A stretch of DNA of 64,000 nt, from assembly GCF_021556475.1 (NCBI RefSeq), contig NZ_JAKGBZ010000001.1, positions 124,001-188,000 of the forward strand, written 5' to 3'. Positions 1 to 64,000 of this stretch are shown one piece after another. Position numbers and translations under genes: made by a program. The stretch is from Acidiphilium iwatense. Its GTDB lineage: Bacteria; Pseudomonadota; Alphaproteobacteria; Acetobacterales; Acetobacteraceae. The number at the start of each line of letters is the position of its first letter. Position 1 is the first letter of the stretch. The notes beneath the pieces are model-generated. The model worked only from the letters and a program-made list of their open reading frames with translations, was not told the DNA's origin and searched no databases.

Positions 1-627
<627 letters not shown>

Positions 628-636
628 GACCCTATC

Positions 637-1917
637 ATGACACCGGCCGGACGGCTTCAGGCGGCGATCGAGCTGCTCGGCGCGATCGAGGCGGATCGCC
701 GGCCCGCGGACGCCGTCGCCAACGAATTCCTGCGCACCCGCCGCTTCATCGGCGGCGGCGACCGGCGCGACATCGGCGAGACGGTGTGGTCGGTGCTGCG
801 CGCGCGGCGCCGGCTGGGCTGGTGGCTCGAACGGATCGGCGCCGAGCCGACACCGCGCCTGATGGTGCTGGCGCTGATGGTGCTGGGCGGGGTGACGGTG
901 CATCGCGCGGCCTCCGAATTCGGCGCTTCGCGCTTCGCCCCGCCGGCGCTGGACGAGGCTGAGCGCCGGGCGCTGGAGAAGCTCGACACGCACACGCTCG
1001 ATCATCCGGACATGCCGGACGGGGTGCGGCTCGAAATGCCGGATTTCGTCGTGCCGCTGCTGCGCGCGCGGTTCGGCGAGAAATTGGCGGCGGAATGCGC
1101 GGCGCTGATGGTACCGGCGCCGCTCGATCTGCGGGTCAATCTGCTCAAGGCGACGCGCGAGGCGGCGATCGGCGCGCTGGCGAAGGTAAAACTCAAGGCG
1201 GAGCCGACGAAACTGAGCCCATGGGGCCTGCGGCTGGCGGCGCGGCAGAATGTGACGGTTGCGGCGCCGTTCCGCGATGGCTTCGTGGAAATCCAGGACG
1301 AGGGCAGCCAGCTGGTCGCCTTGCTCGCGGATGCGCAGCCGGGGATGCGCGTCGCCGATTACTGCGCGGGCGCGGGCGGGAAAACTCTGGCGCTGGCGAT
1401 GACCATGCAAAACAAGGGGCACATCATCGCCTGCGATGTCTCGGCCCCGCGCCTCGACGGCGCGATCAAGCGGCTGCGCCGTGCCGGCGTGCATAATGCC
1501 GAGCGGCATCTGCTCGCGCCGGGCGATAAATGGGCCAAGCGGCAGGAGCGGAAATTCGATGTCGTCCTGGTCGATGCGCCCTGCACCGGAACCGGAACCT
1601 GGCGGCGCAATCCCGATGCGCGGCTGCGGCTGACCGAAACCGATCTCGCGGAACTGACGGCAAAGCAGGCGGCGATCCTCGACGAGGCGCAGCGTCTGGT
1701 CAAACCGGGCGGCGCGCTCATCTATGCGACATGCTCGATGCTCGCCCCGGAAAACGAGGATCAGGTCGCGGCGTTTCTGCGCCGCCATCCGGGGTTTCGC
1801 GTGACCAAGCTGGGCGACGCGTTTCCGGCCCATCTTCGGGGCGATTATCTGCGCCTGTCGCCCGCGCGCGACGGCACCGATGGTTTCTTCGCGTGCCGGC
1901 TGGAGCGCGCGGCATGA
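637..1917 (+). CDS. rsmB: RsmB/NOP-family RNA cytosine-C5 methyltransferase
   Basis: This 426-aa protein belongs to the SAM-dependent RNA m5C methyltransferases. Its N-terminal ~130 residues resemble the NusB-like domain of RsmB. The C-terminal Rossmann fold shows the SAM-binding VADYCAGAGGKTLALA, motif IV VDAPCTGTGTWRRNPD and motif VI YATCSM; the two Cys are the expected catalytic and release residues. Position 967 of 16S rRNA is the usual RsmB substrate, but other NOP-family enzymes share these motifs, so the target is inferred. It lies 9 bp after guaB and 10 bp before a GNAT gene. Confidence 0.85.
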   Translation: MTPAGRLQAAIELLGAIEADRRPADAVANEFLRTRRFIGGGDRRDIGETVWSVLRARRRLGWWLERIGAEPTPRLMVLALMVLGGVTVHRAASEFGASRFAPPALDEAERRALEKLDTHTLDHPDMPDGVRLEMPDFVVPLLRARFGEKLAAECAALMVPAPLDLRVNLLKATREAAIGALAKVKLKAEPTKLSPWGLRLAARQNVTVAAPFRDGFVEIQDEGSQLVALLADAQPGMRVADYCAGAGGKTLALAMTMQNKGHIIACDVSAPRLDGAIKRLRRAGVHNAERHLLAPGDKWAKRQERKFDVVLVDAPCTGTGTWRRNPDARLRLTETDLAELTAKQAAILDEAQRLVKPGGALIYATCSMLAPENEDQVAAFLRRHPGFRVTKLGDAFPAHLRGDYLRLSPARDGTDGFFACRLERAA

Positions 1918-1927
1918 CGGCGCCGCG

Positions 1928-2461
1928 ATGATTACCATACGGCGCGCGCGGCCTTCGGATGCGCCGGGGATCGGCGATGTCCATGTCGCGAGCTGGCGCA
2001 GCACCTATGCCGGGGTGTTGCCGGAGCCGGTGCTGACCGGGCTCTTGGCGCCGCGCCAGGCCGGGTATTACGACCGGGTGATCCGCAGTGGTGGCGGGGT
2101 GCATGTCGCGGTCGCGTCGGGGGCGGATGCGGCGCCCGAGAGCGGCACCAGGGTCGTCGGGTTCGTGACCGCGCGGCGGCGGCGCGGCGCGCTCGCCGAG
2201 GGCGAGATCGAGACGCTCTACGTGCTCGACGATTTCCGCGAGCGCGGGCTGGGGCGGCAATTGCTGCGCGCGGCGGCGGCGCATCTCGCGGCGCATGGCT
2301 GCAATTCGGTGTTCCTGTGGGTGCTGGCCGATAATCCGGCGCGCTGGTTCTACGAGCGGATGGGCGGCAGGCACGTGGCGGACGGCACGGTCGGGGTGGG
2401 CGGGATACCGGTGGCGCAGGCGGCGTATCGCTGGGAGCCGATCGATCCGCTGGTCGGGTAG
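1928..2461 (+). CDS. GNAT-family N-acetyltransferase
   Basis: A 178-aa acetyl-CoA-dependent acyltransferase. It starts MITIRRARPSDAPGI and has the acetyl-CoA loop RERGLGRQLL (motif A) followed by FLWVLADNPARWFYERMGG (motif B), the usual GNAT order. The ATG at 1928 is preferred over an in-frame upstream start inside rsmB because homologous proteins begin with this I-x-I-R-R-A pattern. The substrate cannot be read from the sequence; proteins of this type include RimI-like and small-molecule acetylases. It is the last gene of the short guaB-rsmB run. Confidence 0.85.
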   Translation: MITIRRARPSDAPGIGDVHVASWRSTYAGVLPEPVLTGLLAPRQAGYYDRVIRSGGGVHVAVASGADAAPESGTRVVGFVTARRRRGALAEGEIETLYVLDDFRERGLGRQLLRAAAAHLAAHGCNSVFLWVLADNPARWFYERMGGRHVADGTVGVGGIPVAQAAYRWEPIDPLVG

Positions 2462-2499
2462 GGCTTTTCGCCCTGAATATCGGCCTGAAAACCGGATAT

Positions 2500-2874
2500 T
2501 TATTCTCGCATGAACCGTTGCGCGGCAGCCTCCCAGTTTTCCCCGTCAAACGGGTGGATCTTCAGCCGCGACAGGTCGATGTCATCGACACAGCGCAGAT
2601 TCACGGCCCACATGGTCGGAACGATTCTTGGGTGGCTGAAAGGGCTGACACCGCAGGCTTTGCAGAAGTAGTGCTTGGCGGTCATTGTGCCGAATTGGTA
2701 GAAGCCGAGATCGGCTTCGCCGGACAGCATGCGGAAGTGCGCATCGTCTGTGCCGTGCCAGATGGCGCCTTTCTTGCGGCAGATCGAGCAGTTGCACTCA
2801 ATGGCCGCGTCAACGTTACCGTCGAAGTCGAAGGTAATGCGTCCACAGTGGCACGCGCCTTTATGTCTTTGCAT
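2500..2874 (-). CDS. GFA-fold (CENP-V/GFA domain) zinc protein
   Basis: A 124-aa single-domain protein with the zinc-binding pattern of the glutathione-dependent formaldehyde-activating family: ACHCGRITF near the N-terminus, CNCSICRKKG around residues 28-37, and YFCKACGVSPFSHPR around 69-83. Family members bind two structural or catalytic zinc ions, and few have a proven activity, so the name should be read as a fold. It lies 31 bp beyond the xerC stop on the same strand. The start is the ATG at 2874, which directly precedes the conserved HKGACHCG. Confidence 0.85.
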   Translation of the reverse strand: MQRHKGACHCGRITFDFDGNVDAAIECNCSICRKKGAIWHGTDDAHFRMLSGEADLGFYQFGTMTAKHYFCKACGVSPFSHPRIVPTMWAVNLRCVDDIDLSRLKIHPFDGENWEAAAQRFMRE

Positions 2875-2905
2875 GCGATAGGTCCTTATTGCGCTCTTCC
2901 GTCGA

Positions 2906-3844
2906 TCAGCGCGCTCCGGCTCTTGGATGCGCGGATTGCCAGACCGCGAGCAACTGCGCGGTATCGACATCGGTATAGCGCTGGGTGGTGGACAGGCTGG
3001 CATGGCCGAGCAATTCCTGGATCGAGCGCAGATCGGCACCGCCGGCGAGCAGATGGGTCGCGAAGGAATGGCGCAGCGCGTGCGGCGTTGCGTGTTCCGG
3101 CAATCCGTTGGCCCGGCGGAAGTCGCGCAGCCGTTTCTGCACCACGCCGGCATTGAGCCGCGCACCGCGCGCGCCGATAAAAAGCGGGGAGTCGGGCGCG
3201 GCCGGATGATGGCGCAGCCAGTCGGTGAGGGCGGTGCGGATGATCGGCAGGAGCGGAATAACCCGTTGCTTGCCGCCCTTGCCGCACACGATCAGCGCAG
3301 CACCCTCGGGCGGCAGATCGGCGATATCGAGGGACAGGGCCTCGTTGATGCGCAGGCCGGCACCGTAGAGCAGCGCCATCAGGGCCGAATCGCGCGCGGC
3401 AATGGCGAGAGTCGCCGCGTCATCGCCGATCGCATCGACAACCGCGCGCGCATCCGGCGCGGTCAGCGCGCGGGGCAGCGGGCGACGGGCGCGCGGGGTG
3501 ACGATCAGGCCGGGGGCTTCGTTGGCGATGCCATGACGGAGCCTGAGAAACCGGTAGAAGCTGCGTATCGCGGAGAGTTTTTTCGCCCGCGTCGCGTTGC
3601 CCGCATTGGCGGCGATGGCGGCGAGATAGGCGCGCAGATCGGCCAGGGCGAGGCCGGCGAGATCGGCGCCGGTGGGCTCATGCCCGAGATGGTTGGTCAG
3701 GAAACCGAGAAATTCGGCGAGATCGCCGCCATAGGTCTCGGTGGTTTTGGCGGCGGCGCGGCGTTCCCCCGCTAACCAGGACAGGAACGCCGCGCGCAAC
3801 GCAACTCCGCTCAGCCGTGACGCAGGGCCACCGGCCCCGCCCAT
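2906..3844 (-). CDS. xerC: Site-specific tyrosine recombinase XerC
   Basis: A 312-aa tyrosine recombinase that would resolve chromosome dimers at dif together with XerD. It has an N-terminal SAM-like core-binding domain (about 15-110) and a catalytic domain with the full set of residues: Arg165 in GAGLRINEAL, Lys189 in GKGGKQR, His255 and Arg258 in PHALRHSFATH, His281 in LLGHASLS, and the nucleophile Tyr290 in TQRYTDVD. The ATG at 3844 immediately follows the exbD stop, which argues for co-transcription with exbBD. No integrated element surrounds it, so a housekeeping Xer role is likelier than a phage integrase. Confidence 0.9.
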   Translation of the reverse strand: MGGAGGPASRLSGVALRAAFLSWLAGERRAAAKTTETYGGDLAEFLGFLTNHLGHEPTGADLAGLALADLRAYLAAIAANAGNATRAKKLSAIRSFYRFLRLRHGIANEAPGLIVTPRARRPLPRALTAPDARAVVDAIGDDAATLAIAARDSALMALLYGAGLRINEALSLDIADLPPEGAALIVCGKGGKQRVIPLLPIIRTALTDWLRHHPAAPDSPLFIGARGARLNAGVVQKRLRDFRRANGLPEHATPHALRHSFATHLLAGGADLRSIQELLGHASLSTTQRYTDVDTAQLLAVWQSAHPRAGAR

Positions 3845-3845
3845 C

Positions 3846-4250
3846 TCAGTGCTTGGTCGCGAGGCCGATATCGGTGATGCCCGATTTGCGGATCGCATTC
3901 ATCACCTGCATCAGCCGCTGGTATTTGATCGACTTGTCGCCGGCGATGATGACATCGACCTTCTTGTTGGCGTCCTTGAGGCCGGTCAGATAGGTCTGCA
4001 GCCCCGCACGGGTGATCGACTGGTTTTTCACGTGCAGCCCGCCGGTGGGGTCGATCATGATGACGATCTGGGTCGGTTTCAGCTCGTTCGCCGTCGAGGC
4101 GCCGGGCAGTTGCAGCTTCACCCCGGAATCCGGGATCATTTTCAGCACGATCATCACGAAGAACACCAGAAGGAACATCATGATGTCGATCATCGGCACG
4201 ATTTCGAGCCGGGGTCGCTCGCGTTCGAGCATACTATGCCTGCGGCGCAT
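3846..4250 (-). CDS. exbD: ExbD/TolR-type biopolymer transport protein
   Basis: A 134-aa inner-membrane protein with one N-terminal transmembrane helix (about 18-40) and a periplasmic domain. The start of the helix carries VPMIDIMMFLLVFF with the conserved Asp needed for proton use. With ExbB it forms the proton-driven motor that energises TonB. It starts 3 bp after the exbB stop and is followed immediately by xerC. The cluster includes tonB and two TonB-dependent receptors, so ExbD is preferred over TolR; no tolA, tolB or pal gene is visible. Confidence 0.88.
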   Translation of the reverse strand: MRRRHSMLERERPRLEIVPMIDIMMFLLVFFVMIVLKMIPDSGVKLQLPGASTANELKPTQIVIMIDPTGGLHVKNQSITRAGLQTYLTGLKDANKKVDVIIAGDKSIKYQRLMQVMNAIRKSGITDIGLATKH

Positions 4251-4253
4251 GGA

Positions 4254-4931
4254 TCAGACTCCCGCGTATTCGGAGGCGCGGCTTTCGGCCAGGGTCTCGT
4301 TGCTTGCCGGCGAACCGTCCGACAGGCCCTTGGTATGGAAGCGGTTGACCAGGACGACCTTGATGAGTTCGAGCTGCTGGATGATCCGGCGGCTGAGCGC
4401 ATTGAAGTAGTTCACGAAATAGACCGCGATGATGGCGATCAGCAGGCCGGCTCCGGTGGAGACCAGCGCATCCGCGATGCCGCCGGTGACCTTGGACGGG
4501 CCGCCATGCTGCGACAGCACGTTGAACGCCTGGATCATGCCGATGATGGTGCCGAACAGGCCGAGCAGCGGCGCGATGGTGACCGAGGTGTCGAGAATCC
4601 AGAGGCCGCGATTGATCCGCGGCATGCTGTCCATGATTTCTTCCTCGAGATGATTATCCAGTTCGTCGGCGGTATCGGCGCGCGAGGCCAGCGCGGTGAC
4701 GATCAGGTGGCCTTGCAGCGTCTTGCTGTTCGCTTCGGCGAGGTCGCGCAGCCCTTCGACATTGCGATAGCCGAGCTGGCGCAGTTTCGCATGGATGCGG
4801 GTGCCGGCGCTGATCGTCCGCTTGAGCAGCCAGAGGCGCTCGAAAGCGACGACCAGGGTGATCAGCAGAAGGATGGGCATGACGGCCAGAAGGCCGCCGG
4901 TGAGAAGAACAAGTCGAATGATTTCATTCAT
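4254..4931 (-). CDS. exbB: ExbB/TolQ-type proton channel protein
   Basis: A 225-aa MotA/TolQ/ExbB-family protein. An N-terminal transmembrane helix (about 8-30) is followed by a cytoplasmic domain and two further helices with the family signature LGLFGTIIGMIQAF (about 124-137) and GGIADALVSTGAGLLIAI (about 148-165). It would form the ExbB5-ExbD2 channel powering TonB. Its start codon overlaps the stop of the upstream ABC ATPase in an ATGA, so synthesis is coupled to that of the peptide-type importer. This coupling of motor and ABC transporter is not the usual exbB arrangement. Confidence 0.88.
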   Translation of the reverse strand: MNEIIRLVLLTGGLLAVMPILLLITLVVAFERLWLLKRTISAGTRIHAKLRQLGYRNVEGLRDLAEANSKTLQGHLIVTALASRADTADELDNHLEEEIMDSMPRINRGLWILDTSVTIAPLLGLFGTIIGMIQAFNVLSQHGGPSKVTGGIADALVSTGAGLLIAIIAVYFVNYFNALSRRIIQQLELIKVVLVNRFHTKGLSDGSPASNETLAESRASEYAGV

Positions 4932-6844
4932 GGGTTATACTCCTTGGTCTGAGCGGTCTCGTGCTGAGCGGTTCGGGTTGCGTAGACGGGCATTTCATCC
5001 GCTCCGCCGCGTCCGCCCTGAGCGGCGCGAGGGCGGAAATGCGGCGAGGCGGCGATCAGTTCTTTCGTATAGTCGTTGCGCGGATGCGCGAGCACGTCGC
5101 CCGCCGGTCCGAACTCGACCAGTCTTCCGCCGTTCAACACGGCGACCTTGTCGGCCATATAGCTGACTGCGGCAATGTCATGACTGATAAGCATATAGCT
5201 TAAACCATCTTGACAAGCCAAATCTTTCAAAAGGTTCAATAAAAGTGCTTGGGTTGAAACATCGAGACTCGATGTGGGCTCATCGAGAACGATTATGCCA
5301 GGATTCGTGGCAAGAGCCCGCGCGATCGCGATGCGCTGCGCCTGGCCGCCCGAGAGCGAGCCCGGAAACATCGGCAGCATCCGCTCCGAAAGCCCGACCC
5401 GGTCGAGCAGTGCGGCGGCCTGGGTCCAGCGCTTGCGTTGGCCCGAGATTCCCGAGAGTTTCAGCGGTTCGGCGACGATATCGCCGATGCGCATCCGCGG
5501 GTTGAGGGATTCGCGCGGGTCCTGGAACACGACCTGGATGCGCCGCCTGGCGAGACGGCGCCGGCGGTGTTTCATCGCGCCGAAGCTTTCGCCCTCGAAC
5601 ACGACGCCGCCGTGATAGGGAATCATCTGCAGGACGGCGCGGCCCAGGGTCGATTTGCCGGAGCCGCTCTGGCCGACAATGCCGAGGCATTCGCCGTGCT
5701 TCAGGGTGAACGAGATATCTTCGAGCGCGCGCAGCCGGTCCTTGCGGCCGACGATGCCGCGCAGGAAGCTGGTCGCGGTTCGTTCGTAATCGACGGCGAG
5801 GCGATCGACTTTCAGCGCGGTGCCGTCCACCGTCCGCGCACGCGGCGGCGGCGACTCGGTCACCGCGTCGAGCGTGTCGGCCTGGGTGATCTCGCGGCCG
5901 CGCCGGCAGGCGAAGACCGTGCCGCCGGTGGTGTCGGGCGCCGGATAGGCGGTCTCGCACGCGGCTTCGCGGAAGGCGCAGCGCGGCGCGAAGCGGCAGC
6001 CCGGCGGGCGGGTTTCGGGATCGGGCAGATTGCCCTGGATGCTGGTCAGGCGGGTCTGGCCGAGCCGGGGGATCGCGCCGAGCAGCGCCTGGCTATAGGG
6101 GTGGCGCGGCTGGTCGAAGAAGTCGCGGGCGCGGCCCCATTCCACCGAGCGCCCGGCATAGAGCACATGAACCTGATCGGCGTGTTCCTCGACGATCGAG
6201 AGATCGTGGGTGATGAACAGCACGCCCATGCGGTGTTCGCGGCGTAAGCGGGTGAGCAGCGCCAGAATCTGGCGCGCGACGAGAAGATCGAGCCCGGTGG
6301 TGGGTTCGTCGGCGATCAGCAGCTTGGGCGAGCAGGCCAGCGCCATCGCGATCATCACCCGCTGGCGCATCCCGCCGGAGAACTGATGGGGATAGTCGTC
6401 GAGCCGGTCGGCGGGGTTCGGGATGCCGACCTCACCCAGCAGATCGAGCGCGCGGGCGCGGGCGGCGCGGTCGCTCTCGCCGGTATGCAGGCGATAGACC
6501 TCGGCGATCTGATTGCCGACCCGCGTGGTGGGGTTGAGCGCGGAAAGCGGGTTCTGGAACACCATGCCGATATCGCGGCCGCGCACCCGGCGCATTTCGG
6601 CATCGTTCAGGCGCGTAAGGTCGGTATCGCCGAGCTGGACGCGGCCGGCGATTTTGGCGCCGCGCGGCAGCAGGCGGATGATGCCGAGCGAGGCGACCGT
6701 CTTGCCCGAACCGGATTCACCGACCAGCGCGGTCATTTCCCCGGCGGCGACGGTGAGATTGACATCGTCGAGGATCGGCACCGGCTTGCCGCGTCCGCGC
6801 TTGAGCGCGACCGACAGATTGTCGAGGGTGAGAACCGCGCTCAT
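4928..6844 (-). CDS. Peptide/nickel-type ABC transporter, fused double ATPase (DppD-DppF fusion)
   Basis: A 638-aa protein containing two complete ABC domains in one chain. Domain 1 has Walker A GESGSGKT (42-49), signature FSGGMRQR and Walker [13 protein letters not shown], and ends with the oligopeptide-type CxxxxxxxC segment ([14 protein letters not shown]). Domain 2 has [17 protein letters not shown] and [12 protein letters not shown]. It powers import through the two adjacent permeases. It starts in an ATGA overlap with the permease gene and ends in another with exbB. Fused DppDF ATPases are known (YejF, GsiA); the substrate here is not evident. Confidence 0.92.
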
Positions 6845-7728
6845 CGTGCCGCACCGAACCGCGCGAGCAGCCCCTGGCCGAGCAGGTTGGCGGCCATGAT
6901 CGCCAGAAAGATCATCGCGCCGGACGGCAGGATCATCCACCACGGGTTGAGCGCGATCAGGTTCAGCCCGGTCTGCAGCAGGCCGCCCCAACTCGTGTGC
7001 GGCGGCTGCACGCCCAGGCCGAGAAAGCTCAGCGCCGAGAGAGCGAGCACCGAATCGCCGATCAGGAAGGTGGCGTTGACCACCAGGATCGGCGCCATCA
7101 CCCGCAGGATATGAACGCGCGCGACATACCAGGTGCCGCCGCCGAACTGGCGGGTGGCGAGCACGAAATCCCGCCCGCGCTGAGCGATCGCCTCGTTGCG
7201 CACGAGCCGTGCGAGGCCGGGCCAGGACGTGACCCCGAGCAGGACGACCAGCGAAAAATCATTGAGCGGCACCAGGGCGGCGAAGAAGATCAGCACGACG
7301 AGGGTGGGCAGAGCGAGAATCGCATCGAGCAGGCGCATCAGCACCTTGTCGAACCAGGACGGGCCGAGTGCGGCGGCGAGACCGTAGACGATGCCGAGCA
7401 TGAAGGTGAGAATCGCCGCCGGAATGCTGACGATCAGCGTCGCGTAGCCGCCGGAGATCAGCCGTGCGAGTTCGTTGCGGCCGATCTGGTCGGTGCCGAA
7501 CGGGAAGGCGGCCGAGGGTGGCTGCAGGGCGTGATGGCCATGCACCGCATAAGGGCTCGCGTGATAGAGCAGCCCGCCGACCAGGCTGAAGCCGAGCACG
7601 AAAACCGACAGGGCGATGCCGGCGATCAGCGTGCCGCGGTCGCCGATCCAGATCGAGGCGCGTTCGATCGCCGAGCGGCGCAGCATTCCGCCGGGGGCGG
7701 CGAGCGATTGCGACAGGGAATTACTCAT
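6841..7728 (-). CDS. Peptide/nickel-type ABC transporter permease (DppC/OppC-like)
   Basis: A 295-aa inner-membrane permease of the binding-protein-dependent type. It starts with the N-terminal helix LIAGIALSVFVLGFSLVGGLLYH, then FPFGTDQIGRNELARLISGG, the hallmark sequence of DppC/OppC proteins. The EAA-type loop that contacts the ATPase is LGVTSWPGLARLVRNEAIAQRGRDFVLATRQFGG. It pairs with the DppB-like permease 15 bp upstream and overlaps the fused ATPase gene by 4 bp. The transported solute is unknown; oligopeptides, opines, nickel chelates and similar compounds use this family. Confidence 0.9.
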   Translation of the reverse strand: MSNSLSQSLAAPGGMLRRSAIERASIWIGDRGTLIAGIALSVFVLGFSLVGGLLYHASPYAVHGHHALQPPSAAFPFGTDQIGRNELARLISGGYATLIVSIPAAILTFMLGIVYGLAAALGPSWFDKVLMRLLDAILALPTLVVLIFFAALVPLNDFSLVVLLGVTSWPGLARLVRNEAIAQRGRDFVLATRQFGGGTWYVARVHILRVMAPILVVNATFLIGDSVLALSALSFLGLGVQPPHTSWGGLLQTGLNLIALNPWWMILPSGAMIFLAIMAANLLGQGLLARFGAAR

Positions 7729-7743
7729 GATGCGCGTCCATCC

Positions 7744-8697
7744 TCATTCGAATCTCTCCCTGGGGTCGAGCAGCCCGTTCACCAGATCGGCGAGCAGATT
7801 GCCCAGCACGGTCATCACGCCGATCAGCAGCACGATCGCGGAAATCACCGGATAATCCTGCGACAAGGCCGAGCGCCACAGCAGGTAGCCGAGCCCCGGA
7901 TAGTTGAACACGGATTCGACCAGCACCGAGCCCGCGAAAATATAGGGAAAGGACAGGCCGAGAATCGTGACCAAAGGCCGCAGCGCGTTGCGCAGCACGT
8001 GGCGGAACAGCACGGCGCGGAAGGTCAACCCCTTGGCCAGCGCGGTGCGCACATAGTCCTTGCCCAGCTCCTCATGTACCGAGGAGCCGAAATAGCGCGA
8101 CAATCCGGCGACGCCGAGCAGCCCGACGGTGAGCACCGGCAGCACGAGATGCCGCGCATAGACCAGGAGGCCGGGGTTTTCGATGCGCAGATCGGTGATG
8201 CCGCCGGTCGGCAATATCCCGAGCGTCACGCTGAAATACAGGATGAAAATGGTGCCGACGAAAAATGTCGGCAGCGCGTAGAGCGAGAGTTGGAATGCGC
8301 CGATCAGCTTCGCCGGCCAGCGCCCGTAGGTGACGCCCTGGACCAGCCCGATGCCGATCGACAGCACGACCGAAAGCACGATCGCGCCGATATAGAGCGC
8401 CAGGGTGTTCGCCATGTAGTCGCCGACCAGCTGGGTGACCGGCCGGTTCAGCAGATAGGAATAGCCGAGCCGGCCCTGGAGCAGGTGCCACCACCAGATC
8501 GCGTATTGCTTCCAGAGCGGCGCCGCGAGGCCGAGGCGCACATTGAGTTCGTGGACGGCGGCGGGCGTGGCTTTCTGGCCGAGAATCGAATAGGCCGGGC
8601 CGCCGGGGGTCGCATGGGTCATCGCGAAGACGATGGACACCAGGATGACCAGCGAGAGGATGGCGGTGGCGAGCCGCGTGGTGATCATGCGCAGCAT
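7744..8697 (-). CDS. Peptide/nickel-type ABC transporter permease (DppB/OppB-like)
   Basis: A 317-aa multi-span permease of the DppB/OppB family. The N-terminal helix (about 10-28) is followed by the periplasmic segment GGPAYSILGQKATPAAVHELNVRLGL, typical of DppB proteins, and the cytoplasmic EAA-like loop VHEELGKDYVRTALAKGLTFRAVLFRHVLRNALRP. The C-terminus VNGLLDPRERFE matches the conserved D-P-R ending of this family. It forms a heterodimeric channel with the next gene and follows the first binding-protein gene by 46 bp. ATG 8697 is used; a second in-frame ATG follows at 8688. Confidence 0.9.
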   Translation of the reverse strand: MLRMITTRLATAILSLVILVSIVFAMTHATPGGPAYSILGQKATPAAVHELNVRLGLAAPLWKQYAIWWWHLLQGRLGYSYLLNRPVTQLVGDYMANTLALYIGAIVLSVVLSIGIGLVQGVTYGRWPAKLIGAFQLSLYALPTFFVGTIFILYFSVTLGILPTGGITDLRIENPGLLVYARHLVLPVLTVGLLGVAGLSRYFGSSVHEELGKDYVRTALAKGLTFRAVLFRHVLRNALRPLVTILGLSFPYIFAGSVLVESVFNYPGLGYLLWRSALSQDYPVISAIVLLIGVMTVLGNLLADLVNGLLDPRERFE

Positions 8698-8743
8698 GTT
8701 TTTGCTCCTGCTCCGTGCCTCGTTCCGTGGTGGCGACGCCGGG

Positions 8744-10468
8744 TCATGGCTTGGTGTTCGCCGCGAGCTGGGCGCCGCAATGCGGCGTCGTCCAGTGCAG
8801 ATATTGCGGCGACCAGGAGCCGGTTGGCGAGAATGTCTTGCGGATGCCGCGCAGCCCGTCGCGCGCGAGCAGCACGACGCCGGTATTGTTCTGGAAAATC
8901 ACCGGCTGCTGCTCGGACGCGTAATCCTCGTATTTGTAGAGCGCCTGATTGCCGGGGGTGGTGGTCACCGCGGCGAGCAGGCGATCCATTTTCGGATCGT
9001 CATAGCCCATCTGGTTGTAATTGCCGTTGCTGCGGAACTGCGGGCCGTCCGACGGGTAGCTGCCGAGCGACCAGCCATAGCTCATCGCCTGCCATTCGAG
9101 CGGCTTGTAGGTCATCGCGATCAACTGGTTGAACGTCACCTGCCGGATATCCATCTGGATGCCGACCGCCCGCAAATTCTGCTGCCATAGCTCGGTCCAC
9201 AGAGTTGCCGTCGCGCCGCCCGAGGGGATGACGTTGGTGAATTCGAGCTTCCTGCCGTTCTTTTCGCGAATCCCGTCCGGCCCGACTTTCCATCCGGCCG
9301 CGTCGAGCAGTTGGCGCGCCTTGGCCGGATCGTAGCCGACCGGATATTTGCCGGCGCGCGCCGAGGGCGACAGGAAGGTCGGCGGATCGACCGGCACCGG
9401 TCCGTATTGCGGCTTGACCGTGTTATGGTAGAGGACCCGGATCGCCTGTTCCTGGTTGATCGCATCCGCGATCGCCTGGCGGACGCGGAGGTCGCGGAAG
9501 AACGAAACGCTCGGGTTTTTGTAGTTCAGCTGGATCATCTGGAAGCCGAAATTCGGTGTCACCTCCATCATCCGCACGTTCTTCAGCCGGTGGCCGGCTT
9601 GCCAGAGCGAGAAGGGCAGGTTGCTGACATCGAGCGTGCCGGTGCGCATGCCGAGGATTTCCGCGCCCGAGGAGTGCAGGAACTTCATGATGAAGCGGCG
9701 GATCCGCGATTTATGGCCCTGATAGGTGGGGTTCGGCCCGAAAGTGATGTGCCGGCCCATCTTGAAGCTGACGATCCGGTAAGGCCCGTCGATCACCTTG
9801 AAGAAACTAGGGTCGGATTGCCGGCGCCACATCTGGTTGACGGTATATTTGCCCCAGGAATGGGCGGGATAGGGGATGAACTGGCTGAGGCCGGTGATCT
9901 CGAACCAGTTCGGGTTGACCGGATGTTTCAGCACGATCTGGAACTGTTCGGGGCCGAGCACCCTGAAGTGCTTGATCAGCATCGGGATGCCGCCTGACCC
10001 ATAGGGGATGTAGGCCGTGCCGAGCTTTTTGATCAGATCGTAGGTGAATTGCACGTCTTTGGTGGTCACCGGCCTTCCGTCGGACCAGGTCCAGGGCTTC
10101 ATGGATACCGTGAAGGTCGTGTCGTCCTTCGAAACGCCGATCTTCGTCGCGAGGCTGCGCGAGAAATCGATCTTGTGGTCGCGGTTGACCCAGAGCAGCC
10201 CGTAATAGAGCAGGCCGGCGGCTTCCTGGTTGTATGCCGAGCTGAGCACGAACGTATTGAGCGAGGTGACCGAGGCGGGCGGGGTGCCGAGGCCGACGCC
10301 GGGCGGCACGATCACGGTGCCGCAGGCAAGCGGCGCGGCGGCGAAACCAGGGCGCGCGGTCGCCAGCGCGGCCAGGGCGGCGAGCCCGACGGCGGCGGGC
10401 AGGCGGCGCAGGATGCGATTCCGGGGAAGCGCATGGGCCGTATCGGCGGAATTGGGGTGGCCGGTCAT
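8744..10468 (-). CDS. Family 5 extracellular solute-binding protein, copy 1
   Basis: A 574-aa periplasmic binding protein for the adjacent peptide-type ABC transporter. It has a basic N-terminus, a hydrophobic signal segment and a predicted cleavage near GFAAA at residue 44. Family 5 features include TTFTVSMKPWTWSDGRPVTTKDVQFTYDLIKKLG and FFRDLRVRQAIADAINQ. It has two cysteines, Cys49 just after the predicted cleavage site and Cys564 close to the C-terminus, which could form a disulfide joining the two ends. Its start overlaps the stop of the second copy by ATGA. The two proteins are obvious tandem paralogues, mostly identical along their length. Confidence 0.9.
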   Translation of the reverse strand: MTGHPNSADTAHALPRNRILRRLPAAVGLAALAALATARPGFAAAPLACGTVIVPPGVGLGTPPASVTSLNTFVLSSAYNQEAAGLLYYGLLWVNRDHKIDFSRSLATKIGVSKDDTTFTVSMKPWTWSDGRPVTTKDVQFTYDLIKKLGTAYIPYGSGGIPMLIKHFRVLGPEQFQIVLKHPVNPNWFEITGLSQFIPYPAHSWGKYTVNQMWRRQSDPSFFKVIDGPYRIVSFKMGRHITFGPNPTYQGHKSRIRRFIMKFLHSSGAEILGMRTGTLDVSNLPFSLWQAGHRLKNVRMMEVTPNFGFQMIQLNYKNPSVSFFRDLRVRQAIADAINQEQAIRVLYHNTVKPQYGPVPVDPPTFLSPSARAGKYPVGYDPAKARQLLDAAGWKVGPDGIREKNGRKLEFTNVIPSGGATATLWTELWQQNLRAVGIQMDIRQVTFNQLIAMTYKPLEWQAMSYGWSLGSYPSDGPQFRSNGNYNQMGYDDPKMDRLLAAVTTTPGNQALYKYEDYASEQQPVIFQNNTGVVLLARDGLRGIRKTFSPTGSWSPQYLHWTTPHCGAQLAANTKP

Positions 10469-12183
10469 GGGCTGGCGTTCTCCGCGACCCGCGCCGTGCA
10501 TTGCGGCAGGGCCCAGTGCAGATATTGCGGCGACCAGGAGCCGGTGGACGGGAACGACTTGCGGATGCCCTTCAGCCCGTTGCGGACCATCACGACCGAT
10601 CCCGGCTCGTTGAAAAAGATTTCCGGCTGCTGTTCCGCCGCGTAGTCCTGATACGCATAGAGCGCCTTGTCGCCCGGCTCGGTGCGCACCGCCTCGATCA
10701 GCCGGTCGAGCTTCTTGTTGCTGTAGCCGGCCTGGTTGTAGGCTCCGCCGGTTTCGAGCTGATTGCCGTCGGACGGATAGGAGGCGAGCGACCAGCCGAA
10801 GCCCATCGCCTCCCAGGTCAGCGGACGGTGCGACAGCGCGAGCAACTGGTTGAACGTCACCTGGCGGATATTCATCTGGATGCCGACCGCGCGCAGACCC
10901 TGCTGCATCATTTCGGCATAGAGCATCGCCGTCGCGCCGCCCGCATAGGTGAGATAGGTGAATTCGAGCCGCCTGCCGTCCTTCACGCGGATGCCGTCCG
11001 CCCCCGGTTTCCATCCGGCCGCGTCGAGCAGCCCGCGTGCCCTGGCCGGATCGTAGCCGACCGGATATTTGCCCGCCCGCGCCGAGGGCGACAGGAAGGT
11101 TGGCGGATCGACCGGCACCGGCCCGTGCTGCGCGTGGGACATGCCATGAAACAGCAGCTTGATAGCGGCTTTCTGGTCGATCGCGTCGGCGAACGCCTGC
11201 CGCACCTTCAGGTCGCGGAAAAAAGCGACTTTCGGGTTGCGGAAGTTGATCTGGATGAAGTCGAACCCCCAGTTGGGGGTCATGCGGAGCAGGTTGATGT
11301 TCTGCAGGCGCCGTCCCGCCTGCCAGAGCGAGAAGGGCAGGTTGCCGATATCGAGCGTGCCGGTTTTCATCCCCGCGATGACCGCGCCGGACGAATGCAG
11401 GAACTTCATGACGAGGCGCGGGATTTCCGGCTTGTGGCCCTGGTAGGTCGGGTTGACGCCGAAAACGACGTGCCGCCCCATGCGGAAGCTGACCACGCGA
11501 TAGGGGCCGTCCACCACCTTGACGAAGCTCGGCTGCGACTGGCGCCGCCATATCTGATTGATCGTGTATTTCCCCCAGGAATGCGCGGGGAAGGGGGTGA
11601 GGATCGGCAGGCCCTGGAGTTCGAACCAGTCCGGGTTGACCGGATGCTTCATCACGACCTGGAATTTTTCGGGACTCAGCACCGCGAGCGATTTGATCAG
11701 CGTCGGCACGCCGCCGGTGCCGTAATTCAGGAAGGTCGGTCCAAGTTTCCTGATGAGGTCGTAAGTGTACTTCACGTCCGCGGCGGTGACCGGCACGCCG
11801 TCCGACCATGTCCACGGCTTCATGGATACGGTGAAGGTCGTGTCGTCCGTCGAAACGTCGATCTTCGTCGCAAGGCTGCGCGACCAGTCGATCTTGTGGT
11901 CGCGGTTGACCCAGAGCAGCCCGTAATAGAGCAGGCCGGATGCCTCGGTGTCATAGGCCGATTTCGCGAGCAGCGGGTTGAGCGAGGTGACCGAGCCCGG
12001 CGGGGTGCCGAGGCCGACGCCGGGCGGCACGATGACGGTGCCGCAAATGGGCGGTGCCCCGGCAAAAACAGCGGGGGCGGTGACGATCGTGGCGAGGGTG
12101 AGCACGGCGGCGGACAGGCGGCGCGGACGGCGATTCCGGGGGCTTGTATGGGCTGTATAGGCAATCTGGGGGTCGTCGGTCAT
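10465..12183 (-). CDS. Family 5 extracellular solute-binding protein, copy 2
   Basis: A 572-aa paralogue of the binding protein encoded just downstream. It has a signal sequence with likely cleavage after AVFAG, then the shared mature start CGTVIVPPGVGLGTPP. Cys47 and Cys562 occupy the same positions relative to the mature ends as in copy 1. Differences concentrate in the middle and C-terminal lobe, for example LTYAGGATAMLYAEMMQQ here versus VIPSGGATATLWTELWQQ in copy 1, so the pair may have related but distinct ligands. ATG 12183 gives a normal signal peptide; in-frame codons further upstream would add an atypical extension. Confidence 0.9.
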   Translation of the reverse strand: MTDDPQIAYTAHTSPRNRRPRRLSAAVLTLATIVTAPAVFAGAPPICGTVIVPPGVGLGTPPGSVTSLNPLLAKSAYDTEASGLLYYGLLWVNRDHKIDWSRSLATKIDVSTDDTTFTVSMKPWTWSDGVPVTAADVKYTYDLIRKLGPTFLNYGTGGVPTLIKSLAVLSPEKFQVVMKHPVNPDWFELQGLPILTPFPAHSWGKYTINQIWRRQSQPSFVKVVDGPYRVVSFRMGRHVVFGVNPTYQGHKPEIPRLVMKFLHSSGAVIAGMKTGTLDIGNLPFSLWQAGRRLQNINLLRMTPNWGFDFIQINFRNPKVAFFRDLKVRQAFADAIDQKAAIKLLFHGMSHAQHGPVPVDPPTFLSPSARAGKYPVGYDPARARGLLDAAGWKPGADGIRVKDGRRLEFTYLTYAGGATAMLYAEMMQQGLRAVGIQMNIRQVTFNQLLALSHRPLTWEAMGFGWSLASYPSDGNQLETGGAYNQAGYSNKKLDRLIEAVRTEPGDKALYAYQDYAAEQQPEIFFNEPGSVVMVRNGLKGIRKSFPSTGSWSPQYLHWALPQCTARVAENASP

Positions 12184-12343
12184 GGTCTGGTCTCGCCGGT
12201 TCTCGGAATGCGCGTCAGGCAGCAAGGATATCATGCAATGTAGCGCGAAAAGAGACGAGGCTTCTCTCATGAATGTGTATCTTAGAACGAATTGAGCAAG
12301 AAAAAATCATCAAATCGTGCAATCTGGAAGGGTTTTGCGCATC

Positions 12344-12367
12344 GGGGCGGCGCTGGCGCGCCACCCC
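12344..12367. repeat. GC-rich hairpin between receptor 1 and binding protein 2
   Basis: GGGGCGGCGC at 12344-12353 pairs with GCGCCACCCC at 12358-12367 around the loop TGGC, with one mismatch. No T-run follows on the minus strand, so it is unlikely to be a strong terminator. A stable mRNA hairpin here could separate the expression of the receptor from that of the ABC genes by differential decay. Confidence 0.45.
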
Positions 12368-12389
12368 TTTGCAACCGGACATTGTCCGA

Positions 12390-15005
12390 TCAGAATTTCG
12401 CCGAGACGTTGAAGAAGATCGAGCGCGGGATGCCGACGAAGGAGGAAGCGTAGGTCGGGGTCGGCACGAAGCTGCCATTTAGCGGGATTTCCGCTGGCGC
12501 CAGGAAGAAGTGCTGATAGTAGTGCAGCCCGAGCAGATTGTGGATGTTCAGCGAGAATTTGAGCGACTGGATATGGTCGTAGCCGTGCAGCCGCAATTTG
12601 TAGCTCAGGAACAGATTCATCAGGATGTGGCCGGGCAGCTTGAAGTTCTGAACCGGCGGCAGACCGCCGAGCGCCTGGGCGAGATTGCCCGGCGCGGTCG
12701 GATAATAGGGCGAGGTCGCCTGAGACAGCGCCGAATTCGGAACGCCCGAAACGATGACCGGAGAATTCGGCAGCACCGGCAGATCGAAGGTGATGTATTG
12801 CTGGCCGGTATACTGGCCGGAGAGTCGGGCACTGAACGGTCCGCGATCGTATTCGACGCCGAAATTGCCCAGCCAGTTCGGAATACCGGCCAGTGGCTCG
12901 CCCTTGAACACGTAGCCGAATTGACCCTCGAACGGCGTATCCTGCGCGAAGAAATTGTTGAGATAATTCGCCTTGGTATAGGAGGCGTTGCCGAACAGTT
13001 CGATATCGTGGGTCAGCCGGTATTTGCCGGAGAATTCGTAGCCGCGATACTGGGACGATCCTGTGTTCGAATAGAACGACAGCAGGGTCTGGTAGTTGGT
13101 GTAGAACGAGAACTGGTCGTTGATCTTCTGGTAGTAGATGTCGGCGTTCAGATAGAGGCGCGAGGTGTCGTAGCGCATGCCGGCTTCGTAGAGATGCACG
13201 ATTTCCGGCGTCGGCGCATGGGTCGTGCTCCCTGCCGTTCCGAGCGTATAATCGGTCGCCGGGGCGAAGCGGGCGGATTTGCCGTAGCTGGCGTAGGCGA
13301 CCAGGTGATAGGGCAGGTCGTAGCTGATGCCGAAATAGGGTTCGGCCACCGCGCCCCAGTTCTGCAGTTTCGCCGGCAGACCCTGCAGGCTGAACTGGGT
13401 GATGTTGCTGGTATAGATCCCGGTGAAAGTGACGCCGGGCAGCAGGTGCAGCCTATTGTGCAGCAGGCTGATCTTGTCCTGCAGATAGGCGGAATAGAGC
13501 GTGCGCTGGACGCCGCCGCCGAACCCGAAGGAGTTGTAGCCGATCTCATTCGGCATGTTCGGCGTGGCGTACATGAAGCTTTGGCCGCTGCTCGATTCCT
13601 TGGCGATCAAAGCGCCGATGGTGATGTCGTTATGCGGCAGGAAGATATTGGCCTTCGGGGTGAAGCCGATGGTGGTGCTGTGATTATTGATCTGCTCGGC
13701 GGATTCGCCGTAGGAATAGCAGGTCGCGTTGGTCGGGCTGCATCCCGCCGGCGCGAACATGAACGGATCGTAGGTGAAAAACCCCGGCTTGTAGGCGCCG
13801 GGGTTGGTCGCTACGCCATTGGCTACCGCCGTCGGCCCGAGAGCGCCGTAGCCGAGATAGGGAACCTGGAAATTCACCTGATACGGGAAATTCGGGTCCG
13901 GCGAATAGGTTCCTGGCGCGTAAGGGTTCATGAAGCTGGTGAAATCCGACGACGAGCGGATCATGAACAATTTGCCGCTGACGATCAGGTGCGGATTGAT
14001 ATAGGTCTCGTCGCTCAGGATCGCGGTGAGGTATTTGTTGTTTTCCTTGCTGAAGCTCAGGGAATGCGGGAAATTGTAGCTGTAGCTGTTGGCCTGCTGC
14101 AACGGGACCGGAATCGAGAATGCCGAGATATAGCCATCGGCCCGGTTGAACAGAATCGTTCCCGAAAGGTGGGATAACCCTTCGTCATAGGGCTTGACGA
14201 TCGAGAACAGCATGTCGCCGGAACGGATCGAGTTGCCGTCCGGGAAGCCGGCGGTATATTGCTGATTGTAGCGCAGCAAAGCGCGCGGCGCGTCGATCCC
14301 GCTGCCGATCCGGCCGGTGTTGATCTCGAAGCCGGCATGGGTGGTGTCGAACGAGCCGATGCCGCCGAAAATTTCCGCATAGGGCTTCGATGTCGGTTTT
14401 TTCGTCTCGTAGGCGATGGTGCCGCCGACGGTCGCGAAGCCCTGCTTGTCCGGCGGCGCGACACCCGGATAGACGGTGGTGGCGGAGAGCTGGCCCAGGG
14501 TGATCGGCGAGCCGACATTGTTGTTCAAAAAGGCGCCCTGGGAGCCGGAAATCAGGTCCTGCATCGGGATGCCGTCGAGCGTCTGGGCAAGCTGCGAGTT
14601 GCGCACGCCGCGCACGGTGAGCACCGGAACGCCCTGGCCGATATTCTGCTGATATTCGTTGACCGAGGGGGTTTGCTTCAAAAGGCTCTGAATCGAGCCG
14701 GCCTGCTCGCCCTCCGCCTCGATCTGCTTGTGGCCGACGCTCGATACCGCGTTGGCGATGTTCTTTTCCTTCAGCAACAACTCATGGTAGAATTTCTTGA
14801 TCTTCGCGATATGCACCGCCTGGGCTTCCGGGGTCGCGGCACTGCCGCCCGGAATGATCGGCCCGGCGCCGGTCGCCGGTGCGGCCGGCACGATCACCGG
14901 AGCCGGCGCGTTCTGCGCCCAGACCCGCGCGGAGAATACCATGCCGGTCGCGACCGAACAGGCGGTGAGCAGCAACAATCGCTTACGCGTTGACCCAACT
15001 TGCAT
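12390..15005 (-). CDS. TonB-dependent outer-membrane receptor, copy 1
   Basis: An 871-aa outer-membrane receptor: signal peptide (about 5-30, ending VWAQN), a Pro/Ala-rich stretch, a helical segment (IKKFYHELLLKEKNIANAVSS), a plug domain with SIQSLLKQTPSVNEYQ and VLTVRGVRNSQLAQTLDGIP, and a 22-strand-type barrel ending in Phe (FFNVSAKF). A loop with APAGCSPTNATC may hold an external disulfide. It would pass its ligand to the binding proteins encoded next. ATG 15005 is preferred over a TTG at 15011. The ligand is unknown; the pairing with a peptide/nickel-type ABC transporter suggests a peptide or metallophore-like compound. Confidence 0.9.
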   Translation of the reverse strand: MQVGSTRKRLLLLTACSVATGMVFSARVWAQNAPAPVIVPAAPATGAGPIIPGGSAATPEAQAVHIAKIKKFYHELLLKEKNIANAVSSVGHKQIEAEGEQAGSIQSLLKQTPSVNEYQQNIGQGVPVLTVRGVRNSQLAQTLDGIPMQDLISGSQGAFLNNNVGSPITLGQLSATTVYPGVAPPDKQGFATVGGTIAYETKKPTSKPYAEIFGGIGSFDTTHAGFEINTGRIGSGIDAPRALLRYNQQYTAGFPDGNSIRSGDMLFSIVKPYDEGLSHLSGTILFNRADGYISAFSIPVPLQQANSYSYNFPHSLSFSKENNKYLTAILSDETYINPHLIVSGKLFMIRSSSDFTSFMNPYAPGTYSPDPNFPYQVNFQVPYLGYGALGPTAVANGVATNPGAYKPGFFTYDPFMFAPAGCSPTNATCYSYGESAEQINNHSTTIGFTPKANIFLPHNDITIGALIAKESSSGQSFMYATPNMPNEIGYNSFGFGGGVQRTLYSAYLQDKISLLHNRLHLLPGVTFTGIYTSNITQFSLQGLPAKLQNWGAVAEPYFGISYDLPYHLVAYASYGKSARFAPATDYTLGTAGSTTHAPTPEIVHLYEAGMRYDTSRLYLNADIYYQKINDQFSFYTNYQTLLSFYSNTGSSQYRGYEFSGKYRLTHDIELFGNASYTKANYLNNFFAQDTPFEGQFGYVFKGEPLAGIPNWLGNFGVEYDRGPFSARLSGQYTGQQYITFDLPVLPNSPVIVSGVPNSALSQATSPYYPTAPGNLAQALGGLPPVQNFKLPGHILMNLFLSYKLRLHGYDHIQSLKFSLNIHNLLGLHYYQHFFLAPAEIPLNGSFVPTPTYASSFVGIPRSIFFNVSAKF

Positions 15006-15257
15006 GTACAACCCCCAGAGCTCTTTACGAGCAGAAAAACCAGTTCCCGTTCAGGGCAATTCGTTTCGCCGCTCCGGCTCGGACCCATGCCGAATTTGAT
15101 GGACGGCGTATTACAGACCCGCGCATGTCGCATGGCGTCAATTTCGCTGCCAAGAGCGCCCGAGCAACAGGATGCCGGTTTTCGGGTGCGGACCGATCCA
15201 ATATTGCGCTGCAACATGCCGCGAGTCGCACACGTCAGCCTGTTTCTGTCGCGGGAT

Positions 15258-15266
15258 GGGGGGGGG
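15258..15266. repeat. Homopolymeric G tract (9 G), upstream of receptor 1
   Basis: Nine consecutive G (poly-C in the direction of the receptor gene), about 253 bp upstream of the receptor 1 start and preceded by GGAT. Such tracts are prone to slipped-strand length changes. Confidence 0.7.
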
Positions 15267-15339
15267 ATTGAACGAAGCTGTCTGTCGCATTTGTGCAACA
15301 TGACGTTTCATTGCCCGAAACCTGCGATTGCGCAAAATT

Positions 15340-15355
15340 ATCACGATTGCGTGAT
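15340..15355. promoter_or_regulatory. Palindromic operator-like motif upstream of receptor 1
   Basis: ATCACG-ATTG-CGTGAT is a perfect 6-bp inverted repeat. A closely similar copy, ATCACG-ATTT-CGTCAT, lies at 18494-18509 upstream of receptor 2. The shared motif at both receptor genes suggests a common regulator, which is not identified. Confidence 0.45.
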
Positions 15356-15463
15356 CGACTGTTTCATCGGCACATGAAAACACGGTTTTCCGCGTTTGTT
15401 CCGTCTCAAAAATATACTAACGCCGGGACTCGCGGAAACGACGCCTTTCAGGACACCCGGTGA

Positions 15464-15499
15464 TGGATCACGTCGTCGCTGCGCTCCTCGTGACGACGG
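15464..15499. repeat. Diverged half-copy of a dispersed palindromic repeat
   Basis: The sequence begins TGGATCACGTCGTCGCTGCG and continues to GTGACGACGG. It resembles the right arm of the palindromic element at 61335-61437 (TGGATTGCTT... to ...CAATGAC) but is degraded. No left arm is visible nearby. Confidence 0.35.
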
Positions 15500-15501
15500 A
15501 T

Positions 15502-15510
15502 GGGGGGGGG
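15502..15510. repeat. Second homopolymeric G tract (9 G)
   Basis: Nine consecutive G preceded by GGAT, the same context as the tract at 15258. It lies about 497 bp upstream of the receptor 1 start and 38 bp beyond the receptor 2 terminator. Confidence 0.7.
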
Positions 15511-15548
15511 CTGGTTCGCGCAATGAGGCTTCAAGTGCCGCATTGCTC

Positions 15549-15577
15549 AAAAAAACCGGCCCCGCAAGGGGCCGGTT
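15549..15577 (-). terminator. Rho-independent terminator of receptor 2
   Basis: AACCGGCCCC at 15554-15563 and GGGGCCGGTT at 15568-15577 form a perfect 10-bp stem with a 4-base loop. On the minus strand the stem is followed by seven T (15555-15549). It lies 24 bp past the receptor 2 stop and probably ends that transcript before the receptor 1 promoter region. Confidence 0.9.
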
Positions 15578-15600
15578 AGTGGGTGTGGTAGTCCGGTTAA

Positions 15601-18225
15601 TCAGAACCGCGCGGTGACGTTGAAGAAGATCGACCGCGGAATGCCGACGAAGGCCGAGGCGTAGGTCGGGGTATTTACGAAACCACCCGCGCCGTTGGGA
15701 ATTTCCGCCGGCGAGAGGAAGTAGTGCTGATAGTAGTGCAGCCCGAGCAGATTGTGGATATTCAAGGAGAATTTCAGATACTGGATATGGTCGTAGCCGT
15801 GCAGCCGCAGTTTGTAGCTCAGGAACAGATTCATCAGGATGTAGCCGGGCAGCTTGAAGTTCTGAACCGGCGGCTGGCCGCCGAGCGCCTGGGCGAGATT
15901 GGCCGGCCCGCTTGGATAATAGGGCGCGGTCGCCAGGGCCAATGCGCCATTTGGGACCCCCGGAACAATGACCGGAGTGTTCGGCAAGACCGGCGGCAGA
16001 TCGAAGGTGATATATTGCTGGCCGGTATACTGGCCGGAGAGCCGGGCACTGAACGGTCCGCGATCGAATTCGACGCCGAAATTGCCGAGCCAGTTCGGGA
16101 TCGCGGCGAGCGGATTGCCCTTGAACACGTAGCCGAATTGACCCTCGAACGGCGTATCCTGCGCGAAGAAATTGTTGAGATAATTCGCCTTGGTATAGGA
16201 GGCGTTGCCGAACAATTCGATATCATGAGTCAGGCGATATTTGCCGGAGAATTCGTAGCCGCGATATTGGGATGAGCCGGTATTCGCGTAGAATGACAGC
16301 AAGGTCTGATAGTTGGTGTAGAACGAGAACTGGTCGTTGATTTTCTGGTAGTAGATATCGCCGTTCAGATAGAGGCGCGCGGTGTCGTAGCGCAGCCCGG
16401 CTTCATACAGATGCACGATTTCCGGCGTCGGCGCATGGGTGGTGCTTCCCGCCGATCCTCGCGAATAATCGGTTGCCGGCGCGAAGCGGGCGGATTTGCC
16501 GTAGCTGGCATAGGCGACCATGTGATAGGGCAGGTCGTAGCTGATGCCGAAATAGGGTTCGGCCACCGCGCCCCAGTTCTGCAATTTCCCCGGCAGGCCC
16601 TGCAGGCTGAACTGGGTGATGTTGCTGGTATAGATCCCGGTGAAAGTGACGCCGGGCAGCAGATGCAGTCTATTGTGCAGCAGGTTGATCTTGTCCTGCA
16701 GATAGGCCGAGTAGATCGTGCGCTGAATGCCGCCGCCGAACCCGAAGGAGTTGTTGCCGATCTCATTCGGCATGTTCGGCGTGGCGTACATGAAGCTTTG
16801 GCCGCTGCTCGATTCCTTGGCGACCAAGCCGCCGATGGTGATATCGTTATGTGGCAGGAAGATATTGACCTTCGGGGTGAAGCCGATGGTGGTGCTGTGA
16901 TTATTGATCTGCTCGGCGGATTCGCCGTAGGAATAGCAGGTCGGGTTGGTCGGGCTGCAACCCGCCGGTGCGAACATGAACGGATCATAGGTGAAGAAGC
17001 CCGGCGCATAGGCTTCAGGATTTGTTGCCACGCCATTGGCTACCGCCGTCGGCCCGAGAGCGCCGTAGCCGAGATAGGGAACCTGGAAATTCACCTGATA
17101 CGGGAAATTCGGGTCCGGCGAATAGGTTCCTGGCGCGTAAGGGTTCATGAAGCTGGTGAAATCCGACGACGAGCGGATCATGAACAATTTGCCGCTGACG
17201 ATCAGGTGCGGATTGATATAGGTCTCGTCGCTCAGGATCGCGGTGAGGTATTTGTTGTTTTCCTTGCTGAAGCTCAGGGAATGCGGGAAATTGTAGCTGT
17301 AGCTGTTGGCCTGCTGCAACGGGACCGGAATCGAGAATGCCGAGATATAGCCATCGGCCCGGTTGAACAGAATCGTTCCCGAAAGGTGGGATAACCCTTC
17401 GTCATAGGGCTTGACGATCGAGAACAGCATGTCGCCGGAACGGATCGAGTTGCCGTCCGGGAAGCCGGCGGTATATTGCTGATTGTAGCGCAGCAAAGCG
17501 CGCGGCGCGTCGATCCCGCTGCCGATCCGGCCGGTGTTGATCTCGAAGCCGGCATGGGTGGTGTCGAACGAGCCGATGCCGCCGAAAATTTCCGCATAGG
17601 GCTTCGATGTCGGTTTTTTCGTCTCGTAGGCGATGGTGCCGCCGACGGTCGCGAAGCCCTGCTTGTCCGGCGGCGCGACACCCGGATAGACGGTGGTGGC
17701 GGAGAGCTGGCCCAGGGTGATCGGCGAGCCGACATTGTTGTTCAAAAAGGCGCCCTGGGAGCCGGAAATCAGGTCCTGCATCGGGATGCCGTCGAGCGTC
17801 TGGGCAAGCTGCGAGTTGCGCACGCCGCGCACGGTGAGCACCGGAACGCCCTGGCCGATATTCTGCTGATATTCGTTGACCGAGGGGGTTTGCTTCAAAA
17901 GGCTCTGAATCGAGCCGGCCTGCTCGCCCTCCGCCTCGATCTGCTTGTGGCCGACGCTCGATACCGCGTTGGCGATATTTTTTTCCTTCAGCAACAACTC
18001 ATGGTAGAATTTCTTGATCTTCTCGATATGCACCGCCTGGGCTTCCGGCGTCGCCGCCCCGCCGCCCGGAATGATCGGCCCGGCGCCGGTGGCGGGCATT
18101 GCCGGCACGATCACCGGAGCCGGCGCGTTCTGCGCCCAGACCCGCGCGGAGAATACCATGCCGGTCGCGACCGAACAGGCGGTGAGCAGAAGCAGCCGTT
18201 TGCGACCCGGATGAGACAATTTCAT
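15601..18225 (-). CDS. TonB-dependent outer-membrane receptor, copy 2
   Basis: An 874-aa paralogue of the receptor encoded next. Signal peptide, helical segment and plug match copy 1, and the barrel ends FFNVTARF. AGGAG lies 7 bases before ATG 18225 and supports this start. From 17030 to 17976 the DNA shows no difference from copy 1 at 13813-14759, covering the plug and the early barrel; the remaining barrel has many substitutions plus small insertions (for example PPVLPNTPVIVPGVPNGAL versus PVLPNSPVIVSGVPNSAL). This points to recent duplication or gene conversion with divergence confined to other loops. It has its own terminator, so it can be expressed separately. Confidence 0.9.
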   Translation of the reverse strand: MKLSHPGRKRLLLLTACSVATGMVFSARVWAQNAPAPVIVPAMPATGAGPIIPGGGAATPEAQAVHIEKIKKFYHELLLKEKNIANAVSSVGHKQIEAEGEQAGSIQSLLKQTPSVNEYQQNIGQGVPVLTVRGVRNSQLAQTLDGIPMQDLISGSQGAFLNNNVGSPITLGQLSATTVYPGVAPPDKQGFATVGGTIAYETKKPTSKPYAEIFGGIGSFDTTHAGFEINTGRIGSGIDAPRALLRYNQQYTAGFPDGNSIRSGDMLFSIVKPYDEGLSHLSGTILFNRADGYISAFSIPVPLQQANSYSYNFPHSLSFSKENNKYLTAILSDETYINPHLIVSGKLFMIRSSSDFTSFMNPYAPGTYSPDPNFPYQVNFQVPYLGYGALGPTAVANGVATNPEAYAPGFFTYDPFMFAPAGCSPTNPTCYSYGESAEQINNHSTTIGFTPKVNIFLPHNDITIGGLVAKESSSGQSFMYATPNMPNEIGNNSFGFGGGIQRTIYSAYLQDKINLLHNRLHLLPGVTFTGIYTSNITQFSLQGLPGKLQNWGAVAEPYFGISYDLPYHMVAYASYGKSARFAPATDYSRGSAGSTTHAPTPEIVHLYEAGLRYDTARLYLNGDIYYQKINDQFSFYTNYQTLLSFYANTGSSQYRGYEFSGKYRLTHDIELFGNASYTKANYLNNFFAQDTPFEGQFGYVFKGNPLAAIPNWLGNFGVEFDRGPFSARLSGQYTGQQYITFDLPPVLPNTPVIVPGVPNGALALATAPYYPSGPANLAQALGGQPPVQNFKLPGYILMNLFLSYKLRLHGYDHIQYLKFSLNIHNLLGLHYYQHYFLSPAEIPNGAGGFVNTPTYASAFVGIPRSIFFNVTARF

Positions 18226-18590
18226 GAAAATTCTCCTGAGCGGCCAAGGATGACGCGCCAGCCATCGCGAAAACGAATGGCTGGTCTGCGCATCATTTAT
18301 TGGACGGAGGGCTTTGCCTAGAGCTTTTTAGCAACAGGCGGAAAATGTCTGTTCCGAGAATGGCTTGGCGACAGCACTTAAAATCTGTCGTTTGGGGATT
18401 TTTGAAATTATTCCCGTAAAACTCCTTAAAATTCAGCAATAAAGTTTTTCAAATTGCAACAATTTTGTCATACCGTGAGATGACGGGAAATTAATCACGA
18501 TTTCGTCATTGTGGATTCTAGGGAATGAATGCTGCCCGGTTTGCCGGAATTCCGGTCAGAATGCTCCAATTTCAGGCGGTTTTCTGGCAT
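18226..18590. other. AT-rich upstream region of receptor 2
   Basis: No gene was recognised. The part 18340-18520 is markedly AT-rich for this genome and probably holds the receptor 2 promoter. It contains an inverted repeat AAATTG-CAA-CAATTT at 18451-18465 and the ATCACG-type motif at 18494-18509. Several weak -35/-10 combinations are possible and none stands out. Confidence 0.55.
18494..18509. promoter_or_regulatory. Operator-like motif upstream of receptor 2
   Basis: ATCACG-ATTT-CGTCAT differs at two of 16 positions from the motif at 15340-15355 in front of receptor 1. It lies about 270 bp upstream of the receptor 2 start. Confidence 0.4.
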
Positions 18591-18620
18591 AAAAAACCCC
18601 GCCGCGACGGGCGGGGTTTT
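18591..18620 (-). terminator. Rho-independent terminator of tonB
   Basis: AACCCCGC at 18595-18602 pairs with GCGGGGTT at 18611-18618. On the minus strand the stem is followed by a run of T (18596-18591). It lies 17 bp past the tonB stop, so tonB is probably transcribed apart from receptor 2. Confidence 0.88.
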
Positions 18621-18636
18621 GCCGGGGCTTGACGTC

Positions 18637-19332
18637 TCAGCCGTTGGCGTAGGGCAGGATCTCGATCGGCAGGGCGAACACCTTGTTCTGCCCGCCGGGG
18701 AAGGGCGGGAAATGCATCCGCCGCACCGCCGCGAGCGCCGCTTTGTCGATCAGCGGGTTGCCGCTGCTGCGATAGAGGCTCGCCGAGATCAGTTGGCCGC
18801 TCGGGGTCAGGGTGAACTCGATATAGGCGGTGCCGCGCAGCTTCAGCATCCGCATCGCCCGGCTGACATGCACGAGATGCTGGATCGGCGCGCGCAGCCC
18901 GGCGGCATAGGCCTGGAAGTTGTAGGCCGGCGCGGGCGGCGGGGCCGGCGGCGGCGGCGGTTTTTTCAGCGGCGGCGGCGGCTTGTGATGGATGATCACG
19001 TGCTTCACCGGAATCGGGATCTTGGTCGGCATCGGCGAGACGTGATGGATGATCGGGTGCGGAATCGGCTTGGGCACCGGCACCGGCACCGGCGGCGGCG
19101 GCTTGGGCAGCGGCGGCGGCGGCTTGTGCTTGGGCAGTTGCACCATATGCACGAAGGTCGTCGGCACGTTCGGCCTTGTGACATGCGGCAGATGATGCGC
19201 GGCATACCAGATGCCCGCGAAAGCCAGCGCCATCAGCGCGATGCTGATCCCGCTTGCGCCCGGCAGCCCCAGCTCGTCGGGTTCCCAGGGCGGCAGGCCC
19301 CCGTTCATGGTCGCGCCATCCAGCATCAGCAC
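18637..19332 (-). CDS. tonB: TonB-family energy transducer
   Basis: A 231-aa protein with one N-terminal transmembrane helix (about 28-46, ISIALMALAFAGIWYAA), a long Pro/Lys-rich periplasmic spanner (about 65-145) and a C-terminal TonB domain (about 150-225) with GTAYIEFTLTPSGQLISASLYRSSGNPLIDKAALAAVRR. It transmits ExbBD energy to the outer-membrane receptors. The spanner is also His-rich (PIIHHVSP, KHVIIHHKP), which is uncommon. ATG 19332 is used; an ATG at 19308 is an alternative. Its position beside both receptors suggests a dedicated TonB. Confidence 0.92.
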   Translation of the reverse strand: MLMLDGATMNGGLPPWEPDELGLPGASGISIALMALAFAGIWYAAHHLPHVTRPNVPTTFVHMVQLPKHKPPPPLPKPPPPVPVPVPKPIPHPIIHHVSPMPTKIPIPVKHVIIHHKPPPPLKKPPPPPAPPPAPAYNFQAYAAGLRAPIQHLVHVSRAMRMLKLRGTAYIEFTLTPSGQLISASLYRSSGNPLIDKAALAAVRRMHFPPFPGGQNKVFALPIEILPYANG

Positions 19333-19583
19333 GCTCTCCAGCCGGTCGGTTGGTCTCGGTCACGCATCGTCATGCAAGCCTGTCCACGGATCAGATATGG
19401 GTCTGTAATGCGGTTGACACCGGCGATGTCAAGCAACCGCCATGCCGGAAACCGCCGGTTTGGCTTGTGTGCAGTGCAATAGAGATGCGCATTTCGCAGC
19501 GGTGTTTCGCGGTTTGTCCCATGGCCTTGCCATCGCTTGCGCCGGGAGGTTCCGCACCGCAATTTCTGGAAACGAAAATTTTT

Positions 19584-20456
19584 TTAGCCTCTGGCATGGT
19601 GCGGGGCGATATCCCGCCCCAGGCGCCCGGCGATATCGTTGATGAACTGCCAGGCGACCCGGCCGGAGCGCGCGCCGCGCGTCACCGACCACTCGGCGGC
19701 CTCCGCGTGCAGCGCCCCGGCCTCGATCGGCAGGGCGAACCAGGCCGCATAGGCATCGACCATCGCGAAATAGGTGGCCTGATCGCAATTGTGAAAGCCG
19801 ATCCACAACCCGAACCGGTCCGACAGCGAGACTTTTTCCTCGGTCGCCTCCGAGGGGGTGATCGCGGTCGCGCGTTCGTTCTCGATCATGTCGCGCGGCA
19901 TCAGGTGGCGCCGGTTCGAGGTGGCATAGAACAGCACATTGTCCGGCCTGCCCTTGATGCCGCCGTCGAGCACCGATTTCAGCGCCTTGTAGTCGGCATC
20001 CTCGCGCTCGAAGCTGAGATCGTCGCACAGGACCAGGCACCGGCGCGCTTCGGCGCGCAAAACGTCAAGAAGATCGGGCAGGGTCGCGATATCCTCGCGA
20101 TGGATCTCGACCAGAGCGAGGCTGCCGGGATGGGCGGCGTTCGCCGCCGCGTGAGCGGCCTTGACCAGCGAGGATTTGCCCATGCCGCGCGCGCCCCACA
20201 GCATGACATTGTTCGCCGGCAGCGAGCGGGCGAAGCGCAGCGTGTTCTCCAGGAGAATCTGCTTCTGCCGGTCGACTCCCTGAAGCAGGGAAATATCGAC
20301 GCGCGAGACCCGCGCCACCGGCTCCAGGGTTCGCCGCGCCGGGTGCCAGACGAAGGCGTCGTGCCCGGCGAGCGAGGCCGGCTGCGCCGGCGGCGGCGCG
20401 AGCCGTTCCAGCGCCGAGGCGATGCGGGTCAGGATATCGAGGGCGGTTTGATCCAT
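19584..20456 (-). CDS. DUF815-family AAA ATP-binding protein
   Basis: A 290-aa AAA-type ATPase of the DUF815 family. After an N-terminal region it has Walker A WGARGMGKSSLVKA, Walker B-like RCLVLCDDLSFE, a sensor-like VLFYATSNRRHLMPRDM, and EEKVSLSDRFGLWIGF, a highly conserved stretch in this family. No biochemical role is well established. In alphaproteobacteria it is often found beside yajC, as here, where the two genes are divergent with 125 bp between. ATG 20456 is chosen because family proteins start near this MDQTALDIL-type helix. Confidence 0.85.
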   Translation of the reverse strand: MDQTALDILTRIASALERLAPPPAQPASLAGHDAFVWHPARRTLEPVARVSRVDISLLQGVDRQKQILLENTLRFARSLPANNVMLWGARGMGKSSLVKAAHAAANAAHPGSLALVEIHREDIATLPDLLDVLRAEARRCLVLCDDLSFEREDADYKALKSVLDGGIKGRPDNVLFYATSNRRHLMPRDMIENERATAITPSEATEEKVSLSDRFGLWIGFHNCDQATYFAMVDAYAAWFALPIEAGALHAEAAEWSVTRGARSGRVAWQFINDIAGRLGRDIAPHHARG

Positions 20457-20581
20457 GAGAGCTTCCGGCTTGACGGGCTGGGCAGGCAAACTGCCTGGCC
20501 CGGCTTGACGGGCTGGGCCGGCTAATTATGGTCCCGCCCGGTCCGCGACAAGCGGTCTCGCCACAAATCAGGGTTTCATCC

Positions 20582-20944
20582 ATGTTCATCGCCACCGCCT
20601 ATGCCGCCAGCGCCGCCTCGCCCGACGGAGGAATGTCGGCCATTTTCAGCTTCGGGCCGCTGGTTCTCATCGTCGTCGTTTTCTACTTCATCCTGATCCG
20701 GCCGCAGCAGCAGCAGGCGAAGACGCAGAAGACGCGGCTCGCGGCGATCCGCCGGGGCGACCGGGTGGTGACCGGCGGCGGCATTATCGGGCAGGTGGCG
20801 AAGGCGGCCGAGGGGGCGGAGGAGATCGAGGTCGATCTCGCGCCTAACCTGCGCGTCACCGTGCTGCGCAGCACGATCAGCTCGGTGCTGACCGAGAAGC
20901 AGCCGGAGGCGAAGCCGGCCGAAGCCAAGAAAGCCGCGAAATAG
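20582..20944 (+). CDS. yajC: Preprotein translocase accessory subunit YajC
   Basis: A 120-aa inner-membrane protein with one helix (about 22-42, FGPLVLIVVVFYFILIRPQQQQ), the diagnostic hydrophobic-then-RPQQQQ transition of YajC. The cytoplasmic part carries RRGDRVVTGGGIIGQV, also conserved. YajC associates with SecDF in the Sec translocon. The Ala/Lys-rich C-terminal tail is a normal extension. secD and secF, often adjacent, are not present; a TMEM175-like gene follows after 7 bp. Confidence 0.92.
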   Translation: MFIATAYAASAASPDGGMSAIFSFGPLVLIVVVFYFILIRPQQQQAKTQKTRLAAIRRGDRVVTGGGIIGQVAKAAEGAEEIEVDLAPNLRVTVLRSTISSVLTEKQPEAKPAEAKKAAK

Positions 20945-20951
20945 GAGACCG

Positions 20952-21593
20952 ATGCCGGACCGGCAGGAGCTATCCTACAACCGGATTTCCGGTCAGAATC
21001 TCGACCGGCTGGCCGCGCTGAGCGACGGGCTGTTCGCGATCGCGATGACCCTGCTGGTGTTCGACCTGCATACTCCGGTGGTCGCCGCGATCCATGACGA
21101 GGCCGGGCTGTGGCGCGCGCTGCTGCGTCTCGGCCCGCATTTCGCGACGTTTCTGATGAGTTTCCTGACCCTGGGGATTTTCTGGGTCGGCCAGCAGACC
21201 GGGCTCGGCATGGTCGCGCGGTGCGACCGGCATCTGACCTGGCTCAATCTCGGCTTTCTGTTCGCGATCTCGCTGCTGCCGTTCTCGACCAGGCTGATCG
21301 GCGATTTCCCGGACTATCGGCTGGCTCTCGGCTTTTACTGGCTGAACATCCTGCTCGGCGGCGTGATGATCTATGCGAGCTGGCGCTATGCCCGCGCGGC
21401 CAGGCTGCTGAAACCCGAGATCACCGAGGCGACGGCCTGCGCGATGGAGCGGCGCGTGCTGGTCGCACAGGGGCTCTATGCAGCGGGAGCCGCGCTCTGC
21501 TTCATCGATGTCGGGTTCAGCATCGCCGCGATCATCCTGGTGCAGATGATCTATGTGATCGGGCCGCGCACCGGATTTCTCGCGCGGCTGTAA
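20952..21593 (+). CDS. TMEM175-like (DUF1211) membrane protein, putative K+ channel
   Basis: A 213-aa membrane protein with about six transmembrane helices. Helix 1 carries RLAALSDGLFAIAMTLLVFDL, the signature of the TMEM175 family, in which bacterial members are tetrameric potassium channels. The usual F-S-D at the start of the signature is L-S-D here, a change in the helix that lines the pore in this family. It follows yajC closely and converges with sodB. Channel activity is inferred from the family only. Confidence 0.8.
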   Translation: MPDRQELSYNRISGQNLDRLAALSDGLFAIAMTLLVFDLHTPVVAAIHDEAGLWRALLRLGPHFATFLMSFLTLGIFWVGQQTGLGMVARCDRHLTWLNLGFLFAISLLPFSTRLIGDFPDYRLALGFYWLNILLGGVMIYASWRYARAARLLKPEITEATACAMERRVLVAQGLYAAGAALCFIDVGFSIAAIILVQMIYVIGPRTGFLARL

Positions 21594-21596
21594 CGC

Positions 21597-21628
21597 GACG
21601 GCTCCGGGAGCGGCTTCCCGGAGCCGTC
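21597..21628. terminator. Bidirectional hairpin terminator between convergent genes
   Basis: GACGGCTCCGGGA at 21597-21609 and TCCCGGAGCCGTC at 21616-21628 form a perfect 13-bp stem with a 6-base loop. It sits between the TMEM175-like gene and sodB, which converge. The flanking T-runs are weak, so termination is inferred from the stem and the position. Confidence 0.7.
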
Positions 21629-21641
21629 TTGGCGCAGAAAA

Positions 21642-22247
21642 TCAGCCCAGAAGATGTTCGGCGTGGGCGTAGTGCGCCAGCTTGTCGAGCCAGTTCTGCA
21701 CATAGTCCGGCCGGCGGTTGCGGAAATCGAGATAGTAGGAGTGTTCCCAGACATCGATGCCGAGCAGTGCCTTGCCTTCGCCGGTGGCGAGCGGGTTCGA
21801 GCCGTTCGGCGATTTGGTGACCGCGAGCTTGCCGGCGGGGTTGAGGATCAGCCACGCCCAGCCGGAGCCGAACTGGCCGACCGCGGCGGCCTTGAACGCT
21901 TCCTTGAATTTATCGACCGAGCCGAAATCCTCGGCGAGCTTTTTTTCCAGCTTGGCGGGGATCTTGCCGCCATCCTTGGGCGACATCGCCGGCCAGAACA
22001 GCGTGTGATTCCAGTGCTGCCCGGCATTGTTGAACACCGGCGCCATGTCCGCCTTGTTGTGGGTGTGCTTGATGATCTCTTCGAGGCTCTTGCCCTGCAG
22101 CTCGGCATTCTTCTCGACGAAACCGTTCAGCGCCGTCACATAGGCCTGATGGTGCTTGTCGTGATGCAGCTCCAGGGTTTCCTGGCACATGCCATGCGCG
22201 GTGAGGGCGTTGTGGGGGTAAGGCAATGCGGGGAGTTCGAATGCCAT
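21642..22247 (-). CDS. sodB: Superoxide dismutase (Fe type)
   Basis: A 201-aa Fe/Mn-family superoxide dismutase without a signal peptide, hence cytoplasmic. Metal ligands are His28 (ELHHDKHH), His81 (WNHTLFW), Asp165 and His169 (DVWEHSYYLDF). Gln77 in NNAGQHWNH occupies the position typical of iron enzymes, so Fe is more likely than Mn. Length and sequence match SodB end to end (start MAFELPALPY). It is a single gene with 118 bp upstream before the divergent neighbour. Confidence 0.95.
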   Translation of the reverse strand: MAFELPALPYPHNALTAHGMCQETLELHHDKHHQAYVTALNGFVEKNAELQGKSLEEIIKHTHNKADMAPVFNNAGQHWNHTLFWPAMSPKDGGKIPAKLEKKLAEDFGSVDKFKEAFKAAAVGQFGSGWAWLILNPAGKLAVTKSPNGSNPLATGEGKALLGIDVWEHSYYLDFRNRRPDYVQNWLDKLAHYAHAEHLLG

Positions 22248-22365
22248 GGGGCATCTCCGATCCTGTTTGGAATTTTATGTCTGATCCGGCGCGCGGACCG
22301 CGCCGGCTGCACTGATCTAGCTATGGTCCGGGGGGTGCAGCGTCAAGCTTCGATCGTGTCCGGCA

Positions 22366-23106
22366 ATGAATGAGGCGGCGCTCGCCGCGCTGGTGCGCCG
22401 TGCCGATCCCGATCGGTTCCTCGGGGCGATTTTCGCGCCGGCGGCGCTGCGGCGCGATTTGCTGCTGCTCTATGCGTTCAATCACGAGCTGGCGCGGGCC
22501 CGCGAGGTGGCGAGCAGCGGGCCATTGGCGCTGATCCGGCTGCACTGGTGGCGCGAGGTGGTCGAGGGTGCGCGCCGCGACCACCCGCTGGCGGCAGCAC
22601 TCCGTGCCACGCTGGAAAAGGGCACGTTCGATGCCGGGGATCTTCTCGGCCTGATCGACGCGCGCGAGGCCGAGGCCGAGCCGGTCCCCGACCGGGCCGC
22701 CTTCCTCGCCTATGCGCGCGGCACATCGGGCGGCCTGATGCGCATTGCCGGAAGGTTGCTCGGCGCGGCGGATGACGACGGCCTGGCCGCGCTGGGGGAT
22801 CTGGGCACCGGCTATGCGATCGCGGCGATTCTGCGCGCCGCCCCCGCGCTGCGTGCGGCGGGGCGCGATCTGTTGCCGCAGGACGGCGCGGGCACCACCG
22901 CGTTGATCGCGGCGGCGCGGCCCCTGCTTGCGGCAGTGCCGCCGCGCGCGGCGTTGGCGGCGGCACTCCCCGCCGTGCTGGCGCGGCGCGATCTCGCCAG
23001 GCTCGAACGCGGCGTTTCGCTCCGCCCGCGCGGCCTGCCCGACCGGCTGGCGGTGATCGCGGCGGGGTTTCTGGGGCTTGGACATTCGCGATCGGATGGG
23101 AAATGA
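22366..23106 (+). CDS. Squalene/phytoene synthase-fold protein (NDUFAF6-like)
   Basis: A 246-aa protein with the all-helical squalene/phytoene synthase fold pattern: RRDLLLLYAFNHELARAREVASSGPLALIRLHWWREVVE and later ARGTSGGLMRIAGRLLG. The first Asp-rich catalytic motif of true synthases (DxxxD in the first helices) is replaced by NHELARARE, so prenyl-transfer activity is unlikely. The pattern AFNxELA...LxRxxWWR matches the mitochondrial complex I assembly factor NDUFAF6 and its alphaproteobacterial relatives. A role in respiratory complex assembly is therefore a guess from the family. Confidence 0.75.
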   Translation: MNEAALAALVRRADPDRFLGAIFAPAALRRDLLLLYAFNHELARAREVASSGPLALIRLHWWREVVEGARRDHPLAAALRATLEKGTFDAGDLLGLIDAREAEAEPVPDRAAFLAYARGTSGGLMRIAGRLLGAADDDGLAALGDLGTGYAIAAILRAAPALRAAGRDLLPQDGAGTTALIAAARPLLAAVPPRAALAAALPAVLARRDLARLERGVSLRPRGLPDRLAVIAAGFLGLGHSRSDGK

Positions 23107-23292
23107 TCCGATCATGAACGGCGCCATTGGGGACGCACCCTGAAGCAGGCCAGCCCGCGGCATCCCTGGCAAACTCACGCCGTCGGACCTATATTCCATA
23201 GGCCGGCGCAGAGGCGTGGCAACGCCGTGTTGCCGCGGGATGCAAAGGCTTGGGGCGCATCGCCTGCGCGAACACGCTCCCGGAATTCGAGG

Positions 23293-24369
23293 ATGGCAAG
23301 CGGCTCGACAGCAGAGGCCGGCCCTCGTTGGCTCAGGGACTTTTTCCCTGGCTATTTCGCCATGGTGATGGGGACGGGCATCGTCGCGGTGTCGGCACGG
23401 CTGCTTGGCCGCGTGGCGTTGGCTTGGCCGCTGTTCGTCGTCAGCCTGATCGCCTATCCGCTGCTGTGGGCGATACTGCTGGCCCGCATCGCGCGGTTTC
23501 CCCATGCGGTGCTGACCGATTTCAAGAGCCACGAGCGCGGGCCGACCTTCCTCACGATCGTCGCCGCCAACGGCGTGCTCGGCAGCGAGTTCGCGGTATT
23601 CAACACGCTGACGTTCCTGCTGCCGGTGCTGTTCTGGTTCAGTCTCACCTTATGGGCGTTGCTGGTCTATGGCTTTCTCACCGCAGTCACGGTCAGCACC
23701 GCCAAGCCGGACCTGGCGCACGGACTGAACGGTGCCTGGCTGCTGCTGGTGGTGGCGACGGAATCGATTGCCGTGCTGGCCTGTTTCCTTGCGCTGCGCA
23801 CCGGCGCGCCGCCGCCGCTCGTGTTTGCAGCCCTCTCTTTCTATCTGCTTGGCACGATGCTCTATGTGTTGCTCTCGGCATTGATATTCTTCCGTTGGGT
23901 ATTCCGCCCGATGCATCCGGCGGAGATGGGCGCGCCGTGGTGGATCAACGTGGGCGCGGTGGCGATCGCGACGCTCGCCGGTGCACGGCTGATGGCGTTA
24001 CCCGGCGATAATCCCAATCTCCTTCTGCTGCAGCGCTTCGTGGCACCTTTCACCGTGCTGTTATGGGCCACCAGCACTTTTTGGATTCCTCTGCTCGTGA
24101 TTTTGTTTCTCTGGAAGGAATTGCGACGCGGTCCGCATGGTTATGATCCGGGCCTATGGTCGGTCGTGTTTCCGCTCGGCATGTATGTCGCGGCGACGCA
24201 CGAATACGCGACCGAGGCGCATCTGCGGTTCCTCGATGCCATTCCGCATGTGGTGTTCTGGGTGGCGCTTCTGGCCTGGGCGCTGACCTTCGTGGGCATG
24301 TGGGTGCAGCTGCTGCGCCCGCTTTCCGTCCTGCCCCACGGGCGCGACCACCAAGCGCCCCCCCTGTGA
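23293..24369 (+). CDS. TDT-family (TehA/SLAC1/Mae1-like) transporter
   Basis: A membrane protein of about 358 aa with ten predicted helices. It begins with the family hallmark RWLRDFFPGYFAMVMGTGIVAVSARLLG and includes FLTIVAANGVLGSEFAVF and PFTVLLWATSTFWIPLLVILFLWKEL. TDT proteins include dicarboxylate, tellurite, anion and sulfite carriers; a sulfite-efflux role would suit a sulfur oxidiser but cannot be read from sequence. The start is uncertain: ATG 23293 fits homologues, while a GTG at 23227 would add 22 residues. Confidence 0.8.
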   Translation: MASGSTAEAGPRWLRDFFPGYFAMVMGTGIVAVSARLLGRVALAWPLFVVSLIAYPLLWAILLARIARFPHAVLTDFKSHERGPTFLTIVAANGVLGSEFAVFNTLTFLLPVLFWFSLTLWALLVYGFLTAVTVSTAKPDLAHGLNGAWLLLVVATESIAVLACFLALRTGAPPPLVFAALSFYLLGTMLYVLLSALIFFRWVFRPMHPAEMGAPWWINVGAVAIATLAGARLMALPGDNPNLLLLQRFVAPFTVLLWATSTFWIPLLVILFLWKELRRGPHGYDPGLWSVVFPLGMYVAATHEYATEAHLRFLDAIPHVVFWVALLAWALTFVGMWVQLLRPLSVLPHGRDHQAPPL

Positions 24370-24392
24370 AACCCAAAAACTGAGGTGCTGTC

Positions 24393-25226
24393 ATGCCGGA
24401 AACGATCCTGGTCCTGTTGCGACACTCCGAGGAGGCAAATTCACTGCTTGGTGCCGCCGCGCGCCTTGCGGAAATCATGGGCGGCGCCCGCGTCAATGCA
24501 GTCGCGGTTTGCGAGACAATTCAGATCGCCCCGTCACCCGCGGCAACGCTGGTCGGCAGAAGCGAAGCCCTGCTCGATGCCAGGGAAGAAGAACGGGAGC
24601 GGGTCCTGGTCTTGAGAGGATTGTGCGATGGCTGGAACGCGAGCACCGGCCGGCGGGCTGCGGAGGTTCACTGGTTCGAGGCGGAGGGGGGCACGGAGGA
24701 CATCGTGGCCCAATGGGGGCGGCGCGCCGACGTCATCGTCACGGGGCGGCCCTCGCCGGGGGACTGGCTGGGGCATCAGGCGTTCAAGGCCGCACTGCTC
24801 GGCACGGGCCGGCCAATTCTGATGGTGCCGCCAGGGCCGGCCACCTCGGAGACGGGTGCAGCATTCGGCCGCTGCATCGCCATTGCCTGGAGGGACGACA
24901 AGCAGGCGCTTAGGGCGGTGCTTCCGGCGCTCCGTTGGCTCGCCGGCGCCGAGGAAGTGCACGTGCTGGTCGGGGTGAGCGATACCGCGCACGCCCTCGG
25001 TGTCCCCTCGGTCCTCCTGGAGCACGGGCTTAGGGCCAGCCTGCATGTGCTTGCGCTTCGTCCGGGCCCGCTCGGTCAGAGGCTTCTCGACCTCGCACAC
25101 AATCTCTCCGCTGACCTGCTGGTCATGGGCGCCTATGCGCACAGCCCGCTGCGCGAATTGGTCTTTGGCGGCGTGACGCGCCACATGCTCGCCTGCGCCG
25201 ACCTGCCGGTGCTGATGCGCCATTGA
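24393..25226 (+). CDS. Universal stress protein (UspA family), tandem-domain size
   Basis: A 277-aa protein of double-UspA size. The N-terminal half starts ETILVLLRHSEEANSLLGAAARLAEIMGG. The C-terminal half ends LLDLAHNLSADLLVMGAYAHSPLRELVFGGVTRHMLACADLPVLM, the classic Usp tail in which G-x2-H/Y...G(G/S)xT binds phosphates. The N-terminal domain lacks an equally clear nucleotide motif. The gene lies 23 bp after the TDT transporter on the same strand and probably shares its transcript. Confidence 0.85.
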   Translation: MPETILVLLRHSEEANSLLGAAARLAEIMGGARVNAVAVCETIQIAPSPAATLVGRSEALLDAREEERERVLVLRGLCDGWNASTGRRAAEVHWFEAEGGTEDIVAQWGRRADVIVTGRPSPGDWLGHQAFKAALLGTGRPILMVPPGPATSETGAAFGRCIAIAWRDDKQALRAVLPALRWLAGAEEVHVLVGVSDTAHALGVPSVLLEHGLRASLHVLALRPGPLGQRLLDLAHNLSADLLVMGAYAHSPLRELVFGGVTRHMLACADLPVLMRH

Positions 25227-25270
25227 TTCGCGGAGGCGGGCTCGGCGCGGCCGGCATGCGATAGGGTCAG

Positions 25271-25295
25271 GGTGTGCCCGAGCAGGGAGCACACC
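25271..25295. terminator. Weak hairpin between convergent genes
   Basis: GGTGTGC (25271-25277) pairs with GCACACC (25289-25295). It lies between the universal stress gene and the convergent outer-membrane gene. No T-run is present, so termination is only suggested by its position. Confidence 0.35.
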
Positions 25296-25309
25296 TTGAA
25301 GGCCGGTTA

Positions 25310-26125
25310 TCAGGAGCCGAGCGGCACGATGATGCGGAACCAGAACCGCGTATCCTGGCCGCCGTAATGGGTTTCGCTCACCGTTTTGGTCAGATAGGTC
25401 TGCAGGATCACTGGGCCGAAATTGTAGCCGACCAGGCCGCCGAGCGCGAACTGGCTCTGTTTCCGGTAGCCGGCATAGGGCGTGTTGAGATCGGTCGAAT
25501 AGTAGCCGACCGGGCCCACCGACCATTTGCCGAAGCTCTTCGTCGCGGTGAGATCGAGGTTGAGGAAATTCGGGTTGGTCCGGCTATCGAGCTGGGTGCC
25601 GTAAATGACGCTCGCGGTCAGGTCGTAACCGCCGCCGGTATAGCTGAGCGCGCCCCATTGGTTGATCGACGAGGAATGGTCGGCGACCGGCGAATCGATG
25701 CCGATATAGGCGCCCAGCGCGTAGCTCGCGCCGAAGCCGTCGCCGAGATTCCAGGCGAGCTGGCCCTGGATCAGCGGGTTGTACCAGCCCTGGGCATGAA
25801 AGCCCGGCGTGCTCGCCTCCACCAGCGGGGGCGCCACCAGTGCCTGCACCTGGGCGCCCAGAATGTGGAACGGCGTGGCCCAGACGATCACCGGAATCGT
25901 GACGCCGACCGTCTCGTGGCTCGGTGGCGTGCGGCCGCCGAAATCGGTGGTATCGACGAAATAGAACCCTTGCGGCAGCGGCGCGCCGGCCGCAAGGCCG
26001 ATGCGCTCGCCCGGCTGGGTCACCGAGCCGGCATGGGCGGTCTGCGTCGGGCCGATCAGAGCCAAGGCGCAGGCCAGGGCGATGCCGCACGCCAGGGCGT
26101 GCGGGATTTTCGTTTTGGTTGTCAT
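25310..26125 (-). CDS. Outer-membrane channel of the phenol MetA-degradation (SphA-like) family
   Basis: A 271-aa protein with a signal peptide (about 1-32, ending TQTAHA) followed by a small beta-barrel pattern of alternating residues. Features include PQGFYFVDTTDFGG, GWYNPLIQGQLAWNLGDGFGASYALGAYIG, and a terminal strand RFWFRIIVPLGS. These fit the family labelled transporter or MetA-pathway of phenol degradation, thought to be channels for hydrophobic compounds. A second family member is encoded at 33026-33994 in the catabolic island. The substrate is unknown. Confidence 0.7.
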   Translation of the reverse strand: MTTKTKIPHALACGIALACALALIGPTQTAHAGSVTQPGERIGLAAGAPLPQGFYFVDTTDFGGRTPPSHETVGVTIPVIVWATPFHILGAQVQALVAPPLVEASTPGFHAQGWYNPLIQGQLAWNLGDGFGASYALGAYIGIDSPVADHSSSINQWGALSYTGGGYDLTASVIYGTQLDSRTNPNFLNLDLTATKSFGKWSVGPVGYYSTDLNTPYAGYRKQSQFALGGLVGYNFGPVILQTYLTKTVSETHYGGQDTRFWFRIIVPLGS

Positions 26126-26235
26126 GAACGTAACTCCCTGTTATCGGACGGCGATGCCCTGAGACGCGGCCATCCGATGGAATTTTGCATTATTGGTCGT
26201 TATCGGGCCCAGGAAACCGATGGTTCCTCTAACGG

Positions 26236-26271
26236 AAAAAGGCAGGTCCGCCGGGGAAAACGGCCCCTGCC
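26236..26271 (-). terminator. Hairpin with T-run in the leader of the outer-membrane gene
   Basis: GGCAGG (26241-26246) pairs with CCTGCC (26266-26271), with an inner CCG/CGG pairing. On the minus strand the stem is followed by TTTTT (26240-26236). It lies 111 bp upstream of the outer-membrane gene and has no gene before it on that strand, so it could be a leader attenuator or the end of a short RNA. Confidence 0.35.
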
Positions 26272-26435
26272 AGCGTCATCGGCTCCTGGCCCATCTGCGA
26301 TCGATTCTGCCGAGTCGGACACCTCCCTGAAACAGGTTTTCCTTGATAATCCGCGTGCGGAGGCGCGCATTGCGATCCTCCGATACATTAAGCAAATGCC
26401 GTGCCAATCGTGACACGGGGAGCTGGGCTCCGTGT

Positions 26436-26457
26436 TTTCGTTTTCTGAAAAACGAAA
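26436..26457. promoter_or_regulatory. Inverted repeat upstream of gyrA
   Basis: TTTCGTTTT at 26436-26444 and AAAACGAAA at 26449-26457 form a perfect 9-bp inverted repeat with a 4-base spacer, 128 bp before the gyrA start. It could be an operator or a leader hairpin; the low GC of this patch stands out. Confidence 0.4.
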
Positions 26458-26584
26458 CCGTCACGAAGGAGGACACCCTGTCGCGAAATTCCGGGACAGA
26501 ATGACAGCGGACGGACCCAATGGCGCTGCGATCGGACCGGCCTGGCCTCTCGCCGTGGCATTCGACAGATGATATGACGCCGCC

Positions 26585-29323
26585 ATGACCGATCAGACCG
26601 ACCAGACGGAGGGGCCGCGCGGCCTCGCCCCCGTGGCCATCGAGCAGGAGATGCGCCGCTCCTATCTCGATTACGCGATGTCCGTGATCGTTTCGCGCGC
26701 CCTGCCGGATGCGCGCGACGGGCTCAAGCCGGTGCACCGGCGCATCCTCTATGCGATGGCGGAATCGGGCAACACGCCGGACAAGCCCTATCGCAAATCC
26801 GCCCGCATGGTCGGCGACGTGATGGGTAAATACCATCCGCATGGCGACGCCGCGATCTATGACGCGGCGGTGCGCATGGCGCAGGCTTTTTCCATGCGGG
26901 TGCGGCTGATCGACGGCCAGGGCAATTTCGGCTCGGTCGATGGCGATCCGCCGGCGGCGATGCGCTATACCGAGGCGCGGCTCGCCGACGCGGCGATGGC
27001 GCTGCTCGCCGATATCGACCGGGACACGGTCGATTTCCAGCCGACCTATGACGAGAGCGACAATGAGCCGCGGGTTCTGCCCGCCGCGTTCCCGAATCTT
27101 CTGGTCAATGGCGGCAACGGCATCGCGGTCGGCATGGCGACCAACATTCCGCCGCATAATCCAGGCGAGATTATCGATGCGACGCTGCATCTGATCGAGC
27201 ACCCCGAGGCGACGCTGGACGATCTGATGAAAATCGTCCCCGGCCCGGATTTCCCGACCGGGGCGTTGATTCTGGGCCGCTCGGGCATCCGCAGCGCCTT
27301 TGAGACTGGGCGCGGCTCGATCGTCGTCCGCGCGCGCGCCGCGATCGAGGAGATCCGCAAGGATCGTCTCGCGATCATCGTCAGCGAGCTGCCCTATCAG
27401 GTGAACAAGGCCAATCTGCTGGAGCGCATCGCCGAGCTGGTGCGCAACAAGGAGATCGAGGGCATCGCCGATCTGCGTGACGAGAGCGACCGCGACGGGA
27501 TGCGCATGGTGATCGAGCTGAAGCGCGACGCGACGCCCGAGGTGGTGCTGAACCAGCTCTATCGCTTCACCCAGTTGCAGACCGGCTTCGGCATCAACAT
27601 GCTCGCCCTCGATGGCGGCCGGCCGCGCCAGTTGGGTCTGCGCGACGCGCTCGACTGCTTCATCGTGTTTCGCGAGGACGTTATCCTCCGCCGCGCGCGG
27701 TTCGACCTGAACAAGGCGCGGGACCGGGCGCATCTATTGGTCGGGCTCGGCATCGCCGTCGCCAATATCGACGCGGTGATCGCGCTGATCCGCGCGGCCC
27801 CCGATACGGCGACGGCGCGGGCCGCGCTGATGGCGCGGGACTGGCCGGCGGGGGACGTGCTGCCGCTGCTCGCGCTGATCGACGATCACGGCAATCAGGT
27901 GACCGGCGCGGGCACCGTGCGGCTGACCGAGGCGCAGGCGCGCGGCATCCTGGAATTGCGCCTGCAACGGCTGACCGGCCTCGAACGCGACAAGATCCAG
28001 GCCGAACTGCGCGAGGTCGGCGAGAAGATCGGCGAGCTGCTGGACATCATCGGCTCGCGCCCGCGCCGGCTTGAGGTGATGCGCGACGAATTGCTCGCCG
28101 TGCGCGAACGCATCGCGAGCCCGCGCCTGACCGGCATCGAGGACAGCGTCGCCGATCAGGACGACGAAAGCCTGATCGAGCCGGGCCAGATGGTCGTGAC
28201 CATGACGCGCGACGGCTTCATCAAGCGCACCCCGCTCGACCTGTTCCGCGCGCAGAACCGGGGCGGGCGCGGCCGGGCGGCCGCCTCGATGCGCGGCGAC
28301 GACGTGATCACCCGCAGCTTCAACGCCCATACCCATCAGTTCGTGCTGTTCTTCAGCCAGGGCGGCAAGGCGTTCCGCGAAAAAGTGTGGCGCCTGCCGG
28401 AATCCGCGCCGGCCGCCAAGGGCCGCGCGATCGTGAATATCCTGCCCGAACTGAACGGCGACGCGATCACCACGGTGCTGCCGCTGCCGCAAGATGAGAG
28501 CCTGTGGAACGATCTGCACCTGGTGTTCGCCACCGCCTCGGGCAATGTGCGGCGCAACCGGCTGGCCGATTTCCGCAATGTGCGCGCTTCCGGCCTGATC
28601 GCGATGAAACTGGACGACGGGGACCGGCTGATCGGCGTCGCCACCTGCCGCGAGGGTGACGACGTGTTCCTGGCCACCGGGCTGGGCCGCTGCATCCGGT
28701 TCCAGATCACCGACGAGACGTTGCGGGTGTTTGCCGGGCGGGATTCGGCGGGGGTGCGGGGCATCCGGCTGGGTGCGGGCGACGAGGTGATTTCCCTGTC
28801 GGTGCTGCGCCATGTCGCGGCAAGTGTCGAGGAGCGGGCGGCCTATCTCAAGCTCGCGTCCGCCCAGCGGCGCACCGGCGCGGAGGACGAGGCCGAGCCG
28901 GCGATGGACACCGAGGACACCGCGGCGGAGATCGCCCTCGCGCCGGACCGCGCGGCGGCCCTCGCGGAGGTCGAGGACATGCTGCTCACGGTGACCTCCG
29001 GCGGCTTCGGCAAGCGCAGCTCGGCCTATGAATACCGGGTCACCGGGCGGGGCGGGCAGGGCATCGCCAATATCGGCCTTGCCGCGCGCAACGGCCGCTC
29101 GGTGGTGGCGACCTTTCCGGTGCGCGCGGGCGACGACATCATGCTGGTCACCGATCAGGGCAAGCTGATCCGCGTGCCGGTCGATCAGGTGCGCATCACC
29201 GGGCGGCAGGCGATGGGGGTGACGCTGTTCCGGGTCGACAAGGACGAACACGTCACCAGCGTGTTCCCGGTGCTCGACGAGGGCGACGACGAGGTGGAGA
29301 CGGCGGGCGCGGACAATGTCTGA
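26585..29323 (+). CDS. gyrA: DNA gyrase subunit A
   Basis: A 912-aa GyrA, the DNA-breaking subunit that with GyrB introduces negative supercoils. The N-terminal breakage-reunion domain has the catalytic Tyr128 in [10 protein letters not shown], and the C-terminal half is the beta-pinwheel with the GyrA-box-like [10 protein letters not shown] (about 558-567), which distinguishes it from ParC. In the quinolone-resistance region the sequence is [10 protein letters not shown]: Ala89 replaces the Ser common at E. coli position 83, while Asp93 (E. coli 87) is kept. It overlaps coaD by 8 bp. Confidence 0.97.
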
Positions 29324-29828
29324 CCGCGCGCTGACCGGGTTGTATCCCGGCACGTTCGATCCCGTCACCAACGGCCATCTCGACATCATCAGCCGCGCCG
29401 CGGGCCTGTGCGAACGGCTGGTCATCGGGGTCGCACGGAATATCGGCAAGGGGCCGCTATTCTCCAGCGACGAGCGGGTCGAACTGGTCCGCGCCGAGAT
29501 CGGCCCGATCGCCGAGCGCACCGGGACGGTGATCGAGGTTCTGCCGTTCTCGACCCTGCTGATCGGCTTCGCCCAGGAAGTCGGCGCGAACGTGATCGTG
29601 CGCGGCTTGCGCGCGGTTTCCGACTTCGACTACGAGTTCCAGATGGCCGGCATGAATTATCGCCTCGATCAGTCGATTGAAACCATCTTCCTGATGGCGA
29701 GCGAGCGGCACCAGTTCATCTCGTCGCGCTTCGTCAAGGAAATCGCCCAGTTGGGCGGCGATATCGCAAGCTTCGTGCCGCAACTGACCCTCGAACGCAC
29801 CCTCAACCGGGTTGGCAGAACCGCATGA
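29316..29828 (+). CDS. coaD: Phosphopantetheine adenylyltransferase
   Basis: A 170-aa enzyme that transfers AMP from ATP to 4'-phosphopantetheine to make dephospho-CoA, the penultimate step of CoA synthesis. It has the nucleotidyltransferase motif [14 protein letters not shown] (T/HxGH), [20 protein letters not shown], and [16 protein letters not shown], all diagnostic of CoaD. Length is normal. The start lies inside the end of gyrA and the stop overlaps the next start (ATGA), implying a gyrA-coaD-cyclophilin transcript. Confidence 0.96.
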
Positions 29829-30376
29829 TCAAACGACGCACCATTCTCGCCGCCGTTGCGGCTTCCCCTCTCGCTGGAGTCCTCATGTCCGAAACCGCGA
29901 CCGCCGCCGATCTCGCCAACACCATCTATCTCACCTTGCCGTTCGGCCGGGTGACCATCGTGCTGCGGCCCGATCTCGCGCCGCTCACGGTGCAGCGGAT
30001 CAAGACGCTGACCGGCCAGGGTTTCTACAATGGCTGCGAATTCTTCCGGGTGATCGCCGGGTTCATGGCGCAGACCGGCGATCCCACCAATACCGGCACC
30101 GGCGGCAGCAGCCTGCCCAACCTGCCGGCGGAGTTCACCACCCAGGCGAGCTTCCTCACCGGCACGCTGGGGATGGCGCGCACCAACGACCCGAACAGCG
30201 GCAACAGCCAGTTCTTCATCTGCTTCGCGCCGGCGACCTTCCTCGACGACAAATACACCCTGTTCGGCCAGGTGACCGAGGGCATGGAGTTCGTGGATCA
30301 GATTAAAAAGGGTCAGGGCCAGAGCGGACGGGTGACCGACCCGACCAGGATCGTGACAATGGAACTCGCGGCCTGA
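29825..30376 (+). CDS. Cyclophilin-type peptidyl-prolyl isomerase, exported
   Basis: A 183-aa cyclophilin that isomerises X-Pro bonds. The N-terminus [28 protein letters not shown] is a signal peptide, so the enzyme is periplasmic. Cyclophilin motifs follow: FYNGCEFFRVIAGFMAQTGDPTNTGTGG, FLTGTLGMARTNDPNSGNSQFFICFAP and YTLFGQVTEGMEFVDQI. The ATG overlaps the coaD stop. The stop codon lies at the left edge of a 143-bp palindromic element. Confidence 0.92.
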   Translation: MIKRRTILAAVAASPLAGVLMSETATAADLANTIYLTLPFGRVTIVLRPDLAPLTVQRIKTLTGQGFYNGCEFFRVIAGFMAQTGDPTNTGTGGSSLPNLPAEFTTQASFLTGTLGMARTNDPNSGNSQFFICFAPATFLDDKYTLFGQVTEGMEFVDQIKKGQGQSGRVTDPTRIVTMELAA

Positions 30377-30517
30377 GCCTCTTTCGAAACTCTACTCCGG
30401 CGGCGATCCGGCGGCATTCCGCTGCGCTCCGATGCTCACGCACATCAAGTGCGCTCCGCTTCGGTGCTCGCAAAACGCCGCCGGCTCACTCACCGGAGTG
30501 AATTTCAAAAGAGGCTC
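30375..30517. repeat. 143-bp palindromic element at the cyclophilin stop codon
   Basis: The ends GAGCCTCTTT (30375-30384) and AAAGAGGCTC (30508-30517) are perfect inverted repeats. Further in, ACTCCGG and CCGGAGT also pair, so the arms fold over about 25 bp. The interior holds two related copies of a TGCGCTCCG...GGTGCTCGCA-like unit. It has no coding content and overlaps the final bases of the cyclophilin gene. The architecture suggests a REP- or MITE-like element, which may also act as a terminator. Confidence 0.55.
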
Positions 30518-30540
30518 CATGTCGCCACCCCTTGACGAAA

Positions 30541-30567
30541 CCCGCCGGAGTTGGTCTTTCCGGCGGG
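30541..30567. terminator. Hairpin upstream of tRNA-Lys
   Basis: CCCGCCGGA (30541-30549) and TCCGGCGGG (30559-30567) form a perfect 9-bp stem. Only a short T stretch follows (GATTTT). It lies 16 bp before the tRNA gene and may end the gyrA-coaD-cyclophilin transcript or mark a processing site. Confidence 0.45.
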
Positions 30568-30582
30568 CGGCGATTTTGGTGA

Positions 30583-30658
30583 GAGCCTGTAGCTCAGTCG
30601 GTAGAGCACGAGACTTTTAATCTTGGGGTCGTGGGTTCGATTCCCACCGGGCTCACCA
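30583..30658 (+). tRNA. tRNA-Lys (anticodon TTT)
   Basis: A complete 76-base cloverleaf. The acceptor arm GAGCCTG pairs with CGGGCTC (one T-G pair), the D arm is AGCTCAGTCGGTAGAGC, the anticodon loop is CTTTTAA with anticodon TTT, and the T arm is GTGGG-TTCGATT-CCCAC. The discriminator is A and the CCA end is encoded. Confidence 0.97.
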
Positions 30659-30670
30659 ATTCACACCAGT

Positions 30671-30886
30671 TTATCGTCCGGGGCCGGTGATGCCGGTATT
30701 CGAGTGCGGGTCGCTGGCGGGAAAGCTGCCGTCATCCGCATCGCTGGTCCGTTCCTCGCGTGCGCGCTCTTCAGCCTTGGCCTGGTGCCAGAACGTCTCG
30801 TGCTGACCTTCGGGGCTGCCGGCCTGCTGCCAAAGCGCGTAGGCGCGTTCCCGTATCCTCTGTTCGCGATCGTCGCTGTTCGGCAT
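30671..30886 (-). CDS. DUF2934-family small protein
   Basis: A 71-aa protein with REQRIRERAYALWQQAGSPEGQHETFWHQAKAEE, the conserved part of DUF2934, a short alpha-helical family common in rhizobia and other alphaproteobacteria. The C-terminal half is acidic and probably disordered. The function is unknown. It sits alone between tRNA-Lys and the hydratase operon. Confidence 0.75.
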   Translation of the reverse strand: MPNSDDREQRIRERAYALWQQAGSPEGQHETFWHQAKAEERAREERTSDADDGSFPASDPHSNTGITGPGR

Positions 30887-30957
30887 GGCTGCCTCCGCCC
30901 GATGCTATCCTGAACAGATAATCCCGCGCGACCCTGCTTCAATACCGAATTACCGCG

Positions 30958-31548
30958 CTATGTCGCGATCGCGGGAATCGTCACGCCGATCATGTCGCCG
31001 TCGCGAACGATCGCGGCGAGGCGCGCCTCGTCCCAGCCCTCGGTGCCGGCGGGGCGCAGCGGCAGCACCATCCAGCGGTAATCGGCGGTGCTGTCCACCA
31101 CCCGGAGTTTGACGGTGTCCGGCAAAACCGTGCCCCATTCGGCCAGCAGCCCGCGCGGATCGCGCACCGCCCGCGCCCGGTAGGCGGCAGATTTGTACCA
31201 GAACGGCGGATAGCCGAGCACCGCGCGCGGGTAGCAACTGCACAGCGTGCAGACCACGAGGTGATGCAGACCGGGCGTATCTTCCAGCACGCCGAGCGGC
31301 GGCAGGCCGCGCATCGGGATATCCAGCGCCTCGGCGGCGCGCGCGCCGTCGGCCAGCATCAGCGCGCGATAGGTCGGGTCCGCCCAGGCGCGGGCGACCA
31401 TGCGCGCCCCTTGCGCCGGGCCGCCGGCATCGGTCACCCGGATGCGCTCGGTGATTTCCGCGCCGGTCGCGATGGCCTTGTCGGCGAGCACGGCGCGCAG
31501 TGCCGCCAGCAGGCGGTCGGAATCGGTTTCGGTCAGGTTCATGCTCAT
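30958..31548 (-). CDS. Nitrile hydratase alpha / thiocyanate hydrolase gamma-type subunit
   Basis: A 196-aa catalytic subunit of the metal-dependent hydratase family. The claw motif CTLCSC (Cys100, Cys103, Ser104, Cys105) binds a non-corrin metal; Thr after the first Cys indicates cobalt rather than iron. The following YPPFWYKSAAYRARAVRDPRGLLAEWG matches the family. Three residues after the last Cys is Arg108 (CYPR), where cobalt nitrile hydratases usually have Trp; Arg would favour an anion such as thiocyanate. ATG 31548 overlaps the stop of the preceding gene (ATGA). The choice between nitrile and thiocyanate as substrate is open. Confidence 0.85.
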   Translation of the reverse strand: MSMNLTETDSDRLLAALRAVLADKAIATGAEITERIRVTDAGGPAQGARMVARAWADPTYRALMLADGARAAEALDIPMRGLPPLGVLEDTPGLHHLVVCTLCSCYPRAVLGYPPFWYKSAAYRARAVRDPRGLLAEWGTVLPDTVKLRVVDSTADYRWMVLPLRPAGTEGWDEARLAAIVRDGDMIGVTIPAIAT

Positions 31549-31823
31549 GCCGACTCCAGCCAGTGCTGAAAAATCTCGATCATCAGCTCGTCTCCGGTCG
31601 CATCCGGCCAGACCGCCCGTGCATCGAACCGGACGTGATAGAGCGGCACGGTCGCCGCCGGACGGGCGAAGGCGAGATCTTCGGGATTGGCGAAATCGCC
31701 GAGATGGCGCACGATTTTGCCCTCGACCCCGCGCACGTAATGCGGCGTGCGGATATGGCAGCGGCCGCGCCGCTCCGGCCAGTCGTCGCGCACCCGCACC
31801 GCCGAGCCCGGCGCGAAGATCAT
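31545..31823 (-). CDS. Nitrile hydratase beta C-terminal domain / thiocyanate hydrolase alpha-type subunit
   Basis: A 92-aa protein equal to the C-terminal SH3-like half of nitrile hydratase beta: FAPGSAVRVRDDWPERRGRCHIRTPHYVRGVEGKIVRHLG, then LYHVRFDARAVWP. In ordinary nitrile hydratases this is fused to the N-terminal half; here it is a separate gene, as in thiocyanate hydrolase and a few three-subunit nitrile hydratases. Start and stop both lie in 4-bp overlaps with the flanking genes, so the three subunits should be made in balanced amounts. Confidence 0.85.
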   Translation of the reverse strand: MIFAPGSAVRVRDDWPERRGRCHIRTPHYVRGVEGKIVRHLGDFANPEDLAFARPAATVPLYHVRFDARAVWPDATGDELMIEIFQHWLESA

Positions 31824-32128
31824 TGCTGCTCCAGGGCGCGGCGCAGCTCCGCCTCGGTGATCGCGTCCTTTTCCAGCAGGATCGCGACGATCGCGCGCAG
31901 CCAGCGCTGGTAATAGGACAGGCGATGATAGTCGGTTTCCGGCAGCGCCTCGATGCCGCGCCGCAGCTCGTCGACCGACATGATCCGCTTCTGCCCGAGC
32001 ACCTGCCGGATCGCATCGACCGTGCGGTCGAACTCGGTCAGCGCATGGGGTTCCTTGTCGACCGGCGCGCAGATGAACGGCGAGACGCCGCCAAGATCGT
32101 GCATGGCGCGTGAAGGGGATGGTTCCAT
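31820..32128 (-). CDS. Nitrile hydratase beta N-terminal domain / thiocyanate hydrolase beta-type subunit
   Basis: A 102-aa protein equal to the N-terminal helical half of nitrile hydratase beta: MHDLGGVSPF, TEFDRTVDAIRQVL, LPETDYHRLSYYQRWLRAIVAILLEKDAITEAEL. Cobalt nitrile hydratase activators of the P14K type share this fold, but its position as first gene of a three-gene overlap chain fits a structural subunit. The order N-half, C-half, catalytic subunit is the order of the thiocyanate hydrolase genes scnB-scnA-scnC. No separate activator gene is visible. Confidence 0.8.
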   Translation of the reverse strand: MEPSPSRAMHDLGGVSPFICAPVDKEPHALTEFDRTVDAIRQVLGQKRIMSVDELRRGIEALPETDYHRLSYYQRWLRAIVAILLEKDAITEAELRRALEQQ

Positions 32129-32175
32129 GGGGCGGGATATTAACGGCGGGCGACGCGAATTTCCATCCCCGCCAC

Positions 32176-32237
32176 TTGACTCGCCGACAAAACGTTAATT
32201 AGATTGAATTAATACAGTCGAATTAATTGCCGGGCAA
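32176..32237. promoter_or_regulatory. Overlapping divergent promoters with GAATTAAT operator repeats
   Basis: For the plus strand, TTGACT (32176-32181) and TTAGAT (32199-32204) are 17 bp apart. For the minus strand, TTGCCC (32237-32232) and TATTAA (32214-32209) are also 17 bp apart. Between and across them lie TTAATT-N6-AATTAA (32195-32212) and the direct repeat GAATTAAT at 32206-32213 and 32220-32227. This layout would let the TetR protein control both its own gene and the hydratase operon. Confidence 0.6.
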
Positions 32238-32260
32238 GCGGCGGGGCGGGCGGAGCGGGC

Positions 32261-32986
32261 GTGAAGGCGATATCGGACCAGGCCGGCACGACAGGCGGAA
32301 ATGCGAGCGAGCATGCGGAGGAAACCCGCGCCTTGCTTCTCGATGCGGCTGAGCGCCTGTTCGTCGAACGCGGGATCGATGCGGTCAGCCTGCGCGAAAT
32401 CGTCCGGGCCGCCGGGCAGCGCAACGCCTCGGCGCTGCATTATCATTTCGGCTCGCGGGACGGCGTGCTGGAAGCCTTGATCGACCTTCGAATGCCCGCG
32501 GTGAACGCGCGCCGGCTCGCCCTCATGGCGCCGGTCATGGCGGGCAGGCGAAAACCCGCGCCGCGCCGCCTGGCGGAAGCCCTGATCCTGCCGCTCGCCG
32601 AAATCGCGGAACCCGGCAACGAGCACGGCAACTGGGTGCGGCTGGCCGCGCAGATCTATGCCAATGACAGCATCGGCTTCGCGGCTATTTTCCGGCGCAA
32701 GAACTACGACGAAGGCTTGCGCCAGGTGGGTCTGGCGCTGCGCCGCGCCCATCCCGGCGCCCCGCCGCTGCTGCTCGACCAGCGCAACATGCTCGCCGTC
32801 CGCCAGGCGGTTCACGCGCTCGCCGACTGGCAGCGCGGCGTGCTGACCCGGCAGAGCGGTGTCGCGATCATCTCCTTGCCTCTGTTCGTCGCCAATCTGC
32901 TCGACGTGACCGAGGCGATGCTGGCGGCGAAATTTTCCGCCGAAGCGCTGCGGCTGGCGCCGAAAGACGATCCTGAAATGCCTTAA
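32261..32986 (+). CDS. TetR-family transcriptional regulator
   Basis: A 241-aa regulator with an N-terminal TetR DNA-binding domain (about 22-72): TRALLLDAAERLFVERGIDAVSLREIVRAAGQRNASALHYHFGSRDGVLEAL. The C-terminal ligand domain is variable, as usual. It is divergent from the hydratase operon across overlapping promoters with repeated AT-rich motifs, and is followed by an outer-membrane channel, amidase and MFS gene. It most likely represses this island until a nitrile, amide or related compound binds. ATG versus upstream start is uncertain; position 32261 is GTG. Confidence 0.85.
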   Translation: MKAISDQAGTTGGNASEHAEETRALLLDAAERLFVERGIDAVSLREIVRAAGQRNASALHYHFGSRDGVLEALIDLRMPAVNARRLALMAPVMAGRRKPAPRRLAEALILPLAEIAEPGNEHGNWVRLAAQIYANDSIGFAAIFRRKNYDEGLRQVGLALRRAHPGAPPLLLDQRNMLAVRQAVHALADWQRGVLTRQSGVAIISLPLFVANLLDVTEAMLAAKFSAEALRLAPKDDPEMP

Positions 32987-33025
32987 CGAACGATCGATCA
33001 AAACAAAACGGGAGACCAACGATCC

Positions 33026-33994
33026 ATGCAGTTCAAAATAAAGAGCAAAAAATTTTCCGCCGTTTTTGCCAGCGCCGCTTTCAGCGCCGTGGCGACGGCG
33101 GGGGTTGCCCGCGCCGGCGGACCGCTGCCCTATGATGCGGCGACGCCGGTGCCGAACACCAGCGTGGTGATGGTCTACGACCAGTTCGCCAGCGCCAGTT
33201 CGGCCTATACCGTGAGCGGCACGAAAATCGGCAATACGCGCATCCAGACCGACGTGCCGGTGCTGCGCCTCGTCCATAGTTTCGGCAACATCGACAATAT
33301 CGCGCTGTTCGGCGTGCAGGTGATCGCGCCTTACGTTGCCTTCCTCGGCACCCAGGAGGAAGGCGGAAGGATGCTCACGCACAGCAGCGGCTTCGCCGAG
33401 CCGCAGCTTTCCGCTTATGCCAAATTCTTCAACGATCCGAGCGAGGACCAGACGCTCACCCTGACCTATTTCGTGAGCCCGCCGAGCGGTTCGTATAACC
33501 CGGCCTATACGCTCAACGGCTCGACCAACAACTGGGTGAACAATTTCGAAATCGGCTTCGTGCATCGGATCGCCGGCGCGACGAACAAGCGGCGGCTCGA
33601 TCTTCAGGTCTGGGGCGATGTCTATTTCTACGGCGCCAATACCGGCGCCAGGATCGCGACCAGGCGCGGCGCCGTCGCCGCGGCCACGCACACCGAGCCG
33701 GTCGAACAGATCATCGCCTATCTGCCCTACTATTTTCACCCGCAAACGGCCGGTTATGTCGGGCTGAGCTTCGAGCAGACGTTTGGCGGCAAGCAGTATC
33801 TCACCTCTCCCGCGCTCGGCGCGCTGCGCTACGATACCGGCACGCGCAACAACTTCACCCGGATCGGCCTGATCGCCGGCTCGTTCATCGCGCCGACCAT
33901 GTTCATGCAAGGCGAGATCTCCACCGATGTCAGGGTGCGCGGCGGTGTGAAGAACGACGTGTTCGCCGAAGTCCAGATCGGCAAGATCTTCTGA
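33026..33994 (+). CDS. Outer-membrane channel of the phenol MetA-degradation (SphA-like) family
   Basis: A 322-aa exported protein. The signal peptide (about 1-30) ends GVARA, and mature strands include VPNTSVVMVYDQFASAS, VPVLRLVHSFGNIDNIALFGVQVIAPY and a final strand VFAEVQIGKIF ending in Phe, as barrel proteins do. It fits the phenol MetA/SphA-type channel family. It sits between the TetR gene and the amidase and probably brings the hydrophobic substrate of this island across the outer membrane; this role is inferred from position. Confidence 0.72.
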   Translation: MQFKIKSKKFSAVFASAAFSAVATAGVARAGGPLPYDAATPVPNTSVVMVYDQFASASSAYTVSGTKIGNTRIQTDVPVLRLVHSFGNIDNIALFGVQVIAPYVAFLGTQEEGGRMLTHSSGFAEPQLSAYAKFFNDPSEDQTLTLTYFVSPPSGSYNPAYTLNGSTNNWVNNFEIGFVHRIAGATNKRRLDLQVWGDVYFYGANTGARIATRRGAVAAATHTEPVEQIIAYLPYYFHPQTAGYVGLSFEQTFGGKQYLTSPALGALRYDTGTRNNFTRIGLIAGSFIAPTMFMQGEISTDVRVRGGVKNDVFAEVQIGKIF

Positions 33995-34023
33995 CGGAAT
34001 TGTTCCGAATGCGGGGGATTTCG

Positions 34024-35469
34024 ATGGAACTCGGTTTCCGGTCCGCTGGCTTCGTCGCGCGCCAGATAAAAAACGGCAGGCTGTCCTGCGTGGACGCGCT
34101 GGAGTATTTCATCCGGCGGGTGGAGGCGTTCGATGGCAGGCTGAACGCGGTCGTGGTCCGGGATTTCGAGCGCGCGCGCCGGCAGGCAAGGGCGCTCGAC
34201 CGAAACCGGGCATCGCTCGATTGCCTGCCGCCGCTCTACGGCGTGCCGATGACGGTGAAGGAAAGCTTCGACGTGGCCGGCCTGCCGACGAGCTGGGGCG
34301 TCGAGGCGTTCCGCTCTAACGTCGCGGCGGACGACGCGGTCGCGGTGGCCCGGCTGAAGCGCGCGGGTGCGGTGATTTTCGGCAAGACCAACGTGCCTGT
34401 CATGCTGATGGATTGGCAAAGCCGCAACCCCGTCTATGGCGGAACCGCGAATCCCTGGGATATCGCGCGCACGCCGGGCGGCTCGTCCGGCGGGTCGGCG
34501 GCGGCGCTGGCCGCCGGGTTGACCGCGCTCGAGACCGGCAGCGATATCGGCGGGTCGATCCGCGATCCGGCGCATTATTGCTGCGTCTATGGTCACAAGC
34601 CGAGCTGGAATGTGATTCCGGCGCAGGGTCATGCCCTTGGGCCCGGCCACGCCGCGACGGATATCTCGGTGGTCGGGCCGATGGCCCGCTCGGCGGGCGA
34701 TCTCGCCCGCGCGCTGGCGGCGATGGCCGGGCCGTTGCCCACCGAACCCGGCCTCCGCCTGGTTCTGCCGAAACCGCGCGCGACCGCGCTCAAGGGGTTG
34801 CGCGTCGCGATCATGGCCGAGCATCCGCGCTGCCCGGTCGCCGCCGAAATCCGGGCGGCGTTCGCCGGGCTGGCCCACCATCTGCGCCGGGAGGGCGCCC
34901 TGGTCGACGAGGCGGCGCGGCCGGACGCCGATCTGGATGCCGGCGACGATCTGTACCGGATGCTGCGCAACGCCGCGCTGTCGGGGCGCCTGCCGGATGC
35001 GGAGGCCGAACGGCTGCGGGCCAAGCTTGCGCGTCCGCACGACCCCGAGGAGATGCAGCCGGCGCGGGACATGCTGATGGACCATCGGAACTGGCTGCGC
35101 CGTCACGAGGAGCGATGCCGCCATCGCGCGGCCTGGCGCGGGTTTTTTCGGTCTTTCGATGTCATGCTGACGCCGGTGGGCGCCACGGCGGCGCCGCTGC
35201 ACGACGATAGCGGCCCGTTATGGCGCCGGACGATCATGGTGGACGGCGAGCCGGTCAACGCCGCGCGGCAATTGTTCTGGGCCGGTCTCGCCTCGATGCC
35301 GCTGCTTCCCGCCACCGCGGCGCCGCTCGGCTTCACCGGGAGCGGGCTGCCGTTCGGCATGCAGATTATCGGCGCGCCTTACGACGACCGGACGACCATC
35401 GCGGTCGCCGGCCTGCTGGAAAAATCCTGGCTCGATTTCAGCAAGCCAGACGGATACGCCGACGGATAA
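34024..35469 (+). CDS. Amidase-signature family hydrolase
   Basis: A 481-aa amidase-signature enzyme that hydrolyses an amide to acid and ammonia. The catalytic Lys is in the segment PMTVKESFDVAG, and the Gly/Ser-rich signature GGSSGGSAAALAAGLTALETGSDIGGSIRDPAH holds the cis-Ser and the nucleophilic Ser. Length is normal. ATG 34024 is preferred: GGGGGA lies 5 bases before it, and homologues start near MELGF. Beside a hydratase of the nitrile hydratase family it would complete nitrile-amide-acid conversion; exact substrate unknown. Confidence 0.9.
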   Translation: MELGFRSAGFVARQIKNGRLSCVDALEYFIRRVEAFDGRLNAVVVRDFERARRQARALDRNRASLDCLPPLYGVPMTVKESFDVAGLPTSWGVEAFRSNVAADDAVAVARLKRAGAVIFGKTNVPVMLMDWQSRNPVYGGTANPWDIARTPGGSSGGSAAALAAGLTALETGSDIGGSIRDPAHYCCVYGHKPSWNVIPAQGHALGPGHAATDISVVGPMARSAGDLARALAAMAGPLPTEPGLRLVLPKPRATALKGLRVAIMAEHPRCPVAAEIRAAFAGLAHHLRREGALVDEAARPDADLDAGDDLYRMLRNAALSGRLPDAEAERLRAKLARPHDPEEMQPARDMLMDHRNWLRRHEERCRHRAAWRGFFRSFDVMLTPVGATAAPLHDDSGPLWRRTIMVDGEPVNAARQLFWAGLASMPLLPATAAPLGFTGSGLPFGMQIIGAPYDDRTTIAVAGLLEKSWLDFSKPDGYADG

Positions 35470-35502
35470 TACCCGCACGAAAAAATGAACAAGGAGGAAT
35501 TC

Positions 35503-37005
35503 ATGTCCATCTCGCTCTGGCGGCGCGACCTGCCGCACTACCCGGATGCCGGACCGCGACGCTTCTACCTGCTGCTGGTCGTCGCGATCACGATTTCGCT
35601 GTATTACTCGCTCTACGCGGCCAGCGGCGTGACCCCCCTGCTGCTGGCCGGATTGCATCTGCCGTTCCGCGATTTCGTGTTCATCCTTGCCGGCGGCAAT
35701 CTGGTCGGCGCCTTCGCCTCGCTGCTGGCGGGGCTGAGCGATCGGTTCGGCCGGGCCAATCTGGTCGTCTACGGACTGCTTGTGGTCGGCGTGCTGGTCG
35801 CCTTCGTGATGCCGAGCGTCACCACCGGCGCGCAATGGGCGCTCGGCTTCGGCGCGATTTCCTTCGTCGAAGGCATCATCCTGGTCGCCACCCCCGCGCT
35901 GATCCGGGATTTTTCGCCGCAGGTCGGCCGCGCCACCGCAATGGGATTCTGGACCATCGGCCCGGTGCTCGGCAGCCTCACCGTCAGCCTGGTGACGACT
36001 CTGACCTTGCCCGTCACCCGCACCTGGCAAAGCGAATACCGCATCTGCGGCGCCGTCGGCCTCGCCATGTTCGCGATCGCGTTTCTGTTCCTGCGCGAAC
36101 TGGCACCCGCCCTGCGCGACCAGTTGATGGTGAGCGAACGCGACCGCACCCTGGTCGAGATGCGCGCGAAGGGGCTGGATATCGAAGCCGGCCTGCGCAA
36201 TCCGTGGCGGCAGATGCTCCATGCGGATGTCATCGCCTCGGCGTTCGGCGTGTCGGTCCTGCTGCTGTTCTATTATACCACGGTCGCGTTCGGGCTGATC
36301 TATCTGGTCACCGTGTTCCGGCTCTCGGTGGGTGAGGCCAACGAGGTGGCGAACTGGAACTGGGCGACCAATGCGGCCGCGCTGATCCTGGCCGGCGTGT
36401 TGTCCGACCGGCTCAGGGTCCGCAAGCCGTTCATGATCCTGGGCGGGCTTGGCGGGCTGGTGTTCATCGCACTTTATCTGCTGCAGGCCGGCGGCCATCC
36501 GTCCTTCGCACGGCTCGCTTTTCTGGTCTGCGCGCAATCCTTGTTCGTCGGCTTCGCCTATGTCACCTGGATGGCGTGCTTCACCGAGACGGTGGAGGCG
36601 CGCAACCCGGCGCTGACGGCGACCGGCCTCGCGATCTGGGGCTGGCTGCTGCGGCTGGTGGTGACGGCATGTTTCCTGGCACTCCCCTTCGTCGTGAAGG
36701 CGGTGAATCCGCTGATCGAAGCGCCCTATTACATCGCGGCCTACAGGCACGCGCTGGCGGCGCATCTAGCACCCGGCGCCGCGCTGCTCGCGCATCTCGC
36801 GGCGATCAAGGCGGCGGCCGAAGCGGCGCCCGGCCAGTGGCGGAGCTGGTTCTGGATTTGCGAGGCTGGCATCGTGGTGTTTCTCGGCACCGTGTTCCTG
36901 ATGCGCGGCCGCTGGAGTCCAAAAGCCGCGCGGGCGGATGACGCGGCGCACCATGCGCAAGTGGCCCGCGAACTCGCGGCACTGCGCGATCAGCCGGCGG
37001 AATAG
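35503..37005 (+). CDS. MFS transporter
   Basis: A 500-aa twelve-helix transporter of the major facilitator superfamily. The loop between helices 2 and 3 has the signature GLSDRFGRANLVVYG, and the second-half equivalent is GVLSDRLRVRKPFMILGG. The consensus ribosome site AAGGAGG (35491-35497) lies 5 bases before ATG 35503, which decides the start over an ATG at 35485. It follows the amidase by 33 bp. Uptake of an aromatic or aliphatic acid, amide or nitrile is plausible from context; the substrate is not evident. Confidence 0.88.
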   Translation: MSISLWRRDLPHYPDAGPRRFYLLLVVAITISLYYSLYAASGVTPLLLAGLHLPFRDFVFILAGGNLVGAFASLLAGLSDRFGRANLVVYGLLVVGVLVAFVMPSVTTGAQWALGFGAISFVEGIILVATPALIRDFSPQVGRATAMGFWTIGPVLGSLTVSLVTTLTLPVTRTWQSEYRICGAVGLAMFAIAFLFLRELAPALRDQLMVSERDRTLVEMRAKGLDIEAGLRNPWRQMLHADVIASAFGVSVLLLFYYTTVAFGLIYLVTVFRLSVGEANEVANWNWATNAAALILAGVLSDRLRVRKPFMILGGLGGLVFIALYLLQAGGHPSFARLAFLVCAQSLFVGFAYVTWMACFTETVEARNPALTATGLAIWGWLLRLVVTACFLALPFVVKAVNPLIEAPYYIAAYRHALAAHLAPGAALLAHLAAIKAAAEAAPGQWRSWFWICEAGIVVFLGTVFLMRGRWSPKAARADDAAHHAQVARELAALRDQPAE

Positions 37006-37020
37006 GCGGGCGATTGCGCC

Positions 37021-37875
37021 CTAGCCTATCACCCGCCGGTAGAGATGCCAGGTGGAATGGCCGAGGATCGGCAGGACCACCGCGATGCCGAGCAGGGCGG
37101 GCAGCGAGCCGATCGCGAGCCCGACGGCGACGATGCAGCCCCACAGAAAAAGGGTTTTCGGATTCTCGTAGAGCGCGCGGGCCGATATGCGCAGCGCCGT
37201 GGGCATGTCCACCTTCCGGTCGAGCAGCATCGGAAACGACATCGCGCCGATCGCCAGCGCGATCACGGCGAAGACGAAGCCGACCGCGATGCCGAGCACG
37301 ATCATCTCCCAGCCCGGTAGCGTCGTGAGCGTCGCCCTGGCGAAGGCCGAGAACGAAACCGGCATCGCGGGGCCGAGGGTGCGCAGATAGATCAGATCCG
37401 CCGCCCCGAGCCAGAGCAGGAACAGGCAGATCTGCACGATGCCCATCGCCACGATCGAGCCGATCTGCGGCGAGTGGACCAGACGGATCGCGTCGATGAC
37501 ACGCGGGGATTCGCCCGCCTCGCGGCGGCGGCTGAGTTCGTAGAGCCAGATCGAGGCCAGCGGCCCGATCAGCGCGAACCCGGCGATCAGCGGAAAGATC
37601 AGCGGCAGCACGTGCCGGTTCGTCGCGACGGCGGCGAAGAACAGCCCGGCGATCGGGAAGACGATCGCCAGCGTCACCACGTCGGTGCGGTCGGCCTTGA
37701 AATCCTCGAGCCCGAGGGCGAGGGCGGCACGCAGATCGTTGGTGGTGATCCGCCGCACCTCGGGCTTCGTCGGGGCGGTTTGCGGCCAGTACTCCGCCTC
37801 GCTCGCGGAGCCGACTTCGCCGGCAGCGTCCGGCGGCGCCGAGAGAACCCACTCGATCGGATTGCGGATATGCAT
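37021..37875 (-). CDS. DUF2189-family integral membrane protein
   Basis: A 284-aa protein with about six transmembrane helices in the DUF2189 pattern: VRRITTNDLRAALALGLEDFKADRTDVVTLAIVFPIAGLFFAA near the N-terminus and SFPMLLDRKVDMPTALRISARALYENP before the last two helices. GAGGAGG a few bases upstream supports ATG 37875. The family has no settled function and often lies near respiratory genes. It converges with the MFS gene and is divergent from the sox operon. Confidence 0.8.
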   Translation of the reverse strand: MHIRNPIEWVLSAPPDAAGEVGSASEAEYWPQTAPTKPEVRRITTNDLRAALALGLEDFKADRTDVVTLAIVFPIAGLFFAAVATNRHVLPLIFPLIAGFALIGPLASIWLYELSRRREAGESPRVIDAIRLVHSPQIGSIVAMGIVQICLFLLWLGAADLIYLRTLGPAMPVSFSAFARATLTTLPGWEMIVLGIAVGFVFAVIALAIGAMSFPMLLDRKVDMPTALRISARALYENPKTLFLWGCIVAVGLAIGSLPALLGIAVVLPILGHSTWHLYRRVIG

Positions 37876-38024
37876 CGCCCGCCTCCTCTTGGTTGCCGGA
37901 CAAAGATAGATCACAGTTAAGGCGCGCCTTCGCCCGATATCAAGATGGACCGGCGGCGGGACCGTCCGGTCGTTTCAGCATGGCCGGCTGGGGCGATCGT
38001 TGCGCGATACGACGAAAAGCATCC

Positions 38025-38052
38025 TTGACATATTCCATATGTCAAATATAGC
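38025..38052 (+). promoter_or_regulatory. sox promoter overlapping a perfect inverted repeat
   Basis: TTGACA (38025-38030) and TATAGC (38047-38052), 16 bp apart, form a good -35/-10 pair. The -35 box is part of a perfect palindrome: TTGACATAT (38025-38033), spacer TCC, ATATGTCAA (38037-38045). A repressor bound here would block polymerase. Downstream, CGACA-ATAA-TGTCG at 38070-38083 could form a small leader hairpin. ArsR-family regulators such as SoxR control sox genes elsewhere, but no soxR gene is in this window. Confidence 0.75.
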
Positions 38053-38095
38053 ATGTATCAACTGAATAACGACAATAATGTCGGGTCGGGGGAAC

Positions 38096-39349
38096 ATGGC
38101 CAAGCCGAATCGCCGGGATATCTTCAAGATGGGCGCCGCCGCCGGAGCGACGGCAATCGCCGCCTCGGCCCGCGCCGCGGCGCAACCGGCGGCAGCACCG
38201 CCCGCCGACGATTCCTGGTCGAACGCGCTCGGCCCCGGCGTCGATTCCCGGCCCTATGGCCGGCCGTCGCGCTTCGAGAAGGATGTCGTGCGGCGCTATG
38301 TGCCGTGGCTGTCGCCGACCCGCGACGCCGATGCCAGCTTCACTCCGCTGCAGGACCAGCCGGGCATCATCACCTCTAACGGGTTGTTTTTCGAGCGCTA
38401 TCATGCGGGCCGCCCGACGATCGATCCCGACCGGTACCGGCTGATGATTTCCGGGCTGGTGCGCAAGCCACTGCTGCTCACGCTCGACCAGTTGATGCGG
38501 TTTCCCTCGGTCTCGCGCATCCATTTCATCGAATGTCCGGCCAACGGCGCGACCGAATGGCCGGCGGCCCAGCTCAATTCCCTGCAACTGACCCACGGCA
38601 TGGTCGGTTGCGCGCTCTGGACCGGGGTGAAACTGTCCACCCTGCTCGACGAGGTCGGGTTGCTGCCGGAGGCGAAATGGCTGCTCGCCTCGGGTTCCGA
38701 CGGCGCGCATATGGACCGTTCGCTGCCGCTGGAAAAATGCCTCGACGACTGCATCGTCGCCTATGGCCAGAACGGCGAGGCGATCCGGCCCGAACAAGGC
38801 TATCCGGTGCGGCTGGTGGTGCCGGGCTGGCAGGGCAACGTCAACATCAAATGGCTGCGTCAGCTCCAGCTCGGCAAAACCCCCTGGATCACCCGCGAGG
38901 AGACCAGCGAATATTCCGAATTGCTGCCCTCTGGTAAGGCGCTCGGGTTCACCTGGGTGATGGACGCGAAATCGGTCATCACCTTTCCGTGCCCGGAAAA
39001 GCCGCTGACGGGAGGGCCGGGATTCTACGAAATCCGTGGCCTGGCCTGGAGCGGTCGCGGCCGGATCAAGCAGGTCGATGTCTCGCTCGATGGCGGCGTG
39101 AACTATCGGCGAGCAAAACTCGACGAACCGGTCCTGTCCAAATGCCTCACCCGCTTCACCCTGCCCTGGCGGTGGGACGGCAAACCGGCGCTGATCCAGT
39201 CCCGCGTCACCGACGAGACCGGCTACGTCCAGCCGACCATCGCGCAGAAGCACAAATTCTGGGGCAACGACCCGGTCTACGAGAACAATTCGATCCAGAC
39301 CTGGCAGATCCTGGCCAGCGGGGCGGTGAACAATGTCCAGATCTCGTAG
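38096..39349 (+). CDS. soxC: Sulfur dehydrogenase molybdenum subunit SoxC
   Basis: A 417-aa sulfite-oxidase-fold protein. It has a twin-arginine export signal (NRRDIFKMGAAAGATAIAAS) and the molybdopterin-coordinating Cys147 in RIHFIECPANGATEWP. With SoxD it takes six electrons from the SoxY-bound sulfane sulfur. The region NIKWLRQLQLG is typical of SoxC. A C-terminal dimerisation domain contains LDGGVNYRRAKL. The GGGGG before ATG 38096 favours that start over an ATG at 38078. First gene of the sox operon, overlapping soxD by 17 bp. Confidence 0.93.
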   Translation: MAKPNRRDIFKMGAAAGATAIAASARAAAQPAAAPPADDSWSNALGPGVDSRPYGRPSRFEKDVVRRYVPWLSPTRDADASFTPLQDQPGIITSNGLFFERYHAGRPTIDPDRYRLMISGLVRKPLLLTLDQLMRFPSVSRIHFIECPANGATEWPAAQLNSLQLTHGMVGCALWTGVKLSTLLDEVGLLPEAKWLLASGSDGAHMDRSLPLEKCLDDCIVAYGQNGEAIRPEQGYPVRLVVPGWQGNVNIKWLRQLQLGKTPWITREETSEYSELLPSGKALGFTWVMDAKSVITFPCPEKPLTGGPGFYEIRGLAWSGRGRIKQVDVSLDGGVNYRRAKLDEPVLSKCLTRFTLPWRWDGKPALIQSRVTDETGYVQPTIAQKHKFWGNDPVYENNSIQTWQILASGAVNNVQIS

Positions 39350-40088
39350 CATTGCCGCCGCAGCCGTCGTGCTGGGCGCATTGCTCGGGGCGCGCGCGGC
39401 CATGGCCGGAACCCCGGTCGCGAGCACCCAGGCGCAGGATCGCGCGGTCTGGAACGCCGAAGGCGGCGCGGGCCACTACAAACCGGCCAAACCTGTGGGG
39501 TATTACGCAATCGGCACTACGCCGACGCCGGCCGAGATCGCCGGCTGGACCATCGCGATCCCGCCGAGCGGCGCCGGATTGCCGGCAGGGCAGGGCACGG
39601 CCGCTCAGGGCGAGACGATCTACGCGAGCAATTGCGCGATGTGCCACGGCACGTTCGGTCAGGGCAAGAACGGCTATCCTCAGCTTGTCGGCGGCGTCGG
39701 GTCGCTCGCATCGTCGGCGCCGGCGAAAACCGTCGGCAGCTACTGGCCCTACGCCACGACCGTCTGGGACTATATCAACCGGGCGATGCCGTTCTACGCG
39801 CCGCACACGCTGAAACCCGATCAGGTCTATGCGCTGACCGCCTATCTCCTGAACATGAACGGCATCGTGCATTCCGGCTTCGTCGCCGATGCGACAACCC
39901 TCCCGGCGGTGAAAATGCCGAACCGCGACGGATTTATCTGGAAGGACCCGCGGCCGGTGACGCATAATGCCGCCTGCATGACGCAATGTGCCAACCCGGT
40001 TACGATCAAAATCACCTCCAACGCGGCGTCGATGAACCTGACGCCGCGCCTGACCGGGCCGGTCGATCACATGAAACCCGGCAAATGA
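39333..40088 (+). CDS. soxD: SoxD-type cytochrome c, electron acceptor of SoxC
   Basis: A 251-aa exported c-type cytochrome: signal peptide (about 1-25, AAMAG), one heme-binding CAMCH (101-105) in GETIYASNCAMCHGTFGQGKNGYPQL, and a likely axial Met in AMPFYAPHTLKPDQVYALTAYLL. The fold and order match the N-terminal heme domain of SoxD. The classical Paracoccus SoxD has two hemes; this shorter form has only one CxxCH, with a Cys pair (CMTQC) near the C-terminus. It follows soxC directly. Confidence 0.88.
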   Translation: MSRSRSIAAAAVVLGALLGARAAMAGTPVASTQAQDRAVWNAEGGAGHYKPAKPVGYYAIGTTPTPAEIAGWTIAIPPSGAGLPAGQGTAAQGETIYASNCAMCHGTFGQGKNGYPQLVGGVGSLASSAPAKTVGSYWPYATTVWDYINRAMPFYAPHTLKPDQVYALTAYLLNMNGIVHSGFVADATTLPAVKMPNRDGFIWKDPRPVTHNAACMTQCANPVTIKITSNAASMNLTPRLTGPVDHMKPGK

Positions 40089-40098
40089 GGATGGTGCC

Positions 40099-40437
40099 AT
40101 GAAGAGTCTCGCGATCGCGCTGGTTCTGGGCTTTCTGCCGGTCGCGGCGCTGGCGGCGACGAAAGCGGATATCGAAGCCGGCCGGAAAATCGCGACGACG
40201 ACGAGTCTCGGCAATTGCGATGCGTGCCACATGTTCGCCGGCGCCGATGAAGCGGGAAATATCGGCCCGGAGCTGAAAGACGTGAAAACCATGATCCCGG
40301 ACCGCAAGATTTTCTACGCGATCATCTATGACGAACCGGCGCGCAATCCACGGACCCTCATGCCGCCATTCGGCAGGAACGCGATTCTGACGCCGAAGCA
40401 GATCAACGACGTCATCGACTTCATGTACACGAAATAA
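40099..40437 (+). CDS. soxX: SoxX cytochrome c
   Basis: A 112-aa monoheme cytochrome: signal peptide (1-20), CDACH at 40-44 in ATTTSLGNCDACHMF, and axial Met in PRTLMPPFGRNAILTPKQINDVIDFMY, the SoxX hallmark. It forms SoxAX with SoxA, which couples thiosulfate to the SoxY carrier Cys. The protein is shorter than many SoxX but complete. It lies 10 bp after soxD and 10 bp before soxY. Confidence 0.9.
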   Translation: MKSLAIALVLGFLPVAALAATKADIEAGRKIATTTSLGNCDACHMFAGADEAGNIGPELKDVKTMIPDRKIFYAIIYDEPARNPRTLMPPFGRNAILTPKQINDVIDFMYTK

Positions 40438-40447
40438 GCGAGGATTC

Positions 40448-40948
40448 ATGAAACACGCCGACCAGAGCAAGCCTCGTTCGCCGCGCCGCCGCGAGGTGCT
40501 TGCCGGCGCCGCGGCGGGCACCGCCGCGATGCTGATCCCTCCCGTCGCATCGGCGGCGAGCGATGCCGGAGCCGCGCAAGCCTCGATCTATCCCGCCAGG
40601 GCCTTCGCGCAGACCAGCGAAGCGGCGGCGCTGCAGGCGATGTTCGGCAAGACGCCGGCGCATTCGTCCGAGGTCAGGATGAGCGCGCCCGATATCGCCG
40701 AGAACGGCGCGGTGGTGCCGGTCGCGGTCGATGCCAATCTGCCGGATGTCACCACGATCGCGATCATGGCGATCGACAATCCCTTCACCATGGCCGCCGC
40801 CTATAAAATTCCCGCCGGAACCAGCACAGCGATTTCGAGCCGGATCAAGCTCGCCAAGACGACCAAGGTGGTCACCGTCGTCGAATCGGCTGGAAAACTC
40901 TACAGCACATCGAAGCAGGTCAAAGTCACCCTCGGCGGCTGCGGTTAG
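40448..40948 (+). CDS. soxY: SoxY sulfur carrier protein
   Basis: A 166-aa protein with a Tat signal (SPRRREVLAGAAAGTAAM) and the immunoglobulin-like SoxY domain. Intermediates are bound to the Cys of a flexible C-terminal arm. The arm here reads KVTLGGCG and stops, so the carrier Cys165 is followed by one Gly instead of the two in the usual GGCGG ending. The reading to the stop is clear in the DNA (GGCGGCTGCGGTTAG). It is partnered by SoxZ, encoded 12 bp downstream. Confidence 0.93.
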   Translation: MKHADQSKPRSPRRREVLAGAAAGTAAMLIPPVASAASDAGAAQASIYPARAFAQTSEAAALQAMFGKTPAHSSEVRMSAPDIAENGAVVPVAVDANLPDVTTIAIMAIDNPFTMAAAYKIPAGTSTAISSRIKLAKTTKVVTVVESAGKLYSTSKQVKVTLGGCG

Positions 40949-40960
40949 GAAAACGGAGCG

Positions 40961-41272
40961 ATGGCACATCAAATCCTGGTTCACGCGATGGCGGCGGGCG
41001 GCAGCACCACGGTCGAGGCGCTGGTCAAGCACCCGATGGATTCGGGTTTCGTGAAGGACAAGGCAGGCAAGCTGATTCCGCCGCATTATATCGAGGTGAT
41101 CGAGTTCACCCATAACGGCAAAGTGGTTCTCACTGGCTTCTGGGGGCCTGCGGTCTCGAAAAACCCGTTCATCAAATTCGCGTTCAAGGGCGGCAAATCC
41201 GGCGACAGCATCGGCGTGTCCTGGGTCGACAACAAGGGCGAGACGGCAAGCACGACGGCGAAGATCATGTAA
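40961..41272 (+). CDS. soxZ: SoxZ, partner of SoxY
   Basis: A 103-aa SoxZ with no signal peptide, as expected because it is exported bound to SoxY. Conserved segments are HAMAAGGSTTVEALVKHPMDSGFVKDKAGKLIPPHYIEVIEFTHNGK and GPAVSKNPFIKFAFKGGKSGDSIGVSWVDNKGE. SoxYZ presents the sulfur substrate to SoxAX, SoxB and SoxCD in the periplasm. Full length and in its normal place between soxY and soxA. Confidence 0.95.
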   Translation: MAHQILVHAMAAGGSTTVEALVKHPMDSGFVKDKAGKLIPPHYIEVIEFTHNGKVVLTGFWGPAVSKNPFIKFAFKGGKSGDSIGVSWVDNKGETASTTAKIM

Positions 41273-41309
41273 CGACAAGGCGACGCGTCGAACAAGGGAG
41301 GACCGACAC

Positions 41310-42146
41310 ATGAAATTCGCGTATCTGGCCTTGGCGCTCTTGGTCATGACGCCGGGAGCATTGGCGTCGAACAAGCCCGATCCGGCTTCCGACCTGAAGG
41401 CGTTTCAAGGCTATTTCCTCAAGCGCTTTCCGAAAATTCCGCTCGCCGCCTATGTGAACGGTCCTTATGATTTCAGTAAATCCGAGCGCGCGCAGTGGAA
41501 ACAGATCATGGAGTTTCCGCCGTATCAGTTCGCGCTCGATCACGGCAGGAAACTGTTCGAGGCCAAATTCCCGAACGGCAAAAGCTACGCCGCGTGCTTT
41601 CCGCATGGCGGCATCGGGATCGCCCAGAACTATCCGATGTTCGATCCGAAAACCGGGCGCGTAGTCACGCTCGGCATCGCGGTCAATCGCTGCCGGGTCG
41701 CGAACGGGCTGGGCAAGCTGAAACTGACCACCGGACCGATGGCCGATATTCTCGCCTACATGACCGATACCTCGCGCGGCAAGACAATCGACGTGACGGT
41801 GCCGGATAACCCGAAAGCGCTCGCGGCCTATCAGGCCGGCAAGCAATATTTCTATTCGCGGCGCGGGCAGTTGAATTTTTCCTGCGCGAGCTGCCATGTT
41901 CAGGCGGCGGGGATGCATCTGCGCGGCAATGTGCTCGCACCCGCGCTCGGCATCACCGCATCGTTCCCGCTCTACCGCTCGAAATGGGGCAATATGGGCA
42001 CGCTGGTGCGCCGCTTCATCGGCTGCAACAAGAAGGTGAGGTCGGTGCCCGACAAGCCGGACAGCGCCGCCTATCGCGATCTCGCCTATTTCCTCACCTC
42101 TATGAGCGACGGCTTGCCAATCGCGGGTCCGGGAGCGCGGCCATGA
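41310..42146 (+). CDS. soxA: SoxA cytochrome c
   Basis: A 278-aa exported cytochrome (signal 1-19). The C-terminal heme is bound by CASCH (192-196) in QLNFSCASCHVQAAGMHLRGN, and the active-site Cys ligand is Cys239 in RRFIGCNKKV. The N-terminal domain, which binds a second heme in some bacteria, has only AACFPHGG, so this is the single-heme type. With SoxX it starts the cycle by attaching thiosulfate to SoxY. The stop overlaps the next gene (ATGA). Confidence 0.93.
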   Translation: MKFAYLALALLVMTPGALASNKPDPASDLKAFQGYFLKRFPKIPLAAYVNGPYDFSKSERAQWKQIMEFPPYQFALDHGRKLFEAKFPNGKSYAACFPHGGIGIAQNYPMFDPKTGRVVTLGIAVNRCRVANGLGKLKLTTGPMADILAYMTDTSRGKTIDVTVPDNPKALAAYQAGKQYFYSRRGQLNFSCASCHVQAAGMHLRGNVLAPALGITASFPLYRSKWGNMGTLVRRFIGCNKKVRSVPDKPDSAAYRDLAYFLTSMSDGLPIAGPGARP

Positions 42147-42448
42147 AACCCATCGTCGCGATCCTGATCGCGTTAGCACTTCCGGCCGCCGCATCGGCCG
42201 CCGGTGCGACCAAGGCGAGCGCCGCTCGTGAAATCGCCCTGGCAAAACCGAAACTGCGTGTGGCGGCTTCGATGAACGACCAATGGACGCCGACGGTCGC
42301 CGCATTGAAACAGGCCGAGACAGCGGAGCGGAAGGGCGATTTCGCGACCGCGCAAGCCAAGGCGATGCGGGCGCGAAAACTCGCCGAATTGTCGATTGCC
42401 CAAGCGATGCAACAAAAGAAACTCTGGGTGAACGAGGTTCCGCGCTGA
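42143..42448 (+). CDS. Small exported SoxK/SAXB-like protein
   Basis: A 101-aa protein with a signal peptide (1-19, ASAAG) and a helical mature part: WTPTVAALKQAETAERKGDFATAQAKAMRARKLAELSIAQAMQQKKLW. Size, position straight after soxA, and the ATGA overlap match the small SoxAX-binding proteins (SoxK, SAXB) that stabilise or activate SoxAX in some sulfur oxidisers. The assignment rests on context and general pattern more than on a diagnostic motif; it has no Cys or heme site. Confidence 0.6.
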   Translation: MKPIVAILIALALPAAASAAGATKASAAREIALAKPKLRVAASMNDQWTPTVAALKQAETAERKGDFATAQAKAMRARKLAELSIAQAMQQKKLWVNEVPR

Positions 42449-42469
42449 TGTGCCGCCGGATTCGCGATC

Positions 42470-42527
42470 GTCATTGCGAGAAGCGAAGCGCCGAAGCAAT
42501 CCAATGCTTGGCTGGATTGGATTGCTT
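42470..42527. repeat. Dispersed palindromic repeat copy inside the sox operon
   Basis: Bases 42470-42503 are identical over 34 positions to the left arm of the element at 61335-61437. A shortened right arm follows: AAGCAATCCAA (42494-42504) pairs with TTGGATTGCTT (42517-42527). It occupies most of the 100-bp gap between the SoxK-like gene and soxB, where no clear ribosome site for soxB is visible. Confidence 0.75.
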
Positions 42528-42548
42528 TCAGAAAGACTTGATATAAGC

Positions 42549-44282
42549 ATGAAAACCTCCAGGCGCGGCGTGATGATCGCGGCGGGAAGCACCGCCCTGC
42601 TGCCGCGCATCGGCATCTCCGCCAGCGACCCCTACGACGTGCCGATGCGGGGCGATGTGCGGATCATTCACCAGACTGATACGCACGCCAACGCGCTGCC
42701 GGCGCAGTTCCGCGAGCCGTCGCAGAATATCGGTGTCGGCAGTGCGGAGGGCCAGCCGCCGCATCTGGTCGGCCACGCTTTCCTGAACCACTACCACATG
42801 AAACCGGGAACCCGCCCCGCTCACGCCTTCACCTTTCTCGATTTCGAAAATCTTGCGCATCGTTTCGGCCCGCTCGGCGGCTTCGCTCATCTGAAAACCG
42901 TGATCGACACGCTGCGCGCCGGCACCGGACCGGGCAGATCCCTCCTGCTCGATGGCGGCGATCTGTGTCAGGGCTCGGGTGTCGCCAATCTCACCGGCGG
43001 CCTCGACATGGTGGCGCTCGCCAACCTGCTCGGCATCGACGCGATGACCGGGCATTGGGAGTTCACCTACGGGCAGGAAGGGATTCGAAAGATCATCGCC
43101 GCCTTCAAGGGAAACTTCATCGCGCAGAACGTGTTTCTCTCCGCCGAGGCGGGAATGATGGGCAAGCCCGCCTTCGACCAGACCACCGGATCGGTGTTCG
43201 AACCCTTCATCATCCGCGCGTTGGGCGGTTATCGCCTTGGCATTATCGGCCAGGCGTTTCCCTATGTGCCGATCGCCCATCCGCGCCGCTTCACCCCGGA
43301 CTGGCGCTTCGGCATCCGCGCCGCAAACATGCAGAAACTCGCCGACGCGCTGCGCCGGAAACACAAGGTCGATGCCGTGCTCCTGCTGTCGCATAACGGC
43401 ATGGAAGTCGATCTCAAGCTCGCGTCCGAGGTTAGCGGGATCGACATCATTCTGGGCGGCCACACCCATGACGCGGTGCCGGTCCCGGTTCTGGTCAGGA
43501 ATGCCGGCGGCAAGACGATCGTGACCAATGCCGGCACGGCGGGCAAATTCGTCGCCGTGCTCGATCTCGACCTCGCCAGGGGCAAGCTCAAGGATCTGCA
43601 TTACCGGCTGATGCCGATCTATACTGACATGATCAAACCGGACCCTGCCGTATCGAAGGCGATCGACACCTGGTCCGCGCCGCACCGGGCCATGCTCGGC
43701 GAAAAGCTCGCCGAGGTGGACGATCTTCTGTACCGGCGCAATAATTTCTACGGCTCGGTCGACCAGGTCATCATGGATGCGATGCGCGAGGAGATGGACG
43801 CCGAAATCGCCTTTTCGCCCGGTTTTCGCTGGGGCAATTCCTATCTGTCCGGCACCGATTTCACCATGGGCGATCTGCTGAGCGAAACCGCGATCACCTA
43901 CCCGATGGCCTATACCCAGATGATGACGGGCGCTTCGATCAAGGCGATGATGGAGGATGTCTGCGACAATCTGTTCAATCGCAACCCCTATTATCAGCAG
44001 GGCGGCGACATGATCCGCGTCGGCGGCATGAACTATGCCTGCGCGCCGCGCCGGTCGATCGGCCATCGCATCTCGGACATGGCGCTCGACAACGGCAAGC
44101 CGATCGAACCGAACAAGAGCTACAAGATCGCGAGCTGGGCCTCGGTGACCCTGCCGCAGACCGGCAAGCCGATCTGGGACATCGTCGCCGCCAATCTGAA
44201 GCGCAAGAAAACCATCCGCATCGGCAAACCCAATCAGGTGAAACTGATTGGCGTCGCGGGCAATCCGGGTTACGCTGCCTGA
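42549..44282 (+). CDS. soxB: SoxB thiosulfohydrolase
   Basis: A 577-aa dimanganese hydrolase that releases sulfate from SoxY-bound sulfonate. It has a Tat-like signal (SRRGVMIAAGSTALL) and metallophosphatase motifs: HQTDTHANALP (Asp44, His46), LLDGGDLCQGSG, the SoxB-specific TGHWEFTYG, LLSHNGMEVD and GGHTHDAVP. The 5'-nucleotidase C-terminal domain includes SVDQVIMDAMREEMDAEIAFSPGFRWG. An extension upstream of ATG 42549 would be translated from the repeat element, so this start is used. The stop overlaps the next start by one base. Confidence 0.95.
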   Translation: MKTSRRGVMIAAGSTALLPRIGISASDPYDVPMRGDVRIIHQTDTHANALPAQFREPSQNIGVGSAEGQPPHLVGHAFLNHYHMKPGTRPAHAFTFLDFENLAHRFGPLGGFAHLKTVIDTLRAGTGPGRSLLLDGGDLCQGSGVANLTGGLDMVALANLLGIDAMTGHWEFTYGQEGIRKIIAAFKGNFIAQNVFLSAEAGMMGKPAFDQTTGSVFEPFIIRALGGYRLGIIGQAFPYVPIAHPRRFTPDWRFGIRAANMQKLADALRRKHKVDAVLLLSHNGMEVDLKLASEVSGIDIILGGHTHDAVPVPVLVRNAGGKTIVTNAGTAGKFVAVLDLDLARGKLKDLHYRLMPIYTDMIKPDPAVSKAIDTWSAPHRAMLGEKLAEVDDLLYRRNNFYGSVDQVIMDAMREEMDAEIAFSPGFRWGNSYLSGTDFTMGDLLSETAITYPMAYTQMMTGASIKAMMEDVCDNLFNRNPYYQQGGDMIRVGGMNYACAPRRSIGHRISDMALDNGKPIEPNKSYKIASWASVTLPQTGKPIWDIVAANLKRKKTIRIGKPNQVKLIGVAGNPGYAA

Positions 44283-44719
44283 TGCAGAGGCGGGCGACAC
44301 TGTTCGGGCTGCTGGCGGCCGGGCTCGCGGCCGGATCGAAATCCGCGCGGGCCGGCCAGAATCCGTTCGCGACCCACAAGCTCGTGCTGCAACTCTCCGA
44401 CGCCTCGGCCGAAAAACAGCAACTGATCATCAGCGTCGCCAATTCGGTTCTCAAGGACTATCCGAATACCGCGTCGATCGTCGTCGTCGCCTTCGGCCCT
44501 GGCGTCGCCTTGCTCTATGCCAACGGCCCCGAACGCGTCGCGGTCGATAGCCTGGTCGCTCAGGGCGTCGAGTTCGATGTCTGCATGAACACGATCGACA
44601 CGATCAAGCGCAAAACCGGCCATGCGCCCAAGCTCAACCCGCGCGCCCGCCCGGTGCCCTACGGCGTGCCACGCATCATGCAGCTCGTCGCGAAAGGCTA
44701 CGTCCTGGTCAGGCCGTGA
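44282..44719 (+). CDS. Exported DsrE-family protein 1
   Basis: A 145-aa DsrE/DsrF-like protein. It begins with a twin-arginine-type signal (MQRRATLFGLLAAGLAAGSKSARAG), so it should act in the periplasm, unlike cytoplasmic DsrE. Domain features are KLVLQLSDASAEKQQLIISVANSVL, SIVVVAFGPGVALLYANG and GVEFDVCMNTIDTIKRKTG with the conserved Cys101. DsrE proteins bind persulfide sulfur on this Cys. It is the last gene of the sox operon (TGATG junction with soxB). Sulfur transfer linked to Sox is inferred. Confidence 0.8.
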   Translation: MQRRATLFGLLAAGLAAGSKSARAGQNPFATHKLVLQLSDASAEKQQLIISVANSVLKDYPNTASIVVVAFGPGVALLYANGPERVAVDSLVAQGVEFDVCMNTIDTIKRKTGHAPKLNPRARPVPYGVPRIMQLVAKGYVLVRP

Positions 44720-44725
44720 GCACGA

Positions 44726-45445
44726 TCATCCCAGCACCTCGCCCAGGATGATTGCAAGTTCCCGCAAAGCCGCAGCGCCATCCCCGGCATAGCTTGAGCC
44801 ATGCATGATCGCGAGCGTTCGCGGGGCAAAGCACGCGAGATCCTCCAGCGCGCGGCCGGTATTGTGCGTATAGGGAATCGCATGGGCGAACGGTCCCGCC
44901 TCGCCGTCGATCAGCGATGTTCGCACCCGGTCCAGGATTGAGCCGGCGGATAGCGGCTCGCCCGCGCCGGATTGCAGGAAAAGGTCGGAACAGAACAGGG
45001 TCCTGTCGGTTTCTTCGAAGAGCAGGCTCGCATCCCAGCCGTGCGGCAAATGCGGCGTCGCCAGAAGGCGAAACCGGCGCTTGCCCGTGATCAGCACGTC
45101 GTCATGCCCCAGCACCCGCGCCGTGCGCATCGCAAAATCGTTCACGCTGACCAAGGCGCCGACCAGCCCGCAGACCGGCTCGGCGCGCGGCGCCAGCCCC
45201 AGCCATTGGTTCAGCGCGCCGCACTCGTCGGACTCGAAATGGCTGAAGCCGATATGGCGGATCGACGCCGGGTCGACCAGCCGGACGACGGCATCACGAA
45301 GCTCGGGAAACATGCCGCGCAGCCCTGCGTGAAACAGCAAGGGCTCGTCGTCGCGGACCAGGAAGTGGTTGAATGTCAGCCCGATGTCCGGCACGTAAAT
45401 CGAGATGCGATACACATCGGGCGCGATCTCATCCACTTGTGCCAT
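44726..45445 (-). CDS. Diiron metallo-beta-lactamase-fold (ODP-type) protein
   Basis: A 239-aa protein with the metal ligands of flavodiiron-type lactamase domains: His69, Glu71 and Asp73 in FSHFESDECG, His135 in LPHGWDAS, Asp154 in FCSDLF and His215 in IMHGSSYAG. H-x-E-x-D is the diiron pattern, unlike the zinc HxHxDH. There is no flavodoxin domain and no signal peptide. Relatives reduce or sense oxygen or nitric oxide. It converges with the sox operon and is read from the same strand as the second DsrE-family gene, 21 bp downstream of it. Confidence 0.8.
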   Translation of the reverse strand: MAQVDEIAPDVYRISIYVPDIGLTFNHFLVRDDEPLLFHAGLRGMFPELRDAVVRLVDPASIRHIGFSHFESDECGALNQWLGLAPRAEPVCGLVGALVSVNDFAMRTARVLGHDDVLITGKRRFRLLATPHLPHGWDASLLFEETDRTLFCSDLFLQSGAGEPLSAGSILDRVRTSLIDGEAGPFAHAIPYTHNTGRALEDLACFAPRTLAIMHGSSYAGDGAAALRELAIILGEVLG

Positions 45446-45466
45446 CTCGGTTGCCGCGCCGGACCG

Positions 45467-45970
45467 TCACGGTTTGATATAGGCGAAACCGTGGGTTTCG
45501 AGCTGCATGATGCGCACGATTCCCGCCGGCACGATAACCGCCTGGGGCACCAGAACGGGCATGTGGCCGGTCGCGTGCATCATCGCCATCATCGTGTTGT
45601 GGCAGGCGTCGAACTCGATGCCCTCGGCGTCCATCGCGGCGATGCGCTTCGCATCCGGCGAGTTCGCGAGCAGCATCTTCAATCCCGGCCCGTAGGCAAC
45701 GACGACGATCTGCACCTTGTCGTCGCCCATGAAGTTGAGCACGTTCTGGGCGTTGTTGAGCGCGAGAGTCCAGACCGCCGGATAAGCCTCGCTCACCTGG
45801 AGCACCAGATGCCGGGTCGCGAATTGATGGGGATGCTGGAAGATTGGATGGTCGAATTTGAAGTCCTTCAGCATCGACGGATTCGCTCGCGCCAATCCTG
45901 CCGGCATGAATCCGAAAACCGCTAATCCGAAAAACGCGGCGACCAGCCTTTGCCTTGCCGTCATGCCCAT
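45467..45970 (-). CDS. Exported DsrE-family protein 2
   Basis: A 167-aa paralogue of the protein at 44282-44719. It has a Sec signal (about 8-29, ending LARA) and RHLVLQVSEAYPAVWTLALNNAQNVL, QIVVVAYGPGLKMLLANS and GIEFDACHNTMMAM with the conserved Cys123. The mature N-terminus is His-rich (HPIFQHPHQFATRH). It precedes the diiron protein by 21 bp on the minus strand, likely one operon. The pair of exported DsrE proteins on either side of the diiron gene implies a joint sulfur-handling function. ATG 45964 is an alternative start. Confidence 0.78.
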   Translation of the reverse strand: MGMTARQRLVAAFFGLAVFGFMPAGLARANPSMLKDFKFDHPIFQHPHQFATRHLVLQVSEAYPAVWTLALNNAQNVLNFMGDDKVQIVVVAYGPGLKMLLANSPDAKRIAAMDAEGIEFDACHNTMMAMMHATGHMPVLVPQAVIVPAGIVRIMQLETHGFAYIKP

Positions 45971-46034
45971 CTCCTCAACTTGCCGTTTTTGATTGCTCCC
46001 ATCAATAGAACGGCTGGGCGGTAAAATAAAGCGA

Positions 46035-47195
46035 TCAGGCGATCATCGTGACGATTCCCGCGAGCTGGAACAGAACCGAAATCGCGGCAAGTGCGGCGAT
46101 ATTCACGTCATAGAGAGCCCCGAGCAACAGGCTGCCGGCGAACCAGGCCGTGCCGCGCACCAGATCGAACAGCCCGAACGCCGTGGCACGCTCCTCCGTG
46201 CGAACCATGCCGCCGATCGCCGCCTTCAGAACCGAATTCTGCACGCCCATGCCGACACCCCAGAGCGCGACGCCCGCCACCGCCGCGCCGAACCCGCCGA
46301 GAAACACCAGCGGCGCGGCAAACGCGGCAAGGCCGAGGCCGATCGCGGGGGCAATCATACCGCGCCGGTCGAACCATGAGCCGCTGGCCAATGATGCCGC
46401 CCCCGACGCTCCCATGGCGATCGCATAGAGAACCGGAATCCAGAGCGGCGCCATCGTGCCGGCCTTGCCGAAGTGAAACGCGATCAGCGCGAAATCGGCA
46501 TAGCCGGCGGCCAGCATCGCGGCGGCGGCGGTGAAGCGCCAATAGGCGGTGCCGAAATCGAAACGCTTCGGCAGCCGTGCCTTGATGATCAGCCGCCCGC
46601 GCGCCGGATAGCGCAGCCTTGCGCCGATCAGCACGGCGTAGCCGATCACCGCCGGAATCGCGAGGAATCCGAAACCCTGACGATAGACGCCGCCCAGCCC
46701 GAGAATCAGCGCGATGCCGAGCGGCCCGATCATCGCCCCGGTCTGGTCCATCGCCTCGTGCAGGCCGAAGCCCCAGCCGAGCCCCTTGGCTTCGGCGGCG
46801 CTCGCCAGCATGGCGTCGCGCACCGGCGTGCGAATCGCCTTGCCGGTGCGTTCCAGCAGCAGCAGCAGGATCACCACCGGCAGCCCGCCCGCCAGCGCCA
46901 GCAGCGGCAAGGCGAACAGGTTGAACGCATAGCCGGTGAACATGATCGGCCAGTATCGGCCGGTGCGGTCGCCGAGATAACCGGAGACGAGGCGCAGCGC
47001 ATAGCCGATGAACTCGCCGAAGCCGCCGACGAAGCCGACCAGCAGGCCGGAGGCGCCGAACTGCGCGAGATAGGGGCCGGCGATGCTCCGGCCGCCCTCA
47101 TAGGTCATGTCGCTGAACAGGCTGACCGTGCCGATCAGAACGATGAAGGCGACGGCGCCGCGCCGGATGCGATCGGGATGTGCCGTGTCATCCAT
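46035..47195 (-). CDS. MFS transporter
   Basis: A 386-aa membrane protein with twelve predicted helices and the MFS loop GYLGDRTGRYWPIMFTGY between helices 2 and 3, plus SGSWFDRRGMIAPAIGLG in the second half. An N-terminal SLFSDMTYEGGRSIAGPYL is characteristic of a subset of uncharacterised MFS exporters. The substrate is unknown. It follows the sugar-type binding-protein gene by 31 bp and precedes the DsrE gene on the same strand, so it could belong to either unit. Confidence 0.85.
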   Translation of the reverse strand: MDDTAHPDRIRRGAVAFIVLIGTVSLFSDMTYEGGRSIAGPYLAQFGASGLLVGFVGGFGEFIGYALRLVSGYLGDRTGRYWPIMFTGYAFNLFALPLLALAGGLPVVILLLLLERTGKAIRTPVRDAMLASAAEAKGLGWGFGLHEAMDQTGAMIGPLGIALILGLGGVYRQGFGFLAIPAVIGYAVLIGARLRYPARGRLIIKARLPKRFDFGTAYWRFTAAAAMLAAGYADFALIAFHFGKAGTMAPLWIPVLYAIAMGASGAASLASGSWFDRRGMIAPAIGLGLAAFAAPLVFLGGFGAAVAGVALWGVGMGVQNSVLKAAIGGMVRTEERATAFGLFDLVRGTAWFAGSLLLGALYDVNIAALAAISVLFQLAGIVTMIA

Positions 47196-47226
47196 GATCG
47201 CACCCGTCTGCCCCAGGCGGGGCCGG

Positions 47227-48231
47227 TCAGTAAATCCCTTTCTTGATCAGCGGAATCATCTTCTCGATCATCGCGCCGTTATCGGTCCCGGCGGCGGTAT
47301 TGGTGTTCATCCCCTCCAGCCCGAATTTTTTCGTCAGCACGCATTGCGCGACCGGCAGGAACCCTTGCAGATAGAGCTGCTGGTTGAGCGTCACGGTGAT
47401 GTATTTGCTTTTCAGCCCGGAAATCGTCGCCGGCGCGAGGTCGATGCCGCCGACAGTGATCTGCCCCGGCTTCTTGCCCGCCTCCTTCAGCGCCTGCGGA
47501 ATGAACGAGGTCACCAGCCCCTGCTGGGTGCCGATCGCCTTGATGGTCGGGTGCCGCTCGATGAACGCGACGATGATCGGCACCGCCAGGGCCGGATCGG
47601 AATTCACCTTGTTCGAGATGTTGAGCGTATAGACCTTCAGCCCGGCCTTTTTCAGCCCGTGCGCCAGCCCCTTGTCGGACAGCCCGCGAATCCCCTCGGC
47701 GAACACGCCGTATTCGAGCGCGATATCGCCCTTTTTCAGATTGCCCGCCTTGATCATCGCCTCGGCGGTGGTCTCGCCGCCCTTGAACAGATAGGTGCCG
47801 GCATAGCCGAACCCGTTGGCGCGATACAACGCCTCCAGCTTGGGCAGCGGCACGTTGCCGGCGGTCACAACGATTCCTGCCTTTTCCGCCTGCGCCACCA
47901 GGGGCATGAACGGCTTGTTGCCCGGATGCCCCATGATCTCGATGCAGTCGGGCTTCGCCGCGAGCGCCTGGCGGAACTGGGTAATCATGGTTTCAGGCTG
48001 CCAGTTGGAATATTGCTCGACCAGCTTGACGCCGAACGCGCGGGCGGCGTCCTTGGCGCCGATCTCGCGCGGCAGGGTCGAGCCGTCGCCGGGGCTGCCG
48101 CCCATCTGGAAATACATGGTCAGTCCGGCGCCGAGTTTCGCGCCCGAGGGTGCGGCTATCGCAACCCCCGAAGCAAATGCCAACAATGCAGCGGCACCGG
48201 CGCCGCGACACAGGATCGAACGTATTTTCAT
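47227..48231 (-). CDS. Sugar-type ABC transporter periplasmic binding protein (system 1)
   Basis: A 334-aa type I periplasmic binding protein with a signal peptide (about 1-26, AIAA). Two-lobe features are GAKDAARAFGVKLVEQYSNWQPETMITQFRQALAAKPDCIEIMGHPGN and GDIALEYGVFAEGIRGLSDKGLAHGLKKAG, with late LNQQLYLQGFLPVAQCVL. The family includes ribose, autoinducer-2 and other sugar binders. The lobe sequence is not close enough to RbsB or XylF to name a ligand. It is last of the ATPase-permease-binding-protein operon. Confidence 0.88.
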   Translation of the reverse strand: MKIRSILCRGAGAAALLAFASGVAIAAPSGAKLGAGLTMYFQMGGSPGDGSTLPREIGAKDAARAFGVKLVEQYSNWQPETMITQFRQALAAKPDCIEIMGHPGNKPFMPLVAQAEKAGIVVTAGNVPLPKLEALYRANGFGYAGTYLFKGGETTAEAMIKAGNLKKGDIALEYGVFAEGIRGLSDKGLAHGLKKAGLKVYTLNISNKVNSDPALAVPIIVAFIERHPTIKAIGTQQGLVTSFIPQALKEAGKKPGQITVGGIDLAPATISGLKSKYITVTLNQQLYLQGFLPVAQCVLTKKFGLEGMNTNTAAGTDNGAMIEKMIPLIKKGIY

Positions 48232-48259
48232 GGATTGGTCTCCCCGTTGTCAGTAACGA

Positions 48260-49285
48260 TTAAGTCCTGCCGCGCAGCCGCCGGTGCAGCAGGCGCAGCC
48301 GCGCCGGATCGTCGAGCCCGATATGCAGCACCACGGCGGATACGAACACCAGCCCGACGATCACCTCGACCCAGAACCCCGCAACCCCGGTCGCGACGAT
48401 CCCCGCATCGAGCATCCCGATGATCAGCGCGCCGAAAAAACTGCCCACCACCGTCGCCGATCCGCCGAATACCGAGGTTCCGCCGATGAACACGGCGGCG
48501 AGCGCGGAGAGCAGAATGCCCTGGCCCTGGGTCGGGAAATAGCTCAGGTTTTCCAGGGTCATCAGCACGCTCGCGAAACCGGCGAGCGCGCCCATCAGGA
48601 CGAACAGCTTGATCCGCTCGCGCATCGTATTGATGCCGACCACGCGCGCGACCTCCCGCGAATCGCCGATGAACAGCAGATGCTCGCCGAAACGGTGCCG
48701 GTTCAAAATGAACCAGACCGCCACCGCGACCCCGAGCGCCCAGAACGCCTCGGCCGGAATGCCGAACAGCGTGCCCGCGAAAACTCCGTTGATCGCGCTG
48801 CCGGTGAGGCGTTGCAGCGTGTAGGACATGCCGCCCGACAGAACCGTGGCCACGCCGGACCAGAAGAACGACGTGCCGATGGTGATGATGATCGAGGGAA
48901 TCCCGATCACCGCGACCAGCCAACCATTGATGATGCCGATGACGGCACCGCCCGCGATCGCGGCGGCGAGCCCGAGCCAGGGCATTCCGAAATGCCGCGT
49001 GACATAGGCGAACAGGAAACCGGATAACGCGATGACAGCGGGAAACGACAGATCGATCTCCCCCGCCGCGATCACCAATGTCAGCCCGAGCGACAGGATC
49101 AGCATTGGCGGGATGGTGACGAGGAACGAGTTGTAGATCGGCCAGTTCAGGAAAACCCCCGGCGCGAAGCCGATGAACAGCCCGATCAGCACGAAGAACA
49201 CGACGATGATCGGCAGGCCTTCGAGCTTGAATGCCGGGCGCCGGGCCAGCATCGGGGCGGTCTGTTTCATCGGGGTTCCGCTCAT
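48260..49285 (-). CDS. Sugar-type ABC transporter permease (system 1)
   Basis: A 341-aa permease of the ribose/xylose (RbsC, BPD_transp_2) type with about ten helices. Signature segments include LGLTLVIAAGEIDLSFPAVIALSGFLFAYV, GIPSIIITIGTSFFWSGVATVLSGG and, near the end, ALAAVFIGGTSVFGGSATVVGSFFGALIIGMLDAGI, the typical A-x-x-x-GG-x-S-x-x-GG pattern. Its start overlaps the ATPase stop by four bases. It imports the ligand of the binding protein encoded 28 bp downstream. Confidence 0.92.
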   Translation of the reverse strand: MSGTPMKQTAPMLARRPAFKLEGLPIIVVFFVLIGLFIGFAPGVFLNWPIYNSFLVTIPPMLILSLGLTLVIAAGEIDLSFPAVIALSGFLFAYVTRHFGMPWLGLAAAIAGGAVIGIINGWLVAVIGIPSIIITIGTSFFWSGVATVLSGGMSYTLQRLTGSAINGVFAGTLFGIPAEAFWALGVAVAVWFILNRHRFGEHLLFIGDSREVARVVGINTMRERIKLFVLMGALAGFASVLMTLENLSYFPTQGQGILLSALAAVFIGGTSVFGGSATVVGSFFGALIIGMLDAGIVATGVAGFWVEVIVGLVFVSAVVLHIGLDDPARLRLLHRRLRGRT

Positions 49286-50067
49286 GCCGCCACTCCGGCG
49301 TGCTTGGTCTGCTGCAGCCCGATCAGGAACCGGGTCAGCTCTTCAAGGTCCATTTCGGCAGGCCGGATATTGGCGACGATGCGCCCACGGTCGAGCACCA
49401 CCAGCCGGTCGGCCAGCGCGTGCACATGGGCGAGATTATGCTCGATATAGATCGCCGCCCGCCCGGACTCCTTGATGCGGCGCACGAAATCCAGAACCTT
49501 CTGCACTTCCTTGATCGCGAGTGCCGTGGTCGGTTCGTCGAGAATGATCAGATCGGCGTCGAAATGCATTGCCCGGCCGATCGCGATGCCCTGGCGCTCG
49601 CCGCCGGAAAGCTTGGACACCGTCGACTCCGCGTCGATCCCGACGCCGCGAAACCCGAGCTGGCGCTGCAAAATCTCGTTGGCGATGCGCCGCTCCTCGC
49701 GCACGTTGATGAAGCCGAACCGGTTGACGATCTGCCTGCCCACGAAAAAATTGCGCCAGAGCGGCTGTTTCTCGCCGAGCGATTTTTCCTGATACACCGT
49801 CTCGAAGCGCAGATCATGCGCGCGGCGCACCGAAAAATTGTTCCAATCGACTGCCTGATCGCGAATGAACAGCCGCCCGGAGGAGGGCGGAATCACCCCG
49901 GTCAGCGTCTTGATCAGGGTGGATTTGCCGGCGCCGTTATCACCGATCAGCCCGACGATCTCGTTGCGCCCGATCGCCAGGTCGATATCGGTCAGCGCGC
50001 GCACCTTGCCGAAGGAGACGCAAAGTTTCTCGGCGCGGACGATGTGCTCATAGGCGCGGTCGGACAT
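49282..50067 (-). CDS. Sugar-type ABC transporter ATPase, single domain (system 1)
   Basis: A 261-aa ATPase with Walker A IGDNGAGKSTLIKTL, signature KLSGGERQGIAIGRAM and Walker B LIILDEPTTALAIKEV. RbsA and XylG proteins have two fused ABC domains of about 500 residues; this one carries one domain only and would act as a homodimer. It is the first gene of its operon, with a good promoter 44 bp upstream of the start. Confidence 0.92.
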   Translation of the reverse strand: MSDRAYEHIVRAEKLCVSFGKVRALTDIDLAIGRNEIVGLIGDNGAGKSTLIKTLTGVIPPSSGRLFIRDQAVDWNNFSVRRAHDLRFETVYQEKSLGEKQPLWRNFFVGRQIVNRFGFINVREERRIANEILQRQLGFRGVGIDAESTVSKLSGGERQGIAIGRAMHFDADLIILDEPTTALAIKEVQKVLDFVRRIKESGRAAIYIEHNLAHVHALADRLVVLDRGRIVANIRPAEMDLEELTRFLIGLQQTKHAGVAA

Positions 50068-50110
50068 GTTTGCTCCCTTGGCGCTTGGGCACGCGAGCGC
50101 CTTGCTGTTT

Positions 50111-50139
50111 TTTATCGAAGGAAGACAGGTCTATGTCAA
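50111..50139 (-). promoter_or_regulatory. Promoter of sugar-type ABC operon 1
   Basis: On the minus strand TTGACA (50139-50134) and GATAAA (50116-50111) are separated by 17 bp. The -35 box overlaps the palindrome TCAATTGA at 50136-50143, a possible repressor site. The surrounding 50105-50180 is AT-rich. Confidence 0.65.
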
Positions 50140-50174
50140 TTGAATTTATGGCGATTATGGAATTATTTTCTGTA

Positions 50175-51032
50175 TCATGGAACTGTAGCCGCCGGCATCG
50201 CCGCGAGGGTTGTGCGCAAACCCCCCGCATCGTCGGCGAGAACGTCGTGGCGGAGCAGAAAATCGATCAGCACGAGATTGACGTTGAACTTGAAATCCTC
50301 GCCGGACGCCATGCGCTCCAGCACGAGCCTGGCCGGCATCAGCTCGAAGCTCTCGACCTCGCCATCCGCCGCGTGCGGCACGAAATCCTCGGGCAGGTCG
50401 AGATCGTAGCACACCAGCACGTCGCGCCGCAGGCCTTCCGGGCGCGCCATGTCATAGGCGATGCGGGAAACCTCGCGCGTCCCGGCGATCAGCGCCTCGG
50501 GAATCGCCGCCTCCTCGGCGGCTTCCTTCACCAGGGTCTCGTCCGGCGTCATCCCCGCCGACACGCCGCCGCCGACCAGATTGTCGAGCTTGCCCGGATC
50601 GAGCTTTTTCTCGGCACTGCGCCGCGCGATCCATAGATGCAGCCCATCGGCGCGGCGCACCACGCCGTTCAGATGCGCGCCAACCCCGATCACGCCGAAT
50701 GCCGGCAGGGCGCCGCGATCGAGCACCGCGAGAACCGGCCCGCCGAGGCGCGCCCGCACGTCGAAATCCTCGCCGCGCATCCGAAACCCGAATTGGGGCG
50801 CGAGCCCGGCGGCGATCAGGTTCAGTCGCGCGGCATCATCGGGTGCGATCGTCACGCCGCCGGGCTCGACCGTCGCAGCCCCCGCCAGCGCCGCGGCGAG
50901 GTCCGGCGCCACGTAGCCGACATGGGACGCACCGATGCGGAGCGGAATCCGGTCGCCCGGCAGGGTCGCGTTGCGGCATCGCGCGATATGGCCGTGCAAT
51001 GCCGCCAATACCTGCCCTTCTGCCTTAACCAT
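50175..51032 (-). CDS. NUDIX hydrolase with DUF4743 N-terminal domain
   Basis: A 285-aa protein with an N-terminal DUF4743 part (about 1-110: GDRIPLRIGASHVGYV and similar) and a C-terminal NUDIX domain. The NUDIX box is GGGVSAGMTPDETLVKEAAEEAAI, in which the EExxEE-type glutamates that bind Mg are kept. The architecture is that of the Tnr3/thiamine-pyrophosphokinase-associated NUDIX family, whose fungal member dephosphorylates damaged thiamine diphosphate. ATG 51032 is used because an upstream start would overlap the divergent exporter gene. Confidence 0.85.
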   Translation of the reverse strand: MVKAEGQVLAALHGHIARCRNATLPGDRIPLRIGASHVGYVAPDLAAALAGAATVEPGGVTIAPDDAARLNLIAAGLAPQFGFRMRGEDFDVRARLGGPVLAVLDRGALPAFGVIGVGAHLNGVVRRADGLHLWIARRSAEKKLDPGKLDNLVGGGVSAGMTPDETLVKEAAEEAAIPEALIAGTREVSRIAYDMARPEGLRRDVLVCYDLDLPEDFVPHAADGEVESFELMPARLVLERMASGEDFKFNVNLVLIDFLLRHDVLADDAGGLRTTLAAMPAATVP

Positions 51033-51066
51033 TTGCAATCCCGCGCTCACGTGCCATTTGCCGGAG

Positions 51067-52929
51067 ATGGCCCGAACCGTCGATATTGCCAAGCCCGATC
51101 GCTCCTGGCGCACCATCAAATCCCTGCTGCCCTATCTCTGGCCCAAGGGCGAAATCTCGCTCCGGGTCCGCGTGGTGCTGGCCGCGGCCGCGCTCATCCT
51201 CGCCAAGGTCGCTGTGGTGATCGTGCCGATCGTGTATTCCTGCGCGGTCAACGCGCTGTCGCCCAAGGCCGGCCCGCTGATGATTCCGGCAGCCCTGATC
51301 GTCGCCTACGCGATCGTGCGCATTGCCGCTTCGGGTTTCAACGAATTGCGCGACGCGCTGTTCGCCGCCGTGCAGCAGCGCGCGGCGCGGGTGGTCGGCC
51401 GGGAAACCTTCGAGCACCTGCACGCGCTGTCGATGCGCTATCACCTCGACCGCCAGACCGGCGGCCTTTCACGGGTGATTCTGCGCGGCACCACCGGCAT
51501 TCAGACCGTGCTGCGCCTCGCCACCTTCAGCGTGGTGCCGACCCTGTTCGAACTCGTCCTCACCATGGGCGTTTTGTGGACCCTGTTCGACTGGCGCTAC
51601 GCCGCCGTAACCCTGATCGCGGTGGGCGGCTACATGGCGTTCACCTTTTCCTTCACCGCCTGGCGTATCAAGTTCCGCCGCCAGATGAACGAGACCGACA
51701 ATGTCGCCCAGACCAAGGCGATCGACAGCCTGCTGAATTTCGAGACGGTGAAGTATTTCGGCAATGAACGGCACGAAAGCCGAAGATTCGACGAAAGCCT
51801 CGCCGCGTATGAAACCGCGGCGGTGCGCTCGCAAGTGACCCTCAGCGCGCTCAATCTCGGTCAGGCCGCGATCATTTCAGTCGGCCTCGCGGTGATGATG
51901 CTGATGGCGGCGCGCGGCGTCGCCGCCGGCAGGCTCAATATCGGCCAGTTCGTCCTGGTCAACACCTATCTCATCCAGCTCTACCAGCCGCTCAACTTCC
52001 TCGGCTTCGTCTATCGCGAACTGAAACAGGGGCTGGTCGACATGGAGCAGATGTTCTCGCTGCTCCGCACCCAGCAGGAAATCACCGACCGCGCCGACGC
52101 AAAAACCCTGGCGCCGCGCGGCGCGCCGGTCGCCGTCGAATTCGCCGACGTCCGGTTCGGCTACAACCAGGACCGTGAAATCCTCCACGGCATCGCGTTC
52201 CGCGCCGAACCGGGGCGGAAAATCGCGCTGGTCGGCCCGACCGGCTCGGGCAAATCGACCATTTCGCGCCTGCTGTTCCGCTTCTACGATGTCTCGGAGG
52301 GCGCGGTATTGGTCGACGGCATCGATGTCCGCGATCTCGCCCAGCAATCCCTGCGCGCCGCGATCGGCGTGGTGCCTCAGGACACCGTGCTGTTCAACGA
52401 CAGCATCCGCTACAACATCGCCTATGGCCGGCCCGGCGCGTCCGACGCCGAGATCGAACAGGCCGCGAAACTCGCGCAGATCCACGATTTCATCGCCTCC
52501 CTGCCGCAGGGCTACGAAACCCGCGTGGGCGAGCGGGGCCTGAAGCTGTCGGGCGGCGAAAAGCAGCGCGTGGCGATCGCGCGCACCATCCTGAAGGACC
52601 CGCGCATCATCATCCTCGACGAGGCGACCAGCGCGCTCGACACCGCGACCGAGCAGGACATCGGCACCGCCCTGCGTCAGGTCGCGCGCGACCGCACCAC
52701 CCTGGTCATCGCGCACCGGCTTTCGACGGTGATCGACGCCGACGACATCTTGGTGCTGCGTGACGGGGTCATCGTCGAGCGCGGCACCCATGCCGCGCTG
52801 CTGGCGGCGGGCGGGGTCTATGCCGCCATGTGGGCGGCGCAGTCGGAACTGGCCGACGCGGAACAGACGGCGGATCGCCTCGCCACCGGCCCGGCCACGC
52901 GGGAACTGGCCGCGAATGTGGCGGAATGA
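51067..52929 (+). CDS. Atm1/ABCB7-type ABC exporter
   Basis: A 620-aa half-size exporter: a six-helix transmembrane domain (about 30-320) followed by an ATPase domain with Walker [10 protein letters not shown], signature [20 protein letters not shown] and Walker [13 protein letters not shown]. The cytoplasmic loop [26 protein letters not shown] and the helix pair with [27 protein letters not shown] are diagnostic of the Atm1/HMT1 group, which exports glutathione-linked persulfide or metal conjugates. In bacteria it is tied to heavy-metal and iron-sulfur balance. Confidence 0.92.
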
Positions 52930-53007
52930 GCCATGGTGGTGCTTAATTTAGACATCGTCGATCATTAACTGACAAGGGTGCGTGAGATGACGAGTCAGGA
53001 GTCTTGC

Positions 53008-53256
53008 ATGACGGATATGGGCGATTACGCGACCGAGGAACAGATTCTGAAAGCAGGCTCGATGATCGACCGGGTGGTCAAGCACATGATCGAGCAGAAG
53101 CTGCCGCCCATCGCGGTCGCCTCGGCGCTGCTCGGCGGCGCCCTCAACGTGCTGTCCGCCTCGTTGCCCGACGATGCGATCCTGCGCATCCTGCACAACG
53201 CGATCGACAGCGTCGAATCCGGCGAACTGCGCGACATCGACCAGCCCCGCCAGTAA
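53008..53256 (+). CDS. Small helical protein of unknown function
   Basis: An 82-aa acidic protein with no recognised domain. The middle, AGSMIDRVVKHMIEQKLPPIAVASALLGGALNVLSASLPDDAILRILHNAIDSVESGE, looks like two amphipathic helices. A clear ribosome site (CAGGAG) lies 6 bases before ATG 53008, which decides the start over codons at 52978 and 52987. It follows the Atm1-type exporter by 78 bp. Codon use (strong GC at third positions) supports real coding. Confidence 0.6.
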   Translation: MTDMGDYATEEQILKAGSMIDRVVKHMIEQKLPPIAVASALLGGALNVLSASLPDDAILRILHNAIDSVESGELRDIDQPRQ

Positions 53257-53295
53257 ATCCGGCAGGTTCTGACCAAACCGCAACGGCGCCGAGCG

Positions 53296-53559
53296 CTATC
53301 TGAGCTGGCTGTCCTTGTTACCCCTGCGGTTGAACCCGCTGTTCACCGGACGACGATCGAGCGCAGACTGACACACGACGCAGGTTCGGGCTCCGGGCAG
53401 CGCCCGGCGGCGCGCTTGCGGGATTTCCTCGCCGCATTCCACGCAATGGGTCTCGCCCTCGCCCGTGGGCATGAGCGCTCGGGCTCTCATCACCTCGTCC
53501 GTGATGGTATCGTCGATCTGATCCTGCACCGCCCCGTCCGGAGCCCATCCGTTCGCCAT
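53296..53559 (-). CDS. DksA/TraR-type C4 zinc-finger protein
   Basis: An 87-aa protein with the C4 zinc finger CVECGEEIPQARRRALPGARTCVVCQ, the C-terminal module of DksA/TraR. The N-terminal coiled-coil is much shorter than in DksA (about 30 residues, MRARALMPTGE), like the short YbiI/TraR-type members. Such proteins may bind in the RNA polymerase secondary channel. It is a single gene with no close same-strand partner. The length and the exact finger make the assignment good; the regulated genes are unknown. Confidence 0.82.
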   Translation of the reverse strand: MANGWAPDGAVQDQIDDTITDEVMRARALMPTGEGETHCVECGEEIPQARRRALPGARTCVVCQSALDRRPVNSGFNRRGNKDSQLR

Positions 53560-53685
53560 CGCCGCTATCCGACTGCCTTATCGTCCCAAGGAGCTGAGAT
53601 AGGGAATCCCAACGCCCGATCCAAGCATCGCGATGCGCACGGCATTCCCGAGAAACCCTGACTCACTACCCCAAATTCTTCCTGC

Positions 53686-53745
53686 TTGACACCGGAACGG
53701 GTTCCACGATAACGACCGATTTACTACAAGGGTCAAATTAATTTG
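53686..53745 (+). promoter_or_regulatory. Promoter and palindromes upstream of sugar-type ABC operon 2
   Basis: TTGACA (53686-53691) and GATAAC (53708-53713) are 16 bp apart. The spacer contains GGAAC-GG-GTTCC (53694-53705), a perfect inverted repeat, and downstream CAAATTAATTTG (53734-53745) is a perfect 12-bp palindrome. Both are well placed for repression. Confidence 0.6.
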
Positions 53746-53800
53746 GCGCGCCGCGCAGCCAGCCGGATGCGCCGAATTTCGTCGAACAGGGAAAAACGCC

Positions 53801-54910
53801 ATGACAATCGCTTTCAGGTCCATCCTTGCCGCCTCCGCGCTCGCCGCCGCCGCATTCGGCGTGCAGACCGCTCATGCCCAGGCCATCGCGCAGCCCAAGC
53901 CGGTCAGGATCAGCACGAAAAAAACCACCATCGCCTTCCTGCTGCCGGAGAACTCCTCACCGCGCTACGAGCAGGTCGATCGCCCCTGGTTCATCAAGAT
54001 GGCCAAGGCCGCCGACCCCAACGCGAAGCTCATCGTCAGCAACGCCAATTCCAGCCCGGATACCCAGCTCAACCAGGCGCAATCGGCGATTTCCAACGGC
54101 GCCGACGTTCTCGTGGTCGATCCGGTGGATGGCAAGGCGGGCGCGGCGATCGTCAACTACGCCGCACGCAATCACATCAAGGTCATTTCCTATGACCGGC
54201 TGATCCAGGATTCCAAGCCCGACTACTATGTCTCGTTCGACAACGTGAAGGTAGGCGAGCTCCAGGGCCAGTACATCGCCGCGCACACCAAGGCCGGCGG
54301 CCATGTGATGATGATCAACGGCGCGCCGACCGACCCCAACGCGTTCGATTTCCGCAGGGGCGCGATGAACGTGCTCGGCCCGCTGTTCAAATCGGGCAAG
54401 CTGCATCTGGCCTATACGGTGATGACGCCGGACTGGAGCGCGCAGAACGCCTTCACCGAATCCCAGCAGGCGCTGACCCGGCTGCACAACAAGGTGAATG
54501 CGGTGCTCGCCGCCAACGACACCACCGGCGCCGGCGCGATCCGCGCGCTCCAGGCGGTCGGGCTCGCCGGCAAGGTGCCGGTGACCGGCCAGGACGCGAC
54601 CAATGGCGGCCTCACCTATATTCTTGAGGGCCTGCAGTCGATGACCGTGTTCAAATACGTCCCCGACGAAGCGGCGGCGGCGGCCCAGCTCGCGGTCGCG
54701 GTGGCGACCCACACCAAGCCGCCCGCCGGGCTGCTGAACGGCAAGACCAACAACAAGATGATCGACGTTCCCTCGGTCCTGCTGACCCCGGTGGTGGTGA
54801 CCAAGAAGAATCTTGCGGCAACGGTGATCAAGTCCGGCTATACCACCTGGAAAGCGATCTGCGTCGGTCCCGCCGCCGATGGCGCGATCTGCAAGACGCA
54901 TAGCGGCTGA
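53801..54910 (+). CDS. Xylose-type ABC transporter periplasmic binding protein (system 2)
   Basis: A 369-aa binding protein resembling XylF. It has a signal peptide (about 1-26, AHAQ) and KTTIAFLLPENSSPRYEQVDRPWFIKMAKAADPNAKLIVSNANSS, then SYDRLIQDSKPDYYVSFDNVKVGELQGQYI and MINGAPTDPNAFDFRRGAMNVL. Late VTGQDATNGGLTYILEGLQSMTVFK matches the xylose group. It binds a monosaccharide for the ATPase and permease downstream. No xylose isomerase or kinase is near, so the sugar remains a guess. Confidence 0.88.
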   Translation: MTIAFRSILAASALAAAAFGVQTAHAQAIAQPKPVRISTKKTTIAFLLPENSSPRYEQVDRPWFIKMAKAADPNAKLIVSNANSSPDTQLNQAQSAISNGADVLVVDPVDGKAGAAIVNYAARNHIKVISYDRLIQDSKPDYYVSFDNVKVGELQGQYIAAHTKAGGHVMMINGAPTDPNAFDFRRGAMNVLGPLFKSGKLHLAYTVMTPDWSAQNAFTESQQALTRLHNKVNAVLAANDTTGAGAIRALQAVGLAGKVPVTGQDATNGGLTYILEGLQSMTVFKYVPDEAAAAAQLAVAVATHTKPPAGLLNGKTNNKMIDVPSVLLTPVVVTKKNLAATVIKSGYTTWKAICVGPAADGAICKTHSG

Positions 54911-54969
54911 ATTTGGTGCGGGGAGCGGGAAAAACCCGCTCCGCCGGCGTTGGTTTCGGGAGGGATATC

Positions 54970-55746
54970 ATGAGTGGCAGTGCCGCAACGCCGTTGCTGA
55001 CCGTGCGCGGCCTGAAAAAGCGCTTCGGCGCGGTCACCGCCCTGCGCAATGTCGGGTTTTCGGTCGAGCGCGGCGAGGTGACCGCCCTGCTCGGCGATAA
55101 CGGCGCGGGCAAGTCCACCACCATCAAGGCGATCGCCGGGGTCGCGCCGATCGACGAGGGCGAAATCCTGCTCGAAGGCCGGCCGGTCACGATCCGCCAC
55201 CCCTCCGAGGCCAATGCGCTGGGGATTCAGACCGTCTATCAGGATCTCGCCCTCTGCGACAATCTCGGCATCTGCGCGAACCTGTATCTCGGCCGCGAAC
55301 TGATCGCCAAGCCCACGCCGCTCGGCCCGCGCGTGCTGCGCGATGTCGAAATGGAGGCCGAGGCCCGCCGCGTGCTGAAAACCCTGCGCATCAACCTGCC
55401 GGCGCTCGATACCCCGGTCGCCTCGCTGTCCGGCGGACAGCGCCAGGCAGTGGCGATCGCCCGCGCGGTGCTGTGGAATTCCAAGCTGGTCATCATGGAC
55501 GAACCGACCGCGGCTTTGGGCGTCGCCCAGACCGCCGAGGTGCTGCGCCTGGTGCGCGACCTCGCCGGCCAGGGCTACGGGGTCATCCTGATCACCCATA
55601 ACATGCAGAACGTGTTCCAGGTCGCCGACAATATCGCGGTGCTGCGCCTCGGCGAGACCGTGCTGGAGGCGCGCAAGGCCAATCTCACGCCCGATCAGGT
55701 GGTGGGCGCGATCACCGGAACCCTGGCGATAGGAGCGGCGGCATGA
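54970..55746 (+). CDS. Xylose-type ABC transporter ATPase, single domain (system 2)
   Basis: A 258-aa ATPase with Walker A LGDNGAGKSTTIKAI, signature SLSGGQRQAVAIARAV and Walker B LVIMDEPTAALGV, the form seen in the sugar group. As in system 1 it contains only one ABC domain. GGGAGGG lies 5 bases before ATG 54970. It ends in a 4-bp overlap with the permease gene, so the two are translationally coupled. It lies 59 bp after the binding-protein gene. Confidence 0.92.
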   Translation: MSGSAATPLLTVRGLKKRFGAVTALRNVGFSVERGEVTALLGDNGAGKSTTIKAIAGVAPIDEGEILLEGRPVTIRHPSEANALGIQTVYQDLALCDNLGICANLYLGRELIAKPTPLGPRVLRDVEMEAEARRVLKTLRINLPALDTPVASLSGGQRQAVAIARAVLWNSKLVIMDEPTAALGVAQTAEVLRLVRDLAGQGYGVILITHNMQNVFQVADNIAVLRLGETVLEARKANLTPDQVVGAITGTLAIGAAA

Positions 55747-56945
55747 CCACGACCACCCAACCGGCCGTGCCGGTGCAATCGCCGTTCAAACGCTGGCTGT
55801 CCGGTGTCGCCAACGCGTCCGATCTCGGCATGCTGCCGGTGATCGCGGCGCTGATCGTCATCTGGATCGTGTTCGAGGTGCTGAACGCGAATTTCCTTAC
55901 CCCGCGCAACCTGTCGAACCTCGCGGCACAGATCGTCGTTACCGGCACGCTGGCGCTCGCCGAAATCTACATCATCCTGCTTGGCATGATCGATCTGTCG
56001 ATCGGCTGGAACTCGGTGCTCGCCGCCTCGATTTTCTCGCTGAGCACGGTGTTTTTCCATCTGCCGGTCGTGGCCGGGCTGGTGCTCGGCATCGTTTTCG
56101 CCACAGTGGTCGGTTTTCTCCAGGGCATGCTGGTTTCGCGGGTCGGGGTGCCGAGTTTCGTGGTGACCCTGGGCGGCGCGATGGTCGCCGAGGGCATCAC
56201 CCTCGGCATCCTCACCCCGCATGGCGGCTCGGTGCCGCTCTCGGATTCGCTGACCACCGCGATCGGCACGCTCAACCTCGCCCCGCTCTGGAGCTGGGTG
56301 CTCAGCATCGTCCTGTTCGGCGCCTATGCCGCCGTCACCCTGAACCAGATCCGGCAGCGCACCGCCGGCGGCCATGAGGGCGGTTATGCGGCGGTGATGC
56401 GCCTGATCGGCGTCGGCGTTCTGCTGTTCGGTGCCGTGTTCATGCTGAACGCCTATCGCGGCGTGCCGTTCCTGCTGCTGATTTTCCTGATCGCGCTGTT
56501 CGCCTCCGCCTTCGTGACGAAATCGACCCAGTTCGGCCGGCATCTCTACGCGGTGGGCGGCAATGCCGAGGCGGCGCGCCGCGCCGGCATCTCGGTGCGC
56601 GGCATTCAGCTCGCTGCCTTCATCATCGCCGGGTTCCTGGTCGGCCTCGCCGGCTATCTCGACGCCGCGCGCCTCGGCGTGGCCTCCGCCTCGGTCGGCA
56701 ACGGCGATATCATGCTGAACGCGGTGGCGGCGGCGGTGATCGGCGGCACCTCGCTGTTCGGCGGGCGCGGCAGCGTCTACGGCGCGCTGTTCGGCGCGCT
56801 GGTGATCGAGAGCGTGAGCAACGGGATGAACCTGCTGGGGGCTGCATCGTCGGTGCGGTTCATCGTCGAAGGCGGCATCCTGCTCGCCGCGATCACGGTG
56901 GATACCGTGCTGCGGCTGAAACGCCTGCGCACCGGCCGGGCCTGA
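55743..56945 (+). CDS. Xylose-type ABC transporter permease (system 2)
   Basis: A 400-aa permease with about twelve helices, the larger XylH-like form. Segments include FLTPRNLSNLAAQIVVTGTLALAEIYIILLGMIDLSIGWNS, VSRVGVPSFVVTLGGAMVAEGITLGIL and NAVAAAVIGGTSLFGGRGSVYGALFGALVIESVSNGMNLLG. The extra region before FGRHLYAVGGNAEAARRAGISVRGIQ is typical of XylH. It is the last gene of the operon and converges with the ArsR-type regulator gene 4 bp away. Confidence 0.92.
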   Translation: MTTTTQPAVPVQSPFKRWLSGVANASDLGMLPVIAALIVIWIVFEVLNANFLTPRNLSNLAAQIVVTGTLALAEIYIILLGMIDLSIGWNSVLAASIFSLSTVFFHLPVVAGLVLGIVFATVVGFLQGMLVSRVGVPSFVVTLGGAMVAEGITLGILTPHGGSVPLSDSLTTAIGTLNLAPLWSWVLSIVLFGAYAAVTLNQIRQRTAGGHEGGYAAVMRLIGVGVLLFGAVFMLNAYRGVPFLLLIFLIALFASAFVTKSTQFGRHLYAVGGNAEAARRAGISVRGIQLAAFIIAGFLVGLAGYLDAARLGVASASVGNGDIMLNAVAAAVIGGTSLFGGRGSVYGALFGALVIESVSNGMNLLGAASSVRFIVEGGILLAAITVDTVLRLKRLRTGRA

Positions 56946-56949
56946 TCGC

Positions 56950-57561
56950 TCATCGTTTCGTCGGGCGCAGCCTTGCGGGCACCTTGGGCTGCATCAGCCA
57001 GTCCGCGTCGGGGCGCACCCACCAGTAGGCGCCTTTGCGGCCCATCATGCGGTGCGACAGGAACAGGCTCTTGAGCTGGGCGATGTCGGGATAGAATTGC
57101 TTGAGGTCGTAATCCAGATCGGGCTCGCGAATCCGGCGCCGCTTGTCGATCCGGCTGATGATGTAGCCCAGCACCGCCCGGCGCTTGCGTGCCGATTGCG
57201 GAATCTCGGTGATGCTGGTGTCCGGCCGCAGATAGGGTGCGGCGATCGTGCAATCCGCCTCGCGCGACATGACCGGGTGCGCCAGCGACGCCGTGCCGTC
57301 GCGGGTCAGCAGAATATCGCCGATCTCGGTCAGGTTTTCCTGGATCAGTGCATACCAATGCGTCGTCCCGGCGAGGCGAAGCCGGACCAGCCCCGCCTTG
57401 CGCAGGGTGCTCAGATGATGCGATGCTGTCGGCGGCTTGATGCCGGCCAGGGCAGCGAGATCCTGCACCTTCTGTTCGCCCTGGGCGAGATGACCGAGAA
57501 TCGTCAGCCGCTTCCGGTCGGCCAGGGCCTTGAGGGCGTTCACCAGTTCGAAATAGAGCAT
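56950..57561 (-). CDS. ArsR-type regulator with DUF2087 C-terminal domain
   Basis: A 203-aa protein. An N-terminal winged helix (about 1-80) has LKALADRKRLTILGHLAQGEQKVQDLAALAGIKPPTASHHLSTLRKAGLVRLRLAG; the C-terminal part has RKRRAVLGYIISRIDKRRRIREPDLDYDLKQFYPDIAQLKSLFLSHRMMGRKGAYWWV, the DUF2087 pattern. The Cys pair of metal-sensing ArsR proteins is absent, so a small-molecule or redox signal is likelier. It is divergent from the molybdenum enzyme gene with an 8-bp inverted repeat between, implying control of that gene and itself. Confidence 0.85.
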   Translation of the reverse strand: MLYFELVNALKALADRKRLTILGHLAQGEQKVQDLAALAGIKPPTASHHLSTLRKAGLVRLRLAGTTHWYALIQENLTEIGDILLTRDGTASLAHPVMSREADCTIAAPYLRPDTSITEIPQSARKRRAVLGYIISRIDKRRRIREPDLDYDLKQFYPDIAQLKSLFLSHRMMGRKGAYWWVRPDADWLMQPKVPARLRPTKR

Positions 57562-57573
57562 CGATCCCCGCCG

Positions 57574-57609
57574 AATTATGACGATATTTAATTTTACTAA
57601 CTCATAATT
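57574..57609. promoter_or_regulatory. Inverted repeat between ArsR-type regulator and molybdenum enzyme gene
   Basis: AATTATGA (57574-57581) and TCATAATT (57602-57609) are perfect inverted repeats separated by 20 AT-rich bases. It starts 12 bp before the regulator start and is 115 bp from the enzyme gene. It is a good candidate binding site for the ArsR/DUF2087 protein. Confidence 0.55.
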
Positions 57610-57724
57610 AGATCGCCTCCGCCGGGGTGGGCAAGCAAAACGGCACCTGTCTCTTGTATTTTCCCGGCCGCGCCATATCCTTCGGCAGGGTTCCCGATGC
57701 AAAAATAAAATGGGGTTGTCGATC

Positions 57725-60040
57725 ATGGTAAAATTCGGAATTGCGCAGCCGGTCAAGCGGGTCGAGGATTCGCGGCTGCTCAAGGGCGCGGGCCGCTATA
57801 CCGACGACGTGCCGGCCAACGGCGCGCTGCGCCTGCATGTTGTGCGCTCGCCCCATGCCGCGGCGGTCATCGCCGGGATCGACGTCAGTGCGGCGAGGGC
57901 GATGCCGGGCGTGGTCGCGGTGATCACCGCCGCCGATCTCGCCGCCGAGGGGATCGGGGCGATTCCCTGCGTCATCCCGCTGGCCAATCAGGACGGCTCG
58001 CCGCGGGCGAACGCGGACTGGCCGGTGCTGGCGCGGGGCGTGGTGCGCCATGTCGGCGAGCCGGTCGCCTTTGTCGTCGCCGAGACCATCCAGGCCGCGC
58101 GCGACGCCGCCGAGGCGGTGGAGGTGACCTATGAGACGAAGCCGTCAGTCACCGAACTGTCCCGCGCGATGGATGGGGATGTGCCCCTGGTGTGGGACGA
58201 CGTGCCGCGCAACCTTGTGTTCGACTGGGCGGTGGGCGATGCCCAAGCGGCCGATGCGCTGTTCAAGCAGGCCGCGCACGTGACGAGGCTCCGCGTGGTG
58301 AACAACCGGATCGTGGTCAATTCGATGGAGCCGCGCGCCGCCCGCGCCGAATACGATGCCGCGACCGGCCGCTGGACCCTGACCTCCGGCACCCAGAGCG
58401 TCTGGATGCTCAAGGACATCCTCAGCCAGGCGGTCTTCAAGGTCGCTCCCGACAAATTCCGGGTGATCACACCCGATGTCGGCGGCGGATTCGGCATGAA
58501 ATTCTTCGTCTATCCCGAGCACGTCATGGTCTGTTATGCCGCGCGCAAATTCGGCCGGGCGGTGAAATGGATCGCCGATCGCGGCGAGGCGTTCCTGTCC
58601 GACACCCATGGCCGCGACCACGTGACCGAGGGCGAATTGGCACTCGACGCGGCAGGGAAATTTCTTGCCCTGCGGGTGCGCGACATCGCCAATATGGGCG
58701 CCTATCTGTCGAATTTCGCGCCGCTCGTCCCCACCGTCGCCGGCACCAAGGTGCTCGCCAGTGTCTACGGCTTCAAGGCGGTCCATGCCCAGGTCTCCGG
58801 CGTGCTGACCCATACCGTGCCGGTCGACGCCTATCGCGGCGCCGGGCGGCCGGAGAGCAATTACCTGGTCGAACGGCTGATCGATGCGGCGGCGCGCGAG
58901 ATCGGTGCGGACCGGGCGGAACTGCGCCGGCACAATTTCGTCCCGTCGAGCGCGATGCCGTATCGCTCGGCGCTGAACGAGATTTACGATTCGGGCGATT
59001 TTCATAAAGTGCTGGACCGGGCGCTCGACGTGATGGACTGGAAGGGTTTCCCGGCGCGGCGCGCCCGCTCGGCGGCGGAGCAAAAACGGCGCGGCATCGG
59101 CATGGCCTATTACCTGGAGGCGACCGGCGGAGCGCCGGAGGAACGGGCCGAAATCCGCTTCACCCGCGACGGTTTCGTCGATGTGTTCGTCGGCACCCAA
59201 TCGACCGGGCAGGGGCATGAGACCGCCTATGTCCAGTTGGTCGGCGACCGGCTGGGCATCGACGCGGAACGCATCCGCGTCCGCCAGGGCGATAGCGATG
59301 CGATTCCGAGCGGCGGTGGCACCGGCGGCGCGCGCAGCCTGTATTCCGAGGGCCAGGCGATCGCGCTGACCACCGCGAGCATCATCGAAAAGGGCAGAAA
59401 GGCGGCGGCCGACATGCTGGAGGCGGCGGTGGCCGACATCGTGTTCGAAGCCGGCGCGTTCAAGATCGTCGGCACCGACCGGCAGGTCGATATCATTTCG
59501 CTCGCCGGAACCCTGCATGACGCGGACGGCAACGCGCTGGATACGGCGGAGATCGCGGCCATCGAGAAACATACCTTCCCGAATGGCTGTCATATCGCCG
59601 AGGTCGAGGTCGACCCCGAAACCGGGGTGGTTTCGGTGCTGCGCTATCTGGTGTGCGACGATGTGGGGACCATCGTGAACCCGATGATCGTGCGCGGCCA
59701 GGTGCATGGCGGCGTGGCGCAGGGGCTCGGCCAGGCGCTGCTGGAAAACACCGCCTATGACCCGGAAAGCGGCCAGCTCATGTCCGGCAGCCTGATGGAC
59801 TACGCCCTGCCGCGCGCCGACGATGTGCCGGATATCGAGGTCGAGTTCGTCGAAATTCCCTGCGCGTCCAACCCGCTCGGCGTGAAGGGCGCGGGCGAGG
59901 CCGGCGCGGTGGGTTCGCCGCCGGCCCTGATCAACGCGGTGATCGACGCGCTGGCCGAGGACGGGGTGCGCGGCATCGACATGCCGGCGACGCCGGAGCG
60001 TATCTGGCAGGCGATTTCCAGTGTAAGACAGGCGGCGTGA
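57725..60040 (+). CDS. Xanthine dehydrogenase-family molybdenum subunit
   Basis: A 771-aa large subunit of the molybdenum hydroxylases (CoxL/XdhA-like). It has FGIAQPVKRVEDSRLLKGAGRYTDDV, the Mo-pterin motif VGGGFGMKFFVYPEH, the loop VDAYRGAGRPESNYLVERLID and the catalytic Glu in GVKGAGEAGAVGSPPALINAV. The loop lacks the AYxCSFR of true CO dehydrogenase, so an aldehyde or aromatic-type hydroxylase is more likely. No small FeS or FAD subunit gene flanks it, which is unusual. ATG 57725 or 57710 are both possible starts. Confidence 0.88.
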   Translation: MVKFGIAQPVKRVEDSRLLKGAGRYTDDVPANGALRLHVVRSPHAAAVIAGIDVSAARAMPGVVAVITAADLAAEGIGAIPCVIPLANQDGSPRANADWPVLARGVVRHVGEPVAFVVAETIQAARDAAEAVEVTYETKPSVTELSRAMDGDVPLVWDDVPRNLVFDWAVGDAQAADALFKQAAHVTRLRVVNNRIVVNSMEPRAARAEYDAATGRWTLTSGTQSVWMLKDILSQAVFKVAPDKFRVITPDVGGGFGMKFFVYPEHVMVCYAARKFGRAVKWIADRGEAFLSDTHGRDHVTEGELALDAAGKFLALRVRDIANMGAYLSNFAPLVPTVAGTKVLASVYGFKAVHAQVSGVLTHTVPVDAYRGAGRPESNYLVERLIDAAAREIGADRAELRRHNFVPSSAMPYRSALNEIYDSGDFHKVLDRALDVMDWKGFPARRARSAAEQKRRGIGMAYYLEATGGAPEERAEIRFTRDGFVDVFVGTQSTGQGHETAYVQLVGDRLGIDAERIRVRQGDSDAIPSGGGTGGARSLYSEGQAIALTTASIIEKGRKAAADMLEAAVADIVFEAGAFKIVGTDRQVDIISLAGTLHDADGNALDTAEIAAIEKHTFPNGCHIAEVEVDPETGVVSVLRYLVCDDVGTIVNPMIVRGQVHGGVAQGLGQALLENTAYDPESGQLMSGSLMDYALPRADDVPDIEVEFVEIPCASNPLGVKGAGEAGAVGSPPALINAVIDALAEDGVRGIDMPATPERIWQAISSVRQAA

Positions 60041-60459
60041 TTCACTTGGTCAAGCTCGCGGTGGGGGTGAAGGATGTCGGCCATCTGGCCGAGATCCAGC
60101 GCCGCCGCGCGCAAGCCGAGCCGCCGCTGCGCCACCGGACCCGCTCGATGCCGAAACGCGCGGATGAGCTGCGGAATGGCGGCTCGATCTATTGGGTGGT
60201 CGGAGGGCTCGTTATCGTGCGGCAGCGCGTGCTGGACGTGACCCTCGATGCATGGGACGATGGCTCGCCTTGCGCCGGGCTGGTGCTCGACCCCGCGCTG
60301 GTGCGGGTCGCGGCGCGGCCGATGCGGCCGTTTCAGGGCTGGCGCTATCTGGCACCGGAGGATGCGCCGATGGATATCACGCGGGACGCGGCGACAATCG
60401 AAGACAAGCTGCCGCCCGAATTGCGGCGCGATCTGCGCGCGCTGGCGTTGCTGCCATGA
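60037..60459 (+). CDS. DUF1489-family protein
   Basis: A 140-aa protein of the alphaproteobacterial DUF1489 family: MIHLVKLAVGVKDVGHLAEIQRRRAQAEPPLRHRTRSMPKRADEL, then GGSIYWVVGGLVIVRQRVLDV and PFQGWRYLAPEDAPMDI. No function is established. It begins with GTG overlapping the stop of the molybdenum enzyme gene and its own stop overlaps the next gene (ATGA), so all three are coupled. Confidence 0.85.
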   Translation: MIHLVKLAVGVKDVGHLAEIQRRRAQAEPPLRHRTRSMPKRADELRNGGSIYWVVGGLVIVRQRVLDVTLDAWDDGSPCAGLVLDPALVRVAARPMRPFQGWRYLAPEDAPMDITRDAATIEDKLPPELRRDLRALALLP

Positions 60460-61286
60460 CCGATTTTGCCGAATTGCGGGCAAAATTGCCGAAAAAACTG
60501 CCCTGGACGCCGGTGACAGTGCCGGTGGTGCGGATGACCGGCGTGATCGCGCCACGCGAGGCGGCGGTCAATCTCGACCGTTTCTCCGGCGCGCTGACGC
60601 GTGGGTTCAGCACGGCGAAAGCGGGCGAGAAACTGCTGATCCTGGCGATCGAAAGCCCCGGCGGATCGCCGGTGCAGTCGGATCTGATCGGCCGGTTCAT
60701 CCGCCGCAAGGCGGGTGAGACCGGGGTGCGGGTGGTCGCGGTGATCGGCGATGTCGGGGCGTCGGGCGGCTACTGGATCGCCTGCGCGGCGGACGAGATT
60801 CTCGCCAATCCGATGAGCATCGTCGGCTCGATCGGGGTGATCGGCGGCGGGTTCGGCGTGCCGGAACTGATCGGCCGCCTGGGCATCGAGCGGCGCATCG
60901 TGACGGCGGGTTCCAACAAAATGCGCAACGACCCGTTCGCGCCGGCGCGGCCCGAGGACGAGCAATTCACGCGCGCATTGCTCGACGATATCCATGCCGG
61001 GTTCAAGGCGTGGGTGCGCGAGCGGCGCGGTGCGGCGATCGACGGGCATGAGGACGCGATTTTCGATGGCTCCTACATGCTGGGCGAGCGGGCGAAATCG
61101 CTTGGCCTGATCGACGGGTTCGGCGATGTGCGGAGCGTGATCGCCGAGCGGTTCGGCGCCAAGGCAAGACCCGATTTCATCGGGCCGAAGAAGCGGTTCA
61201 GCCTGCTGCGCCTGCTCGGGCGCGGTGCGGGGGCGGAGATTCTGAACGCGATCGAGGCCGAGGCGATGAAGGCGCGGCTGCGTTAG
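60456..61286 (+). CDS. S49-family serine peptidase (SppA/SohB-like)
   Basis: A 276-aa peptidase of the signal-peptide-peptidase type. The nucleophilic Ser is in IGDVGASGGYWIACAADEI, and the catalytic Lys probably lies in YMLGERAKSLGLIDGFGD. A Gly-rich SIGVIGGGFGVPELIGRLG follows. There is no obvious N-terminal membrane anchor, so it may be cytosolic or loosely membrane-bound. It is the third gene in the chain with DUF1489. It probably degrades leftover signal peptides or small proteins. Confidence 0.88.
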   Translation: MTDFAELRAKLPKKLPWTPVTVPVVRMTGVIAPREAAVNLDRFSGALTRGFSTAKAGEKLLILAIESPGGSPVQSDLIGRFIRRKAGETGVRVVAVIGDVGASGGYWIACAADEILANPMSIVGSIGVIGGGFGVPELIGRLGIERRIVTAGSNKMRNDPFAPARPEDEQFTRALLDDIHAGFKAWVRERRGAAIDGHEDAIFDGSYMLGERAKSLGLIDGFGDVRSVIAERFGAKARPDFIGPKKRFSLLRLLGRGAGAEILNAIEAEAMKARLR

Positions 61287-61334
61287 GTCGGCTTTAAGAG
61301 TGACCGGTGAAGCAAGCTTCTGCCTACGCCCAAT

Positions 61335-61437
61335 GTCATTGCGAGAAGCGAAGCGCCGAAGCAATCCAGAAATTCTTGAGCATTTTTCCGAAAATGTGGA
61401 TTGCTTCCGCCGGCGCTTCGCTTGGCATCGCAATGAC
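61335..61437. repeat. Palindromic dispersed element (103 bp)
   Basis: The left arm 61335-61368 and the right arm ending at 61437 pair almost fully: GTCATTGCGA with TCGCAATGAC, AGCGAAGCGCCG with CGGCGCTTCGCT, and AAGCAATCCA with TGGATTGCTT. The left arm is identical over 34 bases to 42470-42503 in the sox operon. A further partial right-arm copy lies at 61450-61487. No transposase is present, so the element is a REP/MITE-like repeat of a kind common in proteobacteria. Confidence 0.8.
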
Positions 61438-61550
61438 GGCGTTGGGGTGTGGATCGCTTCGCCGGCTTCGGCCTCCTCGCGATGACGGGGTTTGTATCGC
61501 GTGGCGGGCCGGTCTTGCCCAATCGCGTCGGATCGGGCGATGATGCGGTC

Positions 61551-62033
61551 ATGACAGAGAACGGAACAACTGAAGACTCGCCGATGCTCGTCGCCGATCC
61601 GGTGCGGCCCGAGGAAACCGGGCTTTTGCTCGATATGGCGCGGACGTTTCATAGCGAGGACGGGCATCCGATGGATGCGGCGGCCGAAGCGGCGACGCGG
61701 GCGAGCGTGACCGGCGAGGGTCATGCGGCGCTCGCGCCGACCTGGCTGCTGCGCCATGAGGGCAGGGTGGTCGGTTATTTCGTGCTCTCGCTCGGCTACA
61801 GCCCGGAGCATGGCGGGCTCGATGCCTTCATCGACGATATTTTTCTGGTTCCAGACATTCGGGGTCGCGGCTTGGGCCGCGCGGCGCTCGGTTGCGCGGT
61901 CGAGTCGGCGCGCGCGCGGGGCGCGCGGGTGCTGATGCTGGAGGTCGAGAAACACAACGACCGCGCCTATCGGCTCTATGCAAGCGAAGGCTTCGTCGAT
62001 ACCGGGCGGCGACTAATGTACCGTCATTTATAG
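61551..62033 (+). CDS. GNAT-family N-acetyltransferase
   Basis: A 160-aa acetyltransferase with the acetyl-CoA motif DDIFLVPDIRGRGLGRAALGCAV followed by LMLEVEKHNDRAYRLYASEGFVDTGRRLMYRHL. It resembles the aminoglycoside/RimI-like group in layout. The ATG at 61551 follows a region carrying repeat arms; an upstream in-frame extension would translate that repeat and is rejected. The substrate is not known. It stands alone between the S49 peptidase and the S53 peptidase. Confidence 0.85.
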   Translation: MTENGTTEDSPMLVADPVRPEETGLLLDMARTFHSEDGHPMDAAAEAATRASVTGEGHAALAPTWLLRHEGRVVGYFVLSLGYSPEHGGLDAFIDDIFLVPDIRGRGLGRAALGCAVESARARGARVLMLEVEKHNDRAYRLYASEGFVDTGRRLMYRHL

Positions 62034-62123
62034 AAACATTAAAGCGAGGTCACGGGACGGTTTGCGCTTGCCGATCCGGCGCGTCCTCCGCCATGGTGCG
62101 GGGTGAATAACCAGGAGATGACG

Positions 62124-63668
62124 ATGGCCGATCCACGCTATGTTCCGTTTCCCGACAGCCACCACGAGGCGCCGCGCAATGCGCGCCGCATCGGCAGGCT
62201 CGACGATGGCGAGCGCGTGGAGGCAAGCGTCTATGTGAAGCCACGGCCGGCAACGGCGGGGCTAGACTCGCATGAGGCGGTGCTGGAAGATCGCGCGCGG
62301 CGTCACGCGCCGGATATCGACAGGATCAGGCATTTCGCGGCGGATCATGAATTTGACGTGATCGAGGCGGATGCGCGGCGCCGGCTGGTGCGGCTTTCCG
62401 GCACGGCGGGGGCGATGCGCGCGGCGTTCGGCGCCGAACTGCACTGGTTCGAGGGCGGGGGCGCGCGGTTCCGCGGCTATACCGGGGCGCTGCAGCTGCG
62501 CGCGGATATCGCCGATATCGTGGAATCGGTGCTCGGGCTGGATACCAGGCCGGTGGCAAAGCCGCGCCTGCGGATAATGCTGCCGGCGCAGGCGGGGGCT
62601 GCCTATCTGCCCAATCAGGTCGGCGGGTTCTACGGGATTCCGACCACGCCGACCGGTGCGGGCGAGTGCATCGCGATCATCGAACTGGGCGGCGGGTATC
62701 ACCAGAGCGACATCACCGCCGCGTTCGGCGCGATGGGGCTGACGCCGCCAACCGTGGTCGCGGTGAGCGTGGACGGCGCGACCAATGCGCCCAGCACGGC
62801 GAATTCGGCGGATGGCGAGGTCGGGCTGGACATTCAGGTGGCGGGCGGCATCGCGCCGGGGGCGAAGCTCGCGGTGTATTTCACGCCCAACAGCGATGCC
62901 GGGTTCGCCGATGCGATCACCCGGGCCGCGACCGATGCGGTCAACAAGCCGTCGGTGATGTCGATCAGTTGGGGCGGCCCGGAATCGGGGTATTCCACGC
63001 AGGGCCGCACCACGCTGAACACCGCGTTGCAGGACGCGGCGAATGCCGGGGTGACGGTGACGGTCGCATCGGGCGACAATCTGGCGACCGACGGGGTTTC
63101 GGACGGCGCGGTGCATATCGATTTTCCGGCGGCGAGCCCCTATGTGGTCGGCTGCGGTGGCACCAGCATCACCGTGTTGGGCGGCGCGATCACCGCCGAG
63201 ACGGTATGGAACAGCGGTGCGAACGGCACCGGTGGCGGGATTTCCACCGTGTTCCCGGTGCCGTCGTTCCAGTCCGGGGTGAAACTGCCGGCGAATGTCA
63301 GTACCGGCGGCACCGGGCGCGGGGTGCCGGATGTCGCGGCCGATGCCGATCCGGCGACCGGGTTTCAGGTAATTGTCGATGGGCAGAATTTCGTCGCCGG
63401 CGGCACCAGCGCGGTCGCACCGCTCTGGGCCGGGTTTTTCGCCCTGGTCAATGCGGCGCGCGGATCGCGGCTGGGGTTCGTGAACCCGGCGCTCTATGCG
63501 AACGCGGCGGGGTTCCGGGAAATCACCACCGGCAATAACAAGCCGGCGGGATCGAACCTGGGTTACAGCGCGGGGCCGGGCTGGAATGCCTGCGCCGGGC
63601 TGGGCGCGATGCTCGGCGCGAAATTGTTTGCCGCGCTGAAGGCGGCGAAGGGCTCGCCGGTGGCGTGA
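62124..63668 (+). CDS. S53-family peptidase (sedolisin/kumamolisin type)
   Basis: A 514-aa serine-carboxyl peptidase. A pro-domain (about 30-145, ending near VLGLDTRPV) precedes a catalytic domain with Glu232 and Asp236 (DGEVGLDIQ), oxyanion Asp318 (ASGDNL) and Ser429 (GGTSAVAP). The C-terminal calcium loop reads GPGWNACAGLG, with Asn where most members have Asp. Such enzymes work at acid pH. No signal peptide is visible, although one is usual for exported relatives. CAGGAG before ATG 62124 decides the start. Confidence 0.9.
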   Translation: MADPRYVPFPDSHHEAPRNARRIGRLDDGERVEASVYVKPRPATAGLDSHEAVLEDRARRHAPDIDRIRHFAADHEFDVIEADARRRLVRLSGTAGAMRAAFGAELHWFEGGGARFRGYTGALQLRADIADIVESVLGLDTRPVAKPRLRIMLPAQAGAAYLPNQVGGFYGIPTTPTGAGECIAIIELGGGYHQSDITAAFGAMGLTPPTVVAVSVDGATNAPSTANSADGEVGLDIQVAGGIAPGAKLAVYFTPNSDAGFADAITRAATDAVNKPSVMSISWGGPESGYSTQGRTTLNTALQDAANAGVTVTVASGDNLATDGVSDGAVHIDFPAASPYVVGCGGTSITVLGGAITAETVWNSGANGTGGGISTVFPVPSFQSGVKLPANVSTGGTGRGVPDVAADADPATGFQVIVDGQNFVAGGTSAVAPLWAGFFALVNAARGSRLGFVNPALYANAAGFREITTGNNKPAGSNLGYSAGPGWNACAGLGAMLGAKLFAALKAAKGSPVA

Positions 63669-64000
63669 CGCTCCGCGCGATGACATGACCCGTCATGGAT
63701 CGGCGTCATTGATTTGGATGGAGACGGGCATGCCGTGCAGCAGACCGAGCGGCGCGGCGGCGGCTTCGATATCGTCGGCGTGTTTGGACATGCTTCCCAG
63801 AAAAACGCAGTGCTCGTTGACAATTATCGGCGCGTGCGCTCTTTGATTATAACGTTTTCTCTCCATTGGCTGAGCAGATGGGCTCAACTCGTCCACAACC
63901 CGCTTGAGAACAAAAATGGACGACCCGCTTCTAACGCTCAAAACGCTCTCGAACAACACTCACTATATTCGCGATTTTTATTATCGGATGATTCTAGGAT
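63669..64000. other. End region of the window
   Basis: Apart from a short doubtful reading frame (63693-63866, minus) nothing is recognised. The composition falls from GC-rich to AT-rich after about 63820, unlike the preceding genes; a boundary of a different region or a large intergenic space may begin here. Confidence 0.4.
63693..63866 (-). CDS. Doubtful small protein or gene remnant
   Basis: A 57-aa frame starting at ATG 63866. The C-terminal half (SKHADDIEAAAAPLGLLHGMPVSIQINDADP) has GC-rich third positions like real genes here, while the N-terminal half (MERKRYNQRAHAPIIVNE) is AT-rich and basic. No family is recognised. It may be a small gene or the tail of a decayed one. Confidence 0.25.
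   Translation of the reverse strand: MERKRYNQRAHAPIIVNEHCVFLGSMSKHADDIEAAAAPLGLLHGMPVSIQINDADP

Follow-up and report, generated by a model that had tools for sequence, protein, structure and literature searches.

The three-gene operon at positions 30958 to 32128 of the window, the stretch of 64,000 nucleotides of Acidiphilium iwatense analysed here, most likely belongs to a widespread clade of three-subunit cobalt nitrile hydratases (NHases), an enzyme type for which Streptomyces and Microvirga have published examples. Its product is probably a cobalt-type enzyme of (alpha, betaC, betaN)2-like composition, in which the beta chain is divided into an N-terminal (betaN) and a C-terminal (betaC) subunit. 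In the preliminary description the same operon had been taken for a candidate thiocyanate hydrolase (SCNase). The NHase reading is favoured because the catalytic chain scores higher with the NHase profile than with the SCNase profile, because the trees and a topology test separate it from the SCNases, because the SCNase marks are absent and two second-shell residues of NHases are kept, and because an activator gene is absent while gene order and subunit masses match those of published enzymes. Points against it are the score of alpha under the NHase cut-off, an arginine at the position of SCNase gamma136 and the fact that no cobalt transporter was found near the 35 window-clade loci, nor NicO or CbtA in the genome.

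Table 1 Features of the hydratase operon and its surroundings (positions in the window)
Feature	Coordinates	Strand	Remarks
alpha (catalytic) gene	30958..31548	-	196 aa, 21.2 kDa; PF02979, E 5.5e-71; motif VCTLCSCYPR
ATGA overlap betaC/alpha	31545..31548	-	from the sequence
betaC gene (C-terminal half of NHase beta, AnhE-like)	31545..31823	-	92 aa, 10.6 kDa; PF02211, E 3e-17
ATGA overlap betaN/betaC	31820..31823	-	from the sequence
betaN gene (N-terminal half of NHase beta, AnhD-like)	31820..32128	-	102 aa, 11.7 kDa; PF21006, E 1e-16
TetR-family regulator, divergent from operon	32261..32986	+	PF00440, E 8e-14; possible regulator
Amidase, divergent, 1.9 kb from operon	34000..35469	+	PF01425, E 6.6e-100; candidate partner
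sox cluster, soxC-(soxD position)-X-Y-Z-A-B	38078..44282	+	NCBIfam: six of seven genes above curated cut-offs

The Pfam matches of all three hydratase chains lie above the curated cut-offs, and the only PF02979 match of the window genome is alpha. In betaN the equivalents of Arg52 and Glu56 are conserved, and betaC carries the motif HIRTPHYVRG including the His147 equivalent. The split into three genes with two ATGA overlaps, as first described, is therefore borne out by the coordinates and by Pfam, and the cobalt-type motif was likewise read correctly (CTLCSCYPR in alpha). In the clade of loci to which the window belongs (window clade), the betaN gene ends in ATGA at 22 of 32 loci and in GTGA at 8, the window's own locus being counted; since these ends recur across the 32 loci, the overlapping layout is not due to chance. 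Relatives in named genomes number 308; in the best 80 of them arginine always follows CYP, and beta is split in all 78 that were assessable. The titles of 64 of the same best 80 of 308 give Rhodospirillales, Acetobacteraceae or genera of the Acetobacteraceae, which suggests Acetobacteraceae as the family.

With the NCBI profiles the alpha chain stays below both cut-offs, the NHase score being the higher one: 210.6 bits with the NHase model (cut-off 249.85; TIGR01323/TIGR03888 test) vs 174.4 bits with the SCNase gamma model TIGR03887 (cut-off 291.45). The two beta halves reach 59.0 and 58.6 bits, below the NHase beta cut-off of 152.2 in the same TIGR01323/TIGR03888 test. The plasmid-borne SCNases of Roseomonas marmotae and Azospirillum ramasamyi score 359.2 and 356.8 bits with the SCNase model, and its cut-off was reached by none of 385 genomes of the class and 398 of the phylum, two overlapping draws.

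Arg136 of the gamma subunit and Arg90 of the beta subunit of SCNase have a role in substrate choice. In the PDB alignments CYP is followed by tryptophan in wild-type NHases and by arginine in SCNase 2dd4_C, and the reciprocal chains are also present (arginine in NHase 3vyh, tryptophan in SCNase 3vyg). The replacement of this tryptophan by arginine, noticed from the start, is thus real and is shared with SCNase; it is found in 35 of 35 members of the window clade, and arginine or lysine occupies the position in 50 of 51 other members of the Arg/Lys-type group. Natural variants with CYPH (L083, L087) and CYPF (L064, L086) occur in NHases with fused beta. An SCNase identity deduced from Arg136 together with a split beta was considered and rejected, both features being common to most of the Arg/Lys group.

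Four marks of SCNase were defined after viewing the four sequences of the SCNase clade, two of which are near-identical: arginine at beta90, a distance of 50-52 residues from AWxD to the metal motif (a loop insertion of 9-11 residues), the motif SPxWY and the lack of proline in HxRxP. Each of these marks is present in 4/4 members of the SCNase clade and in 0/35 of the window clade. Arginine at beta90 is also absent from the other Arg/Lys-type (0/51) and the Trp-type sequences (0/40); the window has leucine there, and leucine or methionine is found in 33 of the 35 window-clade members. The AWxD-to-motif distance is 41 residues throughout the window clade (35/35), and two of 40 Trp-type sequences have distances of 45 and 62. 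SPxWY occurs elsewhere in 1/51 other Arg/Lys-type and 2/40 Trp-type sequences, and the HxRxP motif with its proline, kept in the window clade, was not found in 2/51 other Arg/Lys-type sequences. Furthermore, the equivalents of Glu56 and His147, located by alignment to the Pseudomonas putida NHase, are kept in 35/35 members of the window clade, as against 0/4 and 1/4 of the SCNase clade, respectively. Both are important second-shell residues of NHase according to an excerpt of the source (PMC8278588).

The phylogenetic analysis agrees with this picture. An alpha tree of 140 rows, from which the Arg/Trp column and second-hit fragments in L026, L048, L106 and L128 had been removed, sets the Arg, Lys and Val sequences apart by a branch with an SH-aLRT value of 99. 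A more careful tree was calculated from betaN, betaC and alpha of 59 rows, selected by hand from 89, without the two pocket columns. It separates the Arg/Lys type from the rest (100/100) and contains an SCNase clade (100/100) and the window clade (100/100). The SCNase clade comprises 2dd4, the two plasmid SCNases and L025, whose membership rests on the tree; it is joined at 93/96 to a group from Streptomyces, Microvirga and Rhizobium (L091, L094, L095, L099 and L028), with the window clade outside. The earlier guess of a distinct subgroup therefore holds in the concatenated tree: the window clade, mainly from Acetobacteraceae, stands separately within the larger Arg/Lys-type group that also contains SCNase, and includes on a long branch a locus from a plasmid of Agrobacterium rubi (L097). 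In the AU test on the careful tree, a constraint uniting the window clade with SCNase was rejected (p = 0.0065). The constraint was not rejected in two earlier AU tests, for which the trees had been searched quickly and less thoroughly (p 0.705 and 0.681); both times the tree from the constrained search was superior to that from the free search. The phylogeny proposed in the preliminary description does not group the operon with SCNase; judged by the careful tree, a common clade is not supported, the quick-tree results being noted as a caution.

The split of beta separates the types imperfectly. Among 134 classified rows, 88 of the Arg/Lys/Val group are split and 2 fused, and 7 of the Trp group (W, H, F) are split and 37 fused; six loci with betaN fused to alpha and without betaC were excluded from these counts. 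The state changes four times on the tree. Since the two fused cases of the Arg/Lys group are plasmid SCNases and seven Trp-type loci are split, a split beta is neither required for SCNase nor specific to it. The types also differ in the activator: within 3 kb of the hydratase genes, a separate ORF resembling an activator and read from the same strand accompanies 40 of 41 Trp-type loci vs 2 of 89 Arg/Lys-type loci, these two being the plasmid SCNases. A search of the window genome with the PF21006 profile (E up to 1), which matched 3/3 canonical activators and 0/2 P15K-like ones tested, gave betaN as its one match, and no separate activator gene of the canonical kind was found by it. The three features that mark a three-subunit NHase, namely beta encoded in N and C genes in the order N-C-alpha, no separate activator gene, and a cobalt-type motif (CTLCSC) with NHase second-shell residues, are all found here.

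Some further arrangements were seen in the course of these comparisons. In L106, L116, L122, L129, L132 and L133 betaN is fused to alpha, and no betaC was found in the same orientation at a distance of up to 2.5 kb; the three translations that were viewed (L106, L116, L129) have a His-rich linker, and the fusions recall the His-rich beta-alpha fusions of eukaryotes. In the annotated SCNases of L092 (6933-7784) and L093 (6940-7791) the alpha and beta subunits form one protein of 283 aa, and both loci are plasmid-borne with transposases nearby. The Trp-type loci with split beta (L002, L004, L007, L008, L010, L015, L069) have the order alpha-betaN-betaC-activator. A search of the window genome with a P15K-like protein gave three weak matches and one strong match, a 48-aa piece (L263, about 8001-8144; C113:115761-115904, minus strand) that shares 60% identity with the C-terminal region of an SCNase activator resembling P15K. 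It adjoins a truncated frame whose translation resembles an IS3-type OrfA, and no SCNase beta or gamma was matched in the 16 kb around it. The piece may be the relic of a true SCNase locus.

In the reaction proposed for the window enzyme, following what is established for the family, alpha would bind Co(III) via CTLCSC, whose second and third cysteines would be oxidised to sulfinic and sulfenic acid, respectively, and a nitrile bound at the cobalt would react with water to give the amide. By analogy with the Streptomyces canus enzyme ScNHase, as presented in an excerpt of PMC7329996, betaN would be both the structural half of beta and a chaperone for cobalt and self-subunit swapping, so that a separate activator gene would be unnecessary. 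The arginine after CYP and the leucine at the site of SCNase betaArg90 would place the pocket between those of classical NHases and SCNase.

The surroundings of the operon allow more specific readings. The operon might supply an NHase to a local nitrile pathway together with the amidase and an MFS transporter at 34000-37005, under TetR control, which is a possible reading but an unlikely one. The nearby amidase, which had been considered as the partner of a split NHase, is indeed present, and in L097 an amidase gene of the same orientation as the operon ends some 50 bases ahead of the first beta gene, an adjacency that favours a path from nitrile via amide to acid in that locus. Amidases were also found near 3/34 other Arg/Lys-type and 5/21 Trp-type loci. 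However, only 2 of 35 window-clade loci, namely the window and L097, have an amidase nearby and the other 33 are without it, and none occurs within the 6-kb flanks of the best 80 of 308 named loci; the amidase, TetR and MFS genes of the window are moreover divergent from the operon. No relative of the TetR gene was found beside the other 33 long window-clade loci or the best 80 named loci. For the amidase counts L097 was placed in the window clade, and L160, which duplicates the window's locus, was not counted among the others. Cobalt transporters are near 0/35 window-clade, 7/34 other Arg/Lys-type and 1/21 Trp-type loci, and searches for NicO and CbtA gave no match in the window genome.

Upstream of 14 of 34 window-clade loci (e.g. 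L101, L123, L137) ThiF/MoeB-, DsrE- and SH3-like genes lie on the same strand. They were discarded as a functional hint, being absent beside the window operon, and were treated as marking an ancestral location; a DsrE query, run without a positive control, found no match in the window genome.

Alternatively, the enzyme might hydrate a cyano compound that is small and either charged or polar, such as cyanoacetate, a cyano-amino acid or cyanamide, with the pocket arginine as specificity element. The constancy of this arginine in the window clade, and of arginine or lysine in the remaining group, would suit such a role, as would the presence of PF02979 in 152 of the 249 family genomes; nevertheless this substrate is doubtful, because the published relatives, taken as such from gene order, act on neutral nitriles according to an excerpt of PMC7329996. 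A further variant, which appears quite unlikely, regards the Acetobacteraceae clade as a separate hydratase with a substrate of its own rather than a general NHase; its half-way pocket (alpha Arg, Leu at the betaArg90 site) would accept a small cyano compound of anionic or polar character. This might even be thiocyanate, its use then having arisen by a second evolutionary route.

A thiocyanate hydrolase, whose pocket arginine would bind the anion and whose products carbonyl sulfide and ammonia would feed the sox system and the nitrogen supply, draws on the arginine at gamma136, the split beta and the neighbouring sox genes. The sox operon, which had been noted about 6 kb away, is certainly there: it starts 5.95 kb from the hydratase operon and its layout is complete, with a cytochrome gene at the soxD position. 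A functional link read from this position does not stand, however, as among 86 family genomes in which both PF02979 and SoxZ were located, on contigs that are often short, the two lie within 90 kb in one, the window's own (10.0 kb), and the next-closest pair is 97.6 kb apart. SoxC was found at 1 of 34 window-clade loci, again the window, 5 of the 34 ending near contig edges upstream. Co-occurrence across 249 family genomes speaks more in favour of thiocyanate, SoxZ being present in 102/143 genomes with the Arg-type hydratase vs 26/106 (odds ratio 7.7; nine genomes, judged from E-values to have the Trp type only, were left out). A urease control co-occurs as well, in 111/143 vs 48/106 genomes (odds ratio 4.2; from a list of 187 matches, the 159 with E-values better than about 1e-30 were counted), and the SoxZ odds ratio is 4.9, a rough value for part of the genomes, among those of known size of at least 3.5 Mb, so that a link may exist. 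Because the urease control co-occurs too, much of the sox co-occurrence is attributed to an effect of clade or genome size. Five of the best 80 of 308 named relatives (L185, L191, L199, L212, L231) bear SCN18 or SCNpilot titles, which we take to be MAGs from thiocyanate reactors, a share that stands without a background rate. With beta90 Arg, loop insertion and SPxWY absent, the HxRxP proline and Glu56 kept, a common clade rejected in the careful tree and a gene order equal to that of published three-subunit NHases, the original claim of a thiocyanate hydrolase is very unlikely to be right, and the sequences lend little support to SCNase activity of the operon product.

For annotation, a thiocyanate hydrolase cannot safely be recognised by its split beta, its gene order or CYPR. 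In at least one published survey the SCNase set was built, according to an excerpt of the paper, by an HMM with a filter on E-value and length (PMC10098168), and a filter of this kind may take in the window-type group. Inspecting the four marks, namely beta90, the length of the loop, SPxWY and the proline of HxRxP, would help to tell true SCNases from similar enzymes. Experimental tests of the Acetobacteraceae clade were not found in the open-licence literature that was searched.

Among the known systems, the SCNase of Thiobacillus thioparus (PDB 2dd4) shares with the window operon the split beta and the motif CTLCSCYPR with Arg136. Unlike the window enzyme it has betaArg90, the loop insertion and SPxWY, and it has lost the proline and Glu56. 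Its subunits of 243, 157 and 126 aa are longer than those of the window, as the first reading had stated, and it has the activator P15K. The classical cobalt-type NHases of P. putida (3qxe) and P. thermophila (4ob1) have in common with the window the PF02979 chain and the equivalents of Arg52, Glu56 and His147; they differ in having tryptophan for arginine, a beta chain encoded mostly by one gene (37/44) and a separate activator (40/41 loci).

Also comparable are three published enzymes, ScNHase, the toyocamycin NHase and the NHase of Microvirga flocculans, which would belong to the Arg/Lys group as judged by gene order alone; each is cited here from an excerpt of its source. In the plasmid NHase of M. 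flocculans two beta genes flank alpha according to a review (PMC11573777), and split beta and cobalt type are common to it and the window operon. A similar arrangement with betas on either side of alpha is seen in L091, L094 and L096, and the group of L091, L094, L095, L099 and L028 adjoins SCNase in the tree, unlike the window clade. The toyocamycin NHase of S. rimosus is an (alpha beta gamma)2 enzyme with subunits of 21.2, 10 and 11.4 kDa (PMC8574189), which the window subunits of 21.2, 10.6 and 11.7 kDa match in a comparison of size alone; it differs in its substrate, which is, judged by the enzyme name, a nucleoside antibiotic. ToyJ alone has been reported to be active (PMC7329996).

The third of these enzymes is ScNHase of S. 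canus CGMCC 13662, which, in the excerpt of PMC7329996, has the gene order anhD-anhE-anhA with AnhD and AnhE as the beta halves, lacks an activator gene, uses AnhD as a metal and self-subunit-swapping chaperone, and is active on ACE (acetamiprid) as well as on THI and BN, taken here to be thiacloprid and benzonitrile, respectively. As a stand-in for S. canus the Streptomyces locus L095 was used, which has lysine at beta90, where 33 of 35 window-clade members have leucine or methionine, and which has a cobalt transporter in its neighbourhood, unlike the window-clade loci. It has a CYPR motif and a histidine at position 21 of betaC, and His21 is named for AnhE of S. canus in an excerpt of PMC13243292, which hints that ScNHase may be of the Arg type; the Glu56 of AnhD is not at residue 56 of the annotated betaN of L095. 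With ScNHase itself the window operon shares the order betaN-betaC-alpha, the split beta, the cobalt type and a layout without a separate activator gene (PMC7329996, excerpt).
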